Of a DNA stretch of 64,000 nt, positions 1-64,000 are shown one piece after another. This DNA comes from Owenia fusiformis. Lineage: Eukaryota; Annelida; Polychaeta; Sabellida; Oweniidae. The notes under the pieces were generated by a model. It was given only the letters and a program-made list of their open reading frames with translations, made no database searches and was not told the origin of the DNA. A program made the position numbers and the translations under genes. Within the stretch, counting starts at the first letter, position 1. The number at the start of each line of letters is the position of its first letter. The DNA lies in NCBI GenBank assembly GCA_903813345.2, contig CAIIXF020000008.1, positions 16,166,822 through 16,230,821 of the forward strand, in the 5' to 3' direction.

Positions 1-390
1 TTTAAATGAGGCTAAATTTTGTAAATACAGGCAAATCATGTTTTTCGAAAAAACTTGTCAGTTATAGATTTTCTTTACAAAATATCATCTTGTTGCATTT
101 ATGTGCTGATTATAACCTATCCAATGAGGTGTTGTAGTATGAATATTTTTTACATTTCCCTGCATTTTTTGGCCTTGATCAAAATGTGGTAACTTTATGA
201 AGATAATTTCCTTTTTACTGTTATATGCTTATTGAGTCAAGGCTTGCTCTATTGACTTCTTTTTCCTTCTAGACGAAATCCTGTGGGTTGAAATAAGTTA
301 AATATTACATGCGAATATTACGATTAAAAAGAAAATTTCTTCGTTCTGCCGATAAACCCAGATAATTGTGGATTTAACTACATGAAAACA

Positions 391-892
391 CATATCATTT
401 ACATGACCAGGATCACAATGTACATGGTCACTCAGAATGACCCTAAACATGATGAAATAACTTTTTTTGAAAATGTGACTGAAAAATAGCTAAAAGTAGG
501 AGCTTGGGAAAGGTCACTGAACAGAATCTTTTGATTTTTTCAGAGAATGTGCCCAATATATTGCTCGAAATGATACAATTTTAGAAAATTTGATATCATT
601 CGTAGAAAAGAAAAAAAGAGAAAAACTGAATTGAAAGGCGATCTCTTTTCCTTTTTATGACTGCCATTTTTGTTTCAGACAGTTTTCTAAAATTTCGAAG
701 ATTGTATCAGTTAGAGCAATATTTTAGGTAAATTTTCTGAAAAATTAAAAAGATTCTGTTCATTGACCTTTCCCGAGGGGCTACTTTTAGCTATTATTCA
801 GTCACATTTTCAGAGGGCTGAAAAAGTTATTTCATCATGTTAAGGGTCATTCTGACCATGTACATTGTGACCCTGGTCCTGTAAATGATATG
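391..892. mobile_element. Palindromic foldback MITE
   Basis: About 500 bp that folds on itself: left CATATCATTTACATGACCAG, right the near complement ending CTGGTCCTGTAAATGATATG; arms of over 200 bp with mismatches (TACATGGTCA, GAACAGAATCTTTT). A diverged half copy is at 15,720-15,825 (GTGATCCTGGTCATTTAAATG region). No coding capacity. Confidence 0.75.
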
Positions 893-1611
893 CAGAACTA
901 TTTGAATTGACTGGAGGTCAAAACAGACTCTGTTATCTTCGTTCAAAAAATGTCTAAAATGCCACATGTTTTGTCATTTCCTGTTAAGTAGCAAGGCACC
1001 TTAAGGCCAGGATGCATGTTCTGAATTTTGCTGCATTCCTCAATTGAGTCACGTGTTATTTTTCAAACATGAATCACTCCTTGGGTGAGAGCTGTAGACA
1101 ATGTGGTGAAGGAGTGATTCAAATTTGAAAAATAAAATGTACCATAGACCCTGACCTTAAGGATTTGTGTAACTACTAGACCAATGCCATACCACAAGTG
1201 AGATGTAACATATTTTCTACGACCATTCTCAAACCAGAAAGTGGAAAAATCCAATCATTGCCATACTTCAAAAGTCATAATTTGGAGGGCATTCTCATAC
1301 CAGATCTTAAAATCTCAGTCTATTGCCATACCAAATGTCGAAAAAGATACCCCATGTGCGCCGAGGATCCCCGTCAAGGTTTATATACAGTGAACCCCCT
1401 GGGCGGAACACCGACTGATCAATAGCGATAAAAAACGGTTGAAAAGAACTTAAGCTTTGAAGACTATTTCTTGGTCATACGCCTTCTCTGTTGTTTCTAT
1501 TTTCCAATTATGCAAAAGTAAACTTTCAATTTGAAAGAACGGTGATACTTATTATATTACAGTGGCAATTCAATTATCTGTTACTACCCCCATGAATGTG
1601 TGGGTGTTATG
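893..1611. other. Non-coding, nothing recognised
   Basis: AT-rich sequence upstream of, or in an intron before, the first visible TDRD9 exon. Short open frames here have no recognisable protein features. A near-palindrome GAATCACTCCTT/AAGGAGTGATTC occurs at 1071-1120. Confidence 0.6.
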
Positions 1612-2475
1612 CCTTTTTATCGCACTTTGAAAAAGTGCTATATTGTCGTCGTCATGTGCTGTTGGGCGGGCGTGCGGGCGGGCGTGCGGGCGGGCGGGAC
1701 ATAAACCAAATCTTGTCATCAAATTTCCAGGATAACTGCTTACCTGTTCAACTTGAAATTTTTACAGATGCAAGAGCAGACTAGTACCAAGATCTGATTA
1801 GGTTAAGGGCATGCTGGGTAAACTACGTGGCGGCCATTTTGAATTTTTCAACAAATCTTGTCATCAAAATTCCAGGAAAACCACTTATCCGTTTAACTTG
1901 AAATTTTTACAGATGCAAGAGCAGACTATTGCCAAGATCTGATTAGGTTTTGGGTATGCTGGCTGAATTACATGGTGGCCATTTTGAATTTTTCAATTTG
2001 GCAATTTGGCGGCCATTTTGAATTTTTCAACTTGCTCCAAATTGACCAAATTTTTTTTTTAAAAACATCTACAAGTTCTCAAAAGTTCAAATCTGACCTT
2101 AGATTTCAGATTTGACCTTTTATTCACCTTCAGTGACCTTGAAAAGGTCAAAAAATTGATTTTCTAAATTGATATTTTGGATTTAAATTTAGGTCAGCTT
2201 AATTACAAAACACCTACTGAGGTCTGAAAAAGTAAAATTTTCAAGGTCGAAGGTCATCAAATTAGGTCACAAACAATGTTATCTAAATTTTCCCAAAGTT
2301 CAAGACTACAAATAAATTCTTGTCATCAAAATTGCAGGAAAACCGCTAACCTTGTCAACTTGAAATGTTTACAGATGCAAGAGCAGACTAGTGCCAAGGT
2401 CTGATTAGGTTTTGGCCATGCTGGGTGAATTGCATGATGGCCAGTTTGCTCTTCAAAGTGCGATATTTATCACTG
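1612..2475. repeat. Composite repeat with CGCACTTTGAA ends
   Basis: Starts TTATCGCACTTTGAAAAAGTG and ends with the inverse CTTCAAAGTGCGATA. Inside are a short GGGCGGGCGTGC array (1665-1700) and three imperfect copies of a block with CTTGTCATCAAAATTCCAGG and ACAGATGCAAGAGCAGACTA. A solo end is at 14,438-14,465. Confidence 0.6.
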
Positions 2476-2624
2476 TGTGTCTTGTTCTTATCTTATTTTT
2501 GACATTTAGTGATAGCAAAACTGAGGTTTGCCTTATCAAAGTCAAAAATTAAAAGAAAGGCAAACCGAACCCACATTTATGGGGGTATCTGTTATTAACT
2601 GTTCTATTCATCATTTTGTTCAAG

Positions 2625-5453
2625 ATGTGGTCGTGGGGGTCATTTAAGCCAGCTGGAATATGCCAAGGAGATTAAGCAGCAAGAAGAGGAACAACTAAGA
2701 GCGAGTTCTCAGGTGAGAACAAGTCTATATACTGAAATGTATAAGTGATACTTTCCAGGATACATGTATGAAGAAACATATTGCTCCTTTCACGTATACT
2801 ATATATGATAAGTTGGTATACCATAAATGATTAATTAGTCAAAATGTTCACAATTCTGTTTCCTGGAAAAACTGACAACCACCAATTTGTCAATTCCTCT
2901 AACAAACTGTCAAAACTGATACTAATGACAAGTACATACAAACTGATTTTTGAAATTTTAGCAGAAAATGTTTTTTCTTCTGCATGGAGTGACATTGATC
3001 TGACTAAAGAGATACACATACATTTAGAAGATGTGAATTTATCCAGTTTGAAGAGCTATACTGGAACATGTATCGTTTTTATGTCACCACCAAAAAGTGG
3101 TGACATATTGTTATTCTCTCCGTTTTTTTATGGCGGTTGGTGATCGGCGATTGGTGGTTGGTGTCTATAACAAATTATGTTAAAAAACTTCCAATAACTT
3201 AACAAATACTGTTTAGACGGACATCAGTTTTTTCAAAATCATCTACAAGTTTTCAGAAGTTCAAATCTGACTTTTTATTCAAGATTTGACCTTCAGGGCC
3301 TTTTCAAAGTCAAAAAGGTCTTTTTTCAACTTGCTTCAAATTGACCTTTTTTGCAAAATCATCTACAAGTTATCAGAAGTTCAAATATGACTAGATTTGA
3401 GATTTGACCTTCATTGACCTTCTCAAGATAAAAAAAGGTCAGAAAGGTATTTTTTCAACTTGCTTCAAATTGACCAATTTTTTTTTTGAAATCATCTACA
3501 AGTTACCAGAGTTCAAATCTGACTTTAGATTTTACCTTCATTGACCTAATCTCAAGGTCAAAAAGGTCTTTTTCATGCTTCAAATTGACAATTTTCTTTC
3601 AAAATCATCTACAAGTTATCAGAAGTTCAAACCTAACTTTAGAATTGAGATTTGACCTTCATTGACCTTCTCAAGGTCAAAAAGGTCAAAAAGATATTTT
3701 TCAACTTGCTTCAAATTGATCAATTTTTTCAAAATTATCTAGAACTTCTCAAAAGTTCAAATCTGACTATAGATTTGAACTTCAATGATATTCTCAAGGT
3801 CAGAAAGGTCTTTTTTCAACTTGCTACAAATTGACCATTTTTTCAAAATCATCTACAAGTTCTCAGAAGTTCAAATCTTTTATTTGAGATTCGACCTCCA
3901 ATGATATTTTCAGGGTCAAAAAAGGTATTTTTTCAACTTGCTTCAAATTGACTATTTTTTCAAAATCATCTACAATTTATAATATTGTGAGCAACTAGGT
4001 GGTCACATTTTGTCATGTTAATGCTTTGTTTCAAAAAGTTTACAATCTAAATAACTAAACAAATACCACACATCGTATTAGTAGGAAGCACTATATAACA
4101 CATATACAGGGTGGGCCAAAAAACGCCACTTTTTTTCAAGACACTACAACTTTTTTATTTTCCAACCTACATACCCCAAATTTTGCAATTATATAGTGCC
4201 AAGGTTTCTTAGTAATAATATAATGTAACAAGTCCTTCAACTTGGATTATATTTTTTTTTATTTATTAAAATCATATAAACATATATACATATAAGTGAT
4301 AATGACACCCTAGTGATCTAAAAGGTGAGTTCAATTGGTCCGCCACCCTAATTGATGATATATTTTACTTGCTTGTCACCTTGCTGATATTGCAGTATCA
4401 ATGAAATGTTAGCTACGTTTTTTCAACCTGTCTTAATTGAGAGCTTTAGTTGAGCAATTTTCTAGATTGGGTTCCTTCATACAATCTCCTGGAGACCTTC
4501 CCATACCCTATACTCACTGGGGTTTGCCTCAGGGTTATTAGCTTGGCGGTCATCAGGGCGTATTAGTTCAGGAACATTTTGCAAATTATGCTTATTTCTC
4601 ATGGCACCCCACATGTTTAAGTGAGATGCTGGTGACATATTTTATTCAAGTAAAAGTGTATAATTTATGATCCATGGATAGACAACAACCTCAAGTTTCA
4701 TTTGGTATGCAAATTATGATTTAATATCAAAAATTAAAAAAGTTATAGCATTTTGAAAAAAAGTGGCGTTTTTTTGGCCCACCCTGTATATGCTGATGTC
4801 ATACTTTGATGTAATATTTCTTATGACTGCGTAGGTGTCAGCACCAAGGATGCACCACATGAACGCAAGTTTACGTGGGGGCCGTAGTGCGGGTGTACCT
4901 AGCCATACCACTATGGATGACCTAGAGACTATCAGTATGGCCAGTGGAATGACAGGTACACAAATCTATATTTGCATGACATTAGGCACAAGATCAATGT
5001 ATGTGTTTTTTGTTTGTGTTTTTTAAAAGAAAGCAAGTTTCAATCTGAAGTAAATGAAATGTTCAATTGGAATTGAAATGTGAGAAGGAAAATAACGTTC
5101 TCCTTCCCAGACTCTTCCACACCACATTTAGTTACACACAGAGGCATATTAACTATATCACCTCCAGTTAGTATCCAAATTTGTTGTGGATGGTGAATGG
5201 CGGTTGGTGTTTGGCAGTCGTGGTCTGTAACAAATGGTAGCTCGTGACATTTTGCATGTTAATTCTGTGTTACGTGCCCTAAGTAAAACTTTCTTTAACC
5301 AACACTTTGATGTAGTTCTGCTATATTTCAGGAGCTACAGAACCAGTGAAGATGCCTGAAGATACTGACCCAGAGAGAACACATGAGATCTATGCTAACT
5401 ATAAGTTCAAGACATATCCCTCCAAGTTACCTATCACAGCACATCAAGAGCAG
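2625..5453 (+). CDS. TDRD9: TDRD9 / Spindle-E-like helicase, N-terminal exons
   Basis: Three exons of a Tudor-domain DEAH-box RNA helicase of the piRNA pathway (germline nuage, transposon silencing). Exons by GT/AG and phase: 2625-2712, 4835-4955, 5332-5453. They read in one frame through phases 1, 0, 1 and 0: a coiled, Glu/Gln-rich stretch (LSQLEYAKEIKQQEEEQL), a poorly conserved linker (MHHMNASLRGG), then the segment before the helicase core (YKFKTYPSKLPITAHQEQ), which matches the TDRD9 position ahead of motif I. The initiator exon is not visible; the first recognised exon starts mid-codon, so at least one exon lies upstream. Continues with the helicase exons at 27,096. Conservation in this part is weaker than in the helicase core; the assignment rests on continuity of frame and order. 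Confidence 0.8.
3080..4030 (+). mobile_element. TGTCACCAC-family element with minisatellite
   Basis: Starts ATGTCACCACCAAAAAGTGG, a hairpin, and ends with GGTGGTCACATTTTGTCATG...TTAATGCTTTG. Contains about seven imperfect units with AACTTGCTTCAAATTGACC and AAATCATCTACAAGTT, the inverse of the array at 19985-21740. In the TDRD9 intron 2713-4834. Confidence 0.75.
4107..4786. mobile_element. Mariner-type MITE, 680 bp
   Basis: Inverted ends CAGGGTGGGCCAAAAAACGC and the complement, about 50 bp, flanked by TA. Starts with the same CAGGGTG as the mariner element at 18267. No transposase. In the TDRD9 intron, 48 bp before the exon at 4835. Confidence 0.82.
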
Positions 5454-5454
5454 G

Positions 5455-5655
5455 TCAGTATAGCAAAACCTGTCTTGTCTGAACACCATTAGGAGCAGTA
5501 GTAATAATTAGTAGGTGTTCATGATCACATTTCAAGGTTTTTCTTATTATGTAAGTTAATTTGAGATCACAAAATTGGCACCAGGAAAGAGTGTTCAAAT
5601 TGAGAGGTGTTCAACTCAGATTATAGAGGTATTTGTATACACAGGTTTTACTGGA
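5455..5655. mobile_element. Pogo/Tigger-like short MITE
   Basis: Left AGCAAAACCTGTCTTGTCTG, right complement of CCAGTAAAACCTGTGTATAC; CAGTAAAACCT-type ends are typical of Tigger/pogo elements. Begins two bases after the donor of the TDRD9 exon ending at 5453. Related ends at 15,338, 27,574-27,752 and 29,094. Confidence 0.55.
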
Positions 5656-8144
5656 TTACATAAAATATATTTTACACATAGCTAGGCCATACTCGTTTTC
5701 CAGTTTGATTTTCAATCACACTGGTATCAGTGGACAACTTTTCCATCCGAAAAACAAACAAATCATCTGATTGGTGCACAATAAATCCAGCGCACAATCA
5801 GGTGATTTGTTTGTTTTACTTTAGGATCTCATTGGTCAGACTCCTTTTAAAACATATTTAATTATAGGGTTTTGGGCAGAAATTTCAGCCTGATATTCCA
5901 AGGTATGAAAACATCATACCTTGGAAATCCAAGATATAGATAAGCAAGGTGTGTCCAATTCCAGCCAATCCGAACAAAGCATTTCATATAAATGCAGTGC
6001 ATTATATAACCAATCACTGCACCTACTGGTCATTCATTGAATGGTTGTCAAGGCGACAACTTGACTTAACAGATTGAAATTGATGCTTTGCCAACCTGAC
6101 CCTTGCTAAAAATAACATTGAAAATATGTTCTTGTAGTGATTTCGTATCAGATGATTTCGTAGGAAATATTTGCAATGTGTGAAAACAATTAAAGCCCAT
6201 GGCCCAATACATATGCATTGTGGCTGATTCATTCCACTCAGGCATCGTTTCCTATACTTTGCATTCCCGCTATGTGGTCATGCAAAGTTTTGAAGACAAT
6301 ACATTTAAGGGAATGCACGAAATAGACGTCCGACATCGGCCATTGGCCTGACAAAATTATAGATGGCTTGTTTTGATAAAAACACCCAGACATTTTGGCC
6401 TGCCAGACATTTGTGGCATTTGTTAGATTGCCCATGAATAGAACCCACATTTCAGTCCGGAAATCCTCCGAATTCCCCGCGATTTCGGCTTATTCCATGA
6501 CTTTTGTTGAAGATTTAAAAAAATTTCAAATATTTTTGTTTTCATACTGAAGCCCAAGATATAACGTGACTCTTGATTGGCTGTTGTTGTTTGTTGAAAT
6601 TACGGTGATTTTGATTGGCTATGGATGACTCATTTCTTCATCGTCGTTCGCAAATCTAGTGCATTGTCAGTATGCCGGATGTAGAAAAGAAATTGAAAAA
6701 TCGAGCCGGCATCTAAGTCCAAAAAGTCGGCAGTTTGGAAGTATTTTGGGACTCCGATATCACAAGGTAAACGAATTGGTGATAGTTCACCATGCAGACT
6801 ATGTGAAATGCCGATCACATTCACGGCAGATGCTTTATATTCGATTTTAATTGACGTATTTCTGAATATGATTTTGAAAAGTGAAACTGAAAGTGAAACT
6901 GTCATCATCAAACATTGTATCATTTTTAATGTTCTGTCCCGTCCTGTCTCGAAAGTATCGTGTCCCGAGACCATTTGTACCGTTCCGTACCGTACCGAAA
7001 TTTATTTGGACCGTGACACCTCTAATATATACCTTGAATTTTAGTCTGTTAGTGGAGTCTGTGTACATAGTATGTGTTTTTGAATACCTTGAAGCTTCTG
7101 AGAGCAATTCTAAACCGACCAAAATCAGTACAATTTAGTTTGATCAATATGTACATGTTCCTCATGTTTTTGTAAGGTGAATCTAGGGGGGAATCAACAC
7201 ACCCAGGCTGTTGGTTAAGTCATCAAGTAGTGAATGATACATGACATGCAATGGAATTAGTTTTACTTTGTTAATATTGTACTAAACTAAATCTCATTTT
7301 AGAGTGGTTGTGGAGAAATATGGAAAATGAAATTTTTGGCCAGAGAAGTAAGAAATAGGCTGCAAAAAATTGGCCTGAGAAAAAATGATATGGCTGGTTA
7401 AAATCTGGCTGGCCTGCCAAAATGTCTAGGTTAAAAAAATCCTTATTTCACGCACTGGAATGATTCAGTCCTGAGTCCACTGCTTAAATCCTTAAGTAAA
7501 CTAGATGCTTGTTCAATTATTAGAGATCAAATTATGAGCCATGTTGGATTTCTTCTTTTTCTTGTCTGCACTTTTGGAAAGACCAATCAAGAGATTTTTC
7601 AGCAGTTTTAGATAATCTATATAATATACATGCAGATCTATGTTAGAGCTGATTAACTTTATATCGGGCCATCTTGAATTATGATCACCATTCTGAATGT
7701 TCAGTTTGAGAAAAAGGCTGCTTGGATTTCAGAAATGTGTTACATAAAATACTCTGTACTCTATCCAATAGTGTTCAATGTGTACCATATTGAACTGTTT
7801 GTGTTCCTTAAGGAACTGAACAGAAAATTTGCCTATTTTGTATTTTTCTAGTAAGTTGAAGAATGTTAGGCATCTTGAATATTTTTCTCGATATTGTCAT
7901 CTTAGACCGATCAAAACCAACTAGTATTCCCTTCAATTTGGGTATGTTCTTGATTTAGACATGATTTCCCAAAGGTGGAGACATATAGTGTGTCCTTTTG
8001 ATATGTACAATTAGCAAAAATGAGCAAATTGCTGTTTTTTTAAGAAGTGGATCATTGCTACAATTTTTTAAATCATCTTTGAATATTTCAAAATCATAAA
8101 AGTTAAGAACAAAACATTTAAGAATACTGTTCATAGTAATTTTT
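5656..8144. other. TDRD9 intron, non-coding
   Basis: No exon recognised. Contains a 68-nt hairpin (5749-5816, arms AAACAAACAAATCATCTGAT) and possible ends of a larger degraded element (CCAGACATTTTGGCCTGCC at 6386 and its inverse near 7412). The overlapping short frames at 6630-7140 have no recognisable domain. Confidence 0.6.
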
Positions 8145-8150
8145 TTTATT
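8145..8150 (-). terminator. Poly(A) signal of gene A
   Basis: AATAAA on the minus strand about 82 nt past the gene A stop codon; gene B has its own AATAAA at a similar distance. Confidence 0.55.
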
Positions 8151-8231
8151 ATGCAGATCACTTGACAGATAAATTACATTATTTGGTCAAAGGCTGCTGT
8201 AGTACGTACTGTCAATCATGTAGTTGCTGTT

Positions 8232-11200
8232 TTAAAATGAGGAGCTGCTGCTATCGTTTGAACTGTCATAGCTGCTGCTATAGATTGAGCTGTCATAGCT
8301 GCTGCTATAGATTGAGCTGTCATAGCTGCTGCTATAGATTGAGCTGTCATAGCTGCTGCTATAGATTGAGCTGTCATAGCTGCTGCTATAGATTGAGCTG
8401 TCATAGCTGCTACTATAGAATGAACTGTCATAGCTGCTACTATAGATTGAGCTGTCATAGCTGCTGCTATAGATTGAGCTGTCATAGCTGCTGCTATAGA
8501 TTGAGTTGTCATAGCTGCTGCTATAGAATGAACTGTCATAGCTGCTGCTATAGATTGAGCTGTCATAGCTGCTGCTATAGAATGAACTGTCATAGCTGCT
8601 GCTATAGAATGAACTGTCATAGCTGCTGCTATAGAATGAACTATCATAGCTGCTGCTATAGAATGAACTATCATAGCTGCTGCTATAGAATGAACTGTCA
8701 TAGCTGCTGCTATAGAATGAACTGTCATAGCTGCTGCTATAGAATGAACTGTCATAGCTGCTGCTATAGAATGAACTATCATAGCTGCTGCTATAGAATG
8801 AACTATCATAGCTGCTGCTATAGATTGAGCTGTCATAGCTGCTGCTATAGATTGAGCTGTCATAGCTGCTGCTATAGAATGAACTGTCATAGCTGCTGCT
8901 ATAGAATGAACTGTCATAGCTGCTGCTATAGTATGAACTGTCAGGCATATAGCTACCGTAGCTGCTAGGGTAGTATGTTTCAGGTTGTGGCCGTTCACAT
9001 CTTGGCATGCATGGTAATTCTACAAAGAAATGCATAATAATGTAGAAGAGTGTACTTTCCCAAGTGTACTTTCTTACAAATAAGATGCTGTGAATAAAGT
9101 GGATGTATGCCTAGATTACAGTAGTATCTAATTTAGCAGTGATATGTATACTTCAAAATTAGAGGAATATTACATATTTATTTACTTATTCGGTTAATAT
9201 TCATTGTCAAATTCTCTTTACTATATTTTCAAGATTGATATATCAACGTTTTTCCCAAATGAACGGTATTAAGTCATTGATATATTGACGATTGTACTTT
9301 AAGGATTTAGGCCCATGCTTAATCTGTGAGACCATGCATGAGCTTCATTGTATGCAGTTGAGCATTTACCCAGAGTCAGCCTGTGTTTTAATTGGTCAAA
9401 AGTTACAATGCATATCTAACCATGTGATAATACTCACCAAAATGTTCAAAACGTCCTTGGTGGCAGTACGTCTGCCTGAATATGGCCACTCCCTGTTCAA
9501 TATGGGGGAAGCTGCCAGGGTTACACTGTCTTTTCACTGCCTCACCCAACACAGTGCAACCAATATCTACAACATCAAAAAAAATTTCATTCCTCCCTTG
9601 ACTCCCTATTGGTTACTTTTTGTCACGGATGATTGAATGGTTAGGATACTGGTAAGATCATAAAAATCTCAAATGCAACTTTCATGGCTTTTTACAGGAG
9701 TTTGAATGTATGTAAGAATGATTGTTTTTTTGATTAAACAGTAAGGGAAGATTCATAAGTTGATGGAAAATTTCTATAGAAATATGTTTTATACCAGTTA
9801 CATCTGATACTAAAAAGGTCATAAAAATTCATGAGTAAGACCCCGATATTTAAACTCGGATTCCTGGTTTTATTTGGACATCAGCAAACATGAGGTTTGA
9901 GCAAAATTGCTTCAATTCTTATGCTGGGCATTATCAGAAATAGGTTTGATTCTTATGCTAGGCATTATCAGAAGTGGGTTCTATTCTTATGCTGGGCATT
10001 TTCAGAAATAGGTTCTATTCTTATGCTGGGCATTTTCAGAAATAGGTTCTATTCTTATGCTGGGCATTTTCAGAAATAGGTTCTATTCTTATGCTGGGCA
10101 TTTTCAGAAATAGGTTCTATTCTTATGCTGGGCATTATCAGAAATAGGTTCTATTCTTATGCTAGGCATTATCAGAAATAGGTTCTATTCTTATGCTAGG
10201 CATTATCAGAAATAGGTTCTATTCTTATGCTAGGCATTATCAGAAATAGGTTCTATTCTTATGCTAGGCATTATCAGAAATAGGTTCTATTCTTATGCTA
10301 GGCATTATCTGAGCATTATCAGAAATAGGTTCTATTCTTATGCTAGGCATTATCAGAAATAGGTTCTATTCTTATGCTAGGCATTATCAGAAATAGGTTC
10401 TATTCTTATGCTAGGCATTATCAGAAATAGGTTCTATTCTTATGCTAGGCATTATCAGAAGTAGGTTCTATTCTTATGCTGGGCATAAGAGTATATATGT
10501 TCTTATGTCAGGTATAAGAGTAGATCTGTTCTTATTCCAGGTATAGAAGTAGATCTGTTCTTATATCAGGTATAAGAGTAGATCTGTTCTCATTCCAGGT
10601 ATAAGAGTAGATCTGTTCTTGTATTAGGTATAAGAATTGAACCTATTTTGCTCAAACCTCATGTTTGCCTTATGTCTGAGTAAAAGAAGGAATCAGAATT
10701 CAAATGTTGGGGTAATGAGTGCGGTATGTGACAATTATTTTCAAAATCTGATTCAAATATTTCACACGGGTCAGGGAAGGTATAACCCTAATGTCCTTTA
10801 AATTATAAATGCTGATCTTTATATACATACCCAAAACTGTCATAATATCATCACAGATACTTGCAGGGTTGTCTCTTAACTTTTCGGGTATGTAGTGGAA
10901 GTCACCCCCCTTAAGACAGCCCATTTCCTGCCACAAGTTGTCAGGTACGGCCTTAAATTATAAACAAATCTTTCAGTTGCATATAGTTCCTATATAGAAC
11001 TGTTATGATGAATAGGGTTAACATTGGCATATCTAAAACGTGATACTAATGAAATTGAGGTGTTTATATCATATAAACAGAAGTCTATGAAGAAACATAC
11101 TTGATTAGTACTTGATTAGAAAACTAAAGATTTTTACAATAGTGTATTATTTTTCTATAAGAATGGTTACCATTCTTATTATTTGGGAGTATTAAACCAT

Positions 11201-12846
11201 TTTTCACCCATTTTTGCACTTTGAATCATTAGTAACTTCACCAATTTATAACATATTGTGAATCTTTTGGGAGATATTGTAATTGAGATGGTAATGAATA
11301 GATTGATAGGTCAATCATACATGTCGCTTGTAATTTTGTCACCCCCTATAGATCAGATTCTGCCTTTAAAGAACAGTTGTAAGTTTGAGTCATATACAAT
11401 TGAAAGATATAGAAAAACTTGCTTACATGATTGCATATCAACGATGAATGTTGGTTGAATAAATTCATCACTTCACCAGTTCGACAATGATGTTTGTCAG
11501 AAAAATCCCTTAGTCTATTAGTGACACGATCTGTTTCACAAAAATAGATTAAAAAACATGTAAGGAAGTAAAAAAACTCAAATTGTTGTCAAATTAGGTT
11601 GTTGGACTGAAGATATCATTGAAATCTTTACTATAATTTATCAAAATAGCTTACCGTCTATTCTAATATAATATATGCCATCACAATAACTTGAACAATT
11701 GATTTACTGGTGTCAGGCCCGTAACCAGGGAGGGTTGGGGGAACCTTGCCCCTCTGGTTAAAACTGTTTTTGAAATCACCATTCCGAGCACTTTTCAAGT
11801 GATTTTGGCCTTTGGCCGTCTTTGGGCCAAAGTTGTCAAAAGTGAACCCTTCCTGGAATTTTTTAAAAAGTGAACCCCCACCCCCTTGTCAAATCCTGGC
11901 TACGGGCCTGGACCTATAAAGGGATATGTATGACCACTAAATTTCATAAATGCAAATAGTTGTATTTCTTGTTATCATCAGAGGTACGAAGACCTTAATT
12001 CTATGATTTAAGGCAAATATACTACCTTCGATTTTATTCCACACATTGCCAAAGACCTCAATCGCTCTGCGATTTCAGTCTTTAAAAAATGAATAGAAAA
12101 CTCTTCAGTCATATATTGCACCATAAATCATAGAATCTCGGTCTTTAATCATTAAATAATTGTTTAATAAATTGTTACCTAGATTTGGGCAGATATCAGC
12201 CCATCTTTTATCATATGTAACGTCCTTGAGAAGGCCATAGAATTCATCACTGAGACAACTGCCGGTACAGCCTAGAAAATTCTTGAAATCTTCCCTACTC
12301 ATTTCCATCTGTTCTACCTTAAATGATTTTGAAACACATTTATTTGCCCATTATACATCAAGATGGCATTTTTAAAATTCGGTTTCAATTCTTAAATTCT
12401 TATTTTGATCTTATTTCCATGGAAAATGGAATGTTATACTTATCAAAAACAACACTGACAGAATGTCTTAACAACAAAAATAATTCCTAAAATATATGCC
12501 GGGGTATCAAAATAAACTGCGTGCAAGGGTAATGGCCATCAAAATCTCATGAATATGAATCAAAGTAACAGATACCAGTTTTAAGTTTTTTAGATGTTTG
12601 CTTTATTTATTCCACAGCAACTGGATTGAAAAAAGTTATTTCACAAAATATGATTGGAGCAAAGTACTGCCTTGCAGTTCAAAATATAATTCTTTTTTGG
12701 ATCACCCTATAATTTTTTAATAGAAGTGAATAAAATACACTTACTGGTGAGTAACGTTTAAAGATGTTCTTGGTCAGTTTTCCCTTAGCGTGTGGTGCAG
12801 CAAGGGCACATGTGGCCAAAAGGCACACAATGAACACAGACTGCAT
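8232..12846 (-). CDS. Secreted Cys-rich protein A with Ser/Tyr/Asp repeat tail
   Basis: Six coding exons, minus strand: 12745-12846, 12179-12317, 11427-11530, 10831-10951, 9438-9566, 8232-9019 (1,383 nt, 460 aa). All have AG/GT borders and phases 0,1,0,1,1. Signal peptide MQSVFIVCLLATCALA, then a basic NIFKR site. The Cys-rich body has LSDEFY...RWADICP in exon 2, HC/IC in exon 3, ICDD in exon 4 and IGC...SFPHI...YC in exon 5. The last exon begins ELPCMPRCERPQPE and continues with about 25 copies of a 9-residue unit, SSYDSSFYS or SSYDSSIYS, encoded by 27-bp repeats. It is secreted; the function is unknown to me. The Tyr/Ser/Asp tail suggests a structural, adhesive or matrix role (inference). 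It is nested in a TDRD9 intron on the opposite strand and is a paralog of the gene at 22,866-25,048. The short exon 3 is supported by 104-nt identity in length with the paralog and by the alignment. Confidence 0.87.
8256..8945 (-). repeat. 27-bp coding minisatellite in last exon of gene A
   Basis: About 25 head-to-tail 27-bp units. On the minus strand each encodes nine residues ending FYSS or IYSS. Variation is mostly at one codon (Phe/Ile) plus a few substitutions; no unit breaks the frame. Because 27 is a multiple of three, two other frames are open as well and give apparent proteins on both strands; only the SSYDSS frame follows from a splice acceptor in phase with the upstream exons. Confidence 0.9.
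9884..10668. repeat. 34-bp minisatellite bounded by 24-bp inverted repeats
   Basis: In intron 4 of gene A (between the exons at 10831 and 9566). About 17 copies of a 34-bp unit containing TTCTATTCTTATGCTAGGCA (9909-10487), followed by about five diverged ~30-bp units containing AGTAGATCTGTTCTTAT. The whole array lies between perfect 24-nt inverted repeats at 9884-9907 and 10645-10668 (GCAAACATGAGGTTTGAGCA...). This looks like a mobile element carrying tandem repeats rather than simple slippage. Confidence 0.8.
11714..11910. mobile_element. CAGGCCCGTAACCAGG MITE
   Basis: About 197 bp with inverted ends CAGGCCCGTAACCAGG and CCTGGCTACGGGCCTG and Pro-rich-looking C/G runs. A second copy is at 28845-29047. 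In intron 2 of gene A. Confidence 0.7.
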
Positions 12847-13242
12847 TGTTGTTGATGATTTTGAAACTAAAACAGAATGTGGGATCAGTCTTAATTGTTG
12901 TTGACGTTGTCATGCCATTTAAGGAAAATTAAGATTCAGAATAGAATATTAGTTTAGTTTCTGTAGTATTTATATAATTTTTCAAGATTGTGGAAAAAGC
13001 TATTATTGTTATCTGTAACGATTGTTTAATTTTATTTTTGTTCCCTTGTTTTGTTTTAGACATTATTAATATTCAATTTATAATGTCAAGTAGCATTTTC
13101 AATTAATTCTAAATTTTTGAGGTTGCTCTCTACTTCTTTCTATATTTCATAATTCATAAGTGTTTGTCAAAAATAATAATATAAAATTAATTCTTTTTCT
13201 TTCCTTTCTAATGAGATTGAAAAATTAAGAATGCTCTCTTAC

Positions 13243-13303
13243 CTTTGTACTTATGTGTAAAAAGTGAAGTAATATCAAAAAGGTATATACATGACTTTAT
13301 ATA
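13243..13303 (-). promoter_or_regulatory. Gene A TATA box and 5' non-coding exon
   Basis: On the minus strand TATATAAAG (13295-13303) is followed about 30 nt later by the likely transcription start and a short non-coding exon ending GTACAAAG|GTAAGAG at 13243. The partner acceptor TTCTGTTTTAG precedes exon 1 at 12866, 20 nt before the ATG. The same arrangement and nearly the same bases occur upstream of gene B. Confidence 0.75.
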
Positions 13304-16041
13304 CTAAATCATCCAAGCTAAATCTACAAGATTTTAATATTTAATTTATTCATTTGCAAGATGTTTTGAGAACCTACATAATTTGGAAAGCACTTAATAG
13401 CTAAGTGTCAATGACATGTTTGCATAGCTGCAGAAGTATGTTGCAAAATAAGTCTTCATTGCAGGTGTCTCTTGTACCAAAAGGCCATGGGTATATTTCT
13501 CCAAAATTTAGTAAGTTTCAAAGCTACAAAAAAGCTACAAAATCGCAAATTGCGTTTCTCGAAAACTTATATCTTTTTCAGAAGGTTATGAATGATAAAC
13601 TGTATGATGTCATGATTCTAGTTCCCATATTCCATTGTAGGGGTGTGGTGTTAAACTATAAGTATTATTACCACATTGCCAGGCCAGTTCTAGGGGTTTA
13701 AGTGCTAGTTTAGAAGGCATCCATTTTACTTTATCAACCTGAGCAATATGTGACGTCATAGTGATGGTCCATATTGCCGGTCAAGAATGCATTTAATGAC
13801 CAGCAATTTTCCCCGGGAAATTAGATATCGTTCAGTGCGTAACATTTTCTTGCTGTTTCAGTCCCGGTCATTAACGGTGGTAATAATACTAATAACGTCA
13901 TTTCTGCGGTTGGGCCTTCAGCCCTCGGTCCAATATTTCACTATATTGCCCTTCGAAAAGACGTTATTGTACTATTATGCAAGGACATCTAAGCATGTGA
14001 GTGAATATAGTTCGTAATGTTATCAACGGTGAAGCACTGATAATATATTGAAATTTAAATTGATATCAGACCAAAATGAATTTCTTATATACTTCAACTA
14101 TCTATGATATATAATTACTTTAAAAACGAACGTAAATACATGTAAGTGAAGTAAGATTTGCGAAAGACTTACAAGACCTCCAAAGATGTACATAAACTTA
14201 AAATAAAATCGCAAATGAGGTGTTTATTTATAACTTTGCGAAAAAAAGTTACTAATTTCGCAAAGTTACTAAATTTCGAGAAATGCAAGTTAAAAACAAA
14301 CAACAAATGGACTTACTAATTCGCAACTTTACAAACTTTCAAGAAATAAACCCCTGGTCAACAAAGATCATATGTTATTGTGATCCAGGACACTTTGACT
14401 GCATCACTCTTCATTCATTTATCATTTATATTTTCGTCGCACTTTGAGAAACTGCTATATTGGCATCGTATAGTATAGTGTTTAATATGGGTATGATGAA
14501 GTGTATGATCTGTAAAATTAATCACAGGATTTGAAAACTGATGATTTGTTGTGGTTTCTCATGTCAAGAAAGCTGACAAGAAAATTGAATAATCACATGA
14601 ACAAGAACCTTTATTGAATGACCATACCTCTGAGCATCTTAAGGGCAGGTTCACAATGCTTGTCCGAAATATATCATTTGATCATTGTGACTGGTTATGG
14701 TTGGAAAGGCCCTTTTCATGAAACAGCCAGCTACAATGATTTTAGTGAAAACATGTCTAGCCAAATTTAGCAACATATCAGGTTGATTATGCAATATAGA
14801 GAAGGGGACATTGTTGCTTTTGCAGAGAGATTCTATCAAAATCTTTTTGATATGCGCCACTCAATTTGAAAAATACTGGAGATTGCTGAAGAAAGTTACT
14901 TTTTATTTATAATAAATGTAAAAAACTAAAGAAAGAATTTGACTTTTGCCAAAGCACAATATAATTTTTCCCTTTGTTTGATAGAATAAAAACTTAATGT
15001 TAATGTCAGCTTTACTTGTATTTTCTCATAAAAGTGTTTTTTAATTTTTTTAATTTTTAATGATTAAGATCAACTTTTGCCTTTAAGTTAATTGCTCCCT
15101 GGCATTATGTAAATACACTGTACATTTTTATTTTTATAATTTCACCTAATCCATTTTTGTACAAATGGCATGTTTACTTTGCTTCACAAGTATAAAAAAA
15201 TATGTTACCAACTGAAAACATTTCAAAGGATTCTCTATTTTTAAGGTGGAACTTCAGTGTTGACCTACTTTTTTTCTACAATTCAGATTTCCTTGAAAAA
15301 AACTAGGTGAAAGATTTACTGATGTATAACAATATACAGTAGAACCTGTATATCTGAACACCTGGCTAATCCGAACACCTTCCAATTTGAACACTTTTTT
15401 TCGGTCCCATTTTTTCATCCCATTGACTCCCATGTTAAAAAAACCTTGAAATCTGAACACCTCCTAATTTGAACAGTGAACAACCAGATTTGAAAAAGTG
15501 ACCTGTCTGATCTGAACATTTTTATCATTAATCAACTGTCTGGACATTTCAATTAAAGCCACATATTGAGTCAATGTTAAACATGTATGTGAAAATTAGA
15601 AAGATTGAATGATGGGTTATTTCTGAATTTAATTTGATATTGCTTTCAATAAGAAAATCATTGCACAATTCAGATTTTCTTCAAAAAAGATTATGAGTTT
15701 TCTGAAACGCTAACTTTTAACTTTTTCAGTCACATTTTCAGAAGGCTGAAAAAGCTATTTCAGCATGGTAAGGGTCATTTTGACCATAACCATTGTGATC
15801 CTGGTCATTTAAATGTAAATGTAAATGATATATGACCATATATGGTCATATACCCTGCTATCTTACTTCAAAAAATTCTAAAATCCACATTTTTTTCATT
15901 TCCTGTTTGGTGTAAATGACAGGTGGTGGTAAACCCCTCTTTTAGCCCCCCCCCTACAAAACAAGTATATATTGACATGGAATTGAAGAGGACATATGAC
16001 TTATTACTTAAAATGTGATTTCTGAGAATTTAGACATTTCA
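13304..16041. other. TDRD9 intron upstream of gene A, repeats only
   Basis: No exon recognised. Holds a solo CGCACTTTGAGAAA repeat end (14,438), a pogo-like end at 15,338-15,400 (CAGTAGAACCTGTATATCTG) and a half copy of the 391-892 foldback (15,720-15,825). Confidence 0.55.
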
Positions 16042-16845
16042 CCCTTGGTATACGCAGCTAACGAAAATTGACCGGTACGGGTCAAAAGCTAATTTGAAAT
16101 ATATGATGCCTCCCGATGCTTTTAAGTACCCCAATTTTTTACAGATTTTTAAACGGACCAAAACTCTCTAAATGCGCATTTATGCTCTTTTCTCTCGAGA
16201 ACGACTGTCTCATTTTCACGATAACTTTTATTTAGTACTATAAGATCTATTTTTCTCCATCAAGGTATGATGTAAATGACATGCTATTTACATCTTGTGA
16301 GTTTCAATGACGCGCGTTTGATTTTATAAAAAATGCCAAACTTTGTGACAAAGAATTTCATCAGCTATTGCCCCGAACCGGTCCGTCTTCTCGTTGCAAG
16401 CAGATTGCCCCGAACCGGTTCGTCTTCTCGCTGCAAGCACTGAGGATATTCTTTGTCACAAAGTTTGGCATTTTTTATAAAATCAAACGCGCGTCATTGA
16501 AACTCACAAGATGTAAATAGCATGTCATTTACATCATACCTTGATGGGGAAAAATAGATCTTCTATGTTAGAAGTACTAAATAAAAGTTATCGTGAAAAT
16601 GAGACAGTCGTTCTCGAGAGAAAAGAGCATAAATGCGCATTTAGAGAGTTTTGGTCCGTTTAAAAATCTGTAAAAAATTAGGGTACTTAAAAGCATCGGG
16701 AGGCATCATATATTTCAAATTAGACACGAGGAAGTCAATATTGAGCAAGTTATGGCTGTTTTAAATTCAAATAAAACCGTTAACCCGTACCGGTCCAGCT
16801 TTTGACCCGTACCGGTCAATTTTCGTTAGCTGCGTATACCAAGGG
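16042..16845. mobile_element. 804-bp foldback element with a doubled 33-bp loop
   Basis: Near-perfect inverted repeat with arms of about 340 bp: left CCCTTGGTATACGCAGCTAA, right its complement ending at 16845. The loop holds two copies of a ~33-bp unit, GCCCCGAACCGGTCCGTCTT... at about 16371 and 16406. The right arm carries an extra ~75 bp (16,725-16,800) missing from the left. No protein coded. Confidence 0.82.
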
Positions 16846-17761
16846 TGCATTTGACCTTGACATTAGGGTGGTTTAAAGGTCAACTTTGAAAGATGCTATT
16901 TTTGTCAAAATTTTGCCGTTTTCTAATACAAGAAATGAAAGCAATTGGCTTAATTTTGATTTTGATTGATAATAAGACATGTGAATGGAAATAAAAATAT
17001 TTTTAATAAATTCTCACGAGCAATTACATGAAAATCTTGAGAATAAATCCCCTTATAGGCATTTTTGGGGGGACTAAATTTTCCTGTTTCTAAAATGAAT
17101 GTTCTTGTTGCCTTTTGGGACTCTAACAGTATCCTAATAGAAGCATGTTTTAAGAATTGGGATGTGATTATTATTTTAAACGCCCATTGGCATCTACATT
17201 GGAATTTGAAATTAAATGTCTGTATGGAGACTTAGTTTTAAAGTTATTTGCCAATTTGCAGTTCCCATATTTGAATTTCAATATATATCATAAAATATAA
17301 GGCAGCATCATGTATAAATGGCATGACACTCAAAAGATTGCCTAAAATAATTTCTACTTATTCCCTATTTAGAAAAACACTTAGGCCATTCAAAAAAAAT
17401 TATAATTAATGTCACTAAATTCTATGTTTTCAGAAAAAAACAAAATGTTCCCATGTACTTGTAATGCATATAAATGACAGAGGGAATTGTGATCATGAAT
17501 TATAATGTATTGAAATGAGTTCCAAGATTGATTAAATACTACATGTTTATAAGCTTTAGTATTGTCTTCATTCACAAGGTCATCTGAATCAAGAGATGTT
17601 ACTTGCTTTTCCACTAAGCGTTGTTGCATTTTCACTATTAAATAATATACACTGTATAAAACCCTTTAAATAAATAAAGGTTTTGTAGTTTTTAATATAA
17701 GGCCTTTCATCAGAATGCCAACATAAAATTAATTTTGAATGGCCTAATCTGTAGCTTCCTA
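16846..17761. other. TDRD9 intron, nothing recognised
   Basis: AT-rich sequence without exons or clear repeats. Confidence 0.5.
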
Positions 17762-17826
17762 GTCAACTCGTACCCAAGACAACTCGTACCCAAGACAACT
17801 CGTACCCAAGACAACTCGTACCCAAG
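17762..17826 (+). repeat. Four tandem 16-bp units CAACTCGTACCCAAGA
   Basis: Four copies left of the mariner element; three copies in reverse orientation lie right of it at 22238-22286. The pair looks like the ends of an older element into which the mariner inserted. Confidence 0.75.
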
Positions 17827-18570
17827 CTTATTTTCAGTATTGTGGGTGCATATTAGGGAAGAAATTGAGTTTGTAATGCTTTCATGTTATAAGGTGAATC
17901 AAATAAGCCTCAATATATTTTTGAATTTAGACGACATTTTTTCTCAATGGATCAGTAAAGCATTTTTTTTATTAAATAAAAGAAGTGCTTGAAGCGCTTG
18001 TTCTCAAAATTTTTTTGTCAAACATATATATAGATCGTTAGATCTAACACTTGTTCCAAACACTCATAAACATACAATATTTTGAAAAATGATTATAAAC
18101 ATATGTCTCTTCACTTGAACATCCTGAATCTGTGACCAATATAAAATAATAGTCAATATAAATTGACACTCAGCTCAAAATGTCATAAAATTAAATCAAT
18201 TTCTTCCGAAAATTCTTCTTCAAATTTTAAACTATTCTGAACAGTATGTTACAATTATAATATGTACAGGGTGATCCAGAAGTAACGTCAAAGATGTTGT
18301 AATTTTAAAAGTATTCATCAGATCTTCATGAAATTTGGTATACATGTACCCACAACATTTCTGAGTTACCATCTCAAAGATTGGAATTCAATCATTTCAT
18401 TGGTTGAAATTATGGTTGCTATAGTAACCCGATATCGCGTAACCCGGGGCAAATTACTTAACGTGTAATGCGTAATCTCAAAATATCAACAAGATCTGAA
18501 ATTGTTATATCCTCAACATTTTATTTCACAACAATATAAATCATACTATTGCACAGTTACTAATAATAGT

Positions 18571-19801
18571 TCATTCTACATAATTGCCACCATTTGCAAC
18601 ACATTTCTCATGTCTGGATACCCATTCCTTGAACACAGAATTAAATCCATTAGAACTCATTCCTTGTAGGGCTAGTACTACGGCATTTTTCAATTCCTCA
18701 CAGGATTGAAAATTATTTCCACTAAGGTTTCTTTTTAGTTCCCCATACAAATAAAAGTCACTGGGGGCAAGATCAGGTGAATAAGGGGCATGTTCAAGTT
18801 GTTGAAATCCAAGTGACTGTGTTGCTGGTCAGGATTGCAGTGTGCGTAGGGGCATTGTCCCAATGCAAGATAAACTGCTGCAGATGTCCGGGACGCTTTT
18901 TCCTCAGGGAACGTTGAAGATCACGCTTCAGAACCTGAAAAACAAATGTTTAATGGTTGTTAAACCAGTTGTTTCATTGATTGGATTTGGATTTGAATCA
19001 TGGCCATGGAGTTATAATTATATTGACAGTGAACAACATTTAAATACTTTAATTTAAAAATAAAATTCACAGTATGATGTATTATTAGAACAAATGATAT
19101 CTTACCTTTGCAATATAAACGGCATTAATTCTCTGGCCAATGGGAACAAAATGGGTTAACACCATTCCTCTAATGTCAAAGAATGTCACAACCATTTGTT
19201 TCTTTTGTGGAATTCCTGGTACTATTTTAGGCTTGGTTGGTGTTGGGGAGTTGTCATGTTTCCACGATGAACTTTGTTGCGTGGTCTCTGGGATGTAGAA
19301 TGATAGCAATGATTCGTCACTCGTAATGATCTTGTTAAGAAAGTCATCTCCATCTCTCCGATATTTTGCAAGAAAGTCCCTTGAAGCCTTAACACGCCGG
19401 TCTTTCTGCTCCTGTGTCAAGTCATGCGGCACCCATTTAGCAGACACCTTCTTTAACAGACAGTTCTTTGTCAGTATCCGTTGCACAGTCCCATAGCTCA
19501 GATCGTGTTTTTCAGCCAATTCTCTGATAGAAATTTGCCTATTGTCCATAACATCAGCTTCAATTGCTTTGATGGTTTGATCATCGAATGACGACACTGG
19601 CCTGCCTCCTCGCTGCTTGTCTACCACTTCATCATATCCACTGGAATACTTGTTAAACCACCTGTAAATGTTTCTCTCAGCAATGGCAGCTTTACCATAT
19701 GCCTTCTTTATCTGTCTTATAGTCTCTTTTACACCTTTCCCCAACTTTACACAGAACTTAATGTTTGTTCTTTGCTCTATTTTTCTCTGACTTGGCGCCA
19801 T
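18571..19801 (-). pseudogene. Mariner DD34D transposase, intron-containing, frameshifted
   Basis: Starts at 19801 (MAPSQRKIEQRT) with a helix-turn-helix region (ETIRQIKKAYG; GRPVSSFDDQ) and the first catalytic Asp in TSDES. Reading frame 19106-19801 ends at GCAAAG|GTAAGA; a second part from 18934 (TTTTTCAG|GTT) restores the family sequence (VLKRDLQRSL), giving an apparent 171-nt intron. Second Asp in HWDNAPTH, third in YSPDLAPSDFYLYG; spacing fits DD34D. The second part has one extra base (364 nt, not a multiple of 3) near 18820, between the second and third Asp, so as read it is not a full-length enzyme. Ends at TGA 18571. Confidence 0.85.
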
Positions 19802-19945
19802 CTTGAATTGGGTGGGTTAGTGTCCTTGGTCATGTTAGTATTTGTCATGGATGATGGAAGCAATTCAAAGAAATTGAAAGCTTTTTATGAATGCCTATTG
19901 TGACATCACAACTATTACATATTTGTTACCATGGCAACAAATATA

Positions 19946-21910
19946 ACAAGGCATTAACATGACAAAATGTCACCACCTAAAACAATTTGGTCAATTTAAA
20001 GCAAGTTGGAAAATACCTTTTGACCTTAAGAAGGTTTGATTTGAACTTCTTAGAACATGTAGATGATTTTGAAAAAAAAATTCGTCAATTTGAAGCAAGT
20101 TGAAAAAATACCTCTTTGACTTTTTTTGACATTGAGAAGGTCATTGAAGGTCAAATGTAAAGTCAGATTTGAACTTCTGAGAACATGTAGATGATTTTGA
20201 AAAAAAATTAGTCAATTTGAAGCAAGTTGAAAAAAGATCTTTTTGACCTTGAGAAGGTCATTGAAGGTCAAAGGTCAAATCTAAAGTCAAATTTGAACTT
20301 CTGAAAAGATGTAGATGATTTTGAAAAAAAAATTTGGTCAATTTGAAGCAAGTTGAAAACAGACCTTTTTGACCTTTTTTACCTTGAGAAGGTCATTAAA
20401 GGTCAAATGTCAAATCTAAAGTCAGATTTGAAGTTCTGAGAACATGTAGATGATTTTGAAAAAAAATTAGTCAATTTGAAGCAAGTTGAAAAAAGACCTT
20501 TTTGACCTTTTTGACCTTTTTTGACCTTGAGAAGGTCATTGAAGGTCAAATGTCAAATCTAAAGTCATATTTGAATTTCTGAGAACATGTAGATGATTTT
20601 GAAAAAAATTTTAGTCAATTTGAAGCAAGATGAAAAAATACCTTTTTGACCTTTTTTGACATTGAGAAGGTCATTGAAGGTCAAATGTCAAATCTAAAGT
20701 CAGATTTGAATTCCTGAGAACACGTAGATGATTTTGAAAAAATTTTTTAGTCAATTTGAAGCAAGTTGAAAAAAGACCTTTTTGACCTTTTTTGACTTTG
20801 AGAAGGTCATTGAAGGTCAAATGTCAAATCTTAAGTCAAATCTAAAGTCAGATTTGAATTCCTGAGAACACGTAGATGATTTTGAAAATTTTTTTAGTCA
20901 ATTTGAAGCAAGTTGAAAACAGACCTTTTTTGACCTTGAGAAGGTCATTGAAGGTCAAATGTCAAATTTTAAGTCAAATCTTAAGTCAGATTTGAATTTC
21001 TGAGAACACGTAGATGATTTTGAAAAAAAATTTAGTCAATTTGAAGCAAGTTGAAAACAGACCTTTTTGACCTTTTTTGACCTTGAGAAGGTCATTAAAG
21101 GTCAAATGTCAAATCTAAAGTCAGATTTGAATTTCTGAGAACATGTAGATGATTTTGAAAAAAAGAATTAGTCAATTTGAAGCAAGTTGAAAAAAGACCT
21201 TTTTGACTTTTTTTGACCTTGAGAAGGTCATTGAAGGTCAAATGTCAAATCTAAAGTCATATTTGAATTTCTGAGAACATGTAGATGATTTTGAAAAAAA
21301 AATTTAGTCAATTTGAAGCAAGATGAAAAAATACCTTTTTGACCTTTTTTGACATTGAGAAGGTCATTGAAGGTCAAATGTCAAATCTAAAGTCAGATTT
21401 GAATTTCTGAGAACATGTAGATGATTTTGAAAAAAAAATTTAGTCAATTTGAAGCAAGTTGAAAACAGACCTTTTTGACCTTTTTTGACCTTGAGAAGGT
21501 CATTGAAGGTCAAATGTCAAATCTAAAGTCAGATTTGAAGGTCAAATGTCAAATCTAAAGTCAAATCTAAAGTCAGATTTGAATTTCTGAGAACATGTAG
21601 ATGATTTTGAAAAAAAATTTTGTCAATGTGAAGCAAGTTGAAAAAAGACCTTTTTGACCTTGAGAAGCGCATTGAAGGTCAAATGTCAAATCTAAAGTCA
21701 GATTTGAACTTCTGAGAACATGTAGATGATTTAGAAAAAAATTGAAGTCAGTCTAAACAGTATTTGTTAAGTTATAGGAAGTTGTAAGAAATTGTTACAG
21801 ACGCCGGACGCCAACCGCCGGACGCCAACCGCCAACCTCCAACCGCCGGACGCCGTCGCAAAAAAACGGAGACCATAACAATATGTCACCACTTTTGGTG
21901 GTGACATAAA
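19946..21910 (-). mobile_element. TGTCACCAC-family element with ~130-bp minisatellite
   Basis: One end reads AAGGCATTAACATG...TGTCACCAC, the other TATGTCACCAC(TTTT)GGTGGTGACATA, a terminal hairpin. Between them are about 14 units of roughly 130 bp (19985-21740) with GTCAATTTGAAGCAAGTTGA, GACCTTGAGAAGGTCA and AACATGTAGATGATTTTG. Inserted in the mariner element. Same family as copies at 3080, 29590, 30727, 53785 and 62865. Confidence 0.75.
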
Positions 21911-22237
21911 AATCATAGAAAACAAACAATGAACATTTTCAAATGTTACTGACTTTTTAAATTAGAGAAATTCACAAAAACGTTATGGTTTCTCTTCAAT
22001 TTGCCCCGGGTTACGCGATATCGGGTTACTATAGCAACCATAATTTCAACCAATGAAATGATTGAATTCCAATCTTTGAGATGGTAACTCAGAAATGTTG
22101 TGGGTACATGTATACCAAATTTCATGAAGATCTGATGAATACTTTTGAAATTACAATGTCTTTGACGTTACTTCTGGATCACCCTGTATATCTATTCACA
22201 TTCCCAGTCCAATGCTTGATTCAAAACAAAATATATA

Positions 22238-22286
22238 CTTGGGTACGAGTTGTCTTGGGTACGAGTTGTCTTGGGTACGAGTTGAC
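22238..22286 (-). repeat. Three inverted 16-bp units matching 17762 array
   Basis: CTTGGGTACGAGTTGT three times, the reverse complement of the array at 17762-17826, 52 bp beyond the right mariner terminus. Confidence 0.75.
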
Positions 22287-22779
22287 CAGTTACCAATCTG
22301 TACATACATATATATGTCTAATGGTCCTAAAGACTATACTCAAGAAGGAATTTATGGTGTCTTGTCACATCATGGGTGTAGGTTTTGCCACAAGGAGACA
22401 AAAGACAAAACTGCACTACTCTACTACTTATTGGCTATTTCCATCATGTAATGTGCAAATAACTAGAGATTTAATAGCATTTGTTTTGTTCAATAGGATT
22501 TGCTGCTCCAAGGAGTTGCTGATTTTCAAGTAATAATTGTTAAATTCAGGAATAATTGTTTAAAGACCTAATATAAAATTTACGTTTGTGCAGCAAACTT
22601 GATCATGAACAAGGAAATGAGCTACAGCTACATATATTATGTACAATGATCACAAGGAGTTTGTGCATAGGAATGACCACGAGTGCTCAAAGAATTTAAA
22701 TCACATCATTTTTATTCTTGGATTGTATTTTTAACCATTTGCTAGAAAACAAAACATGATGATATGCTTTTAGCAGTAA

Positions 22780-22785
22780 TTTATT
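22780..22785 (-). terminator. Poly(A) signal of gene B
   Basis: AATAAA on the minus strand about 81 nt past the gene B stop codon at 22866. Confidence 0.55.
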
Positions 22786-22865
22786 TCATGTAAACTATTA
22801 GTCAAGTACATTCATAAATTACTTTATCAGATATATTCTGATTCTATATTGAGCTCATCTTTGCC

Positions 22866-25048
22866 TTAGATACCGTTACCAGAGCCATCACCAGAGCCAT
22901 CACTGGCGCCACCACTTTGCTGGCACACTTCCTTCAAATCTGCAAAGAAATTCATACAGTTAAAATACTTGTTGCAACCTTTCAAGATACATTCATAAGA
23001 TATGATAATATAAAGCTCATATAATAGTCACTTGTATATATAGCTATGTTTTGAAGACAGCAAAATTTTGTATGACGCATTTGTTCTGTATTTTTCCCAA
23101 ATCATACAAAAACTAAAAAGTGGTAATTTTGCCATATTTGCCCAAAATTCACCAAAACTAGAATTAATTCTAACATCAAATAGCAGTACTGAAATAGTTG
23201 ATGCTTAAGAGATATTTCAAATATATTAATGTAAAGAGTGTGGATTCGTGTGTTGAATTACTCACCAACGGGTTCTAGGTTTCCTCTTTGGCAGTACACC
23301 TGATTGAATATCGCCAGTCCCATTCCAATGTGTGGGAAGCTGTCTTTACTACATCCTCTGTCCTTTGCCTCCTTCAGTACTCTGCATCCAATATCTACAG
23401 CAACAAACAATGGAATGGTAAAACATGTGCATCCTGAATGTTCATTTCAAATAGATTAGATAATACAAAGCTCATCTTTAGTTTATGTAAATGAAGTACA
23501 TCCACATACTTTTTATGGTCTCTGGGTCATCACAGATCTTCTCGGGTGCATCGTCAAATTCAGCAGGTCTGTAGTCAAAGTCTCCTGTTACATCACAATC
23601 CATTTCATACCAAACTTTATCTGGGATGACCTACATAATTTAGTCAGTTTCATTAAGGTCAGTTAAATATAAAGATATGTTAAAAGTAAAAATATGTGAA
23701 ATGTGAATTTGTAAGAAATGTGTCTATTATTATACCATTGATATATATATGTACAAAAAAATTGTGAATATCATATATGATATTTTCAAACTGAATATTT
23801 CAAACATTGGTAGATGTATATTGTTATTGTTATATATTTTTCTTATTTGTGCTCTAATTAAAAGACTGGTCAAAGAATGACTTTGGTAACTTTGGTTTAT
23901 TTTTTTACTTACATGGTCACAAATTGCAGATACATGTTCATCGAAGTAAACCATGATTTCCTCAGTATCACATTCATGACGGATAGATTCATTCCTCAGC
24001 ACTTCACGAGCATCAACTAACCAGATAAAATGAAAATATTATTTATATATTTAAAGTGTGCAATAAATCTAACATCATTTAAAACCAAGTTTATATCAGT
24101 GGATAACAACAGTTGTTTCATTATATTTGTGGGTAAGCTCTAAGCTGTATTAATTTCTGAGTTGTTTCAGGTAGTTTGGTTTTGTAATGATTTACCTGGT
24201 TATATTACTGGTGCAAAACAATAATTTTGTGGATATTTTCACTTGACATTTATCGTTGACTGCATATATAACAAACTTAAATAACATTTATGTCAGTGTT
24301 ACAGGATAATTTTTAGGGTGGTGGCGGTTGGTGATCGGTGGTTGGTGGCATCTAACAAATGGTGGTTACATTTTGCATGTTAATGCTTTGTTTTGATATA
24401 AAATGTTAAAGGGGACATTTGTTTATTACTTACATTTTGTTATTCGGATATGTCTGATTCCACCTTGAAAAAGATAAACGAAAATTTTACAGTACCTGCA
24501 TAGGGACAGATGTCAGCCCATCTATATCTCATTCCATGCTGCATGTGCTCGTAGAATTCATCACTAAGCCTTTTCTTACAACCCATGTATTCCTGGAACT
24601 CGCATCTGGCTATTCTATACTAAAATTATAAAGAAAGGAAAACTAGTAAAACAATTATCTTGATGAAATGCTTTCATCATATATGTAAACTAGTAGTTTC
24701 AGCTTCGTCATGATAACTTTTAGGAAGTGTTTGAAAAGTTGAAAGAGAAAAAAACTCCCATCAGGCAATACAAAGTTATTCTGTGTTTCATTTAATATTT
24801 ACTAGTTTATGAGAAAAAAATCATAGATTGTTGAAAAAGTTGTTCATTCTCTACTTAAGTAGCCTGCATTGTATTGTCAATGATCTGGTTTGTACTGCTG
24901 AAAGATTGCAAGCATAAAAAGGTGACTGTCCAGTAGAGAAGCTAATACTTACTGGCTCTTGCTGGCGTTTGAAGATTCTCTTGCCGAGATTTGCCTCTGC
25001 GGCGAGGACCACTATGGCCAGTAGGCAAACAATGAACACAGACTTCAT
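22866..25048 (-). CDS. Secreted Cys-rich protein B, short Gly/Ser/Asp tail
   Basis: Six coding exons, minus strand: 24953-25048, 24496-24619, 23913-24016, 23510-23630, 23266-23394, 22866-22939 (648 nt, 215 aa). Splice phases equal those of gene A, and exons 3, 4 and 5 have exactly the same lengths (104, 121, 129 nt). Signal peptide MKSVFIVCLLAIVVLA, then KRIFKR, a possible furin-type cleavage site. The body has 11 cysteines and conserved LSDEFY, RWADICP, ICDD, IGC.VL.EA, SFPHI and YC. The last exon has one Cys, then GGASDGSGDGSGNGI and a stop. No membrane segment after the signal peptide. I do not recognise the family. It lies in the same TDRD9 intron as gene A, antisense to TDRD9, with a mariner element between the two paralogs. 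Confidence 0.88.
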
Positions 25049-25543
25049 AGTAATTGTTGATGATGAAACTGAAATTTAATGTAGAATTCAGTCCATCTGT
25101 AGTTATATATAGACCAAAGTGTTGACCCCCTCTCCATCATCTAATTTGTTGTTTAAGTCTGTTCATATTATGCATGTTTTACATGATTTTTTTCTTATGA
25201 GTATGTATCCATGTATACAGTGTATTTATGCATACATGGAATGTATTCTGACATGGTCCAATGAAAAATGATACTGTAAATGATATCTTTAAGCTTGTTG
25301 CTTTATTTAAAAAATGACAATATTACATATAACAAATAAATGATATAATTACATACATACAGTAATAACAAGTAAGGGAAATTAATCAAACTAAATTAGT
25401 TGCTTTATATGCTCTAGTATCAAACCATTTTTTTAAATTTCCAAATATTTAAGTTAAACTTCTTGGCATAAAAAATTCCTGAATTATAAATTGCCTTACT
25501 AATGATTAGATTTAAATTCAGAAAAAAATTAGTATTCACTCAC

Positions 25544-25597
25544 CTTTGTACTCGTACAAAATTGTGAAGTTACGTTGAGAAACCATGGCTTTATATA
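25544..25597 (-). promoter_or_regulatory. Gene B TATA box and 5' non-coding exon
   Basis: Minus strand TATATAAAG (25589-25597), then the block ACTTCACAATTTTG and a donor GTACAAAG|GTGAGT at 25544. The acceptor AAATTTCAG at 25069 leads into TTTCATCATCAACAATTACT and the ATG. Matches gene A's promoter and leader, so the two are probably co-regulated (inference). Confidence 0.75.
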
Positions 25598-27095
25598 CTA
25601 AAATTGTGAAAGCTAAATCTACAACATTTTAATATTTAATTTAATTTATTGGTCTTTATTTATCTATAAACATTTGTATTTTAGAAATCACTTAACTACT
25701 AAGTACCACTTATGTTCATTTCGGTTTCAGCTTTTATATTTACGGTCATATAAAAATTATAAAGATGAAAATGTGAAAGGTATTAAGATGATGGGATGGT
25801 ATTTAGTGTACCAAAGCTATATTATTTTGCAAAGTGTCCAATATACATTTTTAGATCACCCTGTAGTATCCTTTTCCCCTTTAGTGGACTATGCAATATT
25901 TGCTAAAATAATGGCATATTTTGAAGGTAGCAATTTTTTTAAACAAGTTACTCTGCCCAGTAACTGTAAGAATGACAACATAACAACCAATAAGTGGCGT
26001 GATTTGCTGAATTGGCCTTTTGAGTAACGGCAGAATATACAGCAACTGTTAACCCGAACAAACCCAGTATTTGTTTAATTCTGTAAGGAAAACCAAGAAT
26101 GGAAATGTTAGAGAAAAAGTCAAAAAATTGTTCTTAATTTGCTCTACTGACTTAAAAGCTTGAGGATGCTGAACAAACAGTTTTTGAAATTGAGATTAAA
26201 AGGCTAATGGTAGAATGAAACTTTATTACTGCAATATGTAATCAGGAGTTTTATGTAACTGAATATGAGCTCCAAAGAGAAGTCGGCTTTATTTATTCAT
26301 TAATTAAAAGTAATTGCTCATAAAACATAACTTACAGTTTTCTTCCTTTCACTTAACATAAGAACCATCAGGTGTATATACAAAGTACTTACTCTCTGGA
26401 ATGTTAATTAATTTAAACTAACACGTCACCAATATCAATTATACTGTATCTCCTACAACATACAGTATCCGACTAAGAGGAGGGAAAATACATGACATGA
26501 AATAACAAGTTAAAAAAGTGGTAAATACGGACAGAAATTAACATTACAATATTCATTTAGCTTTTTTTTTAATTTGAATCCGCCATTTTGTTTTTGTTTT
26601 TTAACGATGATGGTCATCTCTATATAAATTTCTATTGAAGTTATGGTCATCTTTGAACTCTGGAGGTTTCTCACCTCTTGCGTATCATACCATTCTATAC
26701 TAGACTATGCACATAAAGGCTACAGATTTATATTATATTATTCATCCACCATACATTCACTTTTCAACTTGTCTTTAATGACTAGTCATAGGGTCTGCCT
26801 AAAAATAACCAAACCATGCCTGTACCAGAGACCATCTCAGACTACATGTATTCTCCAGTATAGGTCTTTATTTCAACATAAAGACTTACATCTATAGACT
26901 CTTTATATCACCACTACTTTTAATGACATTTTATTCTGGTCTCCAACTTTTTAGTGGATGGTATTCGGTGGTTGGTGTTTGGCATTCGGCAGTTGGTGTT
27001 CCATGGTCGATGATTGTAACAAATGACAGGTGGTGACATATTGCATGTAATGCCTTGTTATATTTGTTTTGATTCTTTTTCTTTGTTTTGTTTAG
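25598..27095. other. TDRD9 intron before helicase exon
   Basis: No exon recognised; the open frame at 25,674-26,027 has no family features. A degraded TGTCACCAC-family copy lies at about 26,952-27,066 (GGTGGTGACATATTGCATG), ending 30 bp before the exon at 27096. Confidence 0.55.
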
Positions 27096-30000
27096 ATAGT
27101 GGCCACCATTGAAAGTAACCAAGTGACTGTGATAGAGGGCTCTACTGGCAGCGGAAAGACGACACAAGTGCCGCAGTATATCCTTGATCACTATGCTAGG
27201 GAAAATAGGTCAGTTACAATGTTAAAATTGTTAAGATAATGGGCAGGTGCTGCAGAAGCACTGTTCTGATTGGATATTGTTGTGTCATTATTATGATGTT
27301 AAGAAATCAGATGATTACAATATCACAGGTGATATCCACGCAACCCAATTATACCATGAATTCGAGGCCTGAATAATAATTCTCATACATGACTGTCATA
27401 GGTTTGTTATGGTTTCCCCCCTGAGCTAATATAAGTTCATAGTACCATATTTTCCTTGTGATAATTACTTTCATGATTGCCCATATTGTATCGGTGATAT
27501 CTAAGTATAGAGGCAAATGGACATGCCCCAAATTCTGATTTTGAAAAGGCTGGGACCCATTGGAAAATTCATTTACAGTGAAACCTGTCTTCGTGAATAC
27601 CTTACTCTAGTGAACACTTGTCCCTAGTGGACACCCTTTCTCCACACATACTCTTCTGACTTCTGTATAAATTACCCTCTCTGTAGTGAACGCCTACCAA
27701 CACTAAATGTTTTTTTCTCAGCAAAAAAATGTTCAATATACACAGATTTTACTATGCAACCAATCAGAAATGAAAAGATTCTTGACAAATATGTATGTTT
27801 TGACTAGTTTCAGTCAAACTTGTTAGAATGAGAATCTTTTTGAGAAAAAACCTGTGAAGAATGCTGCATTTTCACCATTAATCAATGTGAATGAATCCTT
27901 TCTGCAGATATTGTAACATTGTCGTGACTCAGCCTAGAAGAATAGCAGCCATGAGTGTGGCCAGACGTGTTTGTTCTGAACGAGATTGGAACATGCCTGT
28001 CTTGTGCGGTTATCAGGTAATAGAAGTTTCTCAGTGATTTTAGTCAAATAGAGGAATATTCTGACGATTGAGATCTTGAAGCATGAGCATAAAAATTCAG
28101 AGCCAATGAAATTACAAGATATTACACAAATGAGGATTTTTGGCCTCTGTTATGAAAAAACATCCTGTATTACACACTTTATTATACAGGAGGCCGTTTC
28201 TTGAAAGTTTCGTTATTAACGAATCGTTAATTTTTTTTCTGTTTCTCGAAAGTTAACGATTCGCGATGACGTGATGATTTTTATCGATTTATATCCATGA
28301 TTGATTTTACGAGTACGAATGGGGGTCTCATTATTCCATTAACGATGCAGTGTCCATAGAAAACGAATCCATGATTAGCTATTAACTATTCGTTAATAAC
28401 AATAAGTTTCGAGAAACGGCCTCCAGAATCTGTATTACATGTTGACATCATGCATATTATATATACACTGACATCATTTTCTTGAAAAAATATTATAATA
28501 ATACCTTGTCAAATTAAAAATCTTGAGGACAACATGTTCTACAGTATATCTTATTAAGACCATTGGAAATATGATATAGGCTTACATGTAGTTTGTTACT
28601 ACCAAATATGAACCATTACTGAGGACCACCGTTATAAATAAAGGAAAAAAATGAAGGTGTATGTGACAATAGGTTTATTTTTTTTTTGTTAATTTGGGTG
28701 TAGGTTGGTATGGAGAAAGAGAACAATGAAGACACGAGGATCCTCTATTGTACCACTGGGGTGCTGCTAAACAAGCTAATCAACAAGAAGAACATGTTAG
28801 ACTACACACACGTCATCATGGATGAGGTAGATCATGCATTACCAGCAGGCCAGTAGCCAGGATTTGCTAAGGGGGGTTCATTTTTCAGAAATTTCCAGGG
28901 GGGTTCACATTTGATATTTTTGGCCCAAATATGGCTAAATTCACTTTAGAAGTGCTCAAAATGGTGAAAAACTGCATGATTTTGAAAGAATTTTTGGCCA
29001 GAGGGTACGCCCGAACCCTGCGAACCCCCCCCCTGGCAACAGGCCTGACCAGTCTCATTGGTTGTACTTAGTGGCAAAAAATGTGCACTGATATAGTAAA
29101 ACCTTCCAAAGTGGAATACTTTTGGTACCTTTAAAAAGTGTTCCACTCGGGAGGTGTTCCACTTACGTCAGTTGGTCTTGGAACTGTGAAAAGTGTTTCG
29201 CTAACACTGTATTCCTATAGAAAATTCCAAATTCTTATAGATAAATCTGAAGTCAATTCAATGGAGACTTCAACATATTTCTTTCCACTAGATATCGGTT
29301 AATGCAGCATAGCTATGTATGTTAGCACGTTTGGAATTGTTTAGAAGTAGCCATGTTTTACATGTTAGGTCCACGAGAGAGATGAAGACTCAGATTTCTG
29401 TCTGCTGGTCGTGAGAAAACTGCTTAGGAGTAACTCTAGACATGTTAAGGTAAGAATGATCTGTACTGACATCTTTTTATAAGTGACACAGACACATTCA
29501 TGTTAATTATAAGCTTTATTTTTTAACAAGTCAATCAGAAAGAGAACTTGTCTTCAATTTATGTCTCCCCCATATAATAATATTTGAATATTGTATTTGT
29601 ATGTCACCACCAGAAGTGATGACATATTGTTATAGTTTCCAACTTTTGGCTGGTGTTCAGCATCTGTAACAACGTTCATCGGTCAGCATCTGTAACAAAT
29701 GGCAGGTGGTGACATTTTGCATGTTAATGCCTTGATTGGATTGTAATGAAAAATACTCTTTTTTGCACAAAGAAATTCCATATATCAAACCAATGTATAC
29801 ATGTCATCCTTTTTTCTAGGTGGTTCTGATGTCAGCTACAATAGACTCTAGATTGTTTGCTGAATACTTCTCTGTGCCAGTGTTGAACAAAATGGAGCCA
29901 GCCCCCACTGTACAGGTCGGAGGTCGGATTTATGACGTAGAAGAATACTACGCTGAAGATCTGAGGAAACTTGGTCCGGTATAGTGAAGTTATTCATATT

Positions 30001-30968
30001 TGCAGGATCTCAATTTCATTAGTATTGCTCTTTTGAGATAAAGATAGAAAGATTATTTGGTTGATCCTATAGCCAAAGAGAATCGTATCAGAAAATCATG
30101 ACATAATGTTAAACTGCATGTGACACATATCTGTCTGGGATACTGTGAGCAAAATCACTAATGCCTCAGTCATATTTAATACATGGCTAATGTATGGTGG
30201 CTGCAGCTTCCCAAATTCAAGAGAAATATTATAAAATACAGGGATAAGCAGTACGATGTAGATTTTCTATATCGATTTTGTGAAGCATGGCCACCGTACG
30301 CTTACCATAGAGCAAATGTGACTGAGGCTTAAAATTGAATGTACTATTTTCAAATACATTCTTTGATGATTAAAAGAAAAGGACAAATATTTACTATCAT
30401 AAGGTCTACATTTCAGCTACCACATCTTGAGGTGGACCATGCCCATATACCAGAGGAGTCCTACAACCTTGCAACCCGACTTATAGCCCAGCTGGATGAA
30501 CTTGAACTCAAGAAGGAAGGGTAGGAGATTACCTACATGTATTACATGTATATTTTCTCTAAAATTGTTTCATTAAATAAGGGGTGAATTGAGAAATCAA
30601 TAAAAATAAAATAAATAAATAAAGATAATATCACACCTTGAAAAAAAAACAAAAAAAACAATACATTCAATGCTACCAGTAAAACATGTATAACACAGAC
30701 TGATGTTTTGTTGATATCACTGTTATAATGTCACCACCAGGAGTGTTGACATATTGCTATAGTCTCCAAATATTTTGCTTGGTGTTCAACATCTGTAACA
30801 AATGACAGGTGGTGATGCTATATTTCAATGCCTTGTATGTTTTTACAGGGCCCTTGAGTCTGGGAAAAGATTTGCCAGTAGCCGCGGCACTGTGCTAGTG
30901 TTCCTGCCTGGACTACAAGAGATAACAGATCTCGACAATCAACTCTATGAAATAAAGGATAACTGCAG
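27096..30968 (+). CDS. TDRD9: TDRD9 / Spindle-E-like helicase, core exons
   Basis: Seven exons: 27096-27208, 27908-28016, 28704-28826, 29369-29449, 29820-29978, 30417-30520, 30849-30968. Together with the upstream exons they give about 380 residues. Visible helicase motifs in order: Walker A GSTGSGKTT, motif Ia TQPRRIAA, Ib TTGVLL, motif II as DEVH (the intron after 28826 splits it DE|VHER), motif III SAT, and LVFLPG of motif IV. The DEVH box and the sequence VVLMSATIDSRLFAEYFSVP are typical of TDRD9 rather than generic DHX proteins. The second RecA domain, HA2/OB region and Tudor domain are absent: the last exon ends at a normal donor (CAG|GTGGGG) 14 nt before a transposon, and the assembly gap follows. 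Not a proven truncation; the 3' exons are probably in the gap. Confidence 0.92.
27574..27752. mobile_element. Pogo/Tigger-like MITE
   Basis: CAGTGAAACCTGTCTTCGTG at the left and, at the right, the inverse of TAGTAAAATCTGTGTATATT; about 180 bp. In a TDRD9 intron. Confidence 0.5.
28189..28424. mobile_element. Short palindromic MITE
   Basis: 236 bp, ends GGAGGCCGTTTCTTGAAAG and CTTTCGAGAAACGGCCTCC-type complement, with inner TTATTAACGAATCGTTAA. In a TDRD9 intron. Confidence 0.75.
28845..29047. mobile_element. CAGGCCAGTAGCCAGG MITE
   Basis: About 203 bp, ends CAGGCCAGTAGCCAGG and CCCTGGCAACAGGCCTG; same family as 11714-11910. In the TDRD9 intron after the exon ending at 28826. Confidence 0.7.
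29590..29735 (+). repeat. Short TGTCACCAC-family copy
   Basis: TATGTCACCACCAGAAGTGA...GGTGGTGACATTTTGCATGT: both ends of the family with the internal minisatellite missing. 84 bp before a TDRD9 exon. Confidence 0.7.
30727..30835 (+). repeat. Short TGTCACCAC-family copy
   Basis: ATGTCACCACCAGGAGTG to GACAGGTGGTGATGC...CAATGCCTTG; ends about 13 bp before the TDRD9 exon at 30849, so it lies in or near the polypyrimidine region. Confidence 0.65.
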
Positions 30969-30982
30969 GTGGGGATTTCTTA

Positions 30983-32164
30983 GGTTACCTGTATTTTACC
31001 GGCGGGCAAGCACCCAGGCGGGCGCTTTTATTTTTTTTCATAGGGGTGGTAGGATCAAAAACACATTCCAAAATTATTTTATGGCCGACTATCTTTGAGA
31101 TTATGTTGTCATAACAAAAAAGCTAACATACTTGGGCCTTAGGCCTACCCGAATTAAAAGTATCCAAATTGTCCTTGAAAATAAGAAATCAAGTTTACTG
31201 CATTATCTTGTTGGACCTATCTTGTTGTTGTCGTCTTCCGGTCAGGTCAAGGTGTCACTACGGTAAATCATTGAAAAATATTGAAAAAATCACAAAATTC
31301 AAGTTCTGGGGTACATATCGCCATTTTCGAACGAACTAGCCCATACAATGACTATATTTCTGCGTTCCCCTATACATAACCTTCACCTTGACACTATATT
31401 TAACATAGGGTTTGCGTCTCGATTTTTATATATCACTACGCCAATGAAAATTAACAAATAAAGTAGTTCCAGTTTACGGGACTATATTCTTGCGATTTTT
31501 CTTAAAATGGCACATTTAGAAAGTACTTGGCCTCAGCTTTACATACATACCTCAAATGGCCACATTGCATACACTTAAACCTACTATACACACCACTGAA
31601 GTTGTCATGGCTTCGTTTTTAAAGTATTAAAAAACACTTCCTACCCGGAAGTGGTATTTACCGGAGTGACACCTCAAGGACACTGGATTTTTAACTTCCG
31701 GCCAAGATTTTAATTACACTAAATTTAGGAACTTTCCAAACAGTTTCGGCCTTTTAAATCCTGTGTAATATTTTGCAATATTGTTCAGTTTACTTATGCC
31801 ATGCTCAGTTTATCCCGATTTTCTCTAAATTGAATGTTCTCAGTGGTCAAGCAGGTGACCTCACTTGACCCTGACATCACCGATCACTGTTGACCAATCA
31901 GCACGCAGTAGACCAGACGTACATCGCTATCGCTCTCGTTTTATTTGAACAGATTCCAATTTGCTGCTACAATATTGCGTATACCACCAAGTACCAACCA
32001 CCATACTGCAATTGTGGTTAGCAATAAAGTTACACGACGACAGAATCCCAAAGATAATCATGCAATAGAATAATTTTGGAATGTGTTTTTGATCGTACCA
32101 CCTCTATGAAAAAAATAAAAGCGCCTGCATGCCTCGCCTGCTCGCCTGTAAAATACAGGTAACT
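30983..32164. mobile_element. Non-autonomous TIR element in TDRD9 intron
   Basis: About 1.18 kb with ~103-bp terminal inverted repeats (30983-31085 and 32062-32164): left GGTTACCTGTATTTTAC, right GTAAAATACAGGTAACT. It is flanked by the direct repeat GATTTCTTA (30974-30982 and 32165-32173), an 8-9-bp target duplication. No transposase frame inside. The superfamily is not certain; 8-9 bp fits hAT or Mutator-like elements. It sits 14 nt after the donor of the last visible TDRD9 exon. Confidence 0.82.
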
Positions 32165-32202
32165 GATTTCTTATTACCTGCACATGTATTTCTATTTTGT
32201 AC

Positions 32203-32702
32203 NNNNNNNNNNNNNNNNNNNNNNNNNNNNNNNNNNNNNNNNNNNNNNNNNNNNNNNNNNNNNNNNNNNNNNNNNNNNNNNNNNNNNNNNNNNNNNNNNN
32301 NNNNNNNNNNNNNNNNNNNNNNNNNNNNNNNNNNNNNNNNNNNNNNNNNNNNNNNNNNNNNNNNNNNNNNNNNNNNNNNNNNNNNNNNNNNNNNNNNNNN
32401 NNNNNNNNNNNNNNNNNNNNNNNNNNNNNNNNNNNNNNNNNNNNNNNNNNNNNNNNNNNNNNNNNNNNNNNNNNNNNNNNNNNNNNNNNNNNNNNNNNNN
32501 NNNNNNNNNNNNNNNNNNNNNNNNNNNNNNNNNNNNNNNNNNNNNNNNNNNNNNNNNNNNNNNNNNNNNNNNNNNNNNNNNNNNNNNNNNNNNNNNNNNN
32601 NNNNNNNNNNNNNNNNNNNNNNNNNNNNNNNNNNNNNNNNNNNNNNNNNNNNNNNNNNNNNNNNNNNNNNNNNNNNNNNNNNNNNNNNNNNNNNNNNNNN
32701 NN
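32203..32702. other. Assembly gap of exactly 500 N
   Basis: A run of exactly 500 N, the usual placeholder for a gap of unknown size. It separates TDRD9 (plus strand, no 3' exons) from HECTD1 (minus strand, no 3' exons). An exon of HECTD1 is cut by its right edge. Confidence 0.97.
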
Positions 32703-33031
32703 TTCAGTCTTAGATTTAAATTTTTTGTTCTTTTTCCCGAGCCATCCAGCCGAGAATTCGGCGCCAAGTGACGTCTCAGCAGTGAATGAGTGTTTTGTTC
32801 CACGATTTGATTCAAAAATAAAGCCTGCTAAATCCTCCTTTAATATCGTAGCTTGTTGTTGGCCATCTGAGTTGTGTATGTTAAGCTCCCCTTCTTTCTT
32901 ACACTGTAGTGTCCAGTTACCAACTGTAATCCTTGTCGTCCCAGGCCTAGATAAGATAGGTTGACTCACAGACCCTTGTTTCACACCCGCTCTAGCTCGC
33001 TGAAGCTTCTCTAAGAATTCACCACGATTTT
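32703..33031 (-). CDS. HECTD1: HECTD1 exon, cut by gap
   Basis: The acceptor GTTTTCCAG|AAAATCG at 33031 joins in phase to the exon ending at 56742 (TCAG|GTGAGT), giving [16 protein letters not shown]. Then [57 protein letters not shown]; these are highly conserved in animal HECTD1 after the ankyrin region. Reading is lost at the N run. The SUN-like, MIB/HERC2 and C-terminal HECT domains, expected further 3', are not in the window. Confidence 0.93.
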
Positions 33032-35936
33032 CTGGAAAACACAAAACAAAAATATGTGTTATTAATTAACTCTCAAGTAAAGTATATATATGTTACTGTA
33101 ATTAAAAGCATGTAGAAAAGCATTGTTTGTTTATGAAATGTTCAAGATAAATAAAATGCTATTCGTTGCTGATATGGGATAAATCATTAAAGATGACCAT
33201 GTTCAGTTTGGAAATGTTTAATTACCATTCAAGCATTTAAATATTATTTCATTAAGTAAGTCACAAAAGGACAAGGTGCAATTATTGGCAAATCTCCCTA
33301 TGGTCAAAATGAATCATTCGTAGGTGTAACATGAAGAATAAAATGTCATATAATACTTTGGAAAATATTAAAGTGCTCGGGCACACATAAGCTGAGATAG
33401 GGATCATTTCGTTCAGTAAGGTTGTATTGACTTACATGGGGCTGTGCACCATTGACTTAACATGAGGATATCAGCAGATCCCAATAGAGGCCATTGATTT
33501 CCATTGATTATCACAGAAATACCAAAAATACACTATGACCTGAATCGATTGCAAACTTAATAATTTCACAATACGACACAAATGGTTTATCTCATCAAAT
33601 GTGTAAATATGAAGTTTGCAATCGATTCAGGTCATACTTAAAATTAAAAGATTGTACATTTTTTCATCATTTTTTTCCCTACAAAATGGCTGTAGAAAAA
33701 TGATCCAAAAACAACTTTTACACTTATCAAATATCATACAAGTTTGTAAAACCAAAGATTATACTATTATATTTCATTATGTAGTAACATATTTGGATAA
33801 GATGCAGGGATGCGTAGGATGTAAATGGATTTTGACAGACACAAAAATACTTCCTGGTTTGGAATCTATGCCTCTACACTTCATGATTGAATTATGACCC
33901 TAATAAGTGGCCTATACATCAATGCAGTGCTGAATATAGGTCAACAAGATACTAGTGTGCATATAAATGTAATAATTGAAGCAGAATACTCATTTTGAAA
34001 AATCAGATGAATTATTTTTTTCCCATGGGGAGATCCCAATGGAGGCTGTATAAGGTCCTTTCAACAATTCAAATTAATTTTTATGCATCTTCAATTTTAT
34101 AACATGTCTTAAATTTTCCATGTACATGTATGGTTAATTCACTAAAAAGTTTTAATAATTTATGGGTTTATTCAGGATAAACCTTTGCTTTTTACGGTTT
34201 TCAGGGTAAAAATTTGGAAGAAGGATGTCCCCTTTCAATGAATTTACACTCTCCATCCCCAGTCTAACAATATTCATTGGTATATTCTTTGTTGAAAGCA
34301 AATATTTGTCACCTTTTAAAAGTAATCGTTAGTTACAAGCTTCATGAATGGCATTCTCTAATGACGCATCTGATCTTTTTGTTATTTTACATCATTCTCT
34401 ATTTGACTTCCATCATACCCCATCAACTTGGGTTCTGCTTACTCTAATGGAATATTAAATATTTATTTTTTGTTTCATAGATTAGACAGAACAAATACTG
34501 ATTTTCAATTCAGATTTATCGTAGCCACTCTTTATCTAAAACATGTGATCTGTTCTCTCTCATGGATGTAAATGAGGTTGTTTTATTAGCTTTTCCTTTC
34601 TTTATGCACCATTCAAAGGTGTGTGAGAGACCCAACACGCAGAAAGGGATAGGAAGAACCTTGAAAGTCAAATTTCAGTTAAGCTTAAAAAACATGTCAA
34701 CAGATGTGCATATATCTTGACAATGTTGTAAGCTGGCTATATACTATTCAGGTTAAATTGGCATATCACTGAATGGGGCATCTTACTTCCCTTTATTGTG
34801 CCCTTTATTGGTGATATTGCAAATACGATATTCAAAATCAAAACCTCGAGATTTGACGCCATATCCGACACTTAACATATATATCAATATTCATTAGTGG
34901 AAGAAAATCATATCACTCGTAAATCATAGGATATCCTCATTTTACCTGTTTATTAAAATGCCTATTGTCTGTCTCTAGTAGATGTCCATTAGTTCTGTTT
35001 ACTTAGAACCTAACCCTACTGACATAACATGAAGTTCAATAACACTAGAAAGTTCTAGGCCAACGGTTTTACGCGCAAACAGTACTCTGATGTCCAATCA
35101 AGATCATTTGAGTATCTATGTGTTACTGACCCAAAGTTTACATGCTATATTGGCATAATTTATGAGGAAGTTTCAAACAAACATAAACTCCTTCTTCAGG
35201 AAGTTTCAAACAAATGTAAAATGTGGAAATGTGTAAGCTAAAATCGGTGATAAATGTATGTACACTCTCACATCATCAGAAGACTACAATCAGAGCTGTT
35301 CACTTAATATACAATACATTTAATTCAATATACTTTACAAAATGATTCTCAGTCTTGTTTTAGGTCATGGATTCTAAAATTCTATAAAACATGTACTTCT
35401 TGATTTATCTTTGATGTGCTCTCCATTACCAATGCATTATTTCCTTAGATTCAAGACACAGACTTGCTTCTCAAATTACACACTTAGCAATTTGGTCATC
35501 CTGGAGAGTTGTTTGTTGATACTTGGTTGTGCAATGATAAGTTATTGTGACCTATTGTCATGAAAGTCAATGACAGCAACTTGATAATACCATGCAAAAA
35601 TTGTTTGAATTCCATTTCTTTTTAATTACATCTACTCTCTCTTAAGTAGACTTCAATCAATAGTCCTATTTACTCATCATTCAATAATCCAAACATAAAA
35701 CCCTTGTAATGCTATATTTTTCTATTACATCACTCATGATCATATAATGTTTCAGTTAGATTCCACTGATGTATCGTGAGGAGATGATCATTTGACAATA
35801 CAATGCCAAATTCTAAATGCTTGGCATTGTTATGAAGAACTTATTTGGAGAACCGGATCATGCCATGATAGAAGATAATGACAGCTTGAAAGTGCCTTTT
35901 TACGATGACCACATGATTTCCAACTAAAGATAAATC
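33032..35936. other. HECTD1 intron, 5' of PAN/F5-8C copy 1
   Basis: No exon recognised. Contains a hairpin at 33534-33636 with perfect 25-nt arms (TATGACCTGAATCGATTGCA...) around a 53-nt loop. The last ~200 bp resemble the upstream regions of copies 2 and 3. Confidence 0.6.
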
Positions 35937-38484
35937 ATGAGGCACGTTGTTATAATAACTTACTTGAGCATAGCACATTGCCAATGGTTTGAATCAGAAG
36001 TGACTGGTTACTACAAAAGGAAAGGAGATGCTCCAGGAAGTGATATACCTAGCTTATACTACAGTACTGTGGTTAGCTTACAACAATGTGCAGATATATG
36101 CACACCTGTGGAGACATGTAAAGGATTCTTCTATGACTTCGCCATAAGCAAATGTTGGTCAAAATCATCTGAAAGCTATCCGGTGATTCCTTATTTGTAC
36201 GGTGATCAAGGTTTCATTTACACTAAAGGAGAGCGTTTGGTGAACTGTAATACAACACTGTTGGAAAATGATCACTTAGTCAAAATAACAACATCAACAG
36301 TAAATGATGACAACCACTATACATATGGACCGTACAACTCATATATTGACAGTAATACAGAACTTTCACCTAATCTTAAGCTGGATGCTGGAAGGCTGAT
36401 GTTGCAAATGAAAACCAGTGGTGGCAAGTGGAGTTTACGGAACCAACGATTGTCCAGGCTGTTGTTACACAAGGGTGTGATCAACAAGTAAATTGGGTAG
36501 TTAACTATACAGTCCTGTTCAGTGATGATGGTGTTCAATTCTCTGTAGTTGGTATAAGTGACACAAGGGCGTTTATTGCTAACAGCAACAGTGATGCAAA
36601 AGTTGTTAACCTCCTCCCAGAAACACTAACAAAGTTTGTACGAATCAGGCCAAGAGCTTCAGTTGGGGGTGAACCTGGGATGAGAGTTGAAATTCTTGGT
36701 TGTGCAAATTATAAGACAGACCACGTGGAAGATCTGATGGAGACAGCCAGTTTCTCAGTGTCGTCAGTATTCAACTCTGATCCTGATGCGTATGGGCCAA
36801 TAAGAGCCTATCTAAATAGCGCCCTTTATCCACCAGTAGTCATGTATGGTGCTTGGAAGGCCAGAGTCTTGACGCAGGATCAATATATACAGGTAGTTCA
36901 CATACAATTGAATGATTTATTATTTGAAAGAGAGGAAATTGATATAAGATTCGAAGTTGTTATAAAAATCCAACAATGTGTAACAGATACGTATATTCTG
37001 ACTTTCACAATCTGAATGACTGTTACAAAAAGATAGGTTTAACAATATGCCACCACTTAGTGGGTGCTGTATCATAAAATTATATACTTTCAATGATAAA
37101 AATCTCTTTATATGTAGATAACATTTCCCGTGCTGTACATGGTGAGAGCTTTGACAACACAAGGGGCAAATGGTGTAGCAGAGTGGGTGACAAGTTATGA
37201 CATTCTCCATAGTTTAAATGGTGTATCCTGGTATATAAAGCAGCAGGAATTGACTGGTAGGTGAAAATTGCAAGACAATTGACCAGCAAATCGTCCAGGA
37301 AATATTACCTTGTAATTTCAAATATTCTTTATGATGATTTTAAAGAAACTCATAATTGTGAAAATGAAATTCTATGATTTATTTAAGATAATCCTGTGAC
37401 ATTTTTGAGAACCATTAGATATTCCTTTAGTATTTATTTATAGTATCCCTTATATTAAATATAAAGTTTATTTTTATATAGGTAACACAGATAGTGATGG
37501 AAAAGTGACACATGTCATGACTCCATTCCTGGCTAAGTGTGTCAGAATTACTCCTAAGGCATGGCATGGCTATATAAGTATGCGAGTAGGAGTATTTACC
37601 CAAAACCTGAAGGAGCTGCCTAGTTTTAATTATAACAACTTTGCCACTTTAACAAAGTCTAGTAAAATCAAGATTATGCTTTTTGGAGATTGTAAACTTT
37701 CAGATGAATGTAACAAAGAAATTACCAATTTATCAGCAAATCTTATAGACAAAATCATCTGATACTTTATAAAAATTCATGATCGTAAGGACAAAGTTCA
37801 ACCCATCTTTCATCAATCATTATCATTCATTCCTTACATTTCCCATAAGGACTATGTAACTCTTATAAAAGACATAACACATGTTTTGAGAACCATTATA
37901 AATTTATGTTAATTTGCAAATTTTATAAAGGGAGGCCAATAATGTAATGTTTTACCTAGGCCTTCCTAGTATGTTAACAAGTGTATAATCTTAATGCAAA
38001 TAAATAAAACTTAACCTTAAAAAAAAAAAAAAAAAAAGTAGGAGTATTTGGCACTGGCAGTACTGAGCCTTCTTCAGTGACTGTCATGCCTTGTGTTGAA
38101 TGTAATGGTGATGTTACAGTGGTAACTGACAATGATACCACTACCTGTGTACCAATACCCCTATTCAGAGAAACTAGAATGGTGTTCCCAATAAAGCTGC
38201 AGGTCACACTACCATACAACCTTACTAGCATAACAGTTCATGTCATTGGAATTGCCCTCAGTTGTGGAGGCCAAAATGATCAACTTAAATTGGTTAATGT
38301 GTTGAACAATGAACGTATAGGTACCCTATACAGGATATGTGCTTTTGTGTCAGGATGGACTGAGGCTGGCCTCTCAGCATGTACCTACACATGTGCATCT
38401 GTAGGTGGCACTCAAACAATCCTTGTTGGTGTGATGTTCAGTAACAATACATCTGGGACTGTATGTGAGATTGGACTATCATAG
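35937..38484 (+). pseudogene. PAN/F5-8C secreted gene, copy 1 (frameshift + LINE insertion)
   Basis: Exons 35937-36892, 37118-37256, 37482-38484. Same structure as copies 2 and 3. Exon 1 is 956 nt rather than 957: one base is missing near 36375 (AATCTTAAGC against ATTCTAAAGC in copy 2), so the frame ends at TAA about 36491 just inside the first discoidin domain. Exon 3 is 1,003 nt; a 440-nt insert (37598-38037) plus its 12-nt target duplication accounts exactly for the excess over 551 nt. The insert brings a stop at 37762. Splice sites and all other exon sequence remain intact, so inactivation looks recent. It lies in a HECTD1 intron, opposite strand. Confidence 0.9.
37598..38037 (+). mobile_element. 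5'-truncated LINE-like retroposon in copy 1 exon 3
   Basis: 440-bp insert ending AATAAATAAAACTTAACCTT and a ~19-nt poly(A), flanked by the direct repeat GTAGGAGTATTT (37586-37597, 38038-38049). Truncated 5' end, poly(A) tail and 12-bp target duplication are the marks of target-primed reverse transcription. Its first ~55 codons (…IMLFGDCKLSDECNKEITNL…) resemble the C-terminal tail of non-LTR retrotransposon ORF2 proteins; that identification is less certain than the retroposition itself. Confidence 0.85.
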
Positions 38485-40211
38485 ATAAAGACTACCATAG
38501 AGCAATTGTCAGATTCTTGAGCAAGTTAAATATATTACATACCAGAATGCAATCTGTTTTTCAATAAGGTCATTGCACATGATGCTGAAATATTTAGTTA
38601 AATCAGATTTAGCTTCTATGCTTATGTAAAACCAGCAAATTGCTATTAAAGTTTCTGTTTTAAGTGCATTGGTCAATGCACTTTCATATAGTATAAACTT
38701 TTCTTCAGGAGGTCAGGCAGTCATTGGACAGAACATGTACAAAGGCATATAATATTTTAGAGTTCAATGCCACATTGACATCATAAGTAGACTTCAAACA
38801 GAAATGTTTACATATTATATAATAAATGAAATTCAATTTACATTATAAAATATTCCTATTGTTTTTGTTTAATGTCATGAACTGCATATCCTCCATCTAC
38901 CATATTGATTTATACTAACTTTGAAATGCTCTCCATTACTGATGAATAATTCCCTTCTTTTCAGACAACATTACTTGCATATCAAATGACACACTTTACA
39001 ATGTGATCATCATGGAGCACAGGAGGGAAACACATAAGAAGCAGACTCCTTTTGAAATTAAATTCCCTTTATGATATGATGTGCTACAAGTATGTAATTG
39101 TGTACTTGAAAGTACATTGATAAAATTATTGTGAGCAGCTGCGTACGTTAAGTTAGATAATGATGATGACAATGTTTCATATAGATAAAACTTCAATTTC
39201 AACTTAACCAAGTGAAATCTAGCAGACAACTTTTGCCAATCAGGCATTTGTCTATTTTGAACTTAATCTTTCAACAGTTATCTGAGTTTTCATCTACTGG
39301 GTAAATACATATACAGGCTAATTGAGGGACAGCTTTTCTATATCCCTGCAAACTTAATTCTGTGGATAATTTACCTCTGCCCTGAGGGCACTACACAGCT
39401 AGACATTCTATATCACTTTCTGCCTAATCAGAAGTCATTCTACATTTTAGAACAGATGCATGGTTGATAGGGAAAGCATTGGTCATTGGTGAGGAAAATA
39501 TAAATGTCACATTGATAAACTAAATGGTGTTAACTTAGCACAAAATTCTGTTTGAATTTTCTTTTCACAATGTCATGCAAAATCTTTTCCTTTATGTGAA
39601 ACAAATCAAGGAGCAGAACTCTATAAATGTTATGTGATTTAATGCATTCATTTCTTGCATGCTAGATTTGTGCTTGACAGTAATGTATACATTCCCTGGC
39701 AGCCATGGTAAATGGATTAAATACAAGAATTTATATACTGAATCCACCAACACTTCACTGAGTAGAATCTTCTATTAGATCACAAAGCCTAATATTCAAC
39801 ATCACAGGTTACTGTCATACAGGGCACTTAATGAATCAATAAAAATTAAAAATCATGTTTCGTTCAGTTTTTTGCCCGTCTCTTAATAGACCTCTCCATT
39901 AGTATTGTTTATGTATCACTCACAATGGGACACATTATTAAATTTTAAATACTGTCCAATTAGTTTTGTCTACTATTACATAACCTATGAAGCAGGAACT
40001 ATAAAATAGAGTCCATTGATGTGCTGTGATAAGATGAACATTTCGCTTTACCTACAGTGATGGTTATGCGATCTTGGATTTGTTGAAAATAACTTAGTCT
40101 GAAAGCCTGATTATGTCATGACAGATGATAACATACTAACATTGCCATAAATATATGGTGAATTTCATTTCCCTAATAAGTTGAATGGGGCATCATGGAA
40201 AAAACTGAACC
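38485..40211. other. Spacer between PAN/F5-8C copies 1 and 2
   Basis: 3' flank of copy 1 (ATTAAA at about 38646, AATAAA at about 38820) followed by the promoter region of copy 2. No other gene recognised. Confidence 0.55.
40000..40006 (+). promoter_or_regulatory. TATA-like box upstream of copy 2
   Basis: TATAAAA about 205 nt before the copy 2 ATG, at the start of a block (ATTGATGTGCTGTGATAAG) also found upstream of copies 3 and 1. Copies 1 and 3 lack the exact TATAAAA. Whether an untranslated first exon exists is not clear. Confidence 0.4.
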
Positions 40212-42492
40212 ATGAAGACCTTTACGATAATTACATATGTCTGCATAGCACATTGCCAGGCTCAATGGTTCGAATCAGAAGTGACCGGTTACTACAAAAG
40301 GAAAGGAGATGCTCCATGGAGTGATATCCCAAGCTTATGCTACGGTACTGTGGTTAGCTTACAACAATGTGCAGATATATGCACACCTGTGGAGATATGT
40401 AGAGGTTTCTTCTATAACTTCGCCAGAAGGAAATGTTGGTCAAAATCATCTGAAGGCTATCCGGTGATTCCCTATTTGCAAGGTTACATGTACACTAAAG
40501 GAGAGCGTTTGGAGAACTGTAATACAACACTGTTGGAAAATGATCACTTAGTCAAAATAACAACATCAACAGTAAATGATGACAACCACTATACATATGG
40601 ACCGTACAACTCATATATTGACAGTAATACAGAACTTTCACCTCATTCTAAAGCTGGATGCTGGAAGGCTGATGTTGCAAATGAAAACCAGTGGTGGCAA
40701 GTGGAGTTTACGGAACCAACGATTGTCCAGGCTGTTGTTACACAAGGGTGTGATCAACAAGTAAATTGGGTAGTTAACTATACAGTACTGTTCAGTGATG
40801 ATGGTGTTCAATTCTCTGTAGTTGGTATAAGTGACACAAGGGCATTTATTGCTAACAGCAACAGTGATGTAAAAGTTGTTAACCTCCTCCCAGAAACACT
40901 AACAAAGTTTGTACGAATCCAGCCAAGGGCTTCAGTTGGGGGTGAACCTGGGATGAGAGTTGAAATCCTTGGATGTGCCAATTATGAGACAGACCACATG
41001 GAAGATCTGATGAAGACAGCCAGTGTCTCTGTGTCATCAATATTCAACTCTGATCCTGATGCGTATGGGCCAACAAGAGCTTATCTAAATAGCGCCCTTT
41101 ATCCACCAGTTGTCATGTATGGTGCTTGGAAGGCCAGAGTCTTGACGCAGGATCAATATATACAGGTAATCCGCACACAATTGAATGATTTGTTATTTGA
41201 AAGAGAGGAAATTGAAATAAGAATCGATATATGATATCGTTGTTATAATCTGTAATGGAGTACTTTAAGTTATTACAAATTGTTACAAAAATGCAATAAT
41301 GTGTAAAAGATATTTAAAACCTGACTTTCACAATCTGAATGCCTGTTACAAAAAGGTAGATTTAACAATATGCCACCTCTTAGTGGATGTTGTGTCATAA
41401 AAATAAGATGTTTTCAATGATAAAAACCTATTTATACACAGATAACATTTCCCTTGGTGTACTTGGTGAGAGCTGTGACAACTCAAGGGGCAAATGGTGT
41501 AGCAGAATGGGTGACAAGTTATGACATTATCCATAGTTTTAATGGGGTATCCTGGTATATAAAGCAGCGGGAATTGACTGGTAGGTGACCAGCAACTGAT
41601 CTATACAGGAAAAGTAAAAGTACATTGTACACTGAAATAGCTGTATGAAAAACATTTCAAAAGAGAAAAAATTACTAGAAAAAAAACTTATAACTGTAAA
41701 AATGAGATTAATTTATTGTAGACTGCTCATTGTTGCAATTATATTACACATGAACGTATATTTCAAATGCAGATTAATATTGTATTTCAGCAAAAATCTC
41801 TCAACCCTTAGCTAGAAAAAAACTCATACTGAACTCGTACATGAAGATCTCAATACACAGTCATAGAAATAAAAGACATTTTTGAAAACCTAATAGTATT
41901 TATTTGAACTATTAACCCTCATATTAAATATTTCTCTCTAGGTAACACAGATAGTGATGGAAAAGTGACACACATCATGACTCCATTCCTGGCTAAAAGC
42001 GTAAGAATTGTTCCCAAGGCATGGCACAGCTATATAAGTATGCGAGTAGGAGTGTTTGGCACTGGCAGTACTGAGCCTTCTTCAGTGACTGTCCTGCCTT
42101 GTGGTGAATGTAATGGTGATGTTACAGTGGTAACTGACAATGATACCACTACCTGTGTCCCAATACCCCTATTCAGAGAAACTAGAATGGTGTTCCCACT
42201 AGAGTTGCAGGTCACACTACCATACAACCTTACAAGTATAACAGTTCATGTCATTGGAATTGCCCTCAGCTGTGCAGGCCAAAATGGTCAACTTCAGTTG
42301 GTAACTGTGCTGAATAATGAAGGGGTGGGTACCCTGTACAGGCAATGTAATTTTGTGTCAGGATTGATAGAGTCTGGTGTAACAGTATGCACTTATATAT
42401 GTTCATACTTTGGTGGACCTGACAAAATCTTGGCTGGTGTGATGTTCAGTAACAATGAACCTGGGACTATATGTGAGATAGAACTGTCATAG
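40212..42492 (+). CDS. PAN + two discoidin-domain secreted protein, copy 2
   Basis: Exons 40212-41165, 41442-41580, 41942-42492; 1,644 nt, 547 aa, phases 0 and 1. Signal peptide MKTFTIITYVCIAHC. PAN/apple-like module about residues 20-95 (LQQCADICTPVEICRGFFY...CW). First F5/8-type-C (discoidin) domain about 110-255 (YGPYNSYID; AGCWKAD; NQWWQVEF; VVTQGCDQ; YTVLFSDDGVQFS; FVRIQPRA; RVEILGC). Second about 265-405, spread over exons 1-3 (GPTRAYLN, GAWKA, VTTQGAN, WVTSYDI, SFNGVSWY, VRIVPKAWH, MRVGVFG). C-terminal Cys-rich domain about 410-547 (CGECN, TTTCVPIP, VTLPYNLTSITV, CTYIC). No membrane anchor. Such domains bind glycans, lipids or matrix, so a secreted recognition or adhesion role is likely (inference). 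The ATG was chosen because the upstream in-phase-like ATG reads into TGA. Confidence 0.92.
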
Positions 42493-42935
42493 ATAAAGAG
42501 TACTACACCGTAAGTGTCAGATTCTTGATCAAGTGTAAAAGATAACATTCCAGCATATAGTGTTATTTTTCGGTAAGGTCATCATAAAATGTTCCTTATG
42601 TTTAATACATATCTTCTATCATTCTTATTGATTTATTCTAACTTTGATATCCATTACCAGTGCATTATTCCCTCACTTGCTGTACTATATAAAAAAAAAT
42701 GATCAAAAATAATTGAAGTGGGATGGAGGGGAGATGGGATTGAGGGGATGAATATGCCAATAAGGTGAAACAAAACATAAATTCTTGTATTTGAAAAATG
42801 AACTCAGTAAGAAACTGGATGTGACATCTCTGAAGAGTGAAAAATGGGGAAGTCTGGAGTTATAAAACATAAAGTCAAGTAACCTCTCTTACCATGTGTT
42901 ATAGACATATCACTTCCCCCTTCATCCCATTCTAA

Positions 42936-44809
42936 TTAGACTCCAGATTGAAAATCTGGAGTCTATTGTTTTTGCCTGTTTTCTTATTAGACTCCAGATT
43001 GAAAATCTGGAGTCTATTGTTTTTGCCTGTTTTCTTATTATTATTATTCTTTTTTCTTCCTCCTTACCAAATTTCTCGTCAACTATAACAGCTTACTTAA
43101 TCCAACTTACATGGTTAACTAAAGACTGTATCCGGCTTTCTGGGAAATTAGGTCAAATTTTTATCTAGGTCAAAGGTCAAGAACTAGGTCAAATCCAGTA
43201 CTTTGTCACTTTTTCCCATTATCTCGGTCGTCCTTCAATATTTTTGATCCTGGTTTTTTTCATTGTGTTTCTCATAAAAAAGTAGAAAACCTAGGGTCGA
43301 TTTAGTTTTTTGGTATCTCAAACCGATTTCGAGATATCAGTGTCCGAAAACGAGGTCCAAAAAAAATTTCACCGAATTCGATGTCCAGGATATCAGTCTT
43401 ATAGATAATTTTCTCAGGATTCCGAATCTGAAAACCAAATTTCGATCTGACTTCCGGTTCAGAAGTTATGGCGTTTTGAAAATTCAAAAATCGCTAAATT
43501 TGGTGCCCCATGTTAATTCAATGGGAAAAAATATTTTTTTGAAGTGTAAAATACGAGATATAAACTAAGCACAGCTAAACATAATGGAAGCCCATAAAAG
43601 AAAGGGACCACAAGACCTTCTTTTCATAAAAATTTGGACACCAAAATGCCTAGGTCAAAATCTAGGTCAAATTCAAAGTTTTTCCTTATTTTTGCGATTC
43701 TGACACTACAGATTAATTATATTCTTCGAAAATGTGTATACATGTAGCCAAGAGTGTGCTAATAGTGTTAGCCTTTTGCCGTCAGAACATATTTTGACCC
43801 ACTTTTGAGATATGGTGTCCGAAAAGTAGGTCAAACTAAAAAGTTCTCTAAATTTAACGTATGAGTTATGAACTAAGGGTAGAATTTTCTCAGGAATCTA
43901 AATCTGCAAACCAAATTTAAATCCGACTTTTGGTTTGGAATTTATGTCGTTTTGAAAGCTCAAAAATCGCTAAATTTGGTGCCCCATGTTATGGCAATGG
44001 GAAAAAATATTTTTTTGAAGTGTAAAATACGAGATAAAGACTGAGTACAGCTTCACATAATGAAAGCCTATAAAAGAAAGTGACCTCAAAAGCTAGCTAG
44101 CTTCACAATTTGGTCACCAAAATGCCTAGGTCAAAATCTAGGTCAAATTTATAGTTTTAACTTATTTTTGCGATTCTGACACTACACTTTAATTATTTGC
44201 TTCAAAATTTTGTATACAAGTAGCAAAGAGTGTGCTAATAGTGTTAGCCTTTTGCCGTCAGAAAGTATTTTGACCCACTTTTGAGATATAGTGTCCGAAA
44301 AGTAGGTCAACATGAAAGTTTCTCCAAATTTAACGTATGAGTTATGAATTAAGGGTAGAATTTTCTCAGGAATCCGAATCTGCAAATCAAATTTCAATCC
44401 GACACCCGGTTTGGAAGTAATGGCGTTTTGAAAAATTAAAAAATTGGTATTTTGATATCCAATGTTATGTCAATTATCTTTGTCACTATTCGTTGTTATT
44501 CCTTTATCTTTTTTTCATCATGTAGCTTAAAGACAGTCCTTTCATTATTGTAAATGTCTTTTTTGATTACTCTTACCGATTTTGAGGAATGGCGTCCGGA
44601 AAGTAGGTCAACATAAAAAGTTTTCAAAATTTAATGTATGAGTTATGACACAAACGTAGAATTTTCTCAGAAATTCGAATCTGCAAACCAAATTTCGACC
44701 CAAATTCTGGTTAGATAATGGCTCAGCTAACAGTATTTTGGATGACTCAGCTTAAAAAAAGTTTTAAATCTGGAGTCTTAAATTGAACTTGTTCAATTTA
44801 CATGTCTAG
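42936..44809 (+). mobile_element. AGACTCCAGATT-family, Helentron/HINE-like element 1a
   Basis: 5' end TTAGACTCCAGATTGAAAATC, itself duplicated in tandem (42936 and about 42988). 3' end AATCTGGAGTCT, then a hairpin AAATTGAACTTGTTCAATTT, ACATGT and CTAG followed by T. Subterminal inverted 12-mers, a 3' hairpin and a CTAG-T end resemble Helentron-associated elements. Inside are ~600-bp repeats with TAGGTCAAAATCTAGGTCAA and GTGTCCGAAAAGTAGGTCA. No protein coded. Confidence 0.6.
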
Positions 44810-46410
44810 TTATTATTATTCTTCATTCTTTCTTTCTTCCTCCTAACAGATTTTCTCTCCAACTATAACATCTTAATAAATCCAACCTACATGGTTGACT
44901 AGGGAATGTATCTGGCTTTCTGGGAAATTAGGTCAAATTTTTATCTAGGTCATAGGTCAAGAACTAGGTCAAGTCTTGGATTTTCACTAATTCACCACTT
45001 TTCTCAGTCGTCTTTCAATATTTTCGCTCCGGGTTTTTTTCATCATGTTCCTTGGAAAAAACGCTAATTCCGTAAGGCAAATCGTTTTTTGATTACTCTT
45101 ACCGATTTTGAGATATTGCGTCCGAAAAGTAGGTCAGAACAAAAAACTCTCCAAATTCAACATGTGAGTTATGAAATAAGTGAAGAATGATCTCAGGAAT
45201 CTGAATCTGCAAACCAAATTTGGATCGGACTTCTGGTTCGGAAGTTATGGCGTTTTGAAAGCTCAAAAATCGCTAAATTTGGTGCCTATGTTAAGTCAAT
45301 AGGAAAAAAGACTTTTTCGAAGTGTAAAATACAAGATATAGACTGAGTACAGCTTAACATAATGAATGCTTATAAAAGAAGGGGACCTCAAAAGCTACAT
45401 AGCTTCAAAATTTGGACACCAAAATGCCTAGGTCAAAATCTAGGTCAAATTCATAGTTTTTCCTTATTTTTACGATTCTGACACTACACTTTAATAATTT
45501 ACTTCAAAATTTTGTATACAGGTAGCAAATAGTGTGCTAATAGTGTTAGCCTTTTGCCGTCAGAAAGTATTTTGACCCACTTTTGAGATATGGTGTCCGA
45601 AAAGTAGGTCAAAATAAAAAGTTCTCCAAATTTAACATATGAGCTATGAATTAAGGGTAGAATTTTCCCAGAAATCCGAATCTGCAAACTAAATTTCAAT
45701 CCGACTTTCGGTTCGGAAGTTATGGCGTTTTGAAAGCTCAAAAATCGCTAAATTTGGTGCCCCATGTTATGTCAATGAGAAAAAAGATTTTTTGAAGTGT
45801 AAAATACCAGATATAAACTGAGTACAACTTAACATTCTGAAAGCCTATAAAAGAAGGGGACCTCGAAGGCTATCTAGCTTTAAAATTTGGACACCAAAAT
45901 GCCTAGGTCAAAATCTAGGTCAAATTCATATTTTTCCTTATTTTTGCGATTCTGACATTACACTTTAATGATTTGCTTCGAAATTTTGTATACAGGTAGC
46001 AAAGAGTGTGCTTATAGTGTTAGCCTTTTGCCGTCAGAAAGTATTTTGACCCACTTTTGAGATATGGTGTCCGAAATGTAGGTCAGAATAGAAAGTTCTC
46101 CAAATTTAACGTATGAGTTATGAATTAAGGGTAGATTTTTCTCAGGAATCCAAATCTTTAAAGCAAATTTCGATCCGTACTTCTGGTTCGATAGTTATAG
46201 CGGTTTGAAGTCTAGAAAAGTCGATATGATGATATCCCCATGTTAAGCCAATGGAGTCGAAGATAACATTCTTAAGAGTTGTCTAAATGTCTATATTCTA
46301 GCTGACTCAGCTTATTCTGAATGACTCAGCTTACAATTCTGGATGACTCAGCTTAAAAAAAGTTTGAAATCTGGAGTCTTAAATTGAACTTGTTCAATTT
46401 ACATGTCTAG
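44810..46410 (+). mobile_element. AGACTCCAGATT-family element 1b, tandem, 5' end lacking
   Basis: Directly continues from the CTAG end of 1a with TTATTATTATTCTTC and ends with the same hairpin and CTAG at 46407-46410, preceded by three copies of GACTCAGCTTA. A tandem arrangement of this type is known for rolling-circle elements (established for Helitrons; inference here). Confidence 0.55.
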
Positions 46411-47392
46411 TTATTTTTAATACCACTTTTGGATATTGATATATCCATTCGTTGAAAAACATCATATCACTCATAAATCATATGATATCCTCAATATATC
46501 CATTGAATTTCTTTCATTTGGGAATTATATTTCTATTCAAATTGACTATTTTTTGCTCTCGTATATTTCAGCTTTATTTCAGGGAAATCTTCCTTGATTT
46601 TTTAAGCCATCGATGTAAAAATGAAGGGTTACAGAAAATGAATGCAATATTGCATGATCTTATCAATCTTAAATCGCATTATTATTATTATATATTCTGA
46701 TATATAATTAAATATTGTTATTCTACAATCTGATTATACACTAATTCACTTTATTGCCCTTCGAAATGATGTTATTGTAGTATTATAATACTATTATGTT
46801 TTTTTAATTTGAAAAATCATTTCTTTTGAGACAAAGAGATCTGGTTTGCACGAAATAAGAATTTTTAGCATGTAAACTTTGTGAAATAAATATAAAGAGT
46901 CCAAAGGGAATTAAGATATAAACCTCAAACTATTCTAAGATAAGAGGCTCGAATAAGCAATTAATGGAGTCGAATCCTTTATTCACAAGGCACTTAATGA
47001 ATCAATAAAAATGTAAAAACATGTTCTGTTTAGTTTTTTACAATTAATACTCATTGTCTGTCACTTACGCAAACCTCCATTAGTACTGTTTACTAATTAC
47101 TCAATATACCTTATATAATACAATACAAAAGGTCTTCAATTAGAATCGACTTCTATTACATCACCTATGATGCAGTAACTGTTTTAAGATAGATTCCATT
47201 GACGTGCTGTGATAAGGTGAACATTTGGCTTTACAGAGATGTGTTGTGAGAACTTGGCTTTGAAGTGAATAATTTATTTTAGGAATCTGATTATGCCACG
47301 AAAGATGATGATACTTTAACACTGCCATAAAAATATCATGAGTAAATGAATTTCCCATAAATTGAATGGGGCAATATGAAAAGACAAACATT
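46411..47392. other. Upstream region of PAN/F5-8C copy 3
   Basis: No gene recognised. From about 47,150 the sequence parallels the region upstream of copy 2 (ATTCCATTGACGTGCTGTGA). Confidence 0.55.
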
Positions 47393-50300
47393 ATGAAACT
47401 CATTGTTCTAATAACATACTTGAGCATAGCACATTGTCAATGGCTTGAATCAGAAGTGACTGGTTACTACAAAAGGAAAGGAGATGCTCCAGGAAGTGAT
47501 ATGCTAAGCTTATACCACAATACTGTGGTTAGCTTACAACAATGTGCAGATATATGCACACCTGTGGAGACATGTAGAGGTTTCTTCTATGACTTCGCCA
47601 GAAGCAAATGTTGGTCAAAATCATCTGAACGCTATCCGGTGATTCCCTATTGGAACAATGATCAAGGTTTCACTTACACTAAAGGAGAGCGTTTGGTGAA
47701 CTGTAATACAACACTGTTGGAAAATGATCACTTAATTAAAATAACGACATCAACAGTAAATGATGACAACCACTACACATATGGACCCTACAACTCATAT
47801 ATTGACAGTAATACAGAACTTTCACCTTATCCTAAAGCTGGATGCTGGAAGGCTGGTGTTGTAGATGAAAACCAGTGGTGGCAAGTGGAGTTTTCGGAAC
47901 CAAAAATTGTTCAGGCTGTTGTTACACAAGGATGTGATCAAAGATCAGATTGGTTTGTTAACTACACAGTACTGTTCAGTGATGATGGTGTTCAATTCTC
48001 TGTAGTTGGTATAAGTGACACAAAGGCATTTGTTGCTAACAGCAACAGTGATGTAAAAGTTGTTAACCTTCTCCCAGAAACACTAACAAAGTTTGTACGA
48101 ATCAGGCCAAGGGCTTCAGTTGGGGGTGAACCTGGGATGAGAGTTGAAATCCTTGGATGTGCCAATTATGAGACAGACCACATGGAAGATCTGATGGAAA
48201 CAGCCAGTGTCTCTGTGTCATCAATATTCAACTCTGATCCTGATGCGTATGGGCCAACAAGAGCCTATCTAAATAGCGCCCTTTATCCACCAGTAGTCAT
48301 GTATGGTGCTTGGAAGGCTGGAGATTTGACCCAAGATCAATATATACAGGTATTTGACATACGATTAAATGATTTGTTATTTGAAAAAGAAGAAATTAAT
48401 ACAATTTTGTTCTTATACTGATGATATAATCTGTCATATATGACATTAGTTGTTGCAAATAGTAACAAAAATGCAACAATTTGTTCCAGATACCCAAAAT
48501 TCGATTTTCACCATCTAAATGCCAGTTAAAAAAAACAGTAGCTATAACATTATACCACCACTTGGTGGTGGCATAAAAATGTTATATTTTCAATGGCTGG
48601 AATTACACCAGAAAAAGCGCTAAAAGCGCTTACGTGGAAAGCGCTTAACAAAATTGCCATCCTGATTACACAAACATTTCTAAAGTGCCTTAGGAATTTT
48701 TTGGGAATTACACCTATCATTTCTAAAACGCCTTTCGTGCACTTTTAACTATGTAGATATTGAGAATATCCAGCAGATGTGTACATCTACAATAAATGTA
48801 TTCCTTTAGCATTTAAGAGAAAATGTTACTGAGACTTTTGCAAGTGAACTAACTTCCAAGTTTTGCAATATAATTTGATGGCCTATTGGATTTTCTTGGT
48901 TCCATCCATCATTTCCTACATACTTTTGCGGTGGCCCAAATGTGTGGTATTCGAAATACATCTTATATCGTTTAGGGCAAATGGTAAAAACCCGGGTAAG
49001 CTGTTTTACAAAAACTGATCAGTATTACACTATACTCCTAAAGCGCCTAACGATTTAAGGCATTTTTTAGTGACTAGGGTTCTAGGAGTTTTGGAAAAGC
49101 GCTTTTGTAAAACCACAATCATGATTACACCTATATTTCAAACCAGGCTAAAACCTTAGGCGCCTTTCTAAAATGCATGGTGTAATTCCAGCAAATGATA
49201 AAAACCTATTTATACACAGATAACATTTCCCTTGGTGTATATGGTGAAAGCTGTGACAACACAAGGGGCAAATGGTGTAGCAGAGTGGGTGACAAGTTAT
49301 GACATTCTCCATAGTTTCAATGGGGATATCTGGTATATAAAGCAGCAGGAATTGACTGGTAGGTGGAGATTACCTGACTGTTGACTAGAAAACTGATCTA
49401 TACAGGAGAATTACATTTCAATTCGAAAAAGTTGTATGCAACATTTCAGAAGAACAATTTCTAAAAAACTTATAATTGTGAAAATGAAATTCTATGATTT
49501 TTTAAACATTATCTCATCATTGTAAGAATAAACATGTAGATTGAATATCACATGAAAAAATATCTTTCATATGCAGATCAAGAAATCACATTTTAGCAAA
49601 AATTTCTCATTTCTTAAGGCCCCCTCACATATAAATGATTCCACTAAATGCAGTCTTGCAAATCAGATAAACTGTCAATTCTGGCAACTGGGAACACAAA
49701 CAAGCAACCAAAGCGCATCTTTGTGCATGCTTCCCAAGTTTTTCAAAGGGATGCTTACATATACAAACACCCAAAAGATGTACAACAACACAAGTCCTAT
49801 TCGTAAGACTACGTGGATTCGTTCCTTTGTGAGGGGGGGGGGGCTTTGGCAAGAAACTCATATAAAACTCATTCATAAAGATTTCAATACCCAGTTATGG
49901 AAATAAATGATATTTTTGAAAACCATAAGATATTCCTCTAGTATTATAGTATCCATTTGTATTATTAATCCTAATATCAAATATAAAGTACATTTTGCCA
50001 TATAGGTAACACAGATAGTGATGGAAAAGTGACACACGTAATGACTCCTTTCCTGGCTAAATGTGTAAGAATTACTCCTAAGGCATGGCATGGATATATA
50101 AGTATGAGAATGGGAGTGTTTGGGACTGGCAGTGCTGAGACTACTTCAGTGACTGTCCTGCCTTGTGGTGAATGTAATGATGATGTTACAGTGGTAGCTG
50201 ACAATGATACCACTACCTGTGTACCAATACCCACATTTTGGGAAACTAGAAGGGTGTTCCCACTAGAGTTGCAGGTCACACTACCATACAACCTTACTAG

Positions 50301-50556
50301 CATAACAGTTCATGTCATTGGAATTGCCCTCAGTTGTGCAGGCCAAAATGATCAACTCCAATTGGTTACTGTGCTGAACAATGAAGGGGTGGGTACACTG
50401 TACAGGCGATGTAATTTTGTGTCAGAATGGATGGAGGCTGGTCTCTCAGTATGCACCTACACATGTGCATATACAGATGGCACTCATACTATCTTGGCTG
50501 GCGTAATGTTCAGTAACAGTGAACCTGGGACTATATGTGAGATGGAACTGTCATAG
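47393..50556 (+). CDS. PAN + two discoidin-domain secreted protein, copy 3
   Basis: Exons 47393-48349, 49220-49358, 50006-50556; 1,647 nt, 548 aa. The frame is open from an ATG at 47366, but I start at 47393, where the hydrophobic signal peptide MKLIVLITYLSIAHC begins as in the other copies. Domain order as copy 2: PAN/apple, two F5/8C domains, Cys-rich C-terminal domain ending EPGTICEMELS. Exon 2 and 3 lengths (139, 551) equal those of copy 2. Differences from copy 2 cluster in the PAN module (PYWNNDQGFTYTKG) and around VTQGCDQRSDWF. Intron 1 carries a 598-bp MITE (48596-49193) missing from copies 1 and 2. Confidence 0.92.
48596..49193. mobile_element. MITE in intron 1 of copy 3
   Basis: 598 bp with inverted ends GCTGGAATTACACC and GGTGTAATTCCAGC and internal palindromic blocks (AAAGCGCT...). 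The empty site is visible in copy 2 (TTTTCAATGATAAAAACC, about 41,411); here AATG is repeated on both sides, a short target duplication. Confidence 0.8.
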
Positions 50557-50963
50557 ATAAAGAGTACTACACCGCAATTGTCAGATTCTTGTTCAAGTTA
50601 AATATGTAAAATTGCAGCATACAGTCTTATTTTTCAGTAAGGTCATTGTATGTGATGCTGGAACATTTAGTTTGATTGGATTTTGCTGCTGTGATTATGT
50701 AAAAGTCCAGCAATCTGCTCCAAGTTTCTGTTTTGAGTGCAATGGACAATGCATTTTCATCTAGTATAAGCCTGCCTTTAACAAAGGCAAAATTACAGAT
50801 GATCAACTTTTCTTGAGAAGGTCAGAAAATCTTGGATGGTGCAATCTGAAAATCACCGATGAATATCAGTTCATGTACATAAACATATTATTTTTGAGAG
50901 CCCATTGCCACGGTTATATCATTATTAAACTTAAATTAGACCTGCTTACATACTATATAATAA

Positions 50964-53243
50964 CTAGATTTGTGAAATTGAACAAGTTCAATTTAAGACT
51001 CCAGATTTATTTTACCTAGATAGATCAGTAAAGAGCTGAGTAATTAACTGAGTAATTAGCTGAGTAAGTACCTTAGTAGTAGTTGAGTAAGTAGCTGAGT
51101 AAGTAACTGGGTAAAAAGCTGAGTAGGTAGCTGAGTAAGTAGCTGAGTAAGTACCTGAGTTAGTAGCTGAGTAAGTAGCTAAGTAAGTAATAACTAATTA
51201 AGCAATTGAGTAAGTAGTCAAATAAGTAGCTGAGTAGGTAGGGAGGTAAAGTAGGGTATGTAGGAATTTTTGAAAGTTTATTTGATCAATCTGCATCGTG
51301 AATACTGGCAAGTGCGAATTTCAAACTTCAAAATGGCTTAGAATCTTAGCCGGGGGTCGGATTGCAATTTTAATTTCAGATCCGGATTCCTTAGGAAATT
51401 CTACCCCTAATTCATAACTCATACGTTAAATTTGGAGAACTTTTTATTTTGACATACATTTCGATCACCATATCTCAAAAGTGGGTCAAAACACTTCTTG
51501 ACGGCAACAATTTAACGTTATGAGCCCACTCTTTGCTACATGTATACAAAATTTCGAAGAATATCATTGAAGTGTAGTGTCCGAATTGCAACAATAAGAA
51601 AAAACTAAGAATTTGACCTAGATTTTGAACTAGGTATTTTGGTGTCCAAATTTTGAAGGAAAGTAGCTTTTGAGGTCCCCTTCTTTTATGGGCTTTCATT
51701 ATGTTTAGCTGTACTCATTCTATATCTCGTATTTTTACACTTCAAAAAATTATTCGGTCCCACTGATTTAACATGGGGCACCAAATTTAGCGATTTTTGA
51801 GATTTCAAAACGCCATAACTTCAGAACAAGAAGTCGGATCGAAATTTGGTTTGCAGATTTGGATTCCTGAGAAAATTATACCTTTAATTCATAACTCACA
51901 CATTAAATTTGGATAGTTTTTATTTTGACCTACTTTTAGGACACCATATCTCAAAAGTGGGTCAAAATACTTTCTGACGGCAAAAAGCTAACACTATGAG
52001 CATACTCTTTGCTACCTGTATACAAAATTTTAAAGCAAATCATTTGAATATAGTGTCAGAATCGCAAAAATAAGGAAAAACTATGAATTTGACCTAGATT
52101 TTAACCTAGGGATTTTGGTGTCCAAATTTTGAAGCTAAGTAGCCTTCGAGGTCCCCTTCTTTAATAGGCTTTCATTATATTAAGCTGTACTCAGTTTATA
52201 TCTCGTATTTTACACGTAAAAAAAATCTTTTTTCCCATTGACATAACATGGGGCAGCAAATTTAGCGATTTTTGAGCTTTCAAAACGTCATAACTTCCGA
52301 ACAGGAGGTCGAATCAAAATTTGGTTTGCAGATTCAGATTCCTGATAAAATTCTACCCCTAATTCATAACTCATACGTTAAATTTGGAGAACTTTTTAGT
52401 TTGACCTACTTTTCGGACACCATATCTCAAAAGTGGGTCAAAATACTTTCTGACGGCAAAAGGCTAACACTATTAGCACACTCTTGGCTACATGTATACA
52501 AATTTTCGAAGAATATAATTAATCTGTAGTGTCAGAATCGCAAAAATAAGGAAAAACTTTGAATTTGACCTAGATTTTGACCTAGGCATTTTGGTGTCCA
52601 AATTTTTATGAAAAGAAGGTCTTGTGGTCCCTTTCTTTTATGGGCTTCCATTATGTTTAGCTGTGCTTAGTCTATATCTCGTATTTTACACTTCAAAAAA
52701 ATATTTTTTCCCATTGAATTAACATGGGGCACCAAATTTAGCGATTTTGAATTTTCAAAACGCCATAACTTCTGAACCGGAAGTCAGATCGAAATTTGGT
52801 TTTCAGATTCGGAATCCTGAGAAAATTTCCTATAAGACTGATATCCCGGACATTGGATTCGGTGAAATTTTTTTTGGACCTCGTTTTCGGACACTGATAT
52901 CTCGAAATCGGTTTGAGATACCAAAAAACTAAATCGACCCTAGGTTTTCTACTTTTTTATGAGGAACACAATGAAAAAAACCAGGATCAAAAATATCGAA
53001 GGACGACCGAGATAATGGGAAAAAGTGACAAAGTACTGGATTTGACCTAGTTCTTGACCTTTGACCTAGATAAAAATTTGACCTAATTTCCCAGAAAGCC
53101 AGATACATTCCCTAGTTAATCATGTAAGCAGCTTAAAGTAAGCTCTTCTAGTTGGTGAGAAATCTGGGAAGGAGGAAGAAGAATAATAATAATAAAGAAA
53201 ACTGGCAAAAGCAATAGACTCCAGATTTTCATCTGGAGTCTAA
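50964..53243 (-). mobile_element. AGACTCCAGATT-family element 2, inverted
   Basis: Opposite orientation to element 1a: CTAG at 50964-50967, hairpin AAATTGAACAAGTTCAATTT, AGACTCCAGATT, then internal repeats as in 1a, ending ATCTGGAGTCTAA at 53243. Contains a 12-bp minisatellite GCTGAGTAAGTA (51026-51240). Together with 1a/1b it brackets PAN/F5-8C copy 3. Confidence 0.62.
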
Positions 53244-53784
53244 TAAATGCAATTCAATATACATCATAAGATGTTCCTTTTGTTTAATGATATGGATTGC
53301 TATGTTATGGATCTTCTACCATTCTATCTTATTGATCAATACAAACTTTGATATGCTTTCAATTACCGATGCATTGTTCCCTTCTATTCAAATTGTACAG
53401 CATACAGCCATTACTTGCATCTCAAATGACACACTTCACAATTTGATCATTGTTGAAGGAAATACAGGAACTGGCTCAATTTTAAATTAGATTCAACTTA
53501 CACTGTTCCCCACTATTCTGATGTAACATAACAGCAACAAAATGGGGGAACTTCCTAAGTTCGAGTTCAGTAAAAGTTTGACTAGAATGACTAGAAATCA
53601 GGAACTCCACAGAATAGCAAATCCCAACAAACATTATATTTATGAATACGTATATGTCATAGTGTAATATTTACCATACCTTTTACACATGATTTGCAGA
53701 TATTAATTACAGATATTGGAGATATATCCGAATTCCCATTAATTTAAGCATTTGTGTTAACATTTAGCAGTTTCAAAGGCACAT

Positions 53785-54233
53785 ATCACGAAGACAATAC
53801 AATATTTGTGGTCAATTTGAAGCAACAACCTTTTGACCTTGATGATTAAATCTCAAACCTAAAGTCAGATTTAAACTTTTGAGAACTTGTAGATGATTTT
53901 GAAAAACAAAAGGTCAATTTGAAGTAGTTGAAAAAAGACCCTTTCACATTTTTTGACTTTGAAAAGGTTACTGATAAGTTAATTTGAAGCAAGTTGAAAA
54001 AAGACCTTTGACCTTTTTTGACCTTAAAAAGGCCATTGAAGGTCAAATGTCAAATCTTAAGTCAGGTTTGAAATTCTGAGAACTTGTAAATGATTTTGAA
54101 AAACAATTGGTCAATTTGAAGCAGTTGCAAAATACCTTTTTAGACCATGAGAAGGTCATTGGATGAATCTCAAACCACCATCACAAAAAACGGAGACCAT
54201 AACAATATGTCACCACTTTTGGTGGTGACATAA
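53785..54233 (-). mobile_element. TGTCACCAC-family copy
   Basis: About three minisatellite units (GTCAATTTGAAGCA, ACTTGTAGATGATTTTG), then AACAATATGTCACCACTTTT and the hairpin end GGTGGTGACATAAAA. In the HECTD1 intron. Confidence 0.7.
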
Positions 54234-55894
54234 AAACTATAAATGTCACATTGATTAGCCACATGTATTGCATTGACCTTGGAAAATGTTTCAAATCTTT
54301 TTAATGATGTTGTTCAAACTGTTTTTCTATAGGTGACACAAAGAGGCGGCAAAGGACTCAATAAAGGTGATTTAATATATTTTGAAAATATATAATACTC
54401 TCACTTATTGTATGTTTGTTTCATGCTTGCAAGTATTTTATACTTAAACTGCCTAGCAGACTCATGCAGCCTCACAACTCACCAGGGTAGTCAACAGTGC
54501 TCTCCTTAGGGCAAAATTAGTCACAGGTCCAACGGACTGACAAGTCGGAAGTGTTCACCAGTCCAGACCAAAAGTAGCCAGTCCCTGGACTGACTACTTC
54601 TAATTAGTAGCCAGTCCAGACTGGTTCTTGCCAGTCCAGGAAAAAATGAAAAATCGGAGTAACATTCAAATTTTTGAACAGTAGTTTCGCTCGCCAGGTG
54701 GCGCCTTTACTCTCCAAAAAGAAAACAAAAAAAACAACACCAACCGGTAACATAAATTGTTGAAAATATTCTGAAATATTTGAAGTTATTTTGTAATTAA
54801 CCGCCGACAATGAGTTGTATTACAGTCACATTCTTGGGGACGGATAAAAGGACAATTGGACCGAAATTTGGGAGTCAAATTTATCTTATAACAGTACCTG
54901 TTTCGTAGGTGCTGAAATATAATATACATCTAATTGCATGGCATTTAAAATGGTATTAAATGTCTGATATAGTGTTATTGGTAATTGTTATTAAGTAATT
55001 GGTAATCAGTACCAATTGAGATTTTCTTAAGAGACAGACAATGAGTATTGTAGTGTGCATTTTCTTAAAGGGTGACGCATATCGTTTAGCAAATCGAACG
55101 CTCGTTTCTGGAGTTGCTCACCGTTTAGTATAAAAGGCCCGATCCCGGAATTATACTCAAGGGTTCACAGGCTTGAGGTCGTTGTGTCAACACCTCTAAC
55201 TGTAGCATAAGTATATTATTGATCGTCACACATTTATAAAAGGGATAGCATATTGTTTTTTTATACGGGAAGCTTATCGGAACACTTTAAGAGACAGACA
55301 ATGAGTATTGTAGTGTGCATTGCATACCAAATATCAGACCTGTCAGCTGAAATAATGATTACCCAATAAGCATTTGAATAGATATTATTGCCCACTGCTG
55401 AGAAGTCCGATGCCCACCAACTACCGAGTGGGGGTTGACTTTTGACTCAACTATAGATCCTATCTGTTTACCTAATCTTTTATATGAGAGTTACCATTCA
55501 AAATATCAATAGGCTATCCTGGACCCTATTGCTTTAATAGCTTTATTGCATGATAACTATCTCAAACTTGTTTGATAGTTGTAAGTTCATAGTAACAATT
55601 TCTGAAAAAACTTATTATTGTGAAAGTGAGATTCTAGGCTTTATTTTAAGATTCAGGTTGTAAGAATATAGGCTGCATATCACAAGAAAATATATTTCAT
55701 ATGTAAGTGAAGATATCATATTTCAGCAAAACTTTCTCATTCCTTAGCAAGACAACTCATACTAGACTCACTCATGAAGATTTCAATATCATGGAAATAA
55801 ATGACATTTTTGAAAACAATAAGATATACCTTTAGTATCTTTTCGTACTATCAACCCTAATAATCAATAATATTAAGTACATTTTTCTGTATAG
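54234..55894. other. HECTD1 intron, spacer before copy 4
   Basis: No gene recognised. Contains a 35-bp direct repeat TTAAGAGACAGACAATGAGT... at 55027-55061 and 55287-55321 bracketing a promoter-like segment (TATAAAAGGCCCG at about 55131). From about 55,580 it is intron 2 of the PAN/F5-8C family. Confidence 0.55.
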
Positions 55895-56436
55895 GTAAAA
55901 CAAACAGCGATGGAAAAGTGACACACGTCACGACTCCTATCCTGGCTAAATCCGTAAAAATTGTTCCCAAGGCATGGCACAGCTATATAAGTATGCGAGT
56001 AGGAGTGTTTGGCACTGGCAGCACTGAGCCTTCTTCAGTGACTGTCATGCTTTGTGGTGAATGTAATGATGATGTTACAGTGGTAACTGACAATGATACC
56101 ACTACCTGTGTACCAATACCCACATTTAGGGAAACTAGAAGGGTGTTCCTTGCAGGTCACACTACCATACAACATTACTAGCATGACAGTTCATGTCATT
56201 GGAATTGCCCTCAGCTGTGCAGGCCAAAATGATGAACTTCACTTGGTTACTGTGCTGAACAATGAAGGGGTGGGTACCCTTTACAAGAGGTGTGATTTTG
56301 TGTCCGGATGGGTGGAGGCTGGCCTCTCGGTATGCACTTACACATGTATTTAATTGATGGCACTCATACTATCTTGGCTGGCGTGATGTTCAGTAACAGT
56401 GAACCTGGGTCTATATGTGAGATAGAACTAACATAA
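55895..56436 (+). pseudogene. PAN/F5-8C gene copy 4, last exon only
   Basis: Similar to exon 3 of copies 2 and 3, starting at a preserved acceptor (CTGTATAG|GTAAAACA). An 8-nt deletion near 56150 (GTGTTCC|TTGCAGG) and a 1-nt deletion near 56350 shift the frame, and a TAA follows CTYTCI. 542 nt equals 551 minus 9. Similarity begins in intron 2 near 55,580; exons 1 and 2 are absent, so this is a partial duplicate. It ends 47 nt before a TGTCACCAC hairpin. Confidence 0.85.
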
Positions 56437-56482
56437 GAAACTATATCGCGGAACACTGTCCTCAAAAATGTTGGAGACTGTA

Positions 56483-56518
56483 CAATATGTCACCACTTGT
56501 AGTGGTGACATAAAAATC
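56483..56518. repeat. Solo TGTCACCAC hairpin end
   Basis: ATGTCACCACTTGTAGTGGTGACATAAAA directly after PAN/F5-8C copy 4; the rest of the element is not seen. Related degraded hairpins lie in intron 1 of copies 1, 2 and 3. Confidence 0.65.
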
Positions 56519-56741
56519 AAAAATATTGATTCATCTAAAGGGTGAGGCACCTCGAAAGTCCCTCCACTACTTATCACACCTACCTCTTTTACATCTAAAT
56601 GGCTTAATGCCCTCCATCATTCACCCAAATTCAAAGGTTTAATTTAAATTTGAGACAATAATCAGTTCATTTCCTAGCCTCACAGCACTCATTTGAACTG
56701 TATGTGCACTCATTACTAATAGCCCCCTTCCAGTAACTCAC

Positions 56742-59700
56742 CTGAACTGTCAGAGCCACCCTCAGGACTCCCACTACTGTACATTGTAGCCAGTTTGCCA
56801 TCCAGGATAAATCTGAACCAACCATTGCTGCCATTGGATAGCTCGAGGGCTGCTGCGTCACTCCAAGCATATAGGCAGTCACGTCCCCTGGCGATGCACC
56901 AATCACGCCAATGGTAAGGCCGGCCTTGGATAATCTCTTTCGAGTCATCTAAAGATACTACACCACTAGCAGATGTACTGGATGTCACTACAGGATGTTC
57001 AACTTCAACCTTTAAGAAATCATATGTTATACAAACAGTACTGTTATACATTCATTTTCAATTAAATACTTGTCAGTTATTTGCTTGTAAATTGACTTTG
57101 ATGTTTAAATATTTAAATAGATGTTAAATAGACTTGTCAAGTTATATAAAGTTATTTGCTTGTAAATTGACTCTGATGTTTAAATATTTAAATAGATGTT
57201 GCATCATACATATTGCTAGGGTTTGATATAGCCGTCAGAGGTGGGCAATTTGTTTTAAGATATTTTGTTATCTATCAAAAATGAAAATAAAAATTAATCA
57301 TACCTTTTCTTTGACTTTAATTTCTGATTCACTATCTCCCCCGCTACGTGCAAGATTCATAACTTTGCCAAATATACCAAGTCTGGCGAAATGATCTAGG
57401 AATGTGTCCTTTGACTTCTGTGTCAGGGCCTGTATGATCTGTAGAGCAGTGAAGTGACCCTCTTCATCCTCCTAGAAGATAGAATTCAATAGACGTTCCC
57501 AAAAGAAATCTGAGCCCTTCTGAACCAGTGAAACTAGAGTATATTGCCTTTATTTAAAGAAATTAGAGTATATTGTCTTTATTTAAAGAAATTAGAGTAT
57601 ATTGCCTTTATTTAAATGTCAAACTTTGAAGGCAACGCTGTTTGTAAATAAAACTGATAAAGTAGTAGAATTTTTTGAATTTTTTGTTTATTCTGTTTCT
57701 ATGCTGAAACCACAGATGGCATGGTTTGCTAGATTGATCTATGCCAAGTTATTCAATAAATGTTCAACAAATCCAGAACTACTGATAACATGTAACTTTA
57801 TAACAACTCCACATTGAGCAGATTTCCATGCTCAGAACAGTTATCATCAACAACTGTGTTTCAGATGACAAGTAAAAATTACAGGTATTAGCATCATTGC
57901 ATGGACTTGTATTTTTCTAAAATCAACTATTTTCAATCTCATTATAGTTGGTGCATTCTTTTGTCTACATATACTTTAATATTTACACTAGATGTAAATA
58001 GACCATTCCAATAAACCCTTTTACCTTTTGATACATCAAAGAAGCTATGATATACTGACCAGATTGATGATGTCATTGGTTGTACTTCTTTAAAATAAGC
58101 AATAAGTTAAGCCTATTTTTGATTGGACAGATATCTACTTACAACCTATGACATCATCGATCGAGCTAATATATCGTAGCTTTCTTGATGTACTTAAAGG
58201 TGAAAGGATTTATTGGAAAGGGCTATTGCATTCACTGTTGTTGAATTTCAGTTATCAAAGAGGCAGGCAGTAGCCATATTAGACCATACCTCATTATCTA
58301 GCACAGCAGCTAGCACATCTACCAGTTGGTGACCAAAGTTGATACTTAAAGCATCAGACTGACAGATCTCTTCTAAAACTTCAGGGGTGACATAGTGAAC
58401 AAGCTTCCTAATCAGAGCAAGGCTAGCTTTCCTACAATATATAAATCATTTGAGTTTGGGCCCGGAGAGCCTTGATTCTCTCTGTTCTGTTTCGATTTAC
58501 ATTCACTCTATGCATAAAGCCAGGGAGACGATGTTAAGGCATTTTAACTTTTTGTACCTGTAACTTTTCTATTACTCTTTTCTTTTACCTTATATAATTG
58601 TATACCATGTAACTGTCTAAATGAATAGACGCAAATAAAGAATACATACATACATACAATATAAATAAATATTCCAGTTGTATTATGAGGTTATATAATG
58701 GTTCTTTCTGTATATCGTGTTTATACTCGAGTGAGTATATGATATATTCACAAGTGAGCGTAGCGAACGAGTGAATATATAATATTCTCACGAGAGTATA
58801 AAATGCACGATATACAGAATGAACCATTATATAATCTTATTATGCCACTCTAAGTTCAATTACAGTTGATTCGAACACAATCATAACAATTAAAAACCAT
58901 AAAAATATCCCATAGCCAAATCAATAATGCTGATATTGATCTCGAACCATTTACAGTTATGACGTGGCTTGATTCTAGCAAATCATGCCGGAACCATTTA
59001 TGACGTCACTTGATTCTAGGAAATCATGAAAATTTTCATGATTTTATATTCATTAGTTCCCAGAATGCACTTCTACAGTGGTATACGCTGGAGTATACGG
59101 AGGAGTTGTATACGATGACGATATACCACTCTCCACTGTATATCGTTGTTATAGACCCATGTTATACAACTGTAATCGGACTTAGAGTGGTATAAATAAC
59201 ATTACATAATTGTAATATATATAACTTGCAAAGTATACATGAATAGAATGAAGCCTGTTTTGAAAAATATGACCTATTTTCATTTAATATTTCAATTTCA
59301 CATTTAACATTAACCAAATGAAACATTAGTGAATTTTGGTGAGTTTAATTCATTACAACAAAATTGAAATATCTTAAAGCAGTTGAGTCTTACCTGACTG
59401 ATGAGAGCATAGTACTTTGATAGACTTGAGTGAAGACAGGCAAGAGACGTCTCAGGTACACTGGCGCCATCTCTGGGTCACCCTTAGGCTCATTGATATC
59501 TTCACAGGGTTCATCAGGCTGTAACATATACAATAAATATACATATTTTGTTTATCTATTTATTTATTTATTTACTATATTTGTCTATAATATAACATAC
59601 ATGCAATAGGGTCGGCACTAGATACTCATCAATATTTACTAAATGTTCTGTTGAATGATAAAAATGGAACCAAAATTCAATCCAATGTAAAATCCTTGTA

Positions 59701-62700
59701 CTTCTATATCAATTTTAGTCTTAGATATTTTCATTAAAACAAAAATTGAGAATAGCTTGAGAATTATCAAATTGCCAAAAATAATTATCACAATTCATGA
59801 ATGCACTCGTACCTTTTCTTTGGCCTCCATAATTGGGCCAGACTGTTCATTGACTGGGGTAGATGGGGCAGAGTCACTGGTAGGTGGGACTGTAGGTGGG
59901 GCAACATTGGCACTGTTGGCAGCAGCATTATGTGTGGGTGGGGCAGCATTAGCACTGTTGGTGGCTGCATTGTCACGGTTCACTGGAACTACCCACTCAC
60001 CTTAAACACAATAGGCACATATATTACAAAGAAATATATCACTTAACTTGCATATTACAGTAGGCACAAAAATTACAAAGAAATATATTATTGCATACAT
60101 GATCATATGCTAATTCAGGTGAATATAAGTCAGACATTGAGGTATCATGACCATGATGATTTACTTGATTGGACTATTTCTTACAGTTTGTGGACTATTT
60201 TTGGACTATTTATTACTCTTATGGGGTTAACTCTTATTTACCAGGTGTTTGTAAGAGTTGGATAACTTCTCTATGTCCCTCATCTCCTCTCTCTCTGGCT
60301 TTATCAAGTGGGGTTTTACCATCCTCATCTCTCAGATCTGGGTTAGCACCATACTTGAGCAGGGTCTGAAACACAAGAGAGCATATGTGAAGAGACACGC
60401 AAGTGGAGAATGTATGTTGAATTCAGAAATACACAGTTAGTACAGCAACTATCATTTGTGCAGATATTGTTACAGTACTGATGGATAAACCTGATATCAC
60501 TCATTTGCTACACATACTCTTTTGGAACTGTGAACAGGAAATGGTTTTGTACAATACAGAAATAGAAGTACAGATATTGAAACACCATCGATATCACCAA
60601 ACTGCCAAAAAGTACAACTTAAAACAGAAAATACATGCAGATCAAACCCAACATTTCTATATACATGTAAAACACATTCACCACGAATATACACCACATA
60701 ACAACCAGAGACTAAGAGACATACATGCGACTTTATTGTAACAAAAATAAAATGCAATTTGGTCACACTGTGTTAATACAGTGGGCACAAGAATAAAATG
60801 CAATTTGGTCACACTGTGTTAATACAGTGGCCATGTCTTCCTAAATTCTATATTCACCTTGACTATCTGAGGTCTACCAAAGCAGGCAGCGTAATGCAGA
60901 GATGATGACCTAAGGCCTCTATTGACATCTGCGCTCCTCTCACAAAGGAACTCAACCATCTCCTGGGTACCAAAGGCAGAGGCCCAGTTCAATAGGGTCT
61001 GACCAACATCATCCATAAAGTTCACCTCAAAACCTGAAAGTCAAAAAGAAGTTAATATACACATTATTCAAAGGCATTTATAAGTTAATTCACTGGTAGG
61101 TGGGATTGTTCAGGCTTTGTACTTCACACCTATTTTTATTACAAATGGGTAACATATACAAGATTAACATCCAAAAAGAAACTCATGGTGGATTTTCAAA
61201 TATTTTCCCCTCCAAATCATCAGAACAAAGTATTATTATTCAGTATATTCTCCACACAATGTACTCTGCGCAAAGTTATTTCAAAAATATTATTATAAAG
61301 ATCTTTATCTGATGGAATTGATGATAGTTTTTTCATTTTCAAAAGTCACAAAAGGCTTCATCAAGGTTTTAAATATTGGGCATGACTTAGTATGACACAA
61401 TGGACAACCATGGAGGACAGTGTGATTACAGGTAATATAGAATACAGTGAAAAGGGATGAAAAGATTGACAATGTCAATAAGCTTTAACAAAAGCAAGGA
61501 AATTCATCTTTCTTATGTTAAACAAGGCACAGGACGTGAACGAGATCACACCATCAAATAGGCAGACACTGTGAACCAGGAAAACTGTTCTCCTATTATG
61601 TTTACAAATTTCAAGAACAAGAAAAAAAAAATGGCCACCAGAAAACAAGATGGCTGCCCAAAAGTTAATCAGCTCTAGTACTTGATACCCTCTATCATTT
61701 GTGTAAATTTGAAGGAAATCCAATGAGCGGTTTTCCTGAAATGGCGATGACAAGATTTTTTCGAAAAACCTTCAAAATGGCCGCCAGAAAACAAGATGGC
61801 CACCCAAAAGTTAATCAGCTCTAGTACTTCATATGCTCTATCATCTCTGCGAATTTGGAGAAAATCTAATGAGCAGTTTTCCTTAAACGGCGATGACAAA
61901 AAGCGGGACGATCACGATCACGACCACGACCAGTATGACGACTATATCCCACCGATGGTGTGATAAAACATATGTTCCCAAAATACATTACGATATTGAC
62001 TCTAAAGAAGCATATGTAGACTTACTACCAGTTTCTACTGCATCTATGAGAGCATCAGTATCTTTACTACGTATACAGTCAATTAGTTGTCTATGTGATC
62101 TCTCTCCTGCACTGTCCATACGCCTGAGCCCAGGGATACGACTCCCACCCCCTGTAACAACAGTATTTGGTAGGGCTTTGCGTCCTTCAAATAGCAGGAT
62201 GAGCAACAGGTCTACGAGTCTCATAGAGTCTAACATACACCTATAAAGTAGAAATGGAGAGTGATATAAAATGTTGTCACAACATGAGCATGTTCATACA
62301 ATACATGGTAGATCATCAAACTGTTATACATCAAATAATTAGATTTAAATTTATAACATCGTTGTTTGAAACTAGGTTCATATATGATTGTATAGTTATT
62401 AGCAATTCTCAAATGACTGCAGTACATGGTTGATTTAATGCTGGTGAAATTACTACAATACTTCACTGTAGGGGAACTACTTGTAAACTTTGTGAATTTT
62501 GAATGTCACAAATCAATCATTGTTTTATGAAACAATGGACAGATTCAGAGAGTGATATTCATTTAAATCAAGTCATGAATATGCATGAAATTGTATGTAA
62601 AAATTACATGTCATGATTCACGACCTGCTTCAGGTGCCCATACCACAAGTTTCTATGGCAACGGTAACTCTGACATAAAATAATATTTGTGCCTCAGATT

Positions 62701-63352
62701 TCGTTGTAATAATAATGAATATTTGATGATACTCTGTATCAAATCTGGTGTTCTAACTCCAATTAGTTTCTGAGATAGGGCGTCTATTTGCGTTATTTGT
62801 TGATCGCCCATTGTATCAATAAGGATGCCACCTAGTTGCAATTACAGGTGTTTGTTACAGACATTGATGCCAATCACAAACAAGGCATTAACATCAGAAT
62901 TTCACCATCTGAATTTGCTACAAAAATATGTCACCACTTTCTGGTGGTGACATAAAAATGTTGGCTACAAATTTGTCACCACTATTTGCTAGATACGTAA
63001 AATTGTCTTAAGATAGTAAAGCATACCTCTCATCCCCCTGAAGAGAACTCTCAATGCAATCTGGCATATCTGACCTCAGCATATCATGAGTGACACCTGG
63101 TGAACCCCTGCATAACGTAGACAGTAAGCTAATCACTGTTGATACATTTGAACCAGATTTACTATCAGATGCACCACTAGCTCCCCCTGGTGTTCCCGAT
63201 AGTGAACTATTGAGGTTTGGACCGCCAGCGTTGGATAGTCGCAATAGAAGCCCTTCAACGAGACCATTTTGAGCCAGAGGGGCAGGATCAACTCCACGAC
63301 GTGTAAATCGGTCTGCTAGGGAGGCAAAACATCTCAGCGCACCGTCAGCGAC
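56742..63352 (-). CDS. HECTD1: HECTD1 E3 ubiquitin ligase, exons around the ankyrin repeats
   Basis: Nine exons: 63027-63352, 62026-62240, 60858-61033, 60242-60365, 59813-60000, 59394-59518, 58290-58431, 57304-57471, 56742-57009; all GT/AG and in phase. Recognisable blocks in order: [47 protein letters not shown]; ankyrin repeats ([53 protein letters not shown]); a low-complexity Ala/Pro/Asn linker (59813-60000); [39 protein letters not shown]; and [16 protein letters not shown]...[19 protein letters not shown]. For 62026 I chose the GTAAGT donor, which restores [12 protein letters not shown] with the right length. HECTD1 is a large HECT-type ubiquitin ligase; the 5' exons lie beyond 64,000. 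With the exon at 32703 about 687 residues are present. Confidence 0.94.
57061..57200 (+). repeat. Tandem duplication in HECTD1 intron
   Basis: Two ~70-bp copies with TTATTTGCTTGTAAATTGAC and TTTAAATATTTAAATAGATG. A further 3 x 29-bp repeat (AGAGTATATTGCCTTTATTT) is at 57,535-57,615. Confidence 0.75.
58680..59195. repeat. Two adjoining palindromic elements in HECTD1 intron
   Basis: 58686-58845: GGTTATATAATGGTTC against GAACCATTATATAATC, about 155 bp. 58846-59195: ATGCCACTCTAAGTTCAATT against its near inverse CGGACTTAGAGTGGTATAAA. Both look like small foldback MITEs. Confidence 0.65.
60745..60836 (+). repeat. Tandem 41-bp duplication
   Basis: AATGCAATTTGGTCACACTG...TTAATACAGTGG twice, ending 22 bp before the HECTD1 exon at 60858, i.e. 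at the donor side on the minus strand. Confidence 0.75.
61619..61900 (+). repeat. Two ~140-bp direct repeats in HECTD1 intron
   Basis: Each has AATGGCCNCCAGAAAACAAG and AAAAGTTAATCAGCTCTAGT and ends GGCGATGACAA. The peptide-like frames at 61,475-61,899 come from this repeat, not from a gene. Confidence 0.7.
62865..62958 (-). repeat. Short TGTCACCAC-family copy in HECTD1 intron
   Basis: ACAAGGCATTAACAT ... ATATGTCACCACTTTCTGGT and GGTGACATAAAA: both family ends without the minisatellite. Confidence 0.7.
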
Positions 63353-64000
63353 CTGCAAAATGACAATAAACCACATCATTCAATGATACCTGAAAATCAC
63401 TTTTACAATGATTGGGTTTCAACACATAAAGACTACAGTGTATATACATTCATAACACAATGTACTCATTCACAATTTTCTTTATGTGAGAATGTTCATT
63501 GCTTTATGTATTACTGATATGGAGGAGAAAAGAAAATAACTTGTGGAGTAATAATAAAAACCTAGATTAAACACATCATCTTTCATATTATCTCATTCTT
63601 GTAACAGTTCATTACCCTTCAAGTATATCATGTTATTAAATCATATACCTATTTCTCAATTTCTTATTTTTTTCAAGTGGAAAACCATGATTGAATAAGT
63701 GTTTTGTATAAGAGATAATATTACGTAAGCTGCAACATAGAGCAGTTGCCTGGTTAGTATAAGTATGAGTTGATTTTCAGTGTTTATGTTGATTTATTTT
63801 CTATTTCTGGCCACATTCAAGGTTATTAAGATGCCTGATGAACTTAGCAGATAGAAAATCTCAGTAGGGATGTTCAGTGCATCATATGTACTAGTAATTA
63901 GTAAGTAGAAGAAAACATGATGAATTTCAGTTCCGACTCAAATATGCCTTCCTCAATCCCCCCCATCTTCGATACCCCAATTAATCAAAGCCATAAATTA
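63353..64000. other. HECTD1 intron to window edge
   Basis: AT-rich; no exon recognised. The preceding HECTD1 exons should lie beyond the window. Confidence 0.55.

What the first reader, a model, noticed from the sequence alone, without database searches (positions are those of the whole stretch)
8232..9019. A paralog has a last exon of ~25 Ser/Tyr/Asp 9-mers
The 27-bp array is entered through a clean acceptor (TTTCTTTGTAG) in exactly the phase left by exon 5, and its frame runs without breaks to a stop. Gene B has a 24-codon Gly/Ser/Asp tail at the same place. A secreted, Tyr-rich, acidic repetitive tail on a Cys-rich body suggests an adhesive, tube, silk or matrix protein, with Tyr open to oxidation or cross-linking (inference).
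Basis: partly seen in the sequence, partly recalled or inferred. Interest (0 to 1): 0.78.

Follow-up and report, generated by a model that had tools for sequence, protein, structure and literature searches.

The report
Worm secreted protein with Ser/Tyr tail
One of three related secreted, cysteine-rich proteins in this worm genome carries a long tail of 25 near-identical nine-residue repeats rich in serine and tyrosine, which makes it a candidate ingredient of the glue or lining of the worm's sand tube, although nothing yet shows where it is made.

Summary
Window 8232-9019 (minus strand) reads as the last coding exon of a gene, here called A: canonical acceptor, entry phase 1, 25 tandem units of YSSSYDSS[F/I], then a stop. 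An open frame alone is weak evidence, because 3 of 6 frames lack stops across the array. The stronger evidence is homology. Gene B (same window) and gene C (another chromosome) share exon-3/4/5 lengths, all splice phases, a TATA box, a leader-exon donor, the last acceptor, a cysteine after it, and a poly(A) signal 81-82 nt past the stop. Between those landmarks the Ser-rich tail is 7 residues in C, 16 in B and 249 in A.

One match to the array was found in the genome. The body matched no Pfam family above cut-off and no solved structure; a genome search found only A, B and C. Chromosome number and forkhead-gene placement identify Owenia fusiformis, an annelid of a sand-tube-building genus.

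Best reading: a secreted disulfide-rich protein with a disordered acidic Ser/Tyr tail that works like sandcastle-worm polyserine cement proteins. Family membership is not supported. Expression and modification are untested.

The parts
13295..13305 (-). TATA box of gene A (AGTATATAAAG)
   Evidence: identical 11-mer in the 5' flanks of genes A, B (+ coordinate 25599) and C (L001 8372), inside a conserved stretch
13243..13270 (-). untranslated leader exon of gene A; donor after ...GTACAAAG; 5' end approximate
   Evidence: donor and upstream sequence conserved in A, B and C; no transcript seen
12745..12866 (-). exon with start codon (ATG 12844-12846), signal-peptide-like leader and the conserved IFKR dibasic stretch
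   Evidence: coding part 12745-12846; acceptor upstream conserved; IFKR invariant in 3 of 3 proteins
12179..12317 (-). gene A coding exon 2 (body)
   Evidence: matched by gene B protein
11427..11530 (-). gene A coding exon 3 (body), 104 nt as in B and C
   Evidence: weak match to gene B protein, E 0.24
10831..10951 (-). gene A coding exon 4 (body), 121 nt as in B and C
9438..9566 (-). gene A coding exon 5 (body), 129 nt as in B and C
8232..9019 (-). gene A coding exon 6: Cys-containing start, 25 x 9-residue Ser/Tyr/Asp repeat, stop
8145..8150 (-). poly(A) signal AATAAA, 82 nt after the stop
   Evidence: same signal 81 nt (B) and 82 nt (C) after the stop; flanking 3' sequence aligns
22866..25048 (-). 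paralog gene B, six coding exons: 24953-25048, 24496-24619, 23913-24016, 23510-23630, 23266-23394, 22866-22939; 215 aa

Best explanation
Gene A encodes a 460-residue pre-pro-protein: a signal peptide, a short pro-segment ending in a dibasic KR, a disulfide-rich body of about 180 residues with 10 conserved cysteines, and a 249-residue tail made mostly of 25 YSSSYDSS[F/I] units. Shown from sequence: the gene model, its two paralogs and the tail's repeat structure. Inferred: the protein is secreted; the body folds and may anchor or oligomerise it; the tail is disordered and multivalent, with Ser (phosphorylated in the secretory pathway) and Asp binding Ca2+/Mg2+ and Tyr giving aromatic contacts and, after oxidation, cross-links, so that the secretion condenses and sets as glue or lining of the sand tube. 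It would work like the Pc-3/Sa-3 cement proteins of sandcastle worms without being one of them. I put about 0.92 on the coding claim, 0.85 on secretion and 0.4 on a tube, glue or lining role.
For: Three paralogs share exon-3/4/5 lengths (104, 121, 129 nt) and all splice phases; exon 6 enters in phase 1 in 3 of 3. Conserved TATA box and leader donor, exon-6 acceptor and 3' region, poly(A) signal at 82/81/82 nt. Body identity 43-67%, with dN below dS in 3 of 3 pairs. Tail: 134 Ser, 55 Tyr and 27 Asp of 249, computed pI 4.05. AlphaFold2 on the translated exon alone gave mean pLDDT 31 and no secondary structure, compatible with disorder. Owenia fusiformis: 12 chromosome-size contigs (published 12) and forkhead matches on the nine expected contigs and on none of the three others. 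Owenia collaris incorporates sediment grains in its tube. Pc-3 is 72.9 mol% Ser, up to 90% of it phosphorylated, and Sa-3C begins with an SY-rich region. FAM20C and tyrosinase domains are in this genome (12 and 14 rows).
Against: No transcript, tissue or protein evidence. The tail is 54% Ser, less than Pc-3, and has Tyr every 4-5 residues. It has 0 S-x-E sites, the main FAM20C motif named (26 S-x-D and 26 S-x-x-D/E instead). Most animals have FAM20C and tyrosinase (recalled), so their presence says little. AlphaFold2 on a lone repeat sequence is poor evidence either way. A secreted Cys-rich protein with a KR pro-site also fits a hormone, immune or venom-type protein. Minisatellites are common here: a 34-bp array lies in an intron of the same gene.
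Confidence: 0.42

Rival explanations
1. The tail is a coding but nearly neutral minisatellite expansion at a tolerant C-terminus. The Cys-rich body does the work (unknown secreted role) and the tail has little or none.
For: The units are 96% alike, so the array is young or homogenised. C's tail is 7 residues and B's 16, so the family works without a long tail. Other minisatellites are common in this window, and an unrelated 27-bp array elsewhere also has a stop-free frame.
Against: The flanks of the array keep the same Ser/Tyr/Asp chemistry with different codons (YPSSYGSYMPDSSY). The 26 copies show 0% indels, though several other arrays in the window do too. Three of six substitution types are synonymous, with the others mainly F/I; this is too few to count as a test.
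Confidence: 0.3
2. The protein is a secreted signalling, immune or venom-type effector: pre-pro leader with a dibasic site, then a disulfide-rich domain, with the tail as a carrier or retention segment.
For: IFKR is invariant at the end of the leader in 3 of 3 proteins; 10 invariant cysteines; small lineage-restricted family.
Against: No match to any Pfam family above cut-off or solved structure; a 249-residue Ser/Tyr repeat is unusual for such proteins (recalled).
Confidence: 0.2
3. The array is not translated in gene A: the true last exon lies elsewhere, or the array is 3' UTR or intron.
For: Only sequence evidence exists; 3 of 6 frames are open anyway; the two non-repeat places hit by the tail query are non-genic short repeats.
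Against: Acceptor, following Cys, 3' region and poly(A) distance match genes B and C.
Confidence: 0.07

Closest known systems
Pc-3A/B of Phragmatopoma californica and Sa-3A/B/C of Sabellaria alveolata (polyserine tubeworm cement proteins)
   Same: Signal peptide (here by eye), repetitive Ser-rich acidic region, Tyr among Ser runs (Sa-3C is described as starting with an SY-rich region), tube-building annelid
   Different: Gene A has a Cys-rich body before the tail, 54% rather than about 73% Ser, regular 9-residue units with Asp and Phe/Ile, and no shown expression in cement glands. No sequence of Pc-3 or Sa-3 was held to align.
Paralogs B (window 22866-25048) and C (L001 4938-7644) of the same genome
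   Same: Body, exon structure, promoter, 3' end
   Different: Tails of 16 and 7 residues (Gly/Ser/Asp-rich, no Tyr)
Low-complexity [S/G]Y[S/G] segments such as FUS (recalled)
   Same: Regular Tyr in a Ser-rich disordered chain; possible multivalent condensation
   Different: FUS is nuclear and not secreted; resemblance is of composition only and was not tested here

Membership tests
Pc-3/Sa-3 polyserine cement proteins | Signal peptide | tested here: inconclusive
   Leader M[QK]SV[FL]IVCLLA... shared by A, B and C; judged by eye, no predictor run
Pc-3/Sa-3 polyserine cement proteins | About 73 mol% Ser (value for Pc-3) | tested here: not met
   134 of 249 tail residues (54%), lower over the whole protein
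Pc-3/Sa-3 polyserine cement proteins | Acidic through phosphoserine, up to 90% of Ser modified | not testable with these tools
   needs mass spectrometry; FAM20C domains exist in the genome, but the tail has 0 S-x-E sites
Pc-3/Sa-3 polyserine cement proteins | Expression in cement gland cells | not testable with these tools
   no expression data held
Pc-3/Sa-3 polyserine cement proteins | Sequence homology outside the Ser-rich part | not tested
   no Pc-3 or Sa-3 sequence was held or typed
Owenia A/B/C secreted Cys-rich family (defined here) | Exon lengths 104/121/129, identical phases, 10 invariant Cys | tested here: met
   3 of 3 genes
Any Pfam family | Match above the curated cut-off | tested here: not met
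   A: best Nlig-Ia E 0.15, below cut-off; B: none; C: best Churchill E 0.31, below cut-off

The most novel reading that the evidence does not exclude
The deepest annelid branch with a sand tube evolved its own Ser/Tyr cement chemistry, independent of sabellariids, by expanding a 7-16-residue Ser-rich tail of a disulfide-rich secreted protein into a 25-unit array. The tail would condense with Ca2+/Mg2+ through phosphoserine and Asp and set by Tyr coupling, while the disulfide-rich body anchors it.
Probability: 0.2. Interest if true: 0.6.

Novelty: new variant of a known kind. Interest (0 to 1): 0.4.

Why it matters
The proteins that bind sand grains in oweniid tubes were not found described in the searches made here (open-licence full texts only). 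Oweniids lie near the base of annelids (passages), so a named candidate gene makes it testable whether Ser-rich cement chemistry is ancestral to tube worms or arose more than once. The three paralogs also give a clear stepwise case of a C-terminal tail growing between fixed landmarks (acceptor and poly(A) signal).

Tried and rejected
A first gene model without exon 3 broke the frame; the missing exon was found from gene B's exon 3. In one search an enumeration of AG/GT pairs gave 110 stop-free combinations for gene A; the one kept is that with exon lengths equal to B and C, so the model rests on homology and not on openness.

Reading the frame from variation within the array: inconclusive. Absence of indels in the array: not decisive, as several other arrays in the window have none.

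Other Ser/Tyr arrays in the genome: of 7 rows from the tail query, 5 are the array itself; the 2 others (C2, C12; 29-33% identity) are frames of short repeats without a sign of a gene (Tandem Repeats Finder run on the C12 piece only).

Repeat strings in papers: 0 papers (open-licence texts only). Dispersed satellite: rejected, one match in G000.

Full report
What is there. On the minus strand of the window a six-coding-exon gene (A) runs from 12846 to 8232; the exons are 12745-12846, 12179-12317, 11427-11530, 10831-10951, 9438-9566 and 8232-9019, and the coding sequence is 1383 nt, 460 residues. The last exon coincides with the finding's coordinates. It encodes 25 tandem 9-residue units, YSSSYDSSF or YSSSYDSSI with two single variants (one N for S, one N for F/I), followed by NDSSSSSF and a stop. 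Seven distinct 27-mers make up the array; the two commonest occur 9 and 8 times.

Is it coding? Openness is not enough. Three of six frames have no stop across the array, and two of the three coding-strand frames are open from the acceptor on. An unrelated 27-bp array on contig C12 (10.5 copies) also has one frame without stops. Variation inside the array gives 3 of 6 synonymous substitution types in the proposed frame against 0, 2, 0, 4 and 1 of 6 in the other five; the frame with 4 is itself full of stops. This is compatible with coding and not a test.

The case rests on paralogs. Gene B in the same window and gene C on contig C5 (locus L001, fetched) have six coding exons with the same phases throughout and the same lengths for exons 3, 4 and 5 (104, 121, 129 nt). 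All three have an identical AGTATATAAAG box, a conserved leader-exon donor and a conserved acceptor before the ATG. The start of exon 6 aligns at the DNA level across the acceptor, and the first cysteine of B and C exon 6 aligns with the second of A. The first AATAAA lies 82, 81 and 82 nt after the stops of A, B and C, in 3' sequence that aligns except for the first 40 or so bases in A. Between these landmarks the tail after the cysteine region is 7 residues in C (SGGSSGD), 16 in B (SGGASDGSGDGSGNGI, which holds a short 12-bp tandem repeat) and 249 in A. The same slot has thus grown by tandem duplication at least in B and A (inference).

Body. After the leader A has 12 cysteines, B 11 and C 10; ten are invariant. 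Body identity is 45% (A-B), 43% (A-C) and 67% (B-C); Nei-Gojobori dN/dS is 0.498/1.485, 0.512/1.088 and 0.189/0.458, so the body is under purifying selection, with dS near saturation for A. IFKR is invariant where a leader or pro-segment would end. No Pfam match reached its cut-off (an earlier partial query gave none), and no PDB sequence match was convincing (best E 0.82 with B; 0.18 with a profile of the three). Searching G000 with most of gene B's protein gave 14 rows from 15 candidates, and all 14 lie in A, B or C; the tool calls its counts lower bounds.

Tail chemistry. 134 Ser, 55 Tyr and 27 Asp of 249 residues, computed pI 4.05. It holds 26 S-x-x-D/E, 26 S-x-D and 28 S-x-S sites but no S-x-E site. 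AlphaFold2 on the translated exon alone gave mean pLDDT 31.1, pTM 0.11 and no secondary structure, compatible with disorder but weak, since it had no alignment.

Organism. G000 is 498.3 Mb with 12 chromosome-size contigs of 31.9-62.2 Mb; C13 to C18 are 0.66 Mb or less. Owenia fusiformis was published as 505.8 Mb in 12 chromosomes (PMC9977687, passages seen); the totals differ by about 7.5 Mb. If contigs C1-C12 are in alphabetical order of chromosome number (an inference from the order of their sizes), the published placement of Fox genes on chromosomes 1, 2, 3, 5, 6, 7, 8, 11 and 12 (PMC9539403, passages seen) predicts matches on C1, C5, C6, C8, C9, C10, C11, C3 and C4. The forkhead search gave 38 rows, on exactly these nine contigs and none on C2, C7 or C12. 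It also shows close groups on C8 and C10, as described for foxQ2 on chromosomes 5 and 7, and a close pair on C3, as for foxC-foxL1 on chromosome 11. I treat the species as settled in practice.

Function. Owenia collaris is described with sediment grains in its tube, and a reference title names tube structure of O. fusiformis (PMC4375521, passages seen). [quoted passage not shown] FAM20C is the proposed kinase (PMC12621633, passages seen). Phosphates there are thought to bridge through Ca2+/Mg2+ (PMC4275877, passages seen). FAM20C and tyrosinase domains exist in G000 (12 and 14 rows), which most animals would share (recalled). So the tail could work like Pc-3, but gene A fails the Ser-content feature and has a body that the descriptions seen of Pc-3 do not mention. 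I do not file it in that family.

Setting. Genes A and B lie antisense between two plus-strand exons that I read as parts of one DEAH helicase; the downstream exons match Spindle-E best (9nhs_G, E 4.4e-57), the insect counterpart of TDRD9 (recalled). That the exon near 5332-5453 belongs to the same gene is my reading of the sequence.

Noticed in passing
window 8185-8231 (minus): After gene A's stop the same frame stays open for 14 codons (NSNYMIDSTYYSSL) with tail-like composition before a TGA: a relic of a longer tail, or chance.
   Followed up: partly
window 9904-10486: A 34-bp minisatellite of 16.8 copies lies in the intron between coding exons 4 and 5 of gene A.
   Followed up: no
window 5332-27100: Genes A and B appear nested antisense in an intron of a plus-strand Spindle-E/TDRD9-like helicase.
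   Followed up: partly
window 19085-19816 (minus): 243-residue open frame with Mos1-type HTH and Transposase_1 matches, a mariner-like element between genes A and B.
   Followed up: partly
window 17764-17826 and 22238-22284: A 16-bp tandem repeat (CAACTCGTACCCAAGA, 3.9 copies) and its reverse complement (2.9 copies) flank a 4.4-kb segment that holds the mariner-like frame and a 136-bp-period array: possibly one inserted unit.
   Followed up: no
L001 2100-3290 (minus): Beside gene C, an open stretch looked on reading like a secreted fibrinogen-domain protein with a coiled-coil start; not searched.
   Followed up: no
L020 1516-1798: An unrelated 27-bp tandem array of 10.5 copies, with one stop-free frame; a reminder that open frames in such arrays are common.
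   Followed up: yes
window 43407-46209 and 51356-52827: Arrays of a 475-476-bp unit in several places.
   Followed up: no
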